This document shows positions 1 to 42,565 of a stretch of DNA of 42,565 nucleotides, one piece after another (position 1 is the stretch's first letter; each line of letters opens with the position of its first letter). The notes beneath the pieces are model-generated. The model ran no database searches and was not told the origin of the DNA. It saw only the letters and a program-made list of their open reading frames with translations. A program made the translations under genes and the position numbers. This DNA comes from Deltaproteobacteria bacterium (GTDB lineage: Bacteria > Desulfobacterota > Deferrisomatia > Deferrisomatales > BM512): assembly GCA_002869015.1 (NCBI GenBank), contig PKTT01000006.1, forward strand, positions 137,120 to 179,684. The letters are read 5' to 3'.

Positions 1-74
1 TATTGGTCGGGGTCGCCTTCTTTGCCTTCGCGGTCCTGGCGGCATTTGGCGTCAACACTTTGGTCAACTTCTAA
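1..74 (+). CDS. Succinate dehydrogenase/fumarate reductase cytochrome b subunit, C-terminal end (partial)
   Basis: Only the last 23 codons are in the window, in the frame ending at TAA 72-74. They encode a hydrophobic, Phe/Ala/Val-rich stretch ending VNTLVNF, as expected for the last membrane helix of a di-heme cytochrome b anchor. The flavoprotein gene starts 17 bases after the stop and the iron-sulfur gene follows, so the order would be C-A-B, as in single-anchor (SdhC/FrdC type B) complexes. The protein would anchor the complex and pass electrons to or from quinone. The identity rests on position and hydrophobicity, not on a diagnostic motif. Confidence 0.7.
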   Translation, partial: LVGVAFFAFAVLAAFGVNTLVNF

Positions 75-91
75 GTACCGGGAGATACCGT

Positions 92-1828
92 ATGTCCGAA
101 AAGAAGATAATTATTGTCGGAGGCGGCCTCGCGGGGCTGATGGCGACCGTCAAGGCAGCTGAACAGCATACAAAGGTGGACCTCTTTTCGCTTATGCCGG
201 TTAAGCGCTCGCACTCGGTTTGCGCGCAGGGCGGCATCAACGCAGCGGTCAACACCAAGGGCGAGGGAGATTCTCCAGCGGTTCACTTTGATGACACTAT
301 CTACGGTGGCGATTTTCTGGCAAATCAGACCCCCGTTAAAGAGATGTGCGAAAACGCCCCCGCGATAATCCATATGTTCGACCGCATGGGGGTCATGTTC
401 AACCGCACCCCGGAGGGGCTCCTCGACTTTCGCCGCTTCGGCGGCACCCGCCACCACCGCACAGCTTACGCGGGGGCGACCACGGGGCAGCAACTCCTTT
501 ATGCGCTGGATGAGCAGGTCAGGCGCTATGAGGCCGCCGGGCTAGTTACAAAATATGAGGGATGGGAGTTTTTATCGGCGATCCTTGACGATGCGGGCAC
601 CTGCCACGGCATAACCGCCATGGAGTTCACCTCCGGTGAAGTGAGGTCCTTTGGCGCTTCGGCGGTAATTCTGGCAACGGGCGGCCCCGGTATAGTCTTC
701 GGCAAATCAACCAACTCCGTTATTAACACAGGCGCGGCTGCGGTGGGCGTCTACCTGCAGGGCGCGACATACGCCAACGGCGAATTCATACAGGTCCACC
801 CAACCGCGATCCCCGGCGATGACAAGCTGAGGCTTATGAGCGAATCGGCGCGCGGCGAGGGCGGCCGAGTGTGGGTACCGAAGGATGGAAAGCCATGGTA
901 CTTCCTTGAGGAGAAATACCCGGCCTACGGAAACCTCGTACCGCGAGACATCGCCACCCGCGAGATATTCGACGTATGCGTCAACCAGGGGCTCGGAGTT
1001 GACGGCAAGATGCAGGTCTACCTTGACCTCACTGAGAAAACTCCCGAGTTTCTGGAGGTCAAGCTAGGAGGGATACTTGAGATTTACAGGAAGTTCACGG
1101 GAGCGGACCCGGCAAAGGTTCCGATGAAGGTCTTTCCGGCGGTGCACTACTCGATGGGCGGGTTATGGGTGGATTTCAACCAGATGACCTCGCTGCCCGG
1201 CCTCTTCGCTGCGGGCGAGTGCGAATACCAGTACCACGGCGCCAATCGCCTCGGCGCGAACTCCCTCTTAAGCTGTATCCACGGCGGCGGAGTTGCTGCC
1301 GCAAAGGCGCTTGAATTCATCGAGGGCAGCGAGAATGGAAATATAAAGGCGGATATGGAGCTCGAACGGATACGCCTTGAGGAGAACTTCGCCGATATCC
1401 GCAAGATGGATGGCCTGGAGAACCCCTATAGGCTTCACGATGAGCTTGGAGAACTTATGACCTCCAACGTAACCGTGGTTCGAGACAATCGCCGCCTGGA
1501 CGAAACGCTGACGGCGATAAAGGGGCTCAAGGAGCGTTACCGGGAGATTGGCCTCGCTGATACGGGGCGCGCGCTGAACCAATCGCTGCAATTTACCAGG
1601 CAACTCCACCACATGCTTGAGCTTGCCGAAGTCATAACGTTAGGCGCAAGGATGAGGGATGAGAGTCGTGGCGCGCACTACAAGCCGGAGTTCCCGGAGA
1701 GGGACGATGAGCACTTCTTAAAGACGACCTTAGCCAACTTTACAGGGGATGGCCCCACGATCTCCTATGAGGAGGTTGATACACAGTACATTGAGCCACG
1801 CCCGCGCAACTACGCGGCGGCGAGCTAG
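92..1828 (+). CDS. Succinate dehydrogenase/fumarate reductase flavoprotein subunit
   Basis: This 578-residue protein is the FAD subunit interconverting succinate and fumarate on the cytoplasmic face of the membrane. A Rossmann dinucleotide motif GGGLAG lies near residue 10. The segment RSHSVCAQGGINAA carries His41 at the position of the covalent FAD-binding histidine. Family-typical blocks follow: RRFGGTRHHRTAYAGATTG, QVHPTAI, and ANRLGANSLLSC near the C-terminal part of the FAD domain. GGAG seven bases before ATG 92 supports the start. It lies between the cytochrome b end and the iron-sulfur subunit as one operon. The sequence cannot decide whether the complex works mainly as succinate dehydrogenase or fumarate reductase, so no sdhA/frdA symbol is given. 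Confidence 0.96.
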   Translation: MSEKKIIIVGGGLAGLMATVKAAEQHTKVDLFSLMPVKRSHSVCAQGGINAAVNTKGEGDSPAVHFDDTIYGGDFLANQTPVKEMCENAPAIIHMFDRMGVMFNRTPEGLLDFRRFGGTRHHRTAYAGATTGQQLLYALDEQVRRYEAAGLVTKYEGWEFLSAILDDAGTCHGITAMEFTSGEVRSFGASAVILATGGPGIVFGKSTNSVINTGAAAVGVYLQGATYANGEFIQVHPTAIPGDDKLRLMSESARGEGGRVWVPKDGKPWYFLEEKYPAYGNLVPRDIATREIFDVCVNQGLGVDGKMQVYLDLTEKTPEFLEVKLGGILEIYRKFTGADPAKVPMKVFPAVHYSMGGLWVDFNQMTSLPGLFAAGECEYQYHGANRLGANSLLSCIHGGGVAAAKALEFIEGSENGNIKADMELERIRLEENFADIRKMDGLENPYRLHDELGELMTSNVTVVRDNRRLDETLTAIKGLKERYREIGLADTGRALNQSLQFTRQLHHMLELAEVITLGARMRDESRGAHYKPEFPERDDEHFLKTTLANFTGDGPTISYEEVDTQYIEPRPRNYAAAS

Positions 1829-1838
1829 GAGGCGGAAG

Positions 1839-2582
1839 ATGAACGATACCATTCGCCTAAAGATAAAGCGCAACGACGGCATCGAAATCCCCTACTGGGA
1901 GGCGTTCACCCTAAAGCGCACTCCCCATATGAACGTCATCTCCTGCCTTAAAGAGATACAGAAAAACCCCGTTACCGAGGAGGGCAAGAAGACAACCCCC
2001 GTCATTTGGGACTGCAACTGTCTGGAAGAGGTATGCGGGGCCTGCTCCATGCTGATAAATGGCAAACCGCGTCAGGCATGCACAGCCCTCGTCGATGAGC
2101 TTGCCAACCCGATAACACTGGAGCCGCTGAAAAAATTCCCCGTGGTAAGGGATCTTATGGTGGACCGCTCCTTTATGTTTGAGAACCTCATAAGGATAAA
2201 GGGATGGGTCCCCATAGACGGCACCTACGACCTTGGGCCGGGGCCGCGCCTGCCTGAGAAAAAGCGCCAATTCGGATACCAGCTCTCGCGCTGCATGACC
2301 TGCGGGTGTTGCATGGAGTCGTGCCCCAACGTCAACGACAGGACTCACTTCATGGGTCCGGCCGCGCTGGTGCAGGCCCTTTATTTCAACATCTCCCCCA
2401 CCGGGGAGATGAACAGCGATGAGCGCCTTGAGGCTGTCATGGGGGCTGGCGGAATCGCAAATTGCGGAAACGCGCAAAACTGCACCAAGGCATGCCCCAA
2501 GGAGATCCCCCTGACAAAAGGGATTACCGCCCTTAACCGCGCCACGACCCTTAAATTCATAAAGAATCTGTTCGACAAATAA
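1839..2582 (+). CDS. Succinate dehydrogenase/fumarate reductase iron-sulfur subunit
   Basis: The 247-residue electron-transfer subunit links FAD to the membrane anchor. The plant-type [2Fe-2S] motif uses C61-x4-C66-x2-C69 and C81. A C-terminal ferredoxin domain has C152-x2-C155-x2-C158-x3-C162-Pro followed by C209, C215 and C219-Pro, giving ligands for the [4Fe-4S] and [3Fe-4S] centres. An upstream in-frame ATG at 1749 would overlap the flavoprotein gene by 80 bases; ATG 1839, preceded by AGGAGG at the end of that gene, is preferred. Only 10 bases separate it from the flavoprotein stop, so the genes are probably translationally coupled. Confidence 0.96.
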   Translation: MNDTIRLKIKRNDGIEIPYWEAFTLKRTPHMNVISCLKEIQKNPVTEEGKKTTPVIWDCNCLEEVCGACSMLINGKPRQACTALVDELANPITLEPLKKFPVVRDLMVDRSFMFENLIRIKGWVPIDGTYDLGPGPRLPEKKRQFGYQLSRCMTCGCCMESCPNVNDRTHFMGPAALVQALYFNISPTGEMNSDERLEAVMGAGGIANCGNAQNCTKACPKEIPLTKGITALNRATTLKFIKNLFDK

Positions 2583-2651
2583 CCTTGAAACTTTTTTGGA
2601 CCTGAGGCGTCTAAGTTAAGAAAGTGTAACTCTAGCAAAATTGAGGTTTAT

Positions 2652-2873
2652 ATGTATTGTGGAACAGAGTTTTTCGGATGGCACGGTTTCTTCGGATTTC
2701 CCTTCGGCTTTATATTCATGGGGCTTTTAATTTGGCTCTTCGTAAGCCTTATAAGGAGGGACCGCGTGCAGGATGCTCCTAACAAGCACACTTCATGCTG
2801 CGATAATGCTTCAAGCAGGAGCTTCAAATACTGCCCCCACTGCGGGAAACCTAGTGATGGAAGCGGCGTCTAA
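2652..2873 (+). CDS. Small membrane protein with C-terminal zinc ribbon
   Basis: The predicted 73-residue protein has one strongly hydrophobic, Phe/Gly-rich segment (about residues 6-33), then a basic stop-transfer stretch (RRDR), and a tail with Cys-Cys and a CPHCGKP zinc-knuckle. The pattern of one membrane helix plus a cytoplasmic zinc ribbon is common among uncharacterised bacterial proteins. TGAGG lies 7-8 bases before ATG 2652. It follows the iron-sulfur subunit by 69 bases and ends just before a strong terminator, so it may be the last gene of that transcript. No specific function can be assigned. Confidence 0.6.
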   Translation: MYCGTEFFGWHGFFGFPFGFIFMGLLIWLFVSLIRRDRVQDAPNKHTSCCDNASSRSFKYCPHCGKPSDGSGV

Positions 2874-2902
2874 ATAAAAAGACTCACTAAATAAATCAAT
2901 AA

Positions 2903-2941
2903 AAAACACCCTCTTCGGATTGACCCCGTAGAGGGTGTTTT
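2903..2941. terminator. Bidirectional intrinsic terminator
   Basis: A perfect 12-bp stem (AAAACACCCTCT with AGAGGGTGTTTT) closes a 15-base loop between two genes that converge here. A-rich and T-rich flanks make it usable on both strands. Confidence 0.85.
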
Positions 2942-2973
2942 ACATTTGAAAGCAGAAGCTTTTGTTACTTAGC

Positions 2974-3258
2974 CTAAAAGGGCTCGAAGATTACTACTGT
3001 CTCCGGCTCATCCAGCATGGGAGATATTTTTGAGGCTACCCGGTGCCTGTCTTCGGAGGCTACCCAGTTGTCCCAATCGCGTTTACTCTGCCAGCGGGAC
3101 ACCGAGGAGCAGTGATGGTGGTCATCCACCCTCTGAAATAGGCTCCCGGATAGGAATCCGGGCCAGCCAGACGCGATTATTCTCAGCTCGCGGATAAGCT
3201 CATGAGCTTCGTTAAGCATTCCCTCTGCGACCCATCTATCTACTTCTACTTGAACCAT
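2974..3258 (-). CDS. Antibiotic biosynthesis monooxygenase (ABM) fold protein
   Basis: The 94-residue protein resembles the dimeric alpha+beta barrel ABM/heme-degrading monooxygenase-like family: an N-terminal strand (VQVEVDRWV), a helix (AHELIRELRIIASGWPGFLSG), then a strand and the typical W-x-S-x3-W-x2-W-x2-S-x3-R pattern near residues 54-68. These proteins are often small oxygenases or quinone-related enzymes, but many have no known substrate. An ATG eight codons upstream (3282) lacks a ribosome site; the ATG at 3258 has GGAGAG seven bases ahead and is preferred. No operon partner. Confidence 0.7.
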   Translation of the reverse strand: MVQVEVDRWVAEGMLNEAHELIRELRIIASGWPGFLSGSLFQRVDDHHHCSSVSRWQSKRDWDNWVASEDRHRVASKISPMLDEPETVVIFEPF

Positions 3259-3437
3259 CTTTTCTCTCTCCGATTTCTTCATTTTAAAGCGGCAATACTA
3301 AGGCATCGATTGGGTACGCTTCCAGCTAAAAAAGGGTAATTTATCTGTTGAATATATATTTTACAAATTCGCATCACCGGGCAATAACTTTAACCTTGAA
3401 GCTTTCGCACGCTTTGCTCACCTGATATAAATATCTC

Positions 3438-4346
3438 ATGGACAGCGCATTAAGAATATTACCGGTTTTCATAGTCATTGGAGCAGGGTTCGTCGGAAGG
3501 CGGCTGGGTTTTCTGCCAAACTCATTTCGCGGCCCCGCCAATAGACTTGTCTACTATTTCGCCATCCCCTGCCTTATCTTTCTCAAGGTGGTGAAGGCCC
3601 CCTTCTCCGAGATACTGCGCCCCTCCTGGATAGTCCTCACCCTAGCTGCCATAGTCCTCATTTGGGCTTCGGCGCTCTTAATATCCCGGTTTATGGGGCT
3701 CACTCATTCAACTCGCGCCACATTTGTGCATTCATCCATCCATTCAAACATCGGCTACATAGGGCTCGCGGCGGCTTTCTACGGTCTAGGCGAGCGCGGC
3801 GTTCAGGCGGCGTCGATCTTCGCGCCCTTCTTCATGCTGATGAATAATGCGTTGGCAGTGGGCACGCTACGCCATTTTGGCGGCGGCGAGCACTCACCTT
3901 TGGGCTTTGTAAAGGCGCTGATAATACACCCGATAATACTCTCCTCATTCGCGGCGATGGCCTATGATTTCAGTGGCCTCCCCCTCCCCGCTATGCTTGA
4001 GGACTCCATGTCCATAATGGCGGGCATGTCTCTGCCGCTCGCCCTTCTTTTAATCGGGGCAGGACTAAACACAGAGGCGCTGGGGCATGCTAAGATCGCT
4101 ACCGTATCGACTTTATTAAAGACGCTGGCGCTGCCGGCCCTTGGCGGGCTGCTACTGACGCTCGCTGGTGCGGGAGGTATTGAGCGGGCGGCGGCGGTCC
4201 TGCTGCTCTCGGCGCCAACCGCTACCGTCACCTTGATTCTCGCCAACGAGATGGGCGGCGACGCCCCGCTCGCCTCCACCGCAGTAACGCTCTCAACCCT
4301 GCTCTCAATCGGGACGCTTACCCTCTGGCTCGGCATTCTAGGATAA
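3438..4346 (+). CDS. AEC (auxin efflux carrier) family transporter
   Basis: A 302-residue integral membrane protein with about ten hydrophobic segments in two halves, as in AEC/BART-superfamily carriers. The first half contains NRLVYYFAIPCLIF, the family-typical helix with a proline break, and HSSIHSNIGYIGLA resembles the conserved SNxGFxGxP region. Bacterial members export or import small organic anions such as malate or malonate; the substrate here is not readable. No clear ribosome site is visible before ATG 3438. The next gene begins 10 bases after its stop, so the two may be cotranscribed. Confidence 0.85.
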   Translation: MDSALRILPVFIVIGAGFVGRRLGFLPNSFRGPANRLVYYFAIPCLIFLKVVKAPFSEILRPSWIVLTLAAIVLIWASALLISRFMGLTHSTRATFVHSSIHSNIGYIGLAAAFYGLGERGVQAASIFAPFFMLMNNALAVGTLRHFGGGEHSPLGFVKALIIHPIILSSFAAMAYDFSGLPLPAMLEDSMSIMAGMSLPLALLLIGAGLNTEALGHAKIATVSTLLKTLALPALGGLLLTLAGAGGIERAAAVLLLSAPTATVTLILANEMGGDAPLASTAVTLSTLLSIGTLTLWLGILG

Positions 4347-4356
4347 TGGCTCTTAA

Positions 4357-5109
4357 ATGATTCAAGCACTGATAACCTTTTCGCTATTACTGGCGGCTTT
4401 TTCAGCGCCCCTTGCCGCCGACTTGAAGATGGCGACGCCCTTCAACTCCAGTGAGGAGCTTTTCGCTTACTTGAAGGAGGAGACGGGAGAGCGCTGGATT
4501 GCTAAGAGGTCGGTGGATGATTTCAGGGATTTTTTCACACCCAACACCCTCTCTGGCAAGATCACCCTTGATCAGAAGATACTCTCCAGAAAAGACCTCT
4601 CCGATGTCCATTACTACCTGCGTGACCTTGCGGCGGAGGTATGCGGAGTACCATCGGACACCCTGAGGCGCGGCGTCACCCAAGAGCAATTTGACGATGT
4701 CACTTACTCATACTTTTATGGCGACGTCCCCGTATATAAGGGCGAGGTTATTACATCCATAATAACTCGCGGTATGAGGGAGGTCGGTGGGAAGTATATC
4801 TATAACGCAAAGCTACAAATCAATATCCCCCAATTCCTGGATATGAACCCCATGCCGAAGGTCACACCGGAGGAAGCCCTGGAGACCGCTTGGGATGAGT
4901 ATCTTGAAAGATACCCCGATGTCGAACGAGGGGATTTTCAGGTCTCGACGCCAAGGCTTGAGATATTCTGGAAGACGATGGAGGAGGGCGAGCGCGTAAA
5001 CAGGCAGAACCTTGTCTACTCTATTATAATGAGAAGTTACAACTCCTACGTAGATGCCCATACTGGCGAGCGTGTGAGGGCTTACACGCCCGTTGGACGT
5101 TGGCAATAG
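4357..5109 (+). CDS. Secreted protein of unknown function
   Basis: A 250-residue protein with an N-terminal signal peptide (hydrophobic residues 2-16, likely cleavage after SAPLAA). The mature part is mixed alpha/beta, rich in Asp/Glu/Tyr/Arg, with no cysteine cluster. The middle (SYFYGDVPVYKGEVITSIITRG) and end (YNSYVDAHTGERVRAY) suggest beta-sheet repeats like those in PepSY-type domains, in particular DAHTGE. That resemblance is weak and offered only as a lead. It starts 10 bases after the transporter gene and is followed by a stem-loop at 5111-5140. Confidence 0.65.
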   Translation: MIQALITFSLLLAAFSAPLAADLKMATPFNSSEELFAYLKEETGERWIAKRSVDDFRDFFTPNTLSGKITLDQKILSRKDLSDVHYYLRDLAAEVCGVPSDTLRRGVTQEQFDDVTYSYFYGDVPVYKGEVITSIITRGMREVGGKYIYNAKLQINIPQFLDMNPMPKVTPEEALETAWDEYLERYPDVERGDFQVSTPRLEIFWKTMEEGERVNRQNLVYSIIMRSYNSYVDAHTGERVRAYTPVGRWQ

Positions 5110-5110
5110 A

Positions 5111-5144
5111 GGAGCGCCAAACGTCTTGACGTGAAGCTCCTTTC
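5111..5144 (+). terminator. Possible terminator or leader hairpin after the secreted protein
   Basis: GGAGC and GCTCC arms enclose an inner ACGT-CTTG-ACGT hairpin, followed by a short TTTC. The T tract is weak, so attenuation or a plain RNA hairpin is equally possible. Confidence 0.4.
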
Positions 5145-5149
5145 GCTGT

Positions 5150-5179
5150 ATAGCTATCTTATAGCTACTTAACAGCTAT
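5150..5179 (+). repeat. Three AGCTA repeats with 11-bp spacing before the DUF3795 gene
   Basis: AGCTA occurs at 5152, 5163 and 5174, exactly 11 bp apart and each within a TAGCTA- or CAGCTA-like context. They end about 18 bases before the start codon at 5197. Helical phasing suggests a tandem binding site for a transcription factor, but the regulator is unknown. Confidence 0.4.
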
Positions 5180-5196
5180 TCAAAAAGGGGGCCAAA

Positions 5197-5691
5197 ATGC
5201 CATCCTACAATCCCGCCTTCGCATCTCCCTGCGGCCTTTACTGCGGCGTTTGCGCAATTCATATTGCCGGACGCGATAACAACGAGAAGTTAAAAAAGGG
5301 CCTCCTGGCGCTATACAGGGGGGAGACCGATGGCAAAGGCAAGCTCCCCGGCGCGGAGAACCTCACCCTTGATGATATCCATTGCGATGGGTGCCTCTCC
5401 GAGGACCGCTTCATGCACTGCAAACAGTGTGAACTTAGGAATTGCTCAATTGAGCGGAGCCTGGAGGGTTGCCATCAGTGCGGCGATTTTCCTTGCGAAC
5501 ACATAGAGACCTTCCCCATGGCGGTGGGAAAGAGGGTTATCCTGCGCGCAGTTCCCTACCGCCGCGAGGTCGGCACCTCACAGTGGATTGGTGATGAAGA
5601 GCGCCGATACCACTGCCCTGAGTGCGGCAACAAAGTTTTTCGCGGAGCAATGCGCTGCAATGTGTGCAAGGCCGCTATCGACCTGGATTGA
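5197..5691 (+). CDS. DUF3795 family cysteine-rich protein with C-terminal zinc ribbon
   Basis: The 164-residue protein has the DUF3795 pattern: SPCGLYCGVCAIH near residue 10, then CDGCLSE, HCKQCELRNC and GCHQCGDFPCEHIETFP, a dense metal-binding cysteine array common in anaerobes and archaea. An added tail (YHCPECGNKVFRGAMRCNVCKAAI) is a two-knuckle zinc ribbon like rubredoxin-type fingers. The AAAAAGGGGG tract 6-15 bases before ATG 5197 gives an adequate ribosome site. The biochemical role of the family is not established. Three phased repeats sit in its promoter region. Confidence 0.85.
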   Translation: MPSYNPAFASPCGLYCGVCAIHIAGRDNNEKLKKGLLALYRGETDGKGKLPGAENLTLDDIHCDGCLSEDRFMHCKQCELRNCSIERSLEGCHQCGDFPCEHIETFPMAVGKRVILRAVPYRREVGTSQWIGDEERRYHCPECGNKVFRGAMRCNVCKAAIDLD

Positions 5692-5708
5692 TAAAGAGCG
5701 CTCTCAGG

Positions 5709-6773
5709 CTACTTCAGCTCCGGCAAGACCTCCAGTGTGCGCCTTATTTCATCATACATAAGCGATGAGCTCATGGTCGCCGTGGTGACGGCATCGGTGT
5801 CGGGGTCAAAGGTCACCGTTTCCTTTGAGAGGAGCCTTTCCTCGAAAGAGCGCGTCTCTTCGGCGCTCCAATTGTCATTGGCAAGCTTTGTCGCATAGAG
5901 GGCATCAAAGCCTCTCACCCTGCCCCCCGAATCAAAGGCGAAGACAAATACGTTGGTGTGGCAGAGGTCACAAACCGGGCGGCGTCTTGCCACCCTGCCA
6001 TAGAGGTCCAGCGGTTTACCCTCTTCATCATATGCGCGAAAGAGCAAAAAAGCCTCAACCCCCTCCACTCGCTCGGCTTTGGTAAGCGCGCCACCACGTA
6101 TTCTGGTGAAGAGCAGCTCAACCTCCTCGCGCTGCTGGGTTTCAAATAGCTCTTCCGGTTCATCCTCCATGAAGGCGGGTATTCCCTGCTCTGCCTTTAT
6201 AGCAACCGCTTTGCCGGCGAGCAGCGCCTCAATACCGGAGTAGATTTCATCAGCTTCGAGGACTCCGATGTGAAAATAAGTCAGCTGCCAGCCGCTCCCC
6301 TCTCGCCTTAGCAATAGGGTCAGCGGCGTTCCCGCAGAATCGCCAATCATATCGAGCGCCGAAAAGGTGGGGTCCGCTCCCAGGGGATAGGTTAGCCCCT
6401 TCTCCTCCTTGAACTGAAGAAGGCCAGCCTCCGTATTACCCTCGGCCAACCCCAAGAGCTTTACCCGGTCCCTTAACTTATCTTGGCCCAACCGCTCCCA
6501 GATGCTCTCCATTATCGGAGCCTGCTCCCAGCAGCTCATGCAGAATCGGTTGAAGAGCTCAAGGACGAGAACCTCCCCCTTTATCTGCTCCAAATCAAAA
6601 CCGCCCGTATCGGTGCGGCCAAGCAGCGCCTCGTAATCCTTGTAATCCGCCAAACCGTAAACGGTTATATTGGGAAGAGACTCCCCCACCGACAACGCCA
6701 AAGCCGCTTCTTCATCTGCCGTGGCAATGGCAGCAAGAAAAAGCAGGAGTAGAGCTACAAGTAACCTTTTCAC
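5709..6773 (-). CDS. Exported thioredoxin-like protein with CxxCH and FMN-binding-like C-terminal domain
   Basis: Starting at GTG 6773 (GGAG seven bases ahead) gives 354 residues; an ATG at 6863 would add 30 residues before the signal peptide and is disfavoured. Residues 1-19 are a signal peptide. Residues 25-195 form a TlpA/peroxiredoxin-like domain with C78-x2-C81 (CMSC). The C-terminal third has CDLCH at 268-272, followed by VFVFAFDSGGRV, and near residue 327 a DAVTTATMSSS segment resembling the DAVSGATxTS motif of FMN-binding domains. CxxCH could bind heme c or act as a redox pair. A periplasmic redox relay is an inference. It converges with the DUF3795 gene. Confidence 0.75.
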   Translation of the reverse strand: MKRLLVALLLLFLAAIATADEEAALALSVGESLPNITVYGLADYKDYEALLGRTDTGGFDLEQIKGEVLVLELFNRFCMSCWEQAPIMESIWERLGQDKLRDRVKLLGLAEGNTEAGLLQFKEEKGLTYPLGADPTFSALDMIGDSAGTPLTLLLRREGSGWQLTYFHIGVLEADEIYSGIEALLAGKAVAIKAEQGIPAFMEDEPEELFETQQREEVELLFTRIRGGALTKAERVEGVEAFLLFRAYDEEGKPLDLYGRVARRRPVCDLCHTNVFVFAFDSGGRVRGFDALYATKLANDNWSAEETRSFEERLLSKETVTFDPDTDAVTTATMSSSLMYDEIRRTLEVLPELK

Positions 6774-6852
6774 GGTATCTCTCCGGGTAAATGTGAAAAA
6801 TTGTATTTTACACATAATGCCTCTTTTTTCACATAACCTTCCGCCCAAGATC

Positions 6853-6882
6853 TTGTAAACCAAATTTTATATTGGTTTACAA
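6853..6882. promoter_or_regulatory. BirA-like operator: perfect 11-bp inverted repeat
   Basis: TTGTAAACCAA at 6853-6863 and TTGGTTTACAA at 6872-6882 are exact inverted copies separated by 8 bases. The outer nine bases of each arm equal the half-sites of the bacterial biotin operator (TTGTAAACC / GGTTTACAA); here 12 bases separate these nine-base arms, fewer than the 14-16 known from characterised sites. The right arm overlaps the predicted -35 of the symporter gene. Confidence 0.75.
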
Positions 6883-6900
6883 TGCCCGTTGATTTATACT
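6872..6900 (+). promoter_or_regulatory. Predicted sigma-70 promoter for the symporter gene
   Basis: TTGGTT at 6872-6877 and TATACT at 6895-6900 have a 17-bp spacer and lie 53 bases before ATG 6953. The -35 falls inside the right arm of the inverted repeat, a layout suited to repression. Confidence 0.5.
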
Positions 6901-6952
6901 CCCCGACTCCACCTGAAATCACATCTACCCCAACGCGGGTTGGAAGGTAACA

Positions 6953-8284
6953 ATGCTCTATTTTCTTATGGCGCTCTTCATAATCATAGGCGTTCTCGAC
7001 TTTCTCCGTAAACACGGCTTTGATCAGTACCTTGTGGCGGGGCGCAGTCAAAACGCGACCATGGTCACACTTTCGATGCTCGCCACCGTAGTCGGAGGCT
7101 CGGCAACGATGGGGATGGTGACCCTCTCAGGGAATGTAGGCTTTCCCGCGATATGGCTCTATCTCTCAGGCACCTCCGGGCTAATGCTTCTGGGTATCAC
7201 TCTGGCGCGCAGGGTCAGGGAGACAGGGGCCGCGACCCTGGCGGACCTCGTCGGTATGCTGATAGGTTCACGGGCGCGGGCGCTTGTCGCGGTAATTATA
7301 GTCACCGGCTGGACGGGTATAGTCGCGGCGCAATTTGTAGCGGCGGGGCGCATAGTCGATACGCTGACCGGCCTTGACGCGACCGGCGCGCTGGTGGCGG
7401 CGTCGGTAGTCATAACGATTTACGCCATATTAGGCGGGCAGTCATCCATAATGAAGACCGACGCGCTTCAGTTCTTCGTGATGGTCGGCGCGCTCCTCTT
7501 CGCAGCAGGGTACATCTGGAAGGTTTCTCCAGCCCCGCTGGCAAACTTCTCCTTCGAGTTTACAAATGAGAAGTTCCCCATATCGAAAGCCCTATATTTT
7601 CTCTTTATCTATGGAGGCAGCTATCTCGTTGGGCCGGACATATACTCAAGGCTATTCACCTCCGCTGATGACGCTACCGCCAAACGCGGCGCGCTTTCGG
7701 CGGCGATCATCCTCCCAATCATCGGTCTCGTTGTCCTCTTTATTGGGCTTTCGGCGGCTAAGGGAGGCGCAGACCCAAAAACTTTACTGACGGTTGAGGT
7801 GGTAAATGCCCTACCCTCATGGGCGGGCGCATGGCTCTTGGGTGGTCTCTTTTGCGCGGTTGTCTCCTCCGCGGACACCTGCCTGGTGACAGCCGCTGGA
7901 ATAATCGAGCACGACATACTAAAGGGCCGCCGCGTTTCATCCATGAGGATATTTATAGCGCTATTTGGAGGAGCATCGCTTGCTATCGGCCTCTGGCGTG
8001 GAGACATAATAGGGCTGCTGCTGATGGGCCTAGGCGTCTTCACGACGGGTGTCGTTGCTCCGGTAGCCACGGCCCTCTACTTTAGAGGAAAGCGAGAGGT
8101 AAACCGACAAGGGCTCTTCATAGCCATTTTGCTTGGCGGCTCCATCGGCCTTACTGCGGGCATAACGGGAATCCAATGGCTAAGTTTCCTCGGTCTTGGG
8201 GTATCGACGGCGATATCTCTCATATCAGCCCTATCAGGTCAAAACGCCAAAGAGCTACAAGTCAAACCTGCCACCACAGACTAA
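6953..8284 (+). CDS. Sodium:solute symporter (SSS) family transporter, candidate vitamin transporter
   Basis: A 443-residue membrane protein with about 12 hydrophobic helices. Features typical of the SSS family include FDQYLVAGRSQ at the end of helix 1, a Gly/Ser/Thr-rich second helix (ATVVGGSATMGMVTLSG) contributing the sodium site, and VVSSADTCLVTAAG in the region of the second sodium ligand (SSADT). GGAAGG precedes ATG 6953. The family includes PanF (pantothenate) and the animal SMVT (biotin, pantothenate, lipoate). Because a biotin-operator-like repeat covers its promoter, biotin or a related vitamin is a reasonable candidate substrate; the protein sequence alone does not show substrate. 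It is monocistronic, ending in a terminator. Confidence 0.88.
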   Translation: MLYFLMALFIIIGVLDFLRKHGFDQYLVAGRSQNATMVTLSMLATVVGGSATMGMVTLSGNVGFPAIWLYLSGTSGLMLLGITLARRVRETGAATLADLVGMLIGSRARALVAVIIVTGWTGIVAAQFVAAGRIVDTLTGLDATGALVAASVVITIYAILGGQSSIMKTDALQFFVMVGALLFAAGYIWKVSPAPLANFSFEFTNEKFPISKALYFLFIYGGSYLVGPDIYSRLFTSADDATAKRGALSAAIILPIIGLVVLFIGLSAAKGGADPKTLLTVEVVNALPSWAGAWLLGGLFCAVVSSADTCLVTAAGIIEHDILKGRRVSSMRIFIALFGGASLAIGLWRGDIIGLLLMGLGVFTTGVVAPVATALYFRGKREVNRQGLFIAILLGGSIGLTAGITGIQWLSFLGLGVSTAISLISALSGQNAKELQVKPATTD

Positions 8285-8286
8285 AA

Positions 8287-8313
8287 AAAGGCGGCCTTCG
8301 GGCCGCCTCCTTT
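8287..8313. terminator. Bidirectional intrinsic terminator
   Basis: GGCGGCC-TTCG-GGCCGCC is a perfect 7-bp stem with a stable tetraloop, flanked by an A tract on the left and CTCCTTT on the right. It separates the symporter gene from the convergent permease gene and is strongest in the minus direction. Confidence 0.88.
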
Positions 8314-8345
8314 GTATTCTCACATTCGACAAAGGTCAGCGGTTT

Positions 8346-9362
8346 TCACCCCCCCCTCTTAATGAGGATTCTTAACCAAGCGCCAAAGAGAATCAGCGCC
8401 GAGAGCACCCCGACCCACTCAGGTATCGCCTCTGCGGCGCCGCCGAGCACAGCGGTTGGGGTAATAGCCATGAGCCTGTAGAGCTCATCTACCAGCCACC
8501 CCATAAATAGCGCCGACACGGATATTGTAAGGAGGTAACGGAGGGTCGTCTTCCAGCCCATCATACCGGCCAGTGCGGAGATAGACGCTATATTTGTAGC
8601 CGGACCGGCGAGGAGAAGCACGAGCGCCGCGCCGGGGCTCAAGCCCTTTAATATCATCGCCGCCGCAATTGGCGTTGACGCCGTGGCACAGATGTACATT
8701 GGCGTTGCAACGGCGAGCATTGCAAGCCTTCCAAGAAAACCGTCGCCCAGGTATTGAAGGAAAAAACCATCTGGAATAAGCGCGGAGATCAGCGCAGCTA
8801 CCACGAGTCCGGCGGCCAGATAACCGGATAGCGAGTAATAGAGGTTTCCTAGCCCATACTCAAGGGCTTCCGCCACCATTCCCGGAATCGTCCGGGCACC
8901 ACCCTTGAAGGTGGGGATGTTTAAGGGTGCCGGGCCCGACTTTTTTTCACCTCCGCCAAAGAACGTCTCTAGGACGCCCGCCGCAACCGCCGAGATAAAA
9001 GCTGATATGGGCCTCATAACGGTCATCAGCGGGTCCAGCAGCGCGCTGGTGTAGAGGATGGAATCAATACCGGTCTCGGGGGTCGATATCATAAAGGAGA
9101 GCGCAGCTCCCTTGGAGGCTCCGCGCTGCCTGAGGCCAACCGCGAGGGGCACTACCCCGCAGGAGCAGATCGGCAACGGAACGCCCAATAGGGCCGATTT
9201 TAGCACCGGCATAAAGCGCCCGCGACCAAGGTGCGAAGCCACGAAATCATCGGAAATGAAAAGCTGTATAACTCCCGCGGCTACAAAGCCGAAGAGCAGC
9301 CAAGGCGCAGAGTCAACAACAACAGAGTAAAGCTCTGATAAAAATTCAAATGCAAATTCCAT
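8346..9362 (-). CDS. SO_0444/ArsP-like permease (DUF318), putative metal or metalloid efflux
   Basis: The 338-residue membrane protein has about eight to ten helices in two repeats. The first repeat carries PLPICSCGVVPLA at about residues 60-72, the hallmark of the DUF318/permease family that includes SO_0444-type Cu/Zn efflux proteins and ArsP. A second half around TPMYICATASTPIAAAMILKG repeats the architecture with a single cysteine. A soluble glycine- and lysine-containing linker lies near residues 135-150. The expected role is export of metal or organoarsenical species across the inner membrane, but the substrate is not fixed by sequence. It is divergent from the aminotransferase gene and ends by a shared terminator. 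Confidence 0.85.
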   Translation of the reverse strand: MEFAFEFLSELYSVVVDSAPWLLFGFVAAGVIQLFISDDFVASHLGRGRFMPVLKSALLGVPLPICSCGVVPLAVGLRQRGASKGAALSFMISTPETGIDSILYTSALLDPLMTVMRPISAFISAVAAGVLETFFGGGEKKSGPAPLNIPTFKGGARTIPGMVAEALEYGLGNLYYSLSGYLAAGLVVAALISALIPDGFFLQYLGDGFLGRLAMLAVATPMYICATASTPIAAAMILKGLSPGAALVLLLAGPATNIASISALAGMMGWKTTLRYLLTISVSALFMGWLVDELYRLMAITPTAVLGGAAEAIPEWVGVLSALILFGAWLRILIKRGG

Positions 9363-9481
9363 GAGAAAATCCCTGAAAACAAATCTGTTTCGACGCCGAT
9401 GAATATACCACGCCTAAGCATTCAGGACGGGAGGTTAAATTTTTACGTGGACTAAAGCAGCTCAAAGGGGCATCTTTTAAA

Positions 9482-9498
9482 AAAGAGAGTAACTCTTT
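9482..9498. promoter_or_regulatory. Small inverted repeat before the aminotransferase gene
   Basis: AAAGAG-AGTAA-CTCTTT is a perfect 6-bp dyad 25 bases before GTG 9524. It could be an operator or a leader hairpin; no partner site was found. Confidence 0.3.
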
Positions 9499-9523
9499 CA
9501 AACGAGTGAGAAGGAGCACTAAA

Positions 9524-10792
9524 GTGCAACCCGCCATAAATCCCCTGGTAGTAAGCCTCAAGGAATCCGCCACCCTAGCGATAAACCAGAGAGTAAAAGC
9601 GCTGAAAGCGGCTGGGAAGCGTGTCTATCATTTCGGCTTCGGGCAGTCCCCCTTCCCAGTATCTGAGAGAATTCAGGAGGCGCTTCGCCAAAACGTTGAC
9701 AAAAAGGACTATCTACCGACGCAGGGGCTCCCGGAGCTATGCGACGCAGTTGCGAAATACTATAGGGATGAGTTCGGCTATGACTTTGAGGGTAAAAACG
9801 TCTGTATAGGACCAGGCTCCAAGGAGCTTATCTTTGAAGCAATCTTTCTCACCGAGGGTTCGCTCCTCGTTCCCGCGCCAAGCTGGGTGAGCTACGGCCC
9901 GCAAGCCGCATTGAGGGGTAAACATGTAATCCCCATAACAACGAGCCGCGACAACGGCTACAAGCTTACCGCCGAGGAGCTTGACCACGCCTGCTATAGA
10001 ATGGGCCACAAACAAAAGCTCCTCATAATGAACAACCCATGCAACCCCACCGGCTCCGTCTACCGTGACGAGGAGATGGCAGAGCTTGCGGCAATTTGTA
10101 GGGCATATCAGGTTATCGTAGTCTCCGATGAAATCTATGCAAAGATTGACTTCGACGGTAATGGGACTGCATCGCTATCAAAACACTACCCTGAAGGGAC
10201 GATAGTAACAGGTGGCCTCTCCAAGGCCTTCGCCGCCGGAGGGTACCGCCTTGGCGTCATGCTTATCCCGGATGGCCTTGAGCCCGTTATGAGGGCACTT
10301 AAATCGGTCATAAGCGAGACCTTCAGCGCCGTATCCGCCCCGATACAATACGCCGCCCTCGCCGCATATGGAGACTACCCCACCATCAGGCCATTTGTTG
10401 AGAGAACCTGCGATATTCACCGCTTCGCAACAAGGTACCTGCACAAGCGTTTTGAGGGAATGGGGCTAAACTGCCCTCGCCCGGACGGAGCCTTCTACCT
10501 CTTCCCAGACTTTGACAATTTCAGGGAGAGCTTCCGCGCCCGCGGCATTATAACAGGCAAGGATATATGTGAGACGATTCTGGAGGAGGCGCATGTAGCC
10601 ATACTGCCCGGCTCCGACTTTTACTTTCCCGCGACAAACCTCGGCGCGCGCGTCGCGAGCGTTGACTACGACGGAGGTTATGTTCTGGAGAAATGGGCTG
10701 GAGACCCCGCCTCCGAGGAGGAGACTCGCAAACTTTTTCCCAACCTGGTCGATGGTTCCGACGCGTTGGAAAAACTCCTAAAAGCTCTGTAA
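9524..10792 (+). CDS. Class I/II PLP-dependent aminotransferase
   Basis: A 422-residue fold-type I aminotransferase. Visible family blocks are FGFGQSPFPV near the N-terminus, YLPTQGLPELCDAVAKYY, the PLP-binding GPGSKELIF region, NNPCNPTGSVY, VSDEIYAKIDF and the Schiff-base lysine in TGGLSKAFAAGGYRLG, followed by PDGAFYLFPDF and an arginine (LGARVASVDYDGG) in the position of the carboxylate-binding Arg region. Start: AAGGAG lies seven bases before GTG 9524; an alternative GTG at 9506 lacks a ribosome site. Probable role is amino acid transamination (aspartate/aromatic or alanine type), substrate uncertain. The RsgA gene starts 9 bases downstream. Confidence 0.92.
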   Translation: MQPAINPLVVSLKESATLAINQRVKALKAAGKRVYHFGFGQSPFPVSERIQEALRQNVDKKDYLPTQGLPELCDAVAKYYRDEFGYDFEGKNVCIGPGSKELIFEAIFLTEGSLLVPAPSWVSYGPQAALRGKHVIPITTSRDNGYKLTAEELDHACYRMGHKQKLLIMNNPCNPTGSVYRDEEMAELAAICRAYQVIVVSDEIYAKIDFDGNGTASLSKHYPEGTIVTGGLSKAFAAGGYRLGVMLIPDGLEPVMRALKSVISETFSAVSAPIQYAALAAYGDYPTIRPFVERTCDIHRFATRYLHKRFEGMGLNCPRPDGAFYLFPDFDNFRESFRARGIITGKDICETILEEAHVAILPGSDFYFPATNLGARVASVDYDGGYVLEKWAGDPASEEETRKLFPNLVDGSDALEKLLKAL

Positions 10793-10801
10793 GCTAAAGG
10801 C

Positions 10802-11791
10802 ATGGCTGGCATCAGAGAAAATAAAGCTGGGAATTATTCTTTGAAGGACGCAGGTTTCACAAGGGAGCTCTCCCGCGACCCCGCCCTAAAAGGAAAAGTT
10901 GAGCCGGCACGCGTCTCCTTCACCTCCAGGAACAAATACAAGCTCTTGACCGCGAAGGGTGAGAAGTGGGCAACCCTCACCGGCAGCCTGCGCCGTGAGG
11001 GCAAGGTACCCCTGGTCGGCGATTGGGTAGCGGTGGATACCGCAGAAGCGCCAGCGATAAGGGCGCTCCTAAAAAGAAAGAACCTTTTAAAAAGAGGCGC
11101 GGCGGGAGGTCGGAAGCGCGAGGGTGAAGCGGTACCCATGCAAAACATCGCCGCCAATATCGATAAGATATTTATCCTCTGCGGCCTTGACCGCGACTTC
11201 AACCCTCCACGGATAGCGCGGTACGTTGCCCTCGCCGAGCTCTGCGGGGCGACACCCATAGTGCTACTTAACAAAGCCGACCTATGCGAAGACCCTGAGG
11301 CTCGCGTGGAGGAGATACGGGAGCTGCTCCCCTCCACAGAGGTTTGTGCGCTCTCAGCCGCCGGGGGCGAAGTGGACTGGGTGAAGGGGCATATACGCCC
11401 GGGCGAAACCGTATGCCTCCTCGGCTCCTCCGGGGCGGGTAAGTCTACGCTGATAAACGCCCTAATCGGAGATGGAACGCAGAGGACTGCCGCTGTAAGC
11501 GAGACCCTTGGCAAGGGGCGTCACACCACCACCCACCGCGAACTCTTCATTCTGCCCACAGGCGGTATTATAATCGACAACCCCGGCATGCGTGAGATAA
11601 CCCTGCCCGATGAAGCGCTTGAAGATGCAGAGCTTTTCTCTGTTATAGAGGAGCTTTCAAAGGGGTGTAAATTTCGCGATTGCGGACATGAGAGCGAACC
11701 CGGCTGCAAGGTCTTGCTCTCTGTGGAGTCCGGTGATCTACCTGGCGAGGCCCTGGAGAATTACCGAAAGCTCAGGGTAAAGGGTCAGTAA
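10802..11791 (+). CDS. rsgA: Ribosome small subunit-dependent GTPase A
   Basis: The 329-residue circularly permuted GTPase assists late maturation of the 30S subunit. Domains in order: an OB-fold N-terminal part (about 30-105) with VGDWVAV; the permuted G domain with G4 NKAD at 157-160 ahead of G1 GSSGAGKST at 208-216, GKGRHTTTH as switch region and G3 DNPG at 259-262; and a zinc-binding tail with C289, C294, H296 and C302. All catalytic signature elements are intact and length is normal. It follows the aminotransferase gene by 9 bases, probably cotranscribed, without an obvious functional link. Confidence 0.96.
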   Translation: MAGIRENKAGNYSLKDAGFTRELSRDPALKGKVEPARVSFTSRNKYKLLTAKGEKWATLTGSLRREGKVPLVGDWVAVDTAEAPAIRALLKRKNLLKRGAAGGRKREGEAVPMQNIAANIDKIFILCGLDRDFNPPRIARYVALAELCGATPIVLLNKADLCEDPEARVEEIRELLPSTEVCALSAAGGEVDWVKGHIRPGETVCLLGSSGAGKSTLINALIGDGTQRTAAVSETLGKGRHTTTHRELFILPTGGIIIDNPGMREITLPDEALEDAELFSVIEELSKGCKFRDCGHESEPGCKVLLSVESGDLPGEALENYRKLRVKGQ

Positions 11792-11815
11792 ACTTCATAC
11801 TTGGAGGCGTGGTAA

Positions 11816-12709
11816 ATGGTGAGAGTGATTATGGTCCTGCTGATTCCGGCGTTACTCTTCGGATGCGGGGTCTCTCAACAAGTTTACGATGAACGTGAAG
11901 CAGAGATTACATCATTAAAAAGCGCCTTGAAGGGCGTTAAAGAGGAGAGGAATTCCCTTGAGAAGGAAAAGGAGAAGCTCCTTGACGACATCGTAGGGGC
12001 AAATGAGCGCATCAAAATGCTCAAGAAGGATGACAAGGAGGCTACTGCCGCCCTCAAGATAAAAGACTCACAGCTGAACAAAGCCGAGGCGGAGATAAAT
12101 ACCTTGAAGGCTGAGGTCGAGGATCTTAAGCAGGCTCAGGTGCTCCCCTCGGAGGAACTTAATGAAGCAACGATGCGGATTGCCCAACTTGAGGAGCAGT
12201 TGGCAGAAGCTAAAAGTGCACAGGAGCCCTTAAACGAGCTAAAAGAGCAGCTGGCTAAGAGAGAAGAGATAGCGGAAGCTCTCCGGGAAAAGCTTGCCAA
12301 CGCAGTAGGAGATAGCGCGCTTGTTAGCAGAAGCGGAGATAGGGTAACTGTAACAATCCCCGGCGATCTCCTCTTTGATGAGCTCTCAGTAGATGTATTG
12401 CCCTCGGGAAGCGCTGTGGTGAAGAAGGTCGCAGAGCTTCTGAAGGATGGCAGTGAAAGAATCTCCATCGTAGGACATACCGACGATGTGCCGGTTGGCC
12501 CCTCGCACAGGGTCTATTGGCGCTCCAACTGGGAGCTCTCAGCTGAACGCGCCGGAGCCCTGGTTCGTTACCTGCAATGGGGGCCGGGAATTTCACCGGA
12601 GCGGCTTGAGGCTGTTGGCCGCGCTCACTACGACCCCATCTCGAAGGGAGGGGATGAAGAGGCTAAAGCAAAGAACAGGCGCGTGGAGCTTGTTATCACC
12701 CAGCCCTGA
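11816..12709 (+). CDS. OmpA-family peptidoglycan-binding lipoprotein with coiled coil
   Basis: A 297-residue lipoprotein: the signal peptide ends in the lipobox LLFGC (Cys17 lipidated). Residues 20-160 form a long heptad-rich coiled coil. Residues 170-297 are an OmpA C-terminal domain with ISIVGHTDDVPVG, NWELSAERAGALVRYL and AKNRRVELVI, the peptidoglycan-binding signature including Asp and Arg contacts. It would sit at a membrane with the C-terminus tethered to the cell wall; flagellar MotB and Pal share the domain but no channel helix is present. GGAGG lies before ATG 11816. The stop is immediately adjacent to the convergent thioesterase gene. Confidence 0.9.
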   Translation: MVRVIMVLLIPALLFGCGVSQQVYDEREAEITSLKSALKGVKEERNSLEKEKEKLLDDIVGANERIKMLKKDDKEATAALKIKDSQLNKAEAEINTLKAEVEDLKQAQVLPSEELNEATMRIAQLEEQLAEAKSAQEPLNELKEQLAKREEIAEALREKLANAVGDSALVSRSGDRVTVTIPGDLLFDELSVDVLPSGSAVVKKVAELLKDGSERISIVGHTDDVPVGPSHRVYWRSNWELSAERAGALVRYLQWGPGISPERLEAVGRAHYDPISKGGDEEAKAKNRRVELVITQP

Positions 12710-13126
12710 CTACTTTAAAAAGTCCGGGAGGTCCTTCTTTCTGTAGGCCAGGGCCTGCCCGGTCGCTACCAATTCACCCTCGCCATTTGTCACTGAGGCA
12801 TCGTATACAGCCGTCCGGCTTGTCCGGGACTTCTCCGTAACCTCGGAGATTAGTGTTTCCCCGGGGAGCGCGCCCTTAACATAGGTTACGGAGAGGTTGA
12901 GCGCTACGGCTACTCGACCATGGGAGTTGCAAGCCAACTGGAAGCTCTCGTCAAGGAGGCTGAAAACTGCCCCGCCGTGGGCGCTGCCGAAAATATTTAC
13001 CATCTCTTCGGTAACAGCCATCTTGCAGCGGGCATATCCCTCCCTTACCTCTTCGCACGTTATGCCCAACAATTTAGGAAAAGGTTCACGCCCCTGCGCC
13101 TCAAGCATCTTTTCTATAACTTTCAA
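12710..13126 (-). CDS. PaaI-type hotdog thioesterase
   Basis: The 138-residue hotdog-fold protein contains NIFGSAHGGAVFSLLDESFQ, which includes the HGG motif and catalytic Asp of PaaI-family acyl-CoA thioesterases, followed by the strand AVALNLSVTYVKGALPGETL. The probable role is hydrolysis of aryl- or acyl-CoA thioesters in the cytoplasm. Open frame extends upstream to 13327, but the start is placed at TTG 13126, which has GGAGG about eight bases ahead; an ATG six codons further in is the alternative. It is divergent from pirin and abuts the OmpA-like gene end to end. Confidence 0.88.
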   Translation of the reverse strand: MKVIEKMLEAQGREPFPKLLGITCEEVREGYARCKMAVTEEMVNIFGSAHGGAVFSLLDESFQLACNSHGRVAVALNLSVTYVKGALPGETLISEVTEKSRTSRTAVYDASVTNGEGELVATGQALAYRKKDLPDFLK

Positions 13127-13244
13127 TATTTTACCTCCATATAAGGTCAGCAACTCCTTTCGGTATACCGCAAAATGTCTTCGAGCGTCCCATAAATTAC
13201 GTGGTATCTTTTTACAAAGAAGAGAAATATTCAGGAGGCATAAA

Positions 13245-14093
13245 ATGAATTCAAGCTGTGAAGCGGTAAACATATTCCCTTCAGTCACCACTATGGAGGG
13301 CGCAGGAGTAAAGCTTAGGCGGGGCATAGGCTTCTCTGAGGCTCCCTCTTTCGATCCATTCCTGCTCTTTGACGACTTCTCCGGAGATGACCCGGCAGAC
13401 TACGTAGCGGGTTTTCCCTGGCATCCGCACAGGGGGATAGAGACCGTTACCTATCTTATACGCGGCGATGTGGAGCATGGCGACTCTATCGGCAACAGGG
13501 GCTCGATTGGCCCGGGCCAGGTTCAGTGGATGACCGCAGGCGGCGGAGTCATACACCAGGAGATGCCGCAGCCAGTAGCGGGCGGAATGGTTGGTTTCCA
13601 GCTGTGGGTTAACCTGCCGGCAAAAGACAAGATGATGTCACCGCGCTACCGTGGCATCACCGCTGGAGAGATTCCTACGGTGGAAGTGGACGGGGGCAGC
13701 GTAAAGGTTATAGCGGGAAGATTCAGAGGCGTCGAGGGCCCTGTAAGGGAGATCGTCAGATCCCCTTGGTATTTTGATGTATCCGTTGATGCGGGGCGTT
13801 ATTTGACCCTTGATATCCCGACCGACTTCTTCACCTTCCTCTACATCTTTGAGGGCGATGGAAAGATTGGAGAAAAAGGCGCGGGCGTCACCGCCAAGCA
13901 CATAGTAAAGCTATCCGGCGGCGACAGCCTAAAGGCCATTGGCGGCGATGAGGGGTTGAGGTTCCTGCTGATGAGCGGTGAACCTATCGGCGAGCCGGTA
14001 GCCTGGCAAGGCCCCATAGTCATGAATACAGAGGAGGAGCTTGAGCAGGCCTTCTATGAATACAGAAACGGGACCTTTATAAAAAAGGGCTGA
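13245..14093 (+). CDS. Pirin family protein
   Basis: A 282-residue bicupin. The N-terminal cupin has GFPWHPHRGIETVTYLIRG near residues 58-76, giving the metal-binding histidines, and GGGVIHQEMPQ supplies the third histidine and the glutamate. Pirins bind iron; some have quercetinase activity or regulate metabolic enzymes. AGGAGG precedes ATG 13245; the same frame is open upstream to 12897, but that part overlaps the opposite-strand thioesterase and is not credible. Pirin ends nine bases before the convergent M48 gene, and the terminator hairpin overlaps its stop codon. Confidence 0.93.
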   Translation: MNSSCEAVNIFPSVTTMEGAGVKLRRGIGFSEAPSFDPFLLFDDFSGDDPADYVAGFPWHPHRGIETVTYLIRGDVEHGDSIGNRGSIGPGQVQWMTAGGGVIHQEMPQPVAGGMVGFQLWVNLPAKDKMMSPRYRGITAGEIPTVEVDGGSVKVIAGRFRGVEGPVREIVRSPWYFDVSVDAGRYLTLDIPTDFFTFLYIFEGDGKIGEKGAGVTAKHIVKLSGGDSLKAIGGDEGLRFLLMSGEPIGEPVAWQGPIVMNTEEELEQAFYEYRNGTFIKKG

Positions 14094-14101
14094 ATGCCCT
14101 A
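14081..14101 (-). terminator. Terminator of the M48 gene overlapping the pirin stop codon
   Basis: Read on the minus strand, AGGGC-ATTCA-GCCCT is followed by a T run. The hairpin spans the last codons of the pirin gene on the other strand, so it serves the minus-strand gene mainly. Confidence 0.65.
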
Positions 14102-14102
14102 T

Positions 14103-15341
14103 TTATAAAACACCCTCTACAAGCTCGCCCGTTCCAAACCATATAGCCCGGTACTGGACACGCTCGCCAAGCGGCGCGTAAACGGCGCAGTAACCATCGT
14201 TGCAATTTATCTCAAGCTCCCACCCCTGCTCATTGCAGAGGGTGGAGAGCTCTTCTACTGAGGGGTCAATACCCTCGCAGGGCCACTCTCCAGTCTCTTG
14301 CCCGATGCGAAAGGCCCACTCTCTTACACTTCGTAAATTGTCATCTGCGAAGTAAAGCTCACCGGTCGGCGCCAGGCTCTCCTCCCCCTGCGCGTAGGAG
14401 TCGTAGCCACCCTCCATCTGCTCCATCTGTGCGCTTTCATTGGCTTTATTCACATAATTAAGGTACTGGGGGATAGCTATGGAAGCCAAAATACCCACTA
14501 TCGCAACTGCTATAAACGGTGCCCCGGCGGCGGGTGAAACGGCCGCCCCGAAGAAGGGCGCCAAAGGGTAAGCGAAGGGATTTTTACCGGGGACCTTTAC
14601 CGTCTCAGGGTATTTATGGTTCGCGAGCGCCGATACCCGCTTGGCTGTATAGGGATGCGTAGAGTTCAGCTCATATATAGTGGACCAGAAGCCCCGCACG
14701 TTTTTTACCTGCTGGATGTACTCATCCATATTGAGGCGATTACCAAGCTTGCCACCCGCAGCAAGTATCGCCAATCCGCGAGTTGCGTTCTCAAGGCTGC
14801 CAGCCGCTTCAAGCCCCGCCAGATCGCAGGAGTATTCCCTTGCGCGGGAGTAGGCGGTCCCAAGCAGGGGGATTAGAAAAGAGGGCGCTATAAATAGATG
14901 CCATTTTAGATGCCCGAGGGCATGGTGGGCGATCTCGTGGCCGATGATAAAGTCGAGCTGCCCCGGATTCTCTTCACATGCCTCTATAAGGTCGGAGTAG
15001 ATGATTACGAACTGTCTTCCGAAGAGCTTTGCGGCCATGGCATTCAGGATTCCGCCGGACTCCATAACGTAGACCTCGGGGGTTGAGGGGAGGCCGAAAC
15101 GCTGCGAAATGCTCTCTACACGTTCGTAGATTTCAGGGAGCTGAGAGGTCGAGAGCAATACCCCCTGCCCTCTTACATGGGCTATATAGATTGCGTGGGC
15201 AGCCATAAGAAAAAAACCGATAAAAAGCGCATAAACAATGCCCGCTATCGATATAACAAGCGCAAGCCAGGCAAGCAGAGAGAAAATAACGCTTAAGACA
15301 AATAGAGTCTTCTCACTTTTAACCCTGAACCCGTCCACCAT
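14103..15341 (-). CDS. M48 family metallopeptidase with internal type IV pilin-like segment
   Basis: The 412-residue protein starts with two membrane helices (about 11-30 and 33-55). The M48 zinc-protease core has HEIAH at 135-139 and the third ligand in AREYSCD (Glu169), with a conserved THPYTAKRVSAL segment near 228-238. After a proline-rich linker comes a helix at 276-300 (IAVAIVGILASIAIPQYLNY) nearly identical in pattern to the N-terminal helix of type IV pilins, but without the prepilin cleavage site. The tail (310-412) has four cysteines, C355, C369, C380 and C385. GAGGGG precedes ATG 15341. The membrane quality-control role of M48 (HtpX-like) is known; the fusion's role is unknown. Confidence 0.85.
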   Translation of the reverse strand: MVDGFRVKSEKTLFVLSVIFSLLAWLALVISIAGIVYALFIGFFLMAAHAIYIAHVRGQGVLLSTSQLPEIYERVESISQRFGLPSTPEVYVMESGGILNAMAAKLFGRQFVIIYSDLIEACEENPGQLDFIIGHEIAHHALGHLKWHLFIAPSFLIPLLGTAYSRAREYSCDLAGLEAAGSLENATRGLAILAAGGKLGNRLNMDEYIQQVKNVRGFWSTIYELNSTHPYTAKRVSALANHKYPETVKVPGKNPFAYPLAPFFGAAVSPAAGAPFIAVAIVGILASIAIPQYLNYVNKANESAQMEQMEGGYDSYAQGEESLAPTGELYFADDNLRSVREWAFRIGQETGEWPCEGIDPSVEELSTLCNEQGWELEINCNDGYCAVYAPLGERVQYRAIWFGTGELVEGVL

Positions 15342-15469
15342 CTTATACCCCCTCGCAAAGGCACAGATTTAAAATATATAAAACACTCTAATAATTTACG
15401 TCCAAACTCCTGATTACTTTAGATATTTTTAGGGTTAAGGAACCCTTATATTACTCTCCTCAAATAAAA

Positions 15470-15497
15470 AAAGGAGCCTCTTAGGGCTCCTCTTTTT
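15470..15497 (-). terminator. Intrinsic terminator after the cysteine-tailed membrane peptide
   Basis: AGGAGCC at 15472-15478 pairs with GGCTCCT at 15485-15491, flanked by an A tract on the left, which is the T tract on the minus strand, and CTTTTT on the right. Confidence 0.85.
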
Positions 15498-15514
15498 GTG
15501 AAATTGATTAAACC

Positions 15515-15904
15515 TTAACCGCAGCCACCGCAGCCACCGCTTCCGCAGGTTCCGCCGGCGTTTGCCTGATATTTATAACTCTTAACAAAGGTTGCGGGAA
15601 AGCCCCCTTTGGTCATGGCGCGTGCAGCAGCCTCCACGTCAAAGCCACCATCTTTGGTCTCAACGGCTATGATGCCGTTTTCGGCATCTACGGAGAGTGC
15701 GTTCACTCCGTTCTTACCCTTAAGCATACGGGTTAGCGCTGCCTCACCCTCTCCAGAGTCGAGGTTTTCAACTTTGTAAAGGTGCATCAAGACGACCCCT
15801 GCCTGAGCGCTCTGCGAATCCCTTGGGGTTACAGTTGTGACTAGGCCAAATAAGCTAACCGCCACAATGAGGACGGGGAGTATCAAGGTCCAACGGTTAT
15901 TCAT
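15515..15904 (-). CDS. Membrane-anchored HMA-like small protein with cysteine-rich tail
   Basis: The 129-residue protein has an N-terminal signal anchor (residues 7-25). Residues 40-110 show the beta-alpha-beta-beta-alpha-beta rhythm of heavy-metal-associated domains (LTRMLKGKNGVNALSVDAENGIIAVET), but the usual CxxC loop is absent. Metal ligands may instead be in the glycine-rich C-terminus, with C120, C125 and C128 in CGSGGCGGCG. A role in metal handling at the membrane surface is an inference. Its own terminator follows and another separates it from the PhoU gene, so it is monocistronic. Confidence 0.65.
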   Translation of the reverse strand: MNNRWTLILPVLIVAVSLFGLVTTVTPRDSQSAQAGVVLMHLYKVENLDSGEGEAALTRMLKGKNGVNALSVDAENGIIAVETKDGGFDVEAAARAMTKGGFPATFVKSYKYQANAGGTCGSGGCGGCG

Positions 15905-16002
15905 TTCCTGCTCCTGGAATGTCTGGTTATCAAAGTGACTTATTAATAAATATACTCGATAAACTTTACCGGGTCTGCGCTAAAATTCGAGTAACCAAAA
16001 CA

Positions 16003-16033
16003 AAAAAAGGGCCCCAAAAAAAGGGCCCTTTTA
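16003..16033 (-). terminator. Terminator of the Na/Pi cotransporter-PhoU operon
   Basis: AAAAGGGCCC at 16005-16014 and GGGCCCTTTT at 16023-16032 form a 10-bp stem with an 8-base A-rich loop, placed just after the PhoU stop on the minus strand. Confidence 0.88.
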
Positions 16034-16049
16034 TAAATTAACGTAATGA

Positions 16050-16730
16050 CTAGTTTTTCGGTTCTTTTTCTTTGAATCCCAACCTGTGGAAGGGGTTTAC
16101 GACGCTTGTCGCCATATTGTTGAGGTGCGCCGAGATGCGCTTCAAGTACCTCGCATAGAGCGCAAGGGTCGTCGCGTCCGCCGAGCTCAAATCAACGCAT
16201 TTGCCGCTGACAAGGTCCTCGACTATCTTGTCACATTCGCGCCCGACCTCCTGCTTGTAGGTACGCATGAGGGACCTTGCCGCCTCAACATCCTGATTCT
16301 TCAGAGCCTCAATGGTGCGGTTGAAGCGCTCCTTAACCTCATTTTCGATTAGAGTGAGCGCCTTGTCGTAATGGCTGACCTTCAGGGTCTTAGGGTGCAT
16401 CTGTGCAAGGTCGAGGATATTTTTGCAATAGTCACCGACCCTCTCAATATCTATCACCAGGCTGATGAGGATCATGCCGCTTGTAAGGTCATGCGCCCCC
16501 TCAACGGCGCAATGGGTCATAACCTTGCGGCGAACGTCACGCTCATATTTGTTAACGCGCTTATCGAGCTGACGAATATCCTCATTTAAAGCGGCGTCGT
16601 CTGCTTCCCTCAATACTCTGACTGCCTCAAGGTACATCCGGCGGTCTATTTCGAGCATCTCAAAGGATTCGTTCCACGCCTGCTCAAGGAGGTTGTGGGA
16701 TTTCCAGATGTTTATTAATTCGCGCCACAT
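16050..16730 (-). CDS. PhoU domain protein
   Basis: A 226-residue all-helical protein with two PhoU repeats. The N-terminal half includes LNEDIRQLDKRVNKYERDVRRKVMTH, which resembles the metal-binding helix D/ExxxD motif, and ISLVIDIERVGDYCKNILDLA is the classic conserved PhoU helix. The second repeat contains YARYLKRISAHLNNMATSVVNPFHRL, another conserved signature. PhoU proteins modulate phosphate transport. It follows the Na/Pi cotransporter gene by six bases on the same strand, so it most likely regulates that transporter rather than an ABC Pst system. Confidence 0.9.
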   Translation of the reverse strand: MWRELINIWKSHNLLEQAWNESFEMLEIDRRMYLEAVRVLREADDAALNEDIRQLDKRVNKYERDVRRKVMTHCAVEGAHDLTSGMILISLVIDIERVGDYCKNILDLAQMHPKTLKVSHYDKALTLIENEVKERFNRTIEALKNQDVEAARSLMRTYKQEVGRECDKIVEDLVSGKCVDLSSADATTLALYARYLKRISAHLNNMATSVVNPFHRLGFKEKEPKN

Positions 16731-16736
16731 AATTGG

Positions 16737-17852
16737 TTACCTTGTCACGTAGATTAGTATTAGTGGAACCAGAAAAAATACTACAGCTATGTATGCAAAT
16801 GGAACCCATTTTCGAATAACAGCCTGACTCGCCATGAATTCCGCCAACTTCATCGGTACCGTCCTAATAGGCGGTATCGAGGTTATTACGATTATACCGC
16901 AAACGTTGAAGTTGAGGTGGGCCAAGGCCACCGAGAGGGCGGCAAAGGCATTTTCAGGGGCGGCAAGGGCGGCGAGTATAGCCGTTATCGTAGTTCCGAT
17001 ATTGGCTCCAAGGGTATATGGATATATCTGGCCGAGTGTGAGAATACCCGCTCCTGCGAGGGGCACAACCACAGAGGTCGTTATCGAGGAAGACTGCACT
17101 GCGGCGGTGAGGAGCACGCCCATAGCAAAGGCCAGGTGCGGAGTTCGAAAGACGGTGCGCTCGAAAAAGCCGCTTGCGTTTTGCATAACAACCCCCCTCA
17201 GCAGCACCGTCATATATTTAAGCGCGAAAAAGAGGATTATCCCTGCGACAACCAGCACCGCTATGGCCTGCATACCCTTTGCGTCGAATGGGCTGGAGAG
17301 GAGCTTAACGAGCCACCCCACCATCGGCTTGACCACTATCTTTACCGGGCTTGTAAAGTGGATATCAGCTCCGGAGGTAAAAATGCCAGCAATGAGCTGT
17401 GAAATCTTCCCGAGAAAGTTGGTGAAGTACTGAAGCGGGAAGAGTATCAACACCGCCATAAGGTTGAAGAAGTCGTGCACCGTCGAGGCCGCAAAGGCCC
17501 TCTTGAACTCATTGGTGCGCCCGATGTGCCCCACCGATACAAGCGTATTGGTAACGCTCGTGCCGATATTAGCGCCCATTATTATGGGAATCGCTGTTTC
17601 GACGCTCATCCCGCCCGCAACGAGGCCGACGACGATAGATGTCGTCGTGGAAGATGACTGCACCAGCGAGGTAGCGAAGATACCGATGAATAGCCCTGTC
17701 AACGGCTGCGAGGCGAAGCCGAATATCTCCTGGGCCAGAGCTTTACCGACAAGTTTGAAGGAGGCGCCTACCATCCCGATAGATACCAGGAAGAGGTAGA
17801 GGAGCGCGACAACCCCGAGGATGACGAGGACTCGGCGTAGCGTACTATTCAA
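16737..17852 (-). CDS. Na/Pi cotransporter family protein
   Basis: The membrane protein of about 371 residues has the two inverted repeats of the NptA/SLC34 family, each with the QSSS signature: VQSSSTTTSIVVGLVAGG in the first half and VQSSSITTSVVVPLAGAG in the second, with GANIGTSVTN and GANIGTTITA after each. It imports phosphate with sodium. The start is uncertain: GTG 17861 has no good ribosome site, while TTG 17852 has AAGGGGTG six bases ahead and is preferred. The family often carries a fused PhoU domain; here PhoU is a separate downstream gene. Confidence 0.9.
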   Translation of the reverse strand: MNSTLRRVLVILGVVALLYLFLVSIGMVGASFKLVGKALAQEIFGFASQPLTGLFIGIFATSLVQSSSTTTSIVVGLVAGGMSVETAIPIIMGANIGTSVTNTLVSVGHIGRTNEFKRAFAASTVHDFFNLMAVLILFPLQYFTNFLGKISQLIAGIFTSGADIHFTSPVKIVVKPMVGWLVKLLSSPFDAKGMQAIAVLVVAGIILFFALKYMTVLLRGVVMQNASGFFERTVFRTPHLAFAMGVLLTAAVQSSSITTSVVVPLAGAGILTLGQIYPYTLGANIGTTITAILAALAAPENAFAALSVALAHLNFNVCGIIVITSIPPIRTVPMKLAEFMASQAVIRKWVPFAYIAVVFFLVPLILIYVTR

Positions 17853-17861
17853 GATTAACAC

Positions 17862-18133
17862 CCCTTAAGCGGGTTAATGTTTTACCGGCGGGCCACTCCC
17901 CTACCCGGCGGGCTCGAATATACGTATATAACGATATCATTACAAGACGATGAACCCCTATTGCCTTAAAAGGGGCCTTCCCGCCTTATTAAAAAAGAAT
18001 ATTATCAAATAATTTCAGGAATATAAAGAATTGTTACGATTTAGTTAACAATCTTGCAGGCTCTTGCTTCGCCCTCTTCTAATTGCTCCTCGCCCATAAG
18101 ATTGACCCGTTAAGCTGCTGCTGGTATCTTCAT
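17862..18133. other. Divergent intergenic region, no gene seen
   Basis: This AT-rich stretch separates the Na/Pi transporter gene from the sigma-54 regulator gene and should hold both promoters. No start codon with a convincing ribosome site, RNA gene or riboswitch was recognised. Confidence 0.6.
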
Positions 18134-18149
18134 GTTACCAAAAAGTAAC
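18134..18149. promoter_or_regulatory. Palindromic site A in the leader of the sigma-54 activator gene
   Basis: GTTACCAAAAAGTAAC is a GTTAC-N6-GTAAC palindrome ending 18 bases before the GTG start at 18168. A nearly identical copy, with one base different, lies at the end of the same gene. The location suggests autoregulation. Confidence 0.7.
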
Positions 18150-18167
18150 CCCAACAGGAGCTACCCT

Positions 18168-19541
18168 GTGCCCGATATATTCGAGACAATTTTGAACAAC
18201 ATGGAGGAGGCGATAATTTTCCTCGATGCCGATGATGTTATAAAGCTGATAAACAGGAAAGCCGAGGAGGTGCGGCGTGTGCGCGCCTCAAAGCTGGTCG
18301 GCAAACATATCCTCACCATACACCCGAAGCGCTCCCACAACCGCATTATGGAGCTCCTCTCTGCGATAAAAAGCGGGCCCCACATAGCCAGAGAGCGGAT
18401 AGTGCATGTCGGAAATCGTTATTTTGACAATACTTACACCGCTATTATTGGCGAGGATGGAGAGTTTCAGGGGACCCTACTCATAAGCCGTGATATCTCC
18501 GAAAAAATGCAGCTTTCCAATGAAAACTTGAGTCTTAAAGAGGTGATTGGAGGAGGCCCCGAGGATACTAGATTCATAGCGGAGAGCCCCGCCATACGAG
18601 ATGCGCTTGAGACAGTTAAAACCGTAGCCCCCCTCGACTCCACAGTCCTCATAATGGGCGAGTCAGGGACGGGCAAGGAGCACTTCGCCGAGCTCATCCA
18701 CCGCCTTAGCCCCCGCGCCGATGGCCCCCTCGTAAGGGTCAACTGCGCAGCCCTCCCCGAGGCGCTTATGGAGTCAGAGCTCTTTGGGCACCTGCGCGGC
18801 GCCTTCACCGGCGCGGTTTCAAACCAGCAGGGCAAGTTTGTTATGGCTGAGGGCGGCTCTCTATTTCTTGACGAGATAGGGGAGCTCCCCCTCTCCTCCC
18901 AGGCTAAGCTCCTTCGCGCCCTGCAACAGAAGAGAATCCAACAGGTGGGCAACCCGAGGGAGATTGAAGTAAACGTACGCATAATTGCAGCTACAAACAG
19001 AGACCTTGCGAAAGAGGTTGAAGCCGGGCGTTTCCGAGAGGATCTATACTATCGCCTCAACGTCATCTCAATTACAATCCCCCCTTTAAGAGAAAGGGCC
19101 GAGGATGTCGCTCTCCTCTCGGAACACTTCTTAAAACGCTTCTCTAAACGCATAGGGAAAAGGCCCCCGGCCCTTGCGCCGGACACCCTGACCCTGCTCG
19201 CCTCACACCCCCTGCCCGGCAATGTCCGTCAACTTATGCATGCCCTTGAGCGCGCCGTGGCCCTCTCCAAGGGAGACATGATACTGCCCGACGACCTGCC
19301 TGAGGACCTTAGGCGGACGCTCCCCAAGGAAAAATCCTCTTCATCACTGGCGCAGATAACTTTAGGCAGTACACTCAAAGAATCTCTTGACCACTTTGAA
19401 AGGCAGCTCTTGATCTCGGAACTCTCCTCCGCAGGGTGGAAAAAGCAGGAGGTGGCAAAAAAACTTGGAATTTCAAGAAAGAGTCTCTGGGAGAAGATCA
19501 AAAAATACGCCCTTGAAGGCGGTGACGTTACCAAACAGTAA
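18168..19541 (+). CDS. PAS-containing sigma-54-dependent Fis-family transcriptional activator
   Basis: From GTG 18168 (AGGAG seven bases ahead) the protein has 457 residues. An ATG at 18132 in frame has no ribosome site and would bury the palindrome in coding sequence. Residues 1-115 are a PAS sensor, ending GTLLISRDISEKM, with HPKRSH giving candidate ligand histidines. The AAA+ domain (about 135-365) has Walker A GESGTGKE, GAFTGA loop within LRGAFTGA, Walker B GGSLFLDEIGEL and the arginine finger region RFREDLYYRLNV. The C-terminal Fis-type helix-turn-helix is KQEVAKKLGISRKSLWEKIKKY. It likely activates the promoter at 19639. The PAS resembles that of DUF438-type proteins; heme or another ligand is only a guess. 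Confidence 0.93.
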   Translation: MPDIFETILNNMEEAIIFLDADDVIKLINRKAEEVRRVRASKLVGKHILTIHPKRSHNRIMELLSAIKSGPHIARERIVHVGNRYFDNTYTAIIGEDGEFQGTLLISRDISEKMQLSNENLSLKEVIGGGPEDTRFIAESPAIRDALETVKTVAPLDSTVLIMGESGTGKEHFAELIHRLSPRADGPLVRVNCAALPEALMESELFGHLRGAFTGAVSNQQGKFVMAEGGSLFLDEIGELPLSSQAKLLRALQQKRIQQVGNPREIEVNVRIIAATNRDLAKEVEAGRFREDLYYRLNVISITIPPLRERAEDVALLSEHFLKRFSKRIGKRPPALAPDTLTLLASHPLPGNVRQLMHALERAVALSKGDMILPDDLPEDLRRTLPKEKSSSSLAQITLGSTLKESLDHFERQLLISELSSAGWKKQEVAKKLGISRKSLWEKIKKYALEGGDVTKQ

Positions 19542-19542
19542 C
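19527..19542. promoter_or_regulatory. Palindromic site B: upstream activating sequence
   Basis: GTTACCAAACAGTAAC overlaps the stop codon of the activator gene. It differs from site A in one base and lies about 100 bases upstream of the -24 element, the usual distance for a sigma-54 enhancer. Confidence 0.75.
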
Positions 19543-19559
19543 GCCTATCAATCTAAAAC

Positions 19560-19575
19560 GTTACCAAATCACTAC
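19560..19575. promoter_or_regulatory. Imperfect site C: second upstream activating sequence
   Basis: GTTACCAAATCACTAC shares the left arm and CAAA of sites A and B; the right arm is degenerate. It starts 33 bp after site B, three helical turns. Confidence 0.55.
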
Positions 19576-19638
19576 GCTTTTAAACCCATCTCAAATACCA
19601 CATCGCATAAAGCCTTGTATTTATTGCCCTTTTACTTT

Positions 19639-19654
19639 TGGCACGCCATCTGCA
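19639..19654 (+). promoter_or_regulatory. Sigma-54 (-24/-12) promoter
   Basis: TGGCACGCCATCTGCA matches the sigma-54 consensus TGGCACG-N4-TTGCA with one change. The invariant GG (19640-19641) and GC (19652-19653) are separated by exactly ten bases. It lies about 60 bases before the MetE-like start. Confidence 0.85.
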
Positions 19655-19712
19655 AAGTAGAAAGCAGTAGGCCACGCCACTTATCCGGCACAGCCAAATG
19701 AACGGAGATTAG

Positions 19713-20741
19713 ATGAAGTTCGTAACAAACTGCCGTACAACCGCGATGGGAATACTCCCGCACAAGGATGTCGACAAGGCCCTTGAGCTGGCGTTCTCCC
19801 TCGACATTCCCTTCTGGCCCCAGCTCCCCAAGATGAGCTACTGGGAGGACATGTATGTGCAGGTCTCCGAGAACTTTCCGGGTACCCGTATAGACCTTGA
19901 AAATCAGCGTATAGATTTTTCAAAGGAGCGCTTCTATGAGGAGCTGCCCGCCTTCATTGAGCGTATGGAGGAGGACGACCTCTACCGCCTCTCAGAGCAA
20001 TACTCGGCGGTATACCATAAATTCCTCGAACGTGACCTCTCCGGCTACTTCGCCATAAGGGGGCAGATTGAGGGGCCCATCTCATACGGCTTTTCCGTCA
20101 AGGACGAAAATGACCGCCCCCTCATATACGATGACGAGGTAAGGGAGCTGCTCATTGACTTCATGGCAAAGAAGGTCAATGTCATGGGTCAAGAGCTTAA
20201 AGCGAAGAATAAAAACGCCTTCATGTTCGTTGACGAGCCGGGAATGCAGTTCATCTTCTCCTCGATGAGCGGCTACGCAGAGGCGATTGCGAGGGAGGAC
20301 CTCGACAAATTCTTCTCGCAGGTAGAGGGCGAGCGCGGTATTCACCTTTGCGGCAACCCCGATTGGGACTTCCTGCTACAGACCAAGATGGACGTGCTCT
20401 CCTTCAACGCCTTCGGCACCGGCGAGCGCTTCGTCAACTACATCCCATCGCTGAAGGCCTTCCTGGCGCAGGGCGGCACGGTCGGCTGGGGGATAACCCC
20501 TGCGAACTTCGACGAGTTCACCACCACGGACCTCGACCAGATGGACGATTACCTTGAGATGCTCTGGGACCGCCTTGAGAAGGAGGGCATCCTGCGCGAG
20601 GAGTTCCTCCCGAAGAGCCTCCTCATGCCGGCCACCTGCGCTCTGTTAAATCCGGACAAGGGCGAGACGGTGGAGAAATGTTACGAAGATTTGCGTGAAC
20701 TTTCGGCGCGCATACGCGCCCGATACAACCTTAAAGATTAG
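19713..20741 (+). CDS. MetE C-terminal domain-like (UroD/MetE superfamily) protein
   Basis: The 342-residue protein matches the barrel of cobalamin-independent methionine synthase and related UroD-superfamily methyltransferases, without the MetE N-terminal folate-binding half. Zinc-ligand-like residues are retained: H-x-C in GIHLCGNPDWDF and a late cysteine in LMPATCALLN; the glutamate in FVDEPGMQ may also contribute. Possible activities are methyl transfer to a thiol or a corrinoid-linked reaction, as for short MetE-like proteins of anaerobes and archaea. CGGAG lies before ATG 19713. It is the first gene after the sigma-54 promoter and is followed 45 bases later by the hybrid cluster protein gene. 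Confidence 0.8.
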   Translation: MKFVTNCRTTAMGILPHKDVDKALELAFSLDIPFWPQLPKMSYWEDMYVQVSENFPGTRIDLENQRIDFSKERFYEELPAFIERMEEDDLYRLSEQYSAVYHKFLERDLSGYFAIRGQIEGPISYGFSVKDENDRPLIYDDEVRELLIDFMAKKVNVMGQELKAKNKNAFMFVDEPGMQFIFSSMSGYAEAIAREDLDKFFSQVEGERGIHLCGNPDWDFLLQTKMDVLSFNAFGTGERFVNYIPSLKAFLAQGGTVGWGITPANFDEFTTTDLDQMDDYLEMLWDRLEKEGILREEFLPKSLLMPATCALLNPDKGETVEKCYEDLRELSARIRARYNLKD

Positions 20742-20786
20742 AGTTTTTTAATAAACAACCGGGCCACAGGCCCAAAGGAGCAAGCT

Positions 20787-22418
20787 ATGTTTTGCAATCA
20801 ATGCGAACAGACCTCACAGGGAACAGGGTGCACACAGGTAGGCGTCTGCGGCAAGACCTCCGAAGTAGCAGCCCTTCAGGACCTTCTAACCTACGCCCTC
20901 CGCGGCCTCTCCCAGTTCATCGTCGAGGGCGCCAAAGTAGGTGTTAAAGACGCCGAGATTAACAGGTTCCTCGTAAAGGGCCTCTTCTCCACCCTTACAA
21001 ACGTTGACTTCGACCCCGCACGCTTTGTCTCTCTCATAGGCGAGACGGTGAGGCTACGCGACGACCTTAAAGAGCGCGTCGCGGCGGCGGGCGGCAACAC
21101 CTCATTTGCAGACCCCGCAGCTTCCTTCGTCCCCGCCTCCGGCGAGGCGGCGCTCACAGCCCAGGGCGAAGAGGTCAAGCTGCCCGTCGATTGGGAGGCT
21201 GCTGAGGATATCCGCTCCCTACAGGAGATCACCCTCTACGGCCTGCGCGGCGTTGCCGCTTACGCAGACCACGCCGCAATCCTCGAAGAGGAGGATGAGG
21301 ACCTTTACCTTGCCATCGCAAAGAAGCTGACGCAGCTGGCTGATTCCTCAATCGAGCTGGGTGATTGGGTCGGCATAGCGCTTGACACCGGCAAGGACAA
21401 CCTCCGCGCTATGGAGCTGCTCGACGCGGGCAACACAGGCCACTTCGGCCACCCCGAGCCCAGCGAGGTGCCCCTCGGCCACAAGGCGGGCAAGTGCATC
21501 CTCGTCTCCGGGCACGACCTACTAGACCTTGAGAACCTCCTAAAGGCCACCGAGGGCAAGGGCATCAACATCTACACCCACGGCGAGATGCTCCCCGCCC
21601 ATGCGTACCCGGAGCTGAAGAAGTACAGCCATCTCTACGGTCACTACGGCACCGCATGGCAGAACCAGAAAAAAGAGTTCGACGAGTTCCCCGGCGCTAT
21701 CCTCATGACCACAAACTGCATCCAGAAGCCCCGCGAGAGCTACATCAAGAACATCTTCGCCACCGGCCTCGTAGGCTTCCCCGGCGTTGAGTATGTGGGC
21801 AATCACGACTTCTCCAGGGTGATCGAGCGCGCCCTTGAGCTACCCGGCTTTGACTCCGACGCGGACAACGGCAGCGTCCTCACCGGCTTTGCCAGGAACA
21901 CCGTCCTCGGCGTTGCCGACAAGGTAATCGAGGGCGTTAAAGGCGGCGCAATCAAGCACTTCTTCCTTGTCGGCGGCTGCGACGGCGCCAAACCCGGACG
22001 CAACTACTACACCGACTTCGTCGAGAACACTCCTCAGGACACCGTAGTCCTTACACTCGCCTGCGGCAAATTCCGCTTCTTTGACAAGAAGCTGGGAGAT
22101 ATCGGCGGCATCCCGCGCCTGCTCGACGTAGGCCAGTGCAACGACGCCTTCTCCGCGGTGCAGATAGCGGTAGCTCTCGCCAACGCCTTTGAGTGCGGCG
22201 TCAACGACCTGCCCCTCTCCATCATCTGCTCCTGGTACGAGCAGAAAGCCGTTGCAATACTCCTGAGCCTCCTCAGCCTCGGCATCAAGGGCATTCGCCT
22301 CGGGCCGAGCCTACCAGCCTTCGTCACCCCCAACGTCCTCGGCGTATTGGTCGAGAACTTCGACATAAAGCCAATCACAACCGTCGAAGACGATATGGCG
22401 GCTTGCCTCGCAGGCTAG
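20787..22418 (+). CDS. hcp: Hydroxylamine reductase (hybrid cluster protein)
   Basis: The 543-residue protein has the N-terminal [4Fe-4S] pattern C3-x2-C6-x8-C15-x5-C21 seen in the Desulfovibrio-type protein. Ligands of the hybrid [4Fe-2S-2O] cluster lie in expected blocks: GHDLLDLENLL (His), THGEMLPAH (Glu), TTNCIQKP, VGGCDGAKPGR, LACGKFRF and DVGQCNDAFSA. Length is normal and no ligand block is missing. Hcp reduces hydroxylamine in vitro and acts as nitric oxide reductase in vivo in E. coli. AAAGGAG lies before ATG 20787. It probably shares a transcript with the MetE-like gene, driven by the sigma-54 promoter. No hcr reductase gene is nearby. Confidence 0.97.
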   Translation: MFCNQCEQTSQGTGCTQVGVCGKTSEVAALQDLLTYALRGLSQFIVEGAKVGVKDAEINRFLVKGLFSTLTNVDFDPARFVSLIGETVRLRDDLKERVAAAGGNTSFADPAASFVPASGEAALTAQGEEVKLPVDWEAAEDIRSLQEITLYGLRGVAAYADHAAILEEEDEDLYLAIAKKLTQLADSSIELGDWVGIALDTGKDNLRAMELLDAGNTGHFGHPEPSEVPLGHKAGKCILVSGHDLLDLENLLKATEGKGINIYTHGEMLPAHAYPELKKYSHLYGHYGTAWQNQKKEFDEFPGAILMTTNCIQKPRESYIKNIFATGLVGFPGVEYVGNHDFSRVIERALELPGFDSDADNGSVLTGFARNTVLGVADKVIEGVKGGAIKHFFLVGGCDGAKPGRNYYTDFVENTPQDTVVLTLACGKFRFFDKKLGDIGGIPRLLDVGQCNDAFSAVQIAVALANAFECGVNDLPLSIICSWYEQKAVAILLSLLSLGIKGIRLGPSLPAFVTPNVLGVLVENFDIKPITTVEDDMAACLAG

Positions 22419-22439
22419 GATCCAACCGAAACAACAAAA

Positions 22440-22469
22440 AAAGCCCCGCCGTTTGGCGGGGCTTTTTTA
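22440..22469. terminator. Terminator between hcp and the polyferredoxin gene
   Basis: AGCCCCGCC-GTTT-GGCGGGGCT forms a perfect 9-bp stem flanked by A and T tracts, active in both directions. The first 22 bases recur at 38705-38726. Confidence 0.92.
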
Positions 22470-22486
22470 TATATCCACTATTACCC

Positions 22487-23497
22487 TTAGCGGTGGGGAC
22501 GGTTCATAACCTGATCCAGCCGCCGAAACTGCTCGAATTTCAGCGAGCTCTCCCACATTCCATTCCCCTTGGCCCAATAGACGCCTCCGAAGAAGAGCGC
22601 CACGAAGAGAATGCCAAATAGGAGCGGCTTAATTTTAATAAGCCCTGCAAATCTGAACGTAAGGGCGCCCTTTTCAGGGCATATGCTGACACAGGTCGTG
22701 CAGCCGGTGCACTCCGTCGATATAACTACAAACCGGCTCTTCGCTACGTCGACTATCCCGGGGCAAGATTTTGAACACTTTTTGCAACCTGTACATAAAT
22801 TTTTATCGCGCTTGATGAAAAGAGGGCTAAAAAGGCCTACAAAACCAAGCACCGCGCCGTAAGGACAGAGGTAACGGCACCAAAATGACCTTATAAAAAA
22901 GGTCAGAAGGATCAATGCTCCAATTATCGAATACCCAAGCCATGAGAGCCCGGCGAACATATCGAACATCTTGATATCGCTGATTGCGTAGTATGGCATC
23001 CGCATAAAGGACGCGGCGTCTTTGGCGCTCATGAAGAAAAAATACTTAATAACAACGATGAAAACCGCGTACTTAAGCCACAGGAGAGGGTAATCGATAT
23101 AGCGGGGGAGCCGCGCGACACGCCATTTAGCCCTGCCACCGGCCCCCCAGAGTGTTTCCGATAATAGCCCGAGCGGGCAGAGCCATGAGCAGAGGCCCCG
23201 GCGGAAGATAAATGCCGTAATAAGCGCGAGCATCAAGATAATCAGCCCAGCCGGATGCACCGTGTCAAAGATGCCGGTGGCGAAGAAGTTTCGCAATGCG
23301 ACCACTGCGGCTACAGGCAAGAACCCCTCGACCACCCCCGGGCGATATGTCTCCCCTCCTCCGCTTCTCAATGCCGAAACAAACCCTGTAAATTGATACG
23401 CCGCAAGGAGAATTATTCCAAGGGAGAGAAGCTGTACTAATCTGCGAAGCAGTATAGCCGGGTTGTCGCGGTAATATTTGACGCTTCTATTTAACAC
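22487..23497 (-). CDS. NapH/CcoG-like membrane polyferredoxin
   Basis: The 336-residue protein has about five or six membrane helices and four cysteine motifs. Two membrane-border motifs, GLCSWLCPLG and WCRYLCPYG, are the NapH/NosR/CcoG signature. The cytoplasmic ferredoxin part has CTGCKKCSKSCPG and CTGCTTCVSICPE, two complete [4Fe-4S] clusters. It would move electrons between the quinone pool and a soluble partner. Start is GTG 23497, with only a weak ribosome site. It follows the CoA-transferase subunit genes by 24 bases on the same strand, so the three are probably one operon. The partner enzyme is unknown. Confidence 0.87.
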   Translation of the reverse strand: MLNRSVKYYRDNPAILLRRLVQLLSLGIILLAAYQFTGFVSALRSGGGETYRPGVVEGFLPVAAVVALRNFFATGIFDTVHPAGLIILMLALITAFIFRRGLCSWLCPLGLLSETLWGAGGRAKWRVARLPRYIDYPLLWLKYAVFIVVIKYFFFMSAKDAASFMRMPYYAISDIKMFDMFAGLSWLGYSIIGALILLTFFIRSFWCRYLCPYGAVLGFVGLFSPLFIKRDKNLCTGCKKCSKSCPGIVDVAKSRFVVISTECTGCTTCVSICPEKGALTFRFAGLIKIKPLLFGILFVALFFGGVYWAKGNGMWESSLKFEQFRRLDQVMNRPHR

Positions 23498-23521
23498 GGT
23501 GAGCCTTGACTTTCAGATTGA

Positions 23522-24286
23522 TCAGGGTTTTATGAAAATCCCCTCGGGGTCTACGACGCGGCGTAATATCTCAAGCTCCTCAGGGGCGGGCGCCAGGGTC
23601 TCGGTCGAGTCTGAGATATCAAGAGGAAAGCCCGTCTCCTCCCTTACCGCTTCCGGGGTCGTCCCCGGGTGGAAGGAGTCCAGATAGGGCTCATGGCTGG
23701 CTTCACGGTAACGGATGACACCCATTGTTGTGACGAGAGCGGATGGGCCGCCAGTCAGTATACCGGCGCGCACCCTGCTCTCGCCCCCTTCCAGCCAGCC
23801 CGGGCTGGTAAGGTAATCCACACGCTCCGGCAGGCGCCGCCGCTCGTGTGGGGCCATAATAACCGTCCGCCCGGAGAGGGTTGCAACATCCGCGGAGCCG
23901 CCGCTGCCGGGAAAGCGTACGTCGGGGTGGTGATAGTCCCCAACCGCTGTCGAGTTGATATTGCCATAGCGGTCTATCTGTGCGCCGCCGAGAAATCCTA
24001 CCTCAACCCTGCCGCTCTGAAGGATGTAATTGAAGACCTCAAAGAGCCCGGCAGCCTGGGCAACACCTACAAGGGTACGGGAATCCCCAACGCTCATAGG
24101 CAGGTGGAGCATACGCGGGTCTATAGCACCCGCCTCGAAAAGCAGCGTCATATTGGGAGCGTGGGTGCGCTGGGCTAGCATCGCGCCAAGCATCGGGAGC
24201 CCAGTGCCCGCGAAGACAATCTCCCCATCGGCTATCTCGCGCGCGGCGGCGACCGCCATCAGCTCCGTTGTCGAAGCAGCCCTCAA
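23522..24286 (-). CDS. CoA-transferase family I subunit B (glutaconate/IpdB-like)
   Basis: The 254-residue beta-type subunit has LFEAGAIDPR near residue 50, where glutaconate CoA-transferase carries its catalytic glutamate, and GFLGGAQIDRYGNINST, the conserved loop of family I enzymes. It must work with the alpha subunit encoded just upstream; the two genes overlap by four bases (ATGA). Candidate activities are glutaconate CoA-transferase, or the IpdAB-like ring-opening hydrolase of steroid degradation, which shares the fold. The sequence alone does not choose. Confidence 0.87.
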   Translation of the reverse strand: MRAASTTELMAVAAAREIADGEIVFAGTGLPMLGAMLAQRTHAPNMTLLFEAGAIDPRMLHLPMSVGDSRTLVGVAQAAGLFEVFNYILQSGRVEVGFLGGAQIDRYGNINSTAVGDYHHPDVRFPGSGGSADVATLSGRTVIMAPHERRRLPERVDYLTSPGWLEGGESRVRAGILTGGPSALVTTMGVIRYREASHEPYLDSFHPGTTPEAVREETGFPLDISDSTETLAPAPEELEILRRVVDPEGIFIKP

Positions 24287-25251
24287 CGGTCACCTCCCCG
24301 GCGAGCCAGCTCGGGGTTGTACCCAAGGCCGGAGCGCGCCCTAAGCGCTCGCATCCTGGCCTCGCCCCCTATGAGCTCCAGATACTCCTCGTGGCTGTCC
24401 GGGCCGAAGACATACCGCTCAAGGTACCTGTCGAAGGAGGCGTCATCTTTAGACGCCCTTGAAAACTCCATAAGGTGTTCCGGGTCATAATCATAAGCGT
24501 TGTGCACTGAATGAGGATGTGCTCCAAAGGGAAGATGCACTACAGCATCAACAGCGAAGTGAGGAATGCGGTTCAACTCAGGATTTCGCCTAAGCTCCTC
24601 ATCCTTTACAACCTCTTCGCAGGTAGCTATGACGCACCTAGAGGCCATCGCCTGCTGCACGTCCAGGAACTCCTGCCCCTCAATGCGGAGGAGCCCCTGC
24701 GGGCTTGCTTTCTGCACGTGCAGGAGACAAAAATCCGTTTTTATCGCCGGCACCAGGGCCAACTGCTGCCCGGTAAAAGGGCACTCCATCTTATGCACCT
24801 TCGCCGGCGCCGCCTCGGGGTCAACCTTTCGCTCCTCTGAGCTAAAACCCCAACGCTCCATCAGATCGCTACCCAGCATTGATTTTACAGGCATGAAGGG
24901 CAGCCCCATGGCGCCTGCGGCGAAGCGCGCCATCATCGATGCGTTGGAATAATCCTCAAAGTGAATGCGCCCGGCCTCGACAAAACGCCGCCAATTGGGA
25001 GAGATCGGAGTAAAGACGCCGTCGGCTTGATACGCTCCCTCAACCCTCTTAACAGAGCCCGCGCCAATCAGGAGATCGACGTCGCTGCCAGCCGAATGGC
25101 AATAGATTATGAGATCCCTAACGCCATCTTTGATCAGCTTTCTAAGGAGCGCCGTGGGGTGGCGCTGACTTGTGAAGCCACCGATTGATATTGAGGAGCC
25201 GGAGGCTATGAGGCTCGCGGCTTCCCCAAGTGTTTTTAGTTTGTCTTCCAT
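24283..25251 (-). CDS. CoA-transferase family I subunit A (glutaconate/IpdA-like)
   Basis: The 322-residue alpha-type subunit has the N-terminal SISIGGFTSQRHPTALLR glycine-rich CoA-binding block of GctA/IpdA proteins, a YCHSAGSDVDLLIGAG segment, and MLGSDLMERW. The middle contains LALVPAIKTDFCLLHVQKAS, typical of the family. The start codon ATG 25251 has only a weak GGAG 15 bases upstream. It is the first gene of a probable three-gene operon with subunit B and the membrane polyferredoxin. Confidence 0.87.
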   Translation of the reverse strand: MEDKLKTLGEAASLIASGSSISIGGFTSQRHPTALLRKLIKDGVRDLIIYCHSAGSDVDLLIGAGSVKRVEGAYQADGVFTPISPNWRRFVEAGRIHFEDYSNASMMARFAAGAMGLPFMPVKSMLGSDLMERWGFSSEERKVDPEAAPAKVHKMECPFTGQQLALVPAIKTDFCLLHVQKASPQGLLRIEGQEFLDVQQAMASRCVIATCEEVVKDEELRRNPELNRIPHFAVDAVVHLPFGAHPHSVHNAYDYDPEHLMEFSRASKDDASFDRYLERYVFGPDSHEEYLELIGGEARMRALRARSGLGYNPELARRGGDR

Positions 25252-25442
25252 CGGGTATCAACCTGCTCCGTGGACCCGCCCGAATAGTTCCCAAGTTTTA
25301 TTGAGCATACAGAATGCGCCTAAAAGGGCTGATTATCAAGGACTGCACGTAATCCTATCTGCCTATGGTGATACTACAAAAGCTCAGTAGCTGGTATACT
25401 TCAATTGTTTTTCACAAACCCTCAACGCGGAGCAAAGCGCCG

Positions 25443-26171
25443 TTGAATTTAAAAAAGATACTTATTCCCCTTATCTTATCTCTTCTGGCAATTCTCCCCC
25501 TTGAAGCGCACGCCTTCAGGAGGCTCGCGATCGGCGATGACCTCTCCAAGGTAGTGATAAGCAAAATGGACAAGTCCCCTATGCCCATCTCCGAATATCT
25601 TGGGGAGAGGGCTACGCTGCTTCTCTTCTTTGCCACTTGGAGCCCCAGAAGCGCTGAGGCCCTTGAAGACTTTGAGGGCTATTATGAAAAGTGGGCGGAT
25701 CTGGGGCTCAACGTCATCGCCGTAAACGTGGAGCATAATACAATCACTGACGTTGACAGGGAGTTGGTAGCGGAGGCGGCCCGGGCGGCAAAGGTTAAAT
25801 ACACTCTGGGCGTTGATGAGGAGCTATCGCTTTATAACAGATATGGAGTTAGCGCTGTGCCATCGACGGCGCTACTTGACGGAGCTGGAAAGGTCTCATA
25901 TATGCTTCCCGGTTATCCCGGCTTTTTACGTGATGAACTCAAAGAGAAGGTCATGGAGTTGGTCGGCGTAGCTACCGCGGATAAAAAGAATCAGCCGAAA
26001 GCTCCTGTCTACAAAGGAAAATCCGAGCGTTACTACAGGATGGCGCTGCTCTTTTCCAAAAAAGGCATGACCGGCCGTGCTCTTGAAAGCCTTGAAAAAG
26101 CCTTGGTTGAAGACCCTGAGCACACAGGAGCCCTTGAACTCAAGAGAACTCTTGAGGAGAACTTGAAGTAG
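25443..26171 (+). CDS. Exported thioredoxin-fold protein lacking catalytic cysteines, with TPR-like tail
   Basis: From TTG 25443 the protein has 242 residues. GGAG lies ten bases ahead, and the start gives a canonical signal peptide (LKKILIPLILSLLAILPLEAHA); an ATG at 25365 has no ribosome site and adds an implausible N-terminus. Residues 25-170 are a TlpA/AhpC-like fold, but the active-site tryptophan motif is WSPRS (66-70) in place of WCxxC, so thiol-disulfide activity is not expected. GVSAVPSTALLDGAGKV keeps the cis-proline region. A tail TPR-like helix pair (ERYYRMALLFSKKGMTGRAL) follows. A structural or chaperone role is an inference. Confidence 0.75.
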   Translation: MNLKKILIPLILSLLAILPLEAHAFRRLAIGDDLSKVVISKMDKSPMPISEYLGERATLLLFFATWSPRSAEALEDFEGYYEKWADLGLNVIAVNVEHNTITDVDRELVAEAARAAKVKYTLGVDEELSLYNRYGVSAVPSTALLDGAGKVSYMLPGYPGFLRDELKEKVMELVGVATADKKNQPKAPVYKGKSERYYRMALLFSKKGMTGRALESLEKALVEDPEHTGALELKRTLEENLK

Positions 26172-26202
26172 AAAATAGCCCCGGCGATGCCGGGGCTATT
26201 CA
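26172..26202. terminator. Bidirectional terminator
   Basis: AATAGCCCCGGC-GAT-GCCGGGGCTATT is a perfect 12-bp stem between two converging genes. Confidence 0.88.
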
Positions 26203-26220
26203 ACTCTAAATATAAGCAAC

Positions 26221-26592
26221 CTAAAGCTCGGATACAGTTATTCCAAGCTTATTCTTTTCAAGCTTTTCTCTGGCTTCCTTCGATAGCCCTTTAGGAACGA
26301 TTACCCTAAAGGAACCACCCCGCTCCTCAGCAAGGTCCGATAAAACCTTCCAGCGCTGGTGGGCCTCCGGGTCATCAAATGACTTTGGCAGCTCAATCTC
26401 GAAGATGTGCTTGGGGTGCGTCGGACTCCCAGCTGTAACATCCGCGACATACTTGTTTTCATCCGAAATGATAAGCGGCGGTTGGGGGTAGCCGGGAATA
26501 TTGGCCCTTATATGCTGGTAAAAACGCTGCTTAAGGTGCCGCACCATCCTCTTAACCAATTCATCGTGCATCTCAAATGCCATTGCTTCCAT
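26221..26592 (-). CDS. Conserved-looking small protein of unknown function, possible PD-(D/E)XK-like fold
   Basis: The 123-residue protein begins with a basic amphipathic helix, then PLIISDENKYVADVTAGS and KHIFEIELPKS, followed by WKVLSDLAEERGGSFRVIVPKGL. A strand with Asp, a second strand with E-x-E, then a helix and a VIVP strand is reminiscent of PD-(D/E)XK nuclease-like folds. This is a pattern resemblance only, and the usual lysine is not clear. GGAG stands nine bases before ATG 26592. It has no operon partner. Confidence 0.6.
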   Translation of the reverse strand: MEAMAFEMHDELVKRMVRHLKQRFYQHIRANIPGYPQPPLIISDENKYVADVTAGSPTHPKHIFEIELPKSFDDPEAHQRWKVLSDLAEERGGSFRVIVPKGLSKEAREKLEKNKLGITVSEL

Positions 26593-26725
26593 AATTCTGA
26601 TCTCCAGTTTTTTCTATTAAACGAAAGCGGCGAGGAGATTTCAGGCATTCTGGCCCTAGCCCCATTAAATGAGTTCTAAGCCCATATGGTGCCAGCTTGA
26701 CCTCGCCAAAAGAGAAAGGTGGAGT

Positions 26726-27220
26726 TCAGGTAATTGGGATAGGCGAGGAGAGCTCCGGAAGGAATTGTGGAAATTCACTGCTACTATATAGCGTCCAATT
26801 CACCTCGTCGGTGCAGGGCTCGAACTGGGCTGTTTCATAGAGAATTATTTCGTCGTGTGAGGAGTTGCTGTCATCGTTGGCGTGTGCGGACCCCAGAGGA
26901 ATTGGGGCGAAATCATGGGAGTGATCCAGTCCCGCCGTAAGGGTATCAACTGATGGATAGAGCCCGTCGGCTGTATGGTAATGCTCCACCATATCTCCGT
27001 GAGAGTGGTGGAAGCCTTCACCGGCTTCATCATTTATAAAGCAAGCAATCAAAGATGATATTGAATGGGTTATTGAGCCGAACTGTACCGCATCATGGTG
27101 GTGGGTGTGACAGTGGATCATATCCCCTACGGGGTGGGCAACCTCGAAAGCGACGAACCATATGGTGAAAAGGGCCATAAAGGTCGCCAGAAATCTAACT
27201 TTCCTCAAAGCTCTTGTCAT
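26726..27220 (-). CDS. Histidine-rich exported or membrane-anchored protein
   Basis: The 164-residue protein has one N-terminal hydrophobic segment (about 9-29) and then repeated His clusters: HCHTHHHDAV, FHHSHGDMVEHYHTADG, LDHSHDF and SSHDE, with two further cysteines. Such clusters bind Zn, Ni, Cu or Co outside the cytoplasm. No catalytic domain is recognised. No strong ribosome site is visible before ATG 27220. Possible roles are metal buffering or delivery to an importer, but no transporter gene is adjacent. Confidence 0.55.
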   Translation of the reverse strand: MTRALRKVRFLATFMALFTIWFVAFEVAHPVGDMIHCHTHHHDAVQFGSITHSISSLIACFINDEAGEGFHHSHGDMVEHYHTADGLYPSVDTLTAGLDHSHDFAPIPLGSAHANDDSNSSHDEIILYETAQFEPCTDEVNWTLYSSSEFPQFLPELSSPIPIT

Positions 27221-27526
27221 GTCGAATCAGGTCCGAAGTCAGTGAAGCTTAGCTAAAGCAAAAAATCATTTATACACTATAATATTTTCACATTTTAAGG
27301 GTGCCTTTCAAGAATTTTTTTCAGAGATTTTTTTTTGACACAAACACTAGGTTTTATCCGCCAACTTTATTAATATTTTTCTTACACCAATTTAGTAGTA
27401 ATATACAATTTTGATAACTTTAGCTCTGCATATTTCTAAAGATTAAAAGATCTTGAGGCGATATAAGAATTCAACAAACCATAACAACTTCAGATCGATA
27501 CAATACAAATAATAAAGGCAATTAAT
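27221..27526. other. AT-rich intergenic region, no gene seen
   Basis: The stretch between divergent genes is much more AT-rich than its surroundings, with several T and A runs. A TATAAT hexamer occurs at 27278-27283 and a TTGACA at 27335-27340, but neither has a correctly spaced partner. No RNA gene or riboswitch was recognised. Confidence 0.6.
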
Positions 27527-28396
27527 TTGACTGGTTATATAGATGTCCATCTCCATTGGTGCCTCTTCGGGCGCGACCCTGCATTGGTAAAGAGTGAGCT
27601 CATACAGCTTGAGAGGGATGGCTTTGAAGCGGTGGTTATCTTGCCGCTACCAGGTATGGGCGCTTCCCCTCAGCGGGTTTTAAATCTTGTGCCCGGCGCT
27701 TACCGAGACCTTTGCAGTTTGACCGACGAAGCAACCTCCCACGACGACCTCGATAGCTGGCGTGCCTTCAAAACAGAGTGGGATAATGAAGAGCACGAAC
27801 TGAAACTGCTCAGCTTTATAGACCTTAGAGCTTGGGACGGGTTGAAGGACCTATCAGAGTGGTGGCAAGGCGGCCACGATGGGATTAAGGGGATTCTCGT
27901 AGCGGAGGAGGATTCTGAGACTATGGTGATGCCTCCGATGAGGGAGACACCGGGGATCAGCCGCGAGGACTACTTCGATGCACAGCGCAAACTCTTTAAG
28001 TTCACAAGGGAGAAAAACGTCCCCCTCCTCTACCATGTTGACGTTACTTTGCATGGTGACTTCATCGATGACCAGCTCAAGGCCTACAGCGACTTGAAGA
28101 TAAATATCCCTCACCTCGGCTTTAGCAGAAAACTATTTGCCGATATCCTTGAGCGCCACACAAATGTAGTCAGCGACATCTCAAGCCTTGCTCCCTATAT
28201 ACGAAGCGCTCCGGATGAGTACAGGGAGTTCATTATGGCCTTCCCCGAAAGGATCATGCTTGGCAGCGACGCTATCTCCTGCCACAGCTTCAAGGAACCA
28301 TCCCTTTATCTGAACCTGGTAAAATCACTGGGGCTACCGGAAGATACCGAAGCAGCCCTCCTTGGAGGAAACGCGCGCCGTTTTCTCGGGCTATAA
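27527..28396 (+). CDS. Amidohydrolase-2-like metal-dependent hydrolase
   Basis: The 289-residue TIM-barrel-type protein starts DVHLHWCLFG, the HxH metal motif of strand 1. Later blocks are LLYHVDVT (strand with His), NIPHLGFSR (His) and MLGSDAISCHS (catalytic-type Asp), ending LLGGNARRFLGL, all typical of the amidohydrolase-2 family, which includes decarboxylases and lactonases. The substrate is unknown. It starts at TTG 27527 with AAAGG about eight bases ahead. It ends 77 bases before the MarR-type gene. Confidence 0.8.
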   Translation: MTGYIDVHLHWCLFGRDPALVKSELIQLERDGFEAVVILPLPGMGASPQRVLNLVPGAYRDLCSLTDEATSHDDLDSWRAFKTEWDNEEHELKLLSFIDLRAWDGLKDLSEWWQGGHDGIKGILVAEEDSETMVMPPMRETPGISREDYFDAQRKLFKFTREKNVPLLYHVDVTLHGDFIDDQLKAYSDLKINIPHLGFSRKLFADILERHTNVVSDISSLAPYIRSAPDEYREFIMAFPERIMLGSDAISCHSFKEPSLYLNLVKSLGLPEDTEAALLGGNARRFLGL

Positions 28397-28439
28397 GCCA
28401 TTTATCGGAAGGGCGGCGATTTGCTTGTTGCTTGTCGCC

Positions 28440-28463
28440 ATAAAGTTCGTATACTAACTTTAT
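28440..28463. promoter_or_regulatory. MarR-type operator 1
   Basis: A 24-bp dyad with 11 of 12 pairs matching: ATAAAGTT at 28440-28447 and AACTTTAT at 28456-28463 around a GTATAC centre. It ends at the beginning of the MarR gene. Its core GTTCGTATACTAAC matches the palindrome at 28935-28948 in 11 of 14 positions. Confidence 0.75.
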
Positions 28464-28473
28464 GGAAGAGGAT

Positions 28474-28899
28474 ATGGATAATTTAAATGACGAGCTCAGG
28501 GACTGCTCGGTTTTTCTCCTGGGGAAAGCCTATCAGCGAGCACACGGCGAGTTTAAAAAGCTCCTTGAGCCCTTCGGGCTGACCAACCTCCAGCATCTGG
28601 TTATTGAGGCGCTGGTACACGAGCCGGGTTTAACGGCGGGAGAACTTGGCCGAATTCTCATACTGGACAAGGCCACCCTATCCGGGGTTATTCAGCGCCT
28701 CGAAGAGTCAGGATGGCTTGAGAAGCGCGCCGATGGTGATGACGGGCGGGTACAGAGGTTATACCCTCTCGAAAAATCAGTTGAGATTGCAGCGGAGATG
28801 GCGACGGCCCGAAAATCATTTGACCGTCGATTTCTCTCTGGTCTGACGCCTGGTGAACGTTCGACCTTTAAGCGTCTATTGAAAGAGTTGATCTGGTAG
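28474..28899 (+). CDS. MarR family transcriptional regulator
   Basis: A winged-helix regulator of about 141 residues. Helical N- and C-terminal parts form the dimer, and LTAGELGRILILDKATLSGVIQRLEESGWLEKRADGDDGRVQRLYPLE is the winged helix with the wing arginine after DD. ATG 28462 lies inside the operator and lacks a ribosome site; ATG 28474, with GGAAG five bases ahead, is preferred, though a leaderless start at 28462 is possible. The dyad at 28440-28463 suggests autoregulation and a related palindrome stands before the next gene, an acyl-CoA dehydrogenase, so a fatty acyl or aromatic CoA ligand is plausible. Confidence 0.88.
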   Translation: MDNLNDELRDCSVFLLGKAYQRAHGEFKKLLEPFGLTNLQHLVIEALVHEPGLTAGELGRILILDKATLSGVIQRLEESGWLEKRADGDDGRVQRLYPLEKSVEIAAEMATARKSFDRRFLSGLTPGERSTFKRLLKELIW

Positions 28900-28934
28900 C
28901 CCCTCCCCTACAAGGGAGTTTTTTTACATATCTG

Positions 28935-28948
28935 GTTCGCATGCGAAC
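28935..28948. promoter_or_regulatory. MarR-type operator 2 before the acyl-CoA dehydrogenase gene
   Basis: GTTCGCATGCGAAC is a perfect 14-bp palindrome, followed by TTT as in operator 1. It lies 22 bases before the start codon at 28971 and overlaps an in-frame ATG at 28941, which argues against that start. Confidence 0.7.
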
Positions 28949-28970
28949 TTTGTCACTCAAGGAGCATACC

Positions 28971-30671
28971 ATGCTGCTATTTAACCCGCACACCAATGAG
29001 CGCGCCTACAGCGACGAAAAGACTCGTGAGCTTATGGACGAGGTTATCGCCTGGTTTGAAAACAAGGGGCTGGCCGCGATAAAGGAGGATTTCCATGAGA
29101 GGGTCTGGAACTACGACTTCGTCGAGTTTGTAAAAGAACATAAGGTTTTTTCCACCCTCATGACACCGGCGGGTTATGGAGCGAATGATTCGCGTTGGGA
29201 TACCTGGCGGAACTCCGCGTTCTCAGAGATATTGGGCTTTTACGGCCTCACCTACTGGTACACATTTCAGGTGACTATGCTTGGCCTCTGCCCGATATGG
29301 ATGGGCCAAAATGAGGAGTTAAAGCATAAAACCGCCAAACTCCTGGAGGAGGGCGGCGTCTTTGCCTTCGGCCTCTCTGAGAAGGAGCATGGCGCGGATA
29401 TATACTCCTCGGAGGTAACGCTCACGCAAGATAAAGATGGCGGCTACCTCGCCAACGGTCGAAAATATTACATCGGAAATGGCAATGAGGCGGCGATAAC
29501 CTCTGTCTTCGGTAAATTTGAGGGCAGCGGGGAGTACGTTTTCTTTGCGACGGACTCCAAACACGAACGCTACGAATGCGTCAAGAACACGGTGGCAGAG
29601 GCCAACTACGTGGCGGAGATCGCACTCACCGACTACCCTATAACCGATGCCGAGATAATGGAGAGCGGACCGAAGGCGTGGGACAACATGCTGAACACGG
29701 TCAACGTTTGCAAATTCAACCTCGGCTGGGGTTCTATCGGTCTTGCTACGCACGCCTTCTATGAGGCGCTAAACCATGCGGCCAACCGCAAACTCTATTC
29801 CAGGCATGTCACCGACTTTCCCCACGTCAAGAGCTTCTTCACCGATGCTTATTGCCGACTTGTGGCGATGCGCGTTTTCGCGGAACGGGCCGTTGATTAT
29901 ATGCGCTCGGCAGGGCCGGAGGACAGGCGTTACCTCCTTTACGACCCTATGGTAAAGATGAAGGTCACTACACAGGGAGAGGAGGTCATAAGGCTCCTTT
30001 GGGAGGTTATAGCCGCCAAAGGTTTTGAAAAGGACACCTTCTTCGAGATAGCGGGCCACGCCATAGGCATGCTCCCCAAGTTGGAGGGTACGGCACACGT
30101 AAATATGGCGCTGGTGGTGAAATTCATGAAGAATTTCCTCTTCAGCCCCGGCGAGTTCCCCGAGGTGCCAAAGAGAAACGACCTCGCCGACGACTCATTC
30201 CTAATGGATCAGGGGCCGACGAAGGGCCTTGGCAAGGTGCGCTTTCACGACTACCGTATCGCGTATGACTCGGTAAAGCTGCCCAACGTGGATATCTTCA
30301 AAGAGCAGATAAATCTCTTCAAGGCGCTGCTCTTCAAAGCAGGGCCGGATGAGCGGCAGTCCAAGGATATCGATTTTCTCCTCGGCCTCGGTGAGTGCTT
30401 CACATTGATAGCCTACGGGCAGCTTATCCTTGAAAGCCGTGAAAATTTCCCTGAGCTTGATGATGCGCTCCTCGACCAGATATTCGACTTCATGGTCAGG
30501 GATATGTCCGGCTATGCGCTCGGCATCTTCAACAAACCCACTGCCTCGGCTGAGCAAAAGGATATGGCAATGGCGATGATTAAAGCGCCGGCCTTCGATA
30601 AAGCGCGCTTCAGCTCCGTCTGGGAGAACCACGTGTACCCGCTGAAGGAGCTTTACCCGGCACCAAAGTAG
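28971..30671 (+). CDS. Acyl-CoA dehydrogenase family protein
   Basis: The 566-residue protein follows the acyl-CoA dehydrogenase plan: an N-terminal helical domain, a beta-domain with FAFGLSEKEHGADIYSSEVTL (compare the usual LTEPxAGSD), NGRKYYIGNGNEA, and a C-terminal four-helix domain with YSRHVTDFPHVKSFF. It oxidises an acyl-CoA with FAD, giving electrons to electron-transfer flavoprotein. The motif divergence and extended tail mean the substrate is uncertain. ATG 28971 has GGAG six bases ahead; an ATG at 28941 lies in the operator. It follows the MarR gene, which probably controls it. Confidence 0.85.
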   Translation: MLLFNPHTNERAYSDEKTRELMDEVIAWFENKGLAAIKEDFHERVWNYDFVEFVKEHKVFSTLMTPAGYGANDSRWDTWRNSAFSEILGFYGLTYWYTFQVTMLGLCPIWMGQNEELKHKTAKLLEEGGVFAFGLSEKEHGADIYSSEVTLTQDKDGGYLANGRKYYIGNGNEAAITSVFGKFEGSGEYVFFATDSKHERYECVKNTVAEANYVAEIALTDYPITDAEIMESGPKAWDNMLNTVNVCKFNLGWGSIGLATHAFYEALNHAANRKLYSRHVTDFPHVKSFFTDAYCRLVAMRVFAERAVDYMRSAGPEDRRYLLYDPMVKMKVTTQGEEVIRLLWEVIAAKGFEKDTFFEIAGHAIGMLPKLEGTAHVNMALVVKFMKNFLFSPGEFPEVPKRNDLADDSFLMDQGPTKGLGKVRFHDYRIAYDSVKLPNVDIFKEQINLFKALLFKAGPDERQSKDIDFLLGLGECFTLIAYGQLILESRENFPELDDALLDQIFDFMVRDMSGYALGIFNKPTASAEQKDMAMAMIKAPAFDKARFSSVWENHVYPLKELYPAPK

Positions 30672-30684
30672 TCAACCCAAATGA

Positions 30685-30718
30685 AAGGAGCCCGTCTTCC
30701 AGGACGGGCTCTCATTTT
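30685..30718. terminator. Terminator after the acyl-CoA dehydrogenase gene
   Basis: GAGCCCGTC at 30688-30696 pairs with GACGGGCTC at 30703-30711 around a 6-base loop, followed by TCATTTT. It also lies downstream of the small ferredoxin gene on the other strand. Confidence 0.85.
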
Positions 30719-30757
30719 GATTGCTGATTGGGGCTTGTTTTATGTGAGGAGGCATAG

Positions 30758-30934
30758 CTACTCGTCAAAATCAATCGCCCCATTGGGGCAGGCGGGTATA
30801 CATATCCCGTCGAAATCGCATATATCGTAGTCAATTACAGCTTTGCCCCCCACTATCTTTATCGCCTTTTCGGGACACGCCTCGACGCACCTGCCAGAGC
30901 CACTGCATTTAGCTTCGTCTATTTTCAGTTTCAT
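30758..30934 (-). CDS. Very small di-cluster ferredoxin with substituted cysteines
   Basis: A 58-residue protein with two ferredoxin motifs, each missing its second cysteine. The first is C10-x2-S13-x2-C16-x3-C20-Pro; the second is C39-x2-D42-x2-C45-x3-C49-Pro. Normal motifs are C-x2-C-x2-C-x3-C-P. Aspartate at this position is known in Pyrococcus furiosus ferredoxin, where the cluster readily converts to [3Fe-4S]; serine can also ligate iron. The loops and fold-defining residues are otherwise intact. AGGAG stands five bases before ATG 30934. It stands alone after a terminator shared with the acyl-CoA dehydrogenase gene; the electron partner is unknown. Confidence 0.85.
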   Translation of the reverse strand: MKLKIDEAKCSGSGRCVEACPEKAIKIVGGKAVIDYDICDFDGICIPACPNGAIDFDE

Positions 30935-30972
30935 CTTTGCTCCTAATGATTGATGTTACGGCTAATTTAAGC

Positions 30973-31743
30973 CTACCACTTTATGCCGGGGGCAGTATCC
31001 AGTTTCTGTGCGTGGTCTTCGCCCACCATCCTATACATTGAGGGGACGTAGCACATCTCCCTCAAAATCCCGTTATGTATAGCCCATGAACGGCCGCGGA
31101 TGCTTTCCGAGAGCGCAGGCATCTTGAATGGAGAGCTACCATCCAGCTGTTTCTTATAAACTCCCCCCTCCAAAAAGCCCTCATGTATGTGGACCATAAG
31201 CTCATCTCCCGAGCGGTAGTGAAAACCTCTGCGCTCGTAGAGAATGGCGTTATGGTAGGCCATCGGGAATATTGATATTAGCGGCGCGCTTATCGCCTTG
31301 GCGAACGCATCGATCTTCCCAAGGGCTGAGGTGAAGTATCCAAGCCCTCTTCGGACCTGGTTGGGCGCGAGCCCCGCTTTCATAGCGCGAAGCTCCCCTT
31401 CAATATTTCTCCTGCCAGACTTCGGCTTTATCGGGAGATTACCCAGAGCATCAACATCAAAGCGTGGAGCATCAATATCATTTATTGATATCCATACTAT
31501 CTCCACCTCTCCTAGGTAACTGACTTTGAGGTCGAGAACAAAAGCTGGGTCGGGGATATCAAGGCGAGGCCAGACCTTTACACGGACGCTCTTTCCATCA
31601 TCGAAAAAATCGTATGGGCCGGATTGCGCCCTGCCTTGGTCCGCAAAACTTAGCGGGTCCGGGAGCTTGTAGTGCTCCACAACCTCATCCGGCACCAACG
31701 CGGCGACGAGTGCCAGCCGGTCTTCTCTTATCTCATTATCCAT
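30973..31743 (-). CDS. Protein of unknown function with possible GNAT-like segment
   Basis: A 256-residue soluble protein. The N-terminal half has FFDDGKSVRVKVWPRLDIPDP and VSYLGEVEIVWISINDIDAPRFD, suggesting a beta-rich fold. The segment near residues 158-175, PMAYHNAILYERRGFHYRSGDEL, resembles the C-terminal AxxLYExxGF motif of GNAT acetyltransferases. No CoA-binding loop was clearly recognised, so the assignment is not made. No strong ribosome site is seen before ATG 31743. It starts 38 bases downstream of nothing obvious: on its own strand the next gene after it is the ferredoxin (39-base gap), so the two could be cotranscribed. Confidence 0.6.
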   Translation of the reverse strand: MDNEIREDRLALVAALVPDEVVEHYKLPDPLSFADQGRAQSGPYDFFDDGKSVRVKVWPRLDIPDPAFVLDLKVSYLGEVEIVWISINDIDAPRFDVDALGNLPIKPKSGRRNIEGELRAMKAGLAPNQVRRGLGYFTSALGKIDAFAKAISAPLISIFPMAYHNAILYERRGFHYRSGDELMVHIHEGFLEGGVYKKQLDGSSPFKMPALSESIRGRSWAIHNGILREMCYVPSMYRMVGEDHAQKLDTAPGIKW

Positions 31744-31949
31744 GTGAAGAAGTTAACTATTCCAAAGGCAAAAGACAAGCGCGGATAAAGCAATGCGCCT
31801 TAACCCCACCTAACGAAATTATCCAACGGCAGAGGGTAGAATAATCATCTTTTGAATAAAAAAAGCGCCTTGAAATACTTTGCCTTTGGGAGCAGTCTAC
31901 TGCGCCTTGATCCATGGCATTATTCCCCCGGCTTTAAGGGAGGCCGCAG

Positions 31950-33626
31950 ATGATAAAGACTATGAAGAACTCCTCCCGGCTCTTGCCGATGCTTTTTGAT
32001 GTTTTCCGTGGAGGCTATGGCGGGAGCCAACTACTTAACGACATCACAGCCGGTGCGATAGTAGGCATTGTAGCGCTGCCACTTGCAATAGCCTTTGGCA
32101 TAGCGTCAGGCGTCACCCCCGACCAGGGCCTCATAACAGCGGTCGTGGCCGGTTTGATAATAAGTCTCCTCGGTGGCAGCAGGGTTCAGATAGGCGGGCC
32201 CACCGGAGCTTTCATAGTAATAGTTTATGGCATAGTCCAGCAGCATGGCTATCAAGGTCTTGTAATAGCCACGATAATGGCCGGCTTTCTCCTTATCTTA
32301 TTTGGCTTAACCGGCATGGGAGCGATTATACAGTATGTGCCCTACCCCGTTACTGTGGGCTTCACCTCCGGGATTGCGGTTGTAATAGCGACAACCCAGC
32401 TTCCCGACTTTCTGGGGCTCTCCACGGGTCCAGTACCCTCAGACTTTCTAGGTAAGCTGACCTCATATTACGGACATATCCAGACAGTTAACCTGTGGGC
32501 GCTGCTCATCGGCGTGAGCACTATCACCATTGTAATTTTTAGCCCAAAATTTGCCCGCAAGGTGCCGGGCTCACTCGTTGCAATACTCCTCTGGACAATA
32601 GCCGCACATATCTTCAACTTACCAATCGAAACAATCGGTAGCCGCTTTGGCGAGGTTTCCGCATCGATTCCAACGCCCTCTCTTCCCTCAATCGATATCG
32701 CTACCATCAAATCGCTCCTATCCCCTGCTCTTGCAATCGCGCTTCTTGGAGCAATTGAATCACTCCTATCGGCAGTCGTATCAGATGGCATGACGGGTTA
32801 CAGGCATAAGCCCGACGCTGAATTAGTGGCTCAGGGGCTAGCTAATATCGGCTCCGCCCTCTTTGGCGGCATTCCAGCAACAGGCGCCATCGCGCGCACC
32901 GCGACCAACGTCAAAAACGGCGGCAGGACGCCCGTGGCCGGAGTAGTCCATGCACTTGTGCTCCTTGCGATAATGATTCTCTTCGGTGGGTGGGCAGCGC
33001 TTATTCCGATACCGGTGCTCTCCGGCATCCTTCTGGTCGTCGCCTATAACATGAGCGAATGGAGACTCTTCGCGAGGCTTCTAAAGAGTCCCCGGAGCGA
33101 TGTGTTGGTGCTGGCCGTTACCTTTATCTTGACTGTACTTGTCGACCTGACTGTTGCGCTAGAGGTCGGCGTCGTGCTGGCGGCGATGCTTTTCATGCGC
33201 AGGATGGCTGCGGTTAGCAACGCCGGCTTCATCACCAAAAGCATCTTGAACGGCGGCGCTAACGACCCCGGCAGCATCACCAACCGCGAGATACCTCAAG
33301 GCGTTGAAATCTTCGAAGTATACGGCCCCTTCTTCTTCGGTGCAGCCAGCAAATTCAGGGATGCAATAAGCGTCATCAAATCCCCGCCAAGAGTGCTTAT
33401 TCTCCGCATGAGGGAGGTCACCGCGATGGATGCCACCGGCATACGCGCTCTGGAGGATGTCGCCAAAAAGAGCCGGATGGAGGGCACTATCCTGATCCTC
33501 TCCGGTGTCCACGCCCAGCCCCTGGTCGCCCTTGAACATAGCGGCCTGCTACTTGAGATTGGCGAGGATAACGTCTTCGCCGAATTCGAAGGTGCCCTTG
33601 CCCGTGCGCGAGAACTAGCCCAATAG
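31950..33626 (+). CDS. SulP family anion transporter with STAS domain
   Basis: The 558-residue protein has about 10-14 membrane helices followed by a cytoplasmic STAS domain. SulP signatures include DITAGAIVGIVALPLAIAFGIASG near residue 32, GGSRVQIGGPTGAFIVIV and GIPATGAIARTATNVKNGGRTP. The STAS domain (about 440-555) contains LRMREVTAMDATGIRALED, with the conserved Asp/Thr phosphorylation-type loop. Substrates of this family include sulfate, bicarbonate and other anions. AGGGAGG precedes ATG 31950. It is monocistronic as far as seen. Confidence 0.93.
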   Translation: MIKTMKNSSRLLPMLFDVFRGGYGGSQLLNDITAGAIVGIVALPLAIAFGIASGVTPDQGLITAVVAGLIISLLGGSRVQIGGPTGAFIVIVYGIVQQHGYQGLVIATIMAGFLLILFGLTGMGAIIQYVPYPVTVGFTSGIAVVIATTQLPDFLGLSTGPVPSDFLGKLTSYYGHIQTVNLWALLIGVSTITIVIFSPKFARKVPGSLVAILLWTIAAHIFNLPIETIGSRFGEVSASIPTPSLPSIDIATIKSLLSPALAIALLGAIESLLSAVVSDGMTGYRHKPDAELVAQGLANIGSALFGGIPATGAIARTATNVKNGGRTPVAGVVHALVLLAIMILFGGWAALIPIPVLSGILLVVAYNMSEWRLFARLLKSPRSDVLVLAVTFILTVLVDLTVALEVGVVLAAMLFMRRMAAVSNAGFITKSILNGGANDPGSITNREIPQGVEIFEVYGPFFFGAASKFRDAISVIKSPPRVLILRMREVTAMDATGIRALEDVAKKSRMEGTILILSGVHAQPLVALEHSGLLLEIGEDNVFAEFEGALARARELAQ

Positions 33627-33740
33627 GGCCCTTAACATTATCCTTTTAAAGCCCCGCCGCTTAATTTTGGGAGGCCCGAATATAATCAGCGTGTTATTGT
33701 GTAGGGCAGATATTTTCCGAACACAGGGAGAGGGCATAAA

Positions 33741-34601
33741 ATGGATACCAAGCTGGCAAAGTGGGTTGAGGGCAAGATTAAAGAGTTCACCTCATCCAAA
33801 GCAAACTCTATGGAGATGGTTGCCTATGAACCGGCCTGGGACGAGCCCTTCATCGGAGTAAGCAGCGGCGCAGACCCCCTCTACACCTTCTATAAATCCC
33901 ACATTGGGGACTTTCACCTCACCCCCGTTGAATATCTAAGTGAAAAATACCCCAACGACGAATTTATCGCCGAGGAGGTAAGCGTAATAAGCTGGGTGCT
34001 CCCGCAGACAAAGGCCACCAAAAAAGATAACCGGGCCGAGAAGTTCCTTCCAAGTGAGCGGTGGGCACGTTCAAGGATATATGGGGGGCAATTCAATAAT
34101 ACCCTTAGAAAGCATCTGGAAGAGGTACTTGAGGCAGAGGGCGTTAAAGCAGTCTCGCCAATGCTCTCACCACTTTGGAAATTTATAAAATCAGAGAATC
34201 ACGGGCTGGCGTCAACATGGAGCGAGCGGCACGCGGCCTACGCTGCGGGGCTCGGCACCTTCAGCCTCTCCGATGGACTCATCACCAAGGCTGGGAAGGC
34301 GCATCGCCTGGGCTCCATAATAGTGGCAAAAGCGCTTGAGCCCACCCAGCGGCTCTACGAAGAGCACACAGACCACTGTCTCTTCTACCAGAACGGCTCT
34401 TGCGGCAAATGTATTGAAAGATGTCCGATAGGGGCGATATCAGAAAAAGGCCACGACAAGGCGCTCTGCCAGAAATATGTGGATATGACCTGGCAGTACG
34501 TCGAACGAGCCCACCACTTCAAGGGCTACGGCTGCGGCCTCTGTCAGACAGGAGTCCCTTGCGAATCGAGAATTCCAAAAAGAGCTAAAAAGACTTCTTA
34601 G
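33741..34601 (+). CDS. QueG-like 4Fe-4S double-cluster protein
   Basis: The 286-residue protein resembles the iron-sulfur part of epoxyqueuosine reductase/reductive dehalogenase-like proteins. The C-terminal cluster motifs are HCLFYQNGSCGKCIERCPIGAI and, after a helix, YGCGLCQTGVPCESRIP. Upstream, WSERHAAYAAGLGTFSLSDGLITKAGKAHRLGSIIV is the conserved catalytic-like block with the RLGS tail. True QueG proteins are longer and carry a cobalamin-binding N-terminus that is not obvious here; an alternative is an uncharacterised anaerobic electron-transfer protein. AGGGAGAGGG precedes ATG 33741. Confidence 0.8.
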   Translation: MDTKLAKWVEGKIKEFTSSKANSMEMVAYEPAWDEPFIGVSSGADPLYTFYKSHIGDFHLTPVEYLSEKYPNDEFIAEEVSVISWVLPQTKATKKDNRAEKFLPSERWARSRIYGGQFNNTLRKHLEEVLEAEGVKAVSPMLSPLWKFIKSENHGLASTWSERHAAYAAGLGTFSLSDGLITKAGKAHRLGSIIVAKALEPTQRLYEEHTDHCLFYQNGSCGKCIERCPIGAISEKGHDKALCQKYVDMTWQYVERAHHFKGYGCGLCQTGVPCESRIPKRAKKTS

Positions 34602-34632
34602 CGAAAAGAATTGAATAAGTGGAAATTCGCGG

Positions 34633-34718
34633 GTTGGATTGAGCGATAGTTAAAATCCGATACCTTTTGTGATTACAACCCATCTTCACAGTCGGATTTT
34701 CAATAACTTCAATCCGAC
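34633..34718. repeat. Nested inverted repeats between converging genes
   Basis: Outer arms at 34633-34642 and 34709-34718 match 9 of 10; inner arms AAAATCCGA (34652-34660) and TCGGATTTT (34692-34700) match perfectly. The four arms all contain an ATCC(G/A)A core in alternating orientation. The structure could be a large terminator or a small repetitive element. Confidence 0.5.
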
Positions 34719-34743
34719 CTCCATGCTGCTCTTTGTAGATGCT

Positions 34744-35331
34744 TTAGTTTCCGCTGCTCTTCATCATGTCGAGGAAGGCGTCTGCGAGCTTTTCCAAAGA
34801 GGGGTCCTCCTCCCTGAGCAAGCCCTGTATCGCTATCCCCTGCACCGCGCCTATAAAGGCAACTGCCGTTGATGAAGGGTCTTTATAAAAACCGGATTTC
34901 GCCAACTCCTCCGCCAGCGGCATCGTGAATCTGTCATATGCGCTTCTTATCCGCTCCAAAATCGGATGCCCGCTTGAGGCGAACTCCGAAGCCAGCGCCG
35001 CAAGGCATATGGTGTCCTCTGGATTTTTTCGATAATGGCTTACCATCTGCTTTACAACGCTTTTTATCGGATCATCGCTTTCTTCCGACTGTATGGAATC
35101 GGTGTACTCATCAAAACCCCGCGCAAGTCTCTCTACTACCGCAAAGAGGATGGCTTCTTTATTCGGGAATTTGTGAAAGAGCGCACCCTGCGTCATTCCA
35201 ATGGCTTTGGAGATATCCGAAATAGTGGTTTTGTGGTAACCGTTTCGGGCAAAAAGCCTTGCGGATTCCCTTAGAATATTACGCTTTGTCTGCTGGGAAC
35301 GCTCTTCGTAAGAGCTTGATTGGTGGGGCAT
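34744..35331 (-). CDS. TetR family transcriptional regulator
   Basis: The 195-residue protein has a TetR helix-turn-helix near its N-terminus: ARLFARNGYHKTTISDISKAIGMTQGALFHKFPNKEAI, with the typical GaLxxHFxxKe pattern. The helical C-terminal domain binds ligand. Translation is placed at ATG 35331, with AGGAG six bases ahead; an ATG 13 codons upstream has no ribosome site. It is divergent from the acyl-CoA dehydrogenase/thiolase genes and a perfect 18-bp palindrome lies just outside its start, so autoregulation and control of fatty acid oxidation by an acyl-CoA ligand are likely. Confidence 0.9.
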   Translation of the reverse strand: MPHQSSSYEERSQQTKRNILRESARLFARNGYHKTTISDISKAIGMTQGALFHKFPNKEAILFAVVERLARGFDEYTDSIQSEESDDPIKSVVKQMVSHYRKNPEDTICLAALASEFASSGHPILERIRSAYDRFTMPLAEELAKSGFYKDPSSTAVAFIGAVQGIAIQGLLREEDPSLEKLADAFLDMMKSSGN

Positions 35332-35368
35332 TGTGGCTCCTGGAAAAAAAGAATGCATTGACGCATCC

Positions 35369-35391
35369 ACATACTATATAGTATGTACTAT
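35369..35391. promoter_or_regulatory. TetR-type operator with two overlapping palindromes
   Basis: ACATACTATATAGTATGT (35369-35386) is a perfect 18-bp palindrome, and ATAGTA-TG-TACTAT (35378-35391) overlaps it. It lies 38 bases outside the TetR start in the divergent promoter region. Confidence 0.75.
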
Positions 35392-35455
35392 CAGGTCAAC
35401 CCCGGAACAACCATTTGAAACCATTTCCCCTGTGAAGGGGATATCTTAGCGAGCA

Positions 35456-35480
35456 GTACATAGTAAGTAGTATCCAGTAT
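35456..35480. promoter_or_regulatory. Possible second TetR operator
   Basis: GTACATAGTAAGTAGTATCC shares the TACATA and AGTAT elements of the palindrome at 35369 but is imperfect. It lies about 80 bases before the acyl-CoA dehydrogenase start. Confidence 0.45.
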
Positions 35481-35557
35481 TCACTAACCCTTCACCTCTC
35501 CTTTCAGCTGGGGAAAACAAAAATTTATGCCAAGTGAGCGTAAATCAGGAGCGAAAG

Positions 35558-37291
35558 ATGTCTGAGAAGTTTGTTAAAGGGGGCAGTTTTCTAATCAATG
35601 AAACCGCTTTGGATTCCATCACAACCCCGGAAGATTTCACCTCCGAGCAGCGGATGTACGCTAAAACGGCTACGGATTTCATGGTCAATGAGGTCATTCC
35701 AAATAGCGATAAAATCGAAGAGAAAGATCTGGCCTTCAACCATGCGCTTTTAAAAAAAGCCGGTGAGCTTGGACTCCTCATGGGCGATGTACCGGAAGCA
35801 TATGGCGGCATGGGGCTTGACAAAACATCCTGTGCCATAATTGCCGAGCATACCAGCGGGCAGGGCTCCTTCCAGACGATGGTGATGGCTCACACAGGCA
35901 TCGGCACCCTGCCGATTATCTATTACGGCACCGATGCTCATAAGGAAAAATACCTGCCGGGGCTCGCGACAGGTGAACTTGTCGGCTGCTACTGCCTTAC
36001 AGAGCCCTCCGCAGGGTCGGACGCGCTGGGCGCACGCGCCAAAGCGGTGTTGAGCGAGGATGGCAAGCACTACATATTAAACGGCACCAAGCAATTCATA
36101 ACAAATGGTGGTTTTGCAGACGTTTTCACCCTCTTTGCCAAAATTGACGGTGATAAATTCACCGGTTTCGTACTTGAAAAAGACACCCCTGGCCTCTCAA
36201 TCGGTCCCGAAGAGCATAAGATGGGGATCAAAGGCTCCTCCACTACGACAGTTATCCTTGAAGATGCCATGGTACCTGTGGAGAACGTACTCGGGGAGAT
36301 TGGGCAAGGCCACAAAATAGCCTTCAACATCCTAAATATCGGCCGCTTCAAGTTGGGTGTGGGCGCGCTGGGAAATGCGAAGATAGCCCTATCAGAGGCG
36401 CTTCTCTACGCCCTTGAGCGTAAACAGTTTAATACCCCAATAGCGAAATTCGGCGCCATCGGCGAGAAGCTGGCAGCCATGTATTGCGGCATTTACGCTG
36501 CCGAGGCCGTTAGCTATCGATGCGTAGGGCTCATTGACCGGCTCCTTGAAACTTCGGATGACCGTTACGGCGAAGCCGCGCTTCAATCAATCGAGGAGTA
36601 CAGCATAGAGTGCGCGATGGTAAAAGTTCTCTGCTCGGAGACAGCTGATTTCATCTTTGATGAAGCAATCCAGATCCACGGCGGCTATGGCTTTTGCTCT
36701 GAATACCCCGCCGAACGCTACTACCGCGACAACAGAATCGCCCGCCTCTATGAAGGCACCAACGAAATCAACCGTATCGTTATCGGCACGATGCTGCTTC
36801 GCAAAGCAGCCGCCGGAGAGCTGGCCCTCTTTTCGGACCTGACCGAAGCATCCCCCGCGAAAGAGGAGAGCGGGCTTCTTGGCGATGAGAAAGCGCTCGT
36901 TAAGAACCTAAAGACAATCACCACCTTCGTTATGGGGCTAGCCGCTGAGAAGCACGGTAAAGCACTCTCCAAAGAGCAGAGTATACTTCTTCGCATTGCG
37001 GATATGGTAACGCAGACCTTCGCCGCCGAGTCAGCAATACTAAGAGCATTAAAAGATGCCGGTAAGCGCGGCGATGATGGGGCACTCCTTCCGCTGGCGG
37101 TTGCAAGGGTAACTTGCGAAAACGCAATGGTAAAAGTTGAAGCGCTGGCGCGGCAGTGCCTTGTAGCACTTGGCGCTGAGTCGGCACTGCCTACCCTCAC
37201 GGCCCTGACAAGCAGAAAGAGCGCGGATACCATCTCGCTAACCAAGGATATCGCAGCCAAGCTAATCGAGGCGGAGCGCGTAATTATTTAA
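35558..37291 (+). CDS. Acyl-CoA dehydrogenase, long type with C-terminal extension
   Basis: The 577-residue protein has a complete acyl-CoA dehydrogenase core. Signatures are CYCLTEPSAGSDALGARAKA, LNGTKQFITNGG, FAxxGxGR-like KFGAIGEKLAAMY, QIHGGYGFCSEYPAERYYRDNRIARLYEGTNEI, where the Glu of YEGTNEI is the catalytic base of this class. The last 160 residues form an extra helical domain, as in VLCAD/ACAD9-like enzymes. Start ATG 35558 has AGGAG six bases ahead; a GTG at 35534 has none. It is followed by a thiolase gene after 19 bases and divergent from a TetR gene. Role: first step of fatty acyl beta-oxidation. Confidence 0.95.
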   Translation: MSEKFVKGGSFLINETALDSITTPEDFTSEQRMYAKTATDFMVNEVIPNSDKIEEKDLAFNHALLKKAGELGLLMGDVPEAYGGMGLDKTSCAIIAEHTSGQGSFQTMVMAHTGIGTLPIIYYGTDAHKEKYLPGLATGELVGCYCLTEPSAGSDALGARAKAVLSEDGKHYILNGTKQFITNGGFADVFTLFAKIDGDKFTGFVLEKDTPGLSIGPEEHKMGIKGSSTTTVILEDAMVPVENVLGEIGQGHKIAFNILNIGRFKLGVGALGNAKIALSEALLYALERKQFNTPIAKFGAIGEKLAAMYCGIYAAEAVSYRCVGLIDRLLETSDDRYGEAALQSIEEYSIECAMVKVLCSETADFIFDEAIQIHGGYGFCSEYPAERYYRDNRIARLYEGTNEINRIVIGTMLLRKAAAGELALFSDLTEASPAKEESGLLGDEKALVKNLKTITTFVMGLAAEKHGKALSKEQSILLRIADMVTQTFAAESAILRALKDAGKRGDDGALLPLAVARVTCENAMVKVEALARQCLVALGAESALPTLTALTSRKSADTISLTKDIAAKLIEAERVII

Positions 37292-37310
37292 TAATGAGGA
37301 GAAGGGCAAT

Positions 37311-38516
37311 ATGAGCAAAGCAGCAAAAGACATCGTAATCGTAAGTGGATGCCGTACTGCTATAGGAAAGTTCGGCGGCACGATAAAAGATTTCCGCGCA
37401 CATCAGCTGGGCGGCATCGTAATGAATGAAGCAATTAAACGGGCGGGTATTGATAAGGGCATGGTGGATGAGATTGTCATGGGCGACTGCGTACAGTGCC
37501 CCGATGAGGCAAACACAGCCCGCACAGCTGCCCTTACTGCCGGCTTTCCCGTGGAGGTGCCCGCATACACCATCCAAAAGCAATGCTCAAGCTCCATGCA
37601 GGCGCTTGCCTCGGCGCGCCAGCAGATCATCGCTGATGACGCTGAGATTATGCTGGTGGTCGGCACTGAGTCGATGTCAAACGCGCCCTACGTTCTACCA
37701 GAGGCTCGTTGGGGCCAGCGCTTGATGGATGGCAAACTCGTCGATGCGCTCTGGGAGATGCTCCACTCAGGCTCGACCTTCCTTAAAGAGCGCATGATCA
37801 TGGGCCAAACTGCTGAAAAGTTAGCCACAATTCACTCGATAACCCGCGAAGAGCAGGACGAGATAGCCTTCCGCAGCCATTTAAACGCCGAGGCTGCCAC
37901 CAACTCCGGTAAATTTGCCGATGAAATCGTCCCGGTCACCGTCAAAACGCGCAAGGGTGAAATAGTTTTCGACAAGGATGAGCACATCCGGTTCGGCATC
38001 AAAATGGATGATCTCTCTCGTTTAAAGCCCACCTTTATAAGGGATAGTGGCACAGTCACGGCTGGCAACTCCTCAGGTCTAAATGACGGCGCGGCGGCAG
38101 CCGTAATCATGACTAGGGCCAAAGCCGAGGAGCTTGGAGTAAGGCCGCTTGCAAAAATTGTCGGAATCACCAGCGCAGGAGTCGACCCGACCATTATGGG
38201 GTACGGCCCTGTCCCCGCAATCGAGAAGCTCCTTAAAAAGACGGGGCGTAAGCTTGAGGAGGTAGGGCTCCTAGAGGTCAACGAAGCCTTCGCCGCCCAA
38301 TATATCGCCTGCGAAAAAGCGCTCAACCTTAACCGCGAGATAACAAATGTAAACGGTTCAGGGATAGGCCTAGGGCACCCCGTCGGGTGCACCGGGCTCA
38401 GGATAGTTATAAGCCTTATGAATGAGATGATTCGCCGAGGCGAAATGTACGGTATAGCCTCGCTATGCGTCGGCGGCGGCATGGGTCTTGCTACGCTCCT
38501 GGAACTTGAGGATTGA
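37311..38516 (+). CDS. Thiolase (acetyl-CoA C-acyltransferase)
   Basis: The 401-residue thiolase has the nucleophile Cys92 in QKQCSSSMQAL, the catalytic His in GLGHPVGCTG (about H356) and the second Cys in SLCVGGGMG (about C386), so the catalytic triad is intact. The protein uses CoA to cleave a 3-ketoacyl-CoA, or the reverse reaction. It lies 19 bases after the acyl-CoA dehydrogenase in one operon under the TetR regulator. Chain-length preference cannot be read from sequence. A terminator follows at 38557. Confidence 0.95.
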   Translation: MSKAAKDIVIVSGCRTAIGKFGGTIKDFRAHQLGGIVMNEAIKRAGIDKGMVDEIVMGDCVQCPDEANTARTAALTAGFPVEVPAYTIQKQCSSSMQALASARQQIIADDAEIMLVVGTESMSNAPYVLPEARWGQRLMDGKLVDALWEMLHSGSTFLKERMIMGQTAEKLATIHSITREEQDEIAFRSHLNAEAATNSGKFADEIVPVTVKTRKGEIVFDKDEHIRFGIKMDDLSRLKPTFIRDSGTVTAGNSSGLNDGAAAAVIMTRAKAEELGVRPLAKIVGITSAGVDPTIMGYGPVPAIEKLLKKTGRKLEEVGLLEVNEAFAAQYIACEKALNLNREITNVNGSGIGLGHPVGCTGLRIVISLMNEMIRRGEMYGIASLCVGGGMGLATLLELED

Positions 38517-38554
38517 TAGGGCAAGGTAAAAAATTTAGCCAGAAAACTCTTCTG

Positions 38555-38592
38555 AGGCAGGTGGGGTCACGATGGCCTCACCTGCTTTTATT
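38555..38592 (+). terminator. Terminator of the acyl-CoA dehydrogenase-thiolase operon
   Basis: GCAGGTG at 38557-38563 pairs with CACCTGC at 38579-38585 around an interior GGTCA/TGGCC region, followed by TTTTATTT. It is 40 bases after the thiolase stop. Confidence 0.75.
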
Positions 38593-38704
38593 TAAAGGCT
38601 CGCCTTTATCAATTTAGGCGGCCTGGCAAACCACATCTCTACTTTCGAATTTGTAAGCCGAATCGACCGAACCCGGCGTGGCTTCTCACCCACCCATTAA
38701 TAAT

Positions 38705-38726
38705 AAAGCCCCGCCGTTTGGCGGGG
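38705..38726. repeat. Truncated copy of the hcp terminator
   Basis: Twenty-two bases, including the whole AGCCCCGCC-GTTT-GGCGGGG hairpin top, are identical to the terminator at 22440-22461. The CTTTTTT end is replaced by a run of G, so the copy is unlikely to terminate efficiently. Confidence 0.75.
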
Positions 38727-38793
38727 GGGGTGTCAGTCGAATATTGGTCGCAGAGGCTTATTTTACATGCTTTTAGCTGGTGCGACCTTTGGA

Positions 38794-38817
38794 GTTGCCC
38801 CCAAAGTTACCCCCAAA
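38794..38817. repeat. Tandem 12-bp direct repeat
   Basis: GTTGCCCCCAAA is directly followed by GTTACCCCCAAA, differing in one base. Its role is unknown; it lies within the scar-like stretch. Confidence 0.6.
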
Positions 38818-39063
38818 TACAGAACATGCACCTTCACTTTTTGGAAGTCCTTAAATGATATTGTGAATTTGAGCACATATTTTCAGGTTTTTTCAAATGG
38901 AGGGAGCGTTTAACCTCACGAGGAGGACTAAGGGGCGGGGGGAGCGAAACACTGGGGGGGTGGGACTCGCTAACGAAATTCCAGCAGGCTCATCTATCAA
39001 GTGTCAAGCGATTGCAAAAAGGACCGTTTTTGACAATCGTTTTAACAGTTCCTATTGCCTAAC

Positions 39064-39282
39064 CTATATCTGGCTCGAAGATTCAAGGCGTATTGGGCGA
39101 CAGAGATTCTTTTCATCAGCCGCAATACGACCACAACGGCGACAGATAAATTTAGGAGGTAAGACTAGTCTTCTGATACGGATAAAGTTGTTGGCTTCAG
39201 CGAGGCGGCACAATCGCCAGGGTGGCCGCGATGCCTTAACTTTTTTTAAGCGACCTAATTTTGATGTAGGATATTCGCTCAT
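39064..39282 (-). CDS. Small zinc-ribbon-like protein (tentative)
   Basis: The predicted 72-residue product from ATG 39282 has GGAG five bases ahead. Its C-terminal third reads FICRRCGRIAADEKNLCRPIRLE, a CxxC...C pattern recalling small zinc-ribbon proteins. The N-terminal 45 residues are basic and featureless. It lies directly downstream of the glutamate-synthase-like gene and its terminator. It may be a real small gene or the remnant of one. Confidence 0.45.
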   Translation of the reverse strand: MSEYPTSKLGRLKKVKASRPPWRLCRLAEANNFIRIRRLVLPPKFICRRCGRIAADEKNLCRPIRLESSSQI

Positions 39283-39304
39283 CCTGGCTCCACTAAAGAA
39301 GAGG

Positions 39305-39334
39305 AGGGCGGGAGCAAGCAGCTCTCCCGCCACA
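39305..39334 (-). terminator. Terminator of the glutamate-synthase-like gene
   Basis: GGCGGGAG at 39307-39314 and CTCCCGCC at 39324-39331 form a perfect 8-bp stem. On the minus strand it is followed by a pyrimidine-rich CTCCTCTTCTTT. Confidence 0.65.
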
Positions 39335-39346
39335 GAGGCCAATAAT

Positions 39347-40987
39347 CTATTTCTTTAGTATTGCTTGCGCCTCTTCATCCAAGGCGTCGGTCATGTACTG
39401 TATGCCGGTGACCGCCTCCGTCTCACGGTTGGCGCTCATAAGCTCATCGCGGGATATCTCTGAGAGGTTGAACTTCCGGGCGCCCGCCAGAAACTGCTGG
39501 AGCCCACAGGCGAGCTTGTCGGCGTAGCCGTACATCGCCACCGCGCCAAAAGGTATCTTCTCCATCTCGTCTGCGCCCACCTTGTTTTTCACCTCTTCCC
39601 AGCCGGCGAAGATTTCCTCGGGGTAGTTTCCCACTTCCTTGACGGAAGATGGCAGCGTGTCCCAGTTGCCATTAACCTTGGAGCGGTTATCTGGCTTAAA
39701 TACACCCTCGATATTTGAGCCAAGGTAGCCGGGGATCATCGGCGCACGGCCCATGCATACCAGTTTGGTGAAGGGTGCACCTAGGGCCATTGCTTTGAAG
39801 ATGTGATCCTCGCGGGCAAAACCGCCAGCGAATGCGATATCCGGCACATCAATGCCGCGACTATCGAGCACCTTGCAGTATTCGTATGCTTTTGAGTGAA
39901 GCTCAAGGGATGGCACACCCCAATGCTCCATCATGTTCCAGGGGGACATGCCAGTACCACCGCCTGCACCGTCGATAGTCAAGAGGTCAAGCTTGCAATC
40001 AGCCGCATAGCGGATCGCCATCGCAAGCGCCTCATTGCCGTAGGCGCCCGTTTTAAGAGAAATACGTTTATAGCCAAGTTTCCTCAGATACTCGACCGAT
40101 TCCTTGAAGTCCTCCTCGACCCCGTCAGTATCGTCGATGTTCGTGCCACCTAAGCGTGAGTGACGGGCGAAGGAGTTAATGGCGTGGTGCTTAAAGGCTT
40201 CCTCCACTACGGGATCGTAGGGGTCAGGGTCTACGACATAACCGCGATCCTTTAGGAACTTGGCATACTCGATGTCAGTGACCTGAATCTCTCCGCCTAT
40301 ATCTTTAGCACCCTGCCCCCATTTGAGTTCGATAATCACTTTGTCGCCGTATTTAGCGATGAGATACTCGGCGACGCCATTTCTAGTGTCCTCAACGTTC
40401 ATCTGGACGATTATCGCCCCGTAGCCATCATGGTAGCGGAGGAAGGTGTCAACACGACGCTCCAGTTCGGGTGCTTTAATAATCTTGCCGCCTTCCATCA
40501 CCGACTCTTTGTCCACCCCTACCACATTCTCGCCGACTACAATGGGGATGCCGCAAAGAGCGGAGCCCACTGCGAAAGAGTCCCAATACTTTGCTGCGAT
40601 GAATGTGGAGCCGAGGGCGCCTGTCATCATAGGAACGCGGCACTTTGTTTTAATTTGGCCCCCGAAGGAGGTAGTAATGTCAACGTTGGGAAAGACGCAA
40701 TCATCAGGGTCGTTGGAGAGCCCGGGAGCAAGGCCATTGGCCCCGTAAGCGTACCCTTGGATTCGGAGCGCGTGGTATCCAACGCCTAGCGAGGTTATGT
40801 TGGAGGAGCCGGAGGTGATGGAACCGAAGTCACGTGGGTAGAGGAGCTTACGGCCCACCAGCGAGGAGAGCCACGTCTCGCACTTTCCTTTGCAATCGCT
40901 CTTGCATAGGGTGCAAAGGCCCGACTCGCAAGGGTCGCCGCGATTTACCGTTCCCAAGGCATCATTCTTCTTGTTGTACTGGGTCAT
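39347..40987 (-). CDS. FMN-binding glutamate synthase family protein with N-terminal cysteine cluster
   Basis: From ATG 40987 (AAGGAT-AGGAAT ahead) the protein has 546 residues; an upstream ATG at 41041 lies in the operator region. Residues 20-36 have C20, C25, C28, C32 and C36, a compact possible metal or iron-sulfur site. The rest is the FMN-binding barrel of glutamate synthase large subunit (GltB2-like): KWGQGAKDIGGEIQ, ISLKTGAYGNEALAMAIRYAADCKLDLLTIDGAGGGTGMSPW, IAFAGGFAREDHIFKAMALGA. No glutaminase domain is present. The role may be glutamate synthesis with a partner or a distinct oxidoreduction. It is divergent from NrpR. Confidence 0.88.
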   Translation of the reverse strand: MTQYNKKNDALGTVNRGDPCESGLCTLCKSDCKGKCETWLSSLVGRKLLYPRDFGSITSGSSNITSLGVGYHALRIQGYAYGANGLAPGLSNDPDDCVFPNVDITTSFGGQIKTKCRVPMMTGALGSTFIAAKYWDSFAVGSALCGIPIVVGENVVGVDKESVMEGGKIIKAPELERRVDTFLRYHDGYGAIIVQMNVEDTRNGVAEYLIAKYGDKVIIELKWGQGAKDIGGEIQVTDIEYAKFLKDRGYVVDPDPYDPVVEEAFKHHAINSFARHSRLGGTNIDDTDGVEEDFKESVEYLRKLGYKRISLKTGAYGNEALAMAIRYAADCKLDLLTIDGAGGGTGMSPWNMMEHWGVPSLELHSKAYEYCKVLDSRGIDVPDIAFAGGFAREDHIFKAMALGAPFTKLVCMGRAPMIPGYLGSNIEGVFKPDNRSKVNGNWDTLPSSVKEVGNYPEEIFAGWEEVKNKVGADEMEKIPFGAVAMYGYADKLACGLQQFLAGARKFNLSEISRDELMSANRETEAVTGIQYMTDALDEEAQAILKK

Positions 40988-41002
40988 ATTCCTATCCTTT
41001 TT

Positions 41003-41008
41003 CGGCAA
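41003..41008. promoter_or_regulatory. CGGCAA half-site
   Basis: CGGCAA matches one arm of the palindromes at 41119 and 41161. It lies 16 bases outside the glutamate-synthase-like start. Confidence 0.4.
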
Positions 41009-41024
41009 ATTAAAAGTATCTATT

Positions 41025-41030
41025 CGGCAA
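41025..41030. promoter_or_regulatory. CGGCAA half-site
   Basis: Same half-site as at 41003, 22 bases away, in the same orientation. Both are in the leader of the minus-strand gene. Confidence 0.4.
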
Positions 41031-41118
41031 GCATATGCCATATAATCTTAGAATTCTTTTTTTATTTGAGAGCGCTCGTCAAGGCATTTTCTAGGGCTTT
41101 ATAAGATAAATTACATCT

Positions 41119-41132
41119 CGGCAAAATTGCCG
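41119..41132. promoter_or_regulatory. Putative NrpR operator 1
   Basis: CGGCAA-AA-TTGCCG: six-base arms perfectly inverted around two bases. An identical copy follows at 41161. Confidence 0.75.
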
Positions 41133-41160
41133 TTTGCATAATCGCCAAGGTGTTAAATTG

Positions 41161-41174
41161 CGGCAAAATTGCCG
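41161..41174. promoter_or_regulatory. Putative NrpR operator 2
   Basis: Identical 14-bp palindrome starting 42 bp (four helical turns) after operator 1 and ending 39 bases before the NrpR start. Repressors bound at both could contact each other on one DNA face. Confidence 0.75.
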
Positions 41175-41213
41175 GAATAGATAATTGGCTGTACCGGCTA
41201 AAAAGGAGGGGGC

Positions 41214-42239
41214 ATGACCACCAAACGAGACCGCAAGCGCCGCCTGATACTCGAAGCGCTAACGACCTTAACTCCCCCCGCTTCAACCGCTGCCATCTGC
41301 GCAGAGCTTAACTCACGCGGCGTGGACGTATCCGAGAGGACTATCCGCGACTACGTCTCCAAACTCAGGGAGGACGGTTTGACGGAGGCTATTGGCAGGA
41401 AAGGGCACAAGCTCACCAAGGATGGACACAAGGAACTCGACGCCTCCACTGCCCTCGACCGGGTGGGATTTCTCTCAGCCAAGATAGACAAGATGACCTA
41501 CCAGATGTCCTTCGACATAACGAACAGGCGCGGTACGGTGGTCGTAAATACCTCATTACTCTACCCCGAGCAATTGGCGAGCTGCGCGGATGAGATATGC
41601 AAGGTCTTCGAGAAGGGCTACGCGATGGGGCATTTGATGACGCTCCTCGAACCTGGCGAGAGTATAGGCCCCTACACAATCCCAGAAGGTATGGTGGGTT
41701 TTTGCACCGTCTGCTCCATAACACTCAATGGCGTGCTGCTCAAATACGGCATCCCCACCCGCTCCCGCTTCGGTGGCCTTCTGGAACTAAAAGGGGGCAA
41801 GGCGACGCGTTTTCTGGAGATCATCACCTACGACGGTACCTCCATCGACCCGCTGGAGGTCTTCATACGTTCGGGCATGACCAACTATCTCGGAGCGATA
41901 CGAGACGGCAACGGCTGTATCGGCGCGTCCTTCAGGGAGATACCAGCGGATAGCCGTGAGACCGTGGTGCTACTGGCAGAAAAGCTGGACAGGATAGGGC
42001 TAGGCGCGTTCATGGAGATAGGCAGGCCGCGCCTCCCAATCTATGGCATACCAGTTGGCGAGGGTCACGCCGGGGCGGTGGTGGTCGGCGGGCTCAACCC
42101 AATCTCAATCGTAGAAGAGATCGGCAACCGAGTAGTATCCCGCGCCATGAGCGGCCTGCTCGAATACAACCGCTTATTTCACTACAGCGAATTCAAAGAC
42201 AGGTTAAGGGGATTATTGGTACCTACAGCGATTGAGTGA
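41214..42239 (+). CDS. NrpR-type transcriptional regulator
   Basis: The 341-residue protein has a winged-helix N-terminus (KRRLILEALTTL ... VSERTIRDYVSKLREDGLTEAIGRKGHKLT, about 1-65) and one NrpR domain (DUF128), recognised by LMTLLEPGESIGPYTIPEGMVGFCTVCSITLNGVLLKYGIPTRSRFGGLLE and later GLGAFMEIGRPRLPIYGIPVGEGHAGAVVVGGLNP. In methanogens NrpR represses nitrogen-assimilation genes until 2-oxoglutarate rises. AAGGAGGG precedes ATG 41214. It is divergent from a glutamate synthase family gene, and two palindromes lie between, so nitrogen-status control of that gene is likely. Some homologues have two NrpR domains; this has one. Confidence 0.92.
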   Translation: MTTKRDRKRRLILEALTTLTPPASTAAICAELNSRGVDVSERTIRDYVSKLREDGLTEAIGRKGHKLTKDGHKELDASTALDRVGFLSAKIDKMTYQMSFDITNRRGTVVVNTSLLYPEQLASCADEICKVFEKGYAMGHLMTLLEPGESIGPYTIPEGMVGFCTVCSITLNGVLLKYGIPTRSRFGGLLELKGGKATRFLEIITYDGTSIDPLEVFIRSGMTNYLGAIRDGNGCIGASFREIPADSRETVVLLAEKLDRIGLGAFMEIGRPRLPIYGIPVGEGHAGAVVVGGLNPISIVEEIGNRVVSRAMSGLLEYNRLFHYSEFKDRLRGLLVPTAIE

Positions 42240-42565
42240 ATAAGTCTCTCAAATTTTAAGCTTGCGCAAGAAGCAAGGGGCACAGTTAAATTACTGTACA
42301 CATTCTAGTTTGTTCATAAACGTTAATTTCTGACACGTAAGGCCACCTAAATAGGTTGCCTTTTCATATGCCAACGCTTTTACCACTCATTTATACAATT
42401 CCGACTACATGCCCGAACCTAAGGCTCTATAAAATCTAGACTATCGGTGGCGTTTAATTTGGATTCCTTGTCATATTCCTTAAACTGCCATAAACTTAGC
42501 ACCACTTCCTTTATGCTCCACATATGCAAGTAGGGGTTTATGTTGACATGGCTTCACTTCCCAAT
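42240..42565. other. Intergenic region at window end, no gene seen
   Basis: This AT-rich stretch after the NrpR-type gene shows no open frame with a convincing start or recognisable RNA. A TTGACA near 42543 could belong to a promoter beyond the window. Confidence 0.5.

Follow-up and report, generated by a model that had tools for sequence, protein, structure and literature searches.

The window analysed here is the whole stretch of 42,565 nucleotides, from a deltaproteobacterial genome (contig PKTT01000006.1). It contains a gene for a protein of the sodium:solute symporter (SSS) family, which is preceded by an inverted repeat resembling the operators of the biotin regulator BirA. The features of this locus are as follows.

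6853..6882, no strand assigned: predicted BirA operator, TTGTAAACC-AAATTTTATATT-GGTTTACAA, based on its sequence, its uniqueness in the genome, its conservation in the sister species and the presence of an HTH-bearing BirA in the genome
6872..6877, forward strand: weak -35 element TTGGTT, read from the sequence, sharing bases with the right operator arm (6874-6882) and identical in the sister species
6895..6900, forward strand: -10 element TATACT, 17 bp after TTGGTT, the element and the spacing being conserved in the sister species
6953..8284, forward strand: SSS-family symporter of 443 amino acids, predicted to be a Na+-coupled biotin importer on the basis of its Pfam SSF match, its LeuT-fold model and the linkage of its clade to bio operons

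The nine-base sequences TTGTAAACC (6853-6861) and GGTTTACAA (6874-6882) are perfect inverted arms with 12 bp between them, and when extended inwards the arms are 11 bp each (TTGTAAACCAA and TTGGTTTACAA). As paired BirA half-sites they match at 18 of 18 bases. The spacer, AAATTTTATATT, contains no G or C, and the repeat ends 70 bp before the ATG of the symporter gene (6953). This site is the sole match in the window when up to three mismatches are allowed (0.01 expected from shuffles), and it is the single exact match in the 2.53 Mb genome when spacers of 8-20 are scanned; the reversed pattern, used as a control in an exact scan of the same genome and spacers, gave no matches. None of 2000 dinucleotide shuffles of the 300 bp upstream of the symporter gene contained an equally good site. 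A preliminary description of this DNA, made from sequence alone, had claimed that nine-base half-sites form perfect inverted arms of 11 bp before an SSS gene, which held, with exact coordinates confirmed. It had also claimed that the repeat overlaps a promoter with 17-bp spacing. TTGGTT-N17-TATACT can be read directly, with TATACT ending 52 bp before the ATG; this promoter has a poor -35 box and is absent from a consensus promoter scan, though the sister species has it too.

A second inverted repeat, TGTGAAAA-ATTGTA-TTTTACACA, is found at 6792-6814 of the window, nearer to a divergent thioredoxin-like gene (5709-6773), and its palindrome is lost in the sister species. Co-regulation of the thioredoxin-like gene with the symporter gene is unsupported, and this neighbour is missing in other clade members. 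At 39347-42239 of the window a glutamate-synthase-like gene (Glu_synthase) and a gene encoding NrpR regulatory domains (PF01995, 258 bits) point away from each other. NrpR is a nitrogen regulator known mainly from archaea.

The symporter protein

The sole Pfam match of the protein is SSF (PF00474), at 57.8 bits against a cut-off of 22.8; it has no match to BioY (PF02632). Its AlphaFold model has a LeuT-type fold (pLDDT 89), the best PDB match of which is CHT1 (TM 0.78), with a sialic acid symporter and NIS also among the closest structures. In a 12-row alignment Ser305-Ser306 is invariant and the motif WTGIVAAQ (120-127) is invariant or nearly so. Paired serines in the eighth core helix form the Na2 site in vSGLT and PutP, and S305-S306 correspond to these residues of known SSS members, a role in Na2 binding being inferred by analogy. 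Na+ coupling itself is inferred from family membership.

One rival explanation is that the protein is a pantothenate carrier resembling PanF, or a multivitamin carrier, and that the BirA-like repeat is fortuitous. In its favour are the SSS family itself, the presence of panF among the weak NCBIfam matches and the animal transporter SMVT, which carries both vitamins. Against it, the score to panF (TIGR02119) is 38 bits where the cut-off is 328, panC is present in the window genome and in the sister species, so that pantothenate import is not needed, and the genomic links of the clade point to biotin genes. Identity with PanF is rejected on the score and on the presence of panC, and the rival as a whole is very unlikely. 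PutP scores 41 bits against a curated cut-off of 515. The hint at PanF and SMVT in the preliminary description therefore survives as an analogy only, the protein being no PanF and a distant relative of SMVT.

Links between the symporter clade and biotin genes

In a phylogenetic tree the window gene and the SSS genes of genomes G382, G182 and G275, Desulfovibrio (L008) and Salidesulfovibrio (L005) fall in one 11-row subclade (100/100), which nests within a 35-row clade (99/95). In G382 and G182 the gene order is bioB, a bioD-bioA fusion and the SSS gene, and the gene ends overlap; in G275 the order is bioDA-SSS. The SSS genes of L008 and L005 converge on bioD, with bioA behind it in L008. Because of this linkage to bio operons, the tie of the clade to biotin stands independently of the operator.

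In one further family (f16; L154, L160, L161, L163 and L168) the SSS gene is regularly preceded by two genes that, judged by eye, resemble larB-larC, genes for the nickel-pincer cofactor.

The window genome lacks a recognisable bioB (best score 35 bits against a cut-off of 225), and none is found in the sister species (G001) either. BioY is not found in the window genome nor anywhere in its family. In the remaining three genomes of the family, relatives from outside the genus, bioB is present and the counterpart of the window SSS gene is missing. The window genome and that of the sister species are MAGs, with completeness values of 95% and 92%, and absences of genes are not absolute, though the two species agree.

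In a sample of 395 genomes from the phylum, bioB presence was called at E 1e-40. Genomes lacking bioB number 125, and among these BioY is present in 69, the SSS clade in 18 and both in none, against 9.9 expected (p 9e-8); the two do not occur together in any of the 395 genomes. The clade is enriched in genomes without bioB (18 of 23, p 3e-6). These p-values ignore phylogeny and gaps in the MAGs, and the counts are not phylogenetically independent. BioY is missing from 56 of the 125 genomes, 18 of which are accounted for by the symporter clade. These data show the absence of bioB and BioY from the window genome, the operon linkage and the distribution of the clade; the substrate of the protein is inferred.

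A remainder of 38 of the 125 genomes has neither BioY nor the SSS clade. These may possess another biotin importer, or the assemblies may be incomplete.

It could be argued that BirA controls the gene but that the cargo is a biotin precursor or vitamer (dethiobiotin, KAPA, DAPA or pimelate) rather than biotin. The SSS gene does sit with bioB, bioA or bioD in G382, G182, G275, L005 and L008, where import of a precursor makes sense. Against this, the 18 of 23 clade genomes without bioB include the window genome, and a precursor could not be converted to biotin in them. We consider this explanation unlikely, leaving room for a precursor as substrate in the genomes with bioB, which hold five clade members.

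A biotin-linked exporter acting against over-accumulation is a further alternative to an importer, since the direction of transport cannot be read from sequence. SSS members, however, couple uptake to inward Na+, and the gene persists in genomes unable to make biotin, with repression predicted under ample biotin. This alternative is all but excluded.

The predicted operator in relatives and the BirA regulator

The repeat is retained upstream of the orthologous gene of the sister species (L003/G001; same genus, 90% identical) as CTGTAAACC-N12-GGTTTACAA, with one change, at the first base. The AA beside the left arm has become TT in this species, yet the arms and TATACT are preserved. Upstream of the clade SSS gene of G033 the sequence is ATGTTAACC-N12-GGTTAACAA. 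Sites are also present before the clade genes of a Spirochaete (L004; N13), of G291 (N14) and of G187, G106 and G134 (N13), and together with that of G033 these beat shuffled sequences, of which 0 to 15 in 2000 were as good. An operator before the orthologous SSS gene is seen in the sister species, the Spirochaete, G033, G291 and the f16 family. The sites of G162, G071 and G023 are weak, being equalled by 27-153 of 2000 shuffles, and it is possible that the TTGACA inside their right arms is a -35 box. The upstream regions of other clade members gave best scores of 5-7 mismatches, which is the chance level (shuffle median 6). An exact scan of 27 genomes with a relaxed pattern (N11-16) found no further site, after which relatives were scanned with mismatches allowed; in this mismatch scan no convincing operator-like sequence was found for the Fibrobacter and Bacteroidota homologues. 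A GTnAAC core is invariant in all 28 half-sites compared.

The window genome has one biotin protein ligase match, which contains HTH_11 (PF08279, residues 10-58, 55 bits against a cut-off of 25), BPL and BPL_C domains (PF03099, PF02237). TIGR00122 scores 54.9 bits on this protein, under the cut-off of 70. An HTH-bearing BirA is present in 8 of 8 genomes with a site, counting only site-bearing SSS-clade genomes in which birA was detected, and in 2 of 14 genomes without one (Fisher p 1.4e-4, the related genomes not being independent). The ligases of the other 12 siteless genomes have no N-terminal DNA-binding domain. In G176 (L158), one of the two exceptions, birA immediately precedes the SSS gene, the two apparently forming a single operon. 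The site, its conservation and the HTH-bearing BirA are shown; binding and repression are inferred.

G122 (L105/L157) is also an exception to the pattern: its BirA bears an HTH and it has bioB, yet its clade SSS gene is not preceded by an operator.

The 12-bp spacer lies outside the published range of 14-16 bp, the consensus spacer of delta-proteobacterial BirA operators being N14/15 (PMC545781). The preliminary description raised this as a worry. The bioB operators of the phylum, however, have N12 in G015, N13 in G002 and G003, which belong to the same family as the window genome, and N14 in G007, G010 and G011, and the bioY operators have N14. With N12-N14 found at clear-cut biotin genes of this phylum, the short spacing is no reason to invoke another regulator, and the published range is too narrow to define the operator family here. 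It is conceivable that the flexibility of an A/T-only N12 spacer compensates for the short spacing.

Among BirA-like operators with 12-bp spacing (L072, L093, L053 and L054) 4 of 4 spacers lack G and C, unlike most N13-N14 spacers.

The remaining rival is that a different regulator binds the palindrome and that its likeness to a BirA operator is a coincidence, for which the spacer length is the argument. Three observations speak against it: presence of the site tracks the HTH domain of BirA across the clade, the N12 spacing is shared with bioB of G015 and bioB of the same family has N13, and the gene family has links to biotin that do not rest on the site. This makes another regulator very unlikely. 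As to the checks that would bear on the preliminary description, a BirA with an N-terminal DNA-binding domain was found and the repeat has been preserved before orthologous transporter genes, both of which favour it. The repeat was not found at other biotin genes of this genome in the exact scan, because bioB and bioY are absent there.

Proposed function and comparison with known systems

We conclude that the gene very probably encodes a Na+-coupled biotin importer under BirA control, as the preliminary description had inferred; binding, repression, substrate and direction of transport are all predicted. The strongest evidence, the operon linkage of the clade to bioB, bioDA and birA and its complementary distribution with BioY, lay beyond the reach of that description. 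In the proposed mechanism, when biotin is plentiful bifunctional BirA, loaded with biotinyl-5'-AMP, would dimerise on the 30-bp inverted repeat, covering the -35 side of the promoter and blocking polymerase. When biotin is short BirA would be consumed as a ligase, the site would be freed and the transporter would be made. Since biotin synthase has been lost and BioY is absent, the symporter is likely to be the main biotin source of the organism, transport being predicted. The chief doubt that is left concerns the range of substrates, and biocytin and similar close vitamers may also be carried. Against the importer reading it can be said that it rests without binding or uptake data and that the operator spacer falls short of the consensus length in the literature.

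A bolder reading, which we regard as likely when its parts are taken jointly, is that a distinct group of bacterial Na+ symporters, with members in several phyla, makes up a third class of biotin transporter in bacteria, in addition to BioY and YigM. In the auxotrophs of this phylum the clade would take the place of BioY, it would have reached the substrate of SMVT independently, and BirA would act on an operator with 12-bp spacing, the pure A/T spacer probably being a compensating DNA-bending feature. No paper on an SSS-type bacterial biotin transporter was found in the literature searched, which is not proof of novelty. Two regulon surveys (PMC545781, PMC5343134) and a survey of vitamin transport (PMC6593275) name BioY and YigM and no SSS transporter. 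Roughly 22% of biotin auxotrophs in the gut have no BioY (PMC6593275). If the importer reading is true, the annotation of clade genes as 'sodium:solute symporter' or 'PanF/PutP-like' should change, predictions of auxotrophy would improve, a bacterial model for the Na+-driven biotin transport of SMVT would be gained, and BirA operators would prove to include shorter forms than had been supposed.

The locus shares half-sites, the GTnAAC core and an HTH-bearing BirA with the BirA regulons of E. coli and delta-proteobacteria (PMC545781, PMC5343134). It differs in its spacer (12 against 14-16), in its SSS target, a symporter not listed as a member in these papers, and in that no biosynthetic target was found in the genome by exact scan. 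BioY, an ECF-type transporter, is likewise predicted to bring biotin into auxotrophs under the control of BirA, and the BioY genes of the phylum also have BirA sites; its protein family is unrelated to the SSS clade and the two exclude each other in the sample. The E. coli biotin permease YigM/BioP is likewise a secondary transporter for biotin, as predicted for the SSS protein. YigM/BioP belongs to the EamA/DMT superfamily, unlike the SSS protein. PanF and PutP have the bacterial SSS family in common with the window protein, which scores far under both curated cut-offs. Animal SMVT (SLC5A6) is in the same superfamily as the clade and has the same predicted substrate and coupling ion. The clade profile matches SMVT (PDB 26va) at E 8e-13 (51 bits), whereas CHT1 is better at E 9e-27 and other SLC5 members also score higher. 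Since CHT1 matches better than SMVT, biotin use by SMVT and by the clade probably arose separately. By analogy, and with transport predicted, the window symporter would be a functional analogue of animal SMVT and not of PanF.
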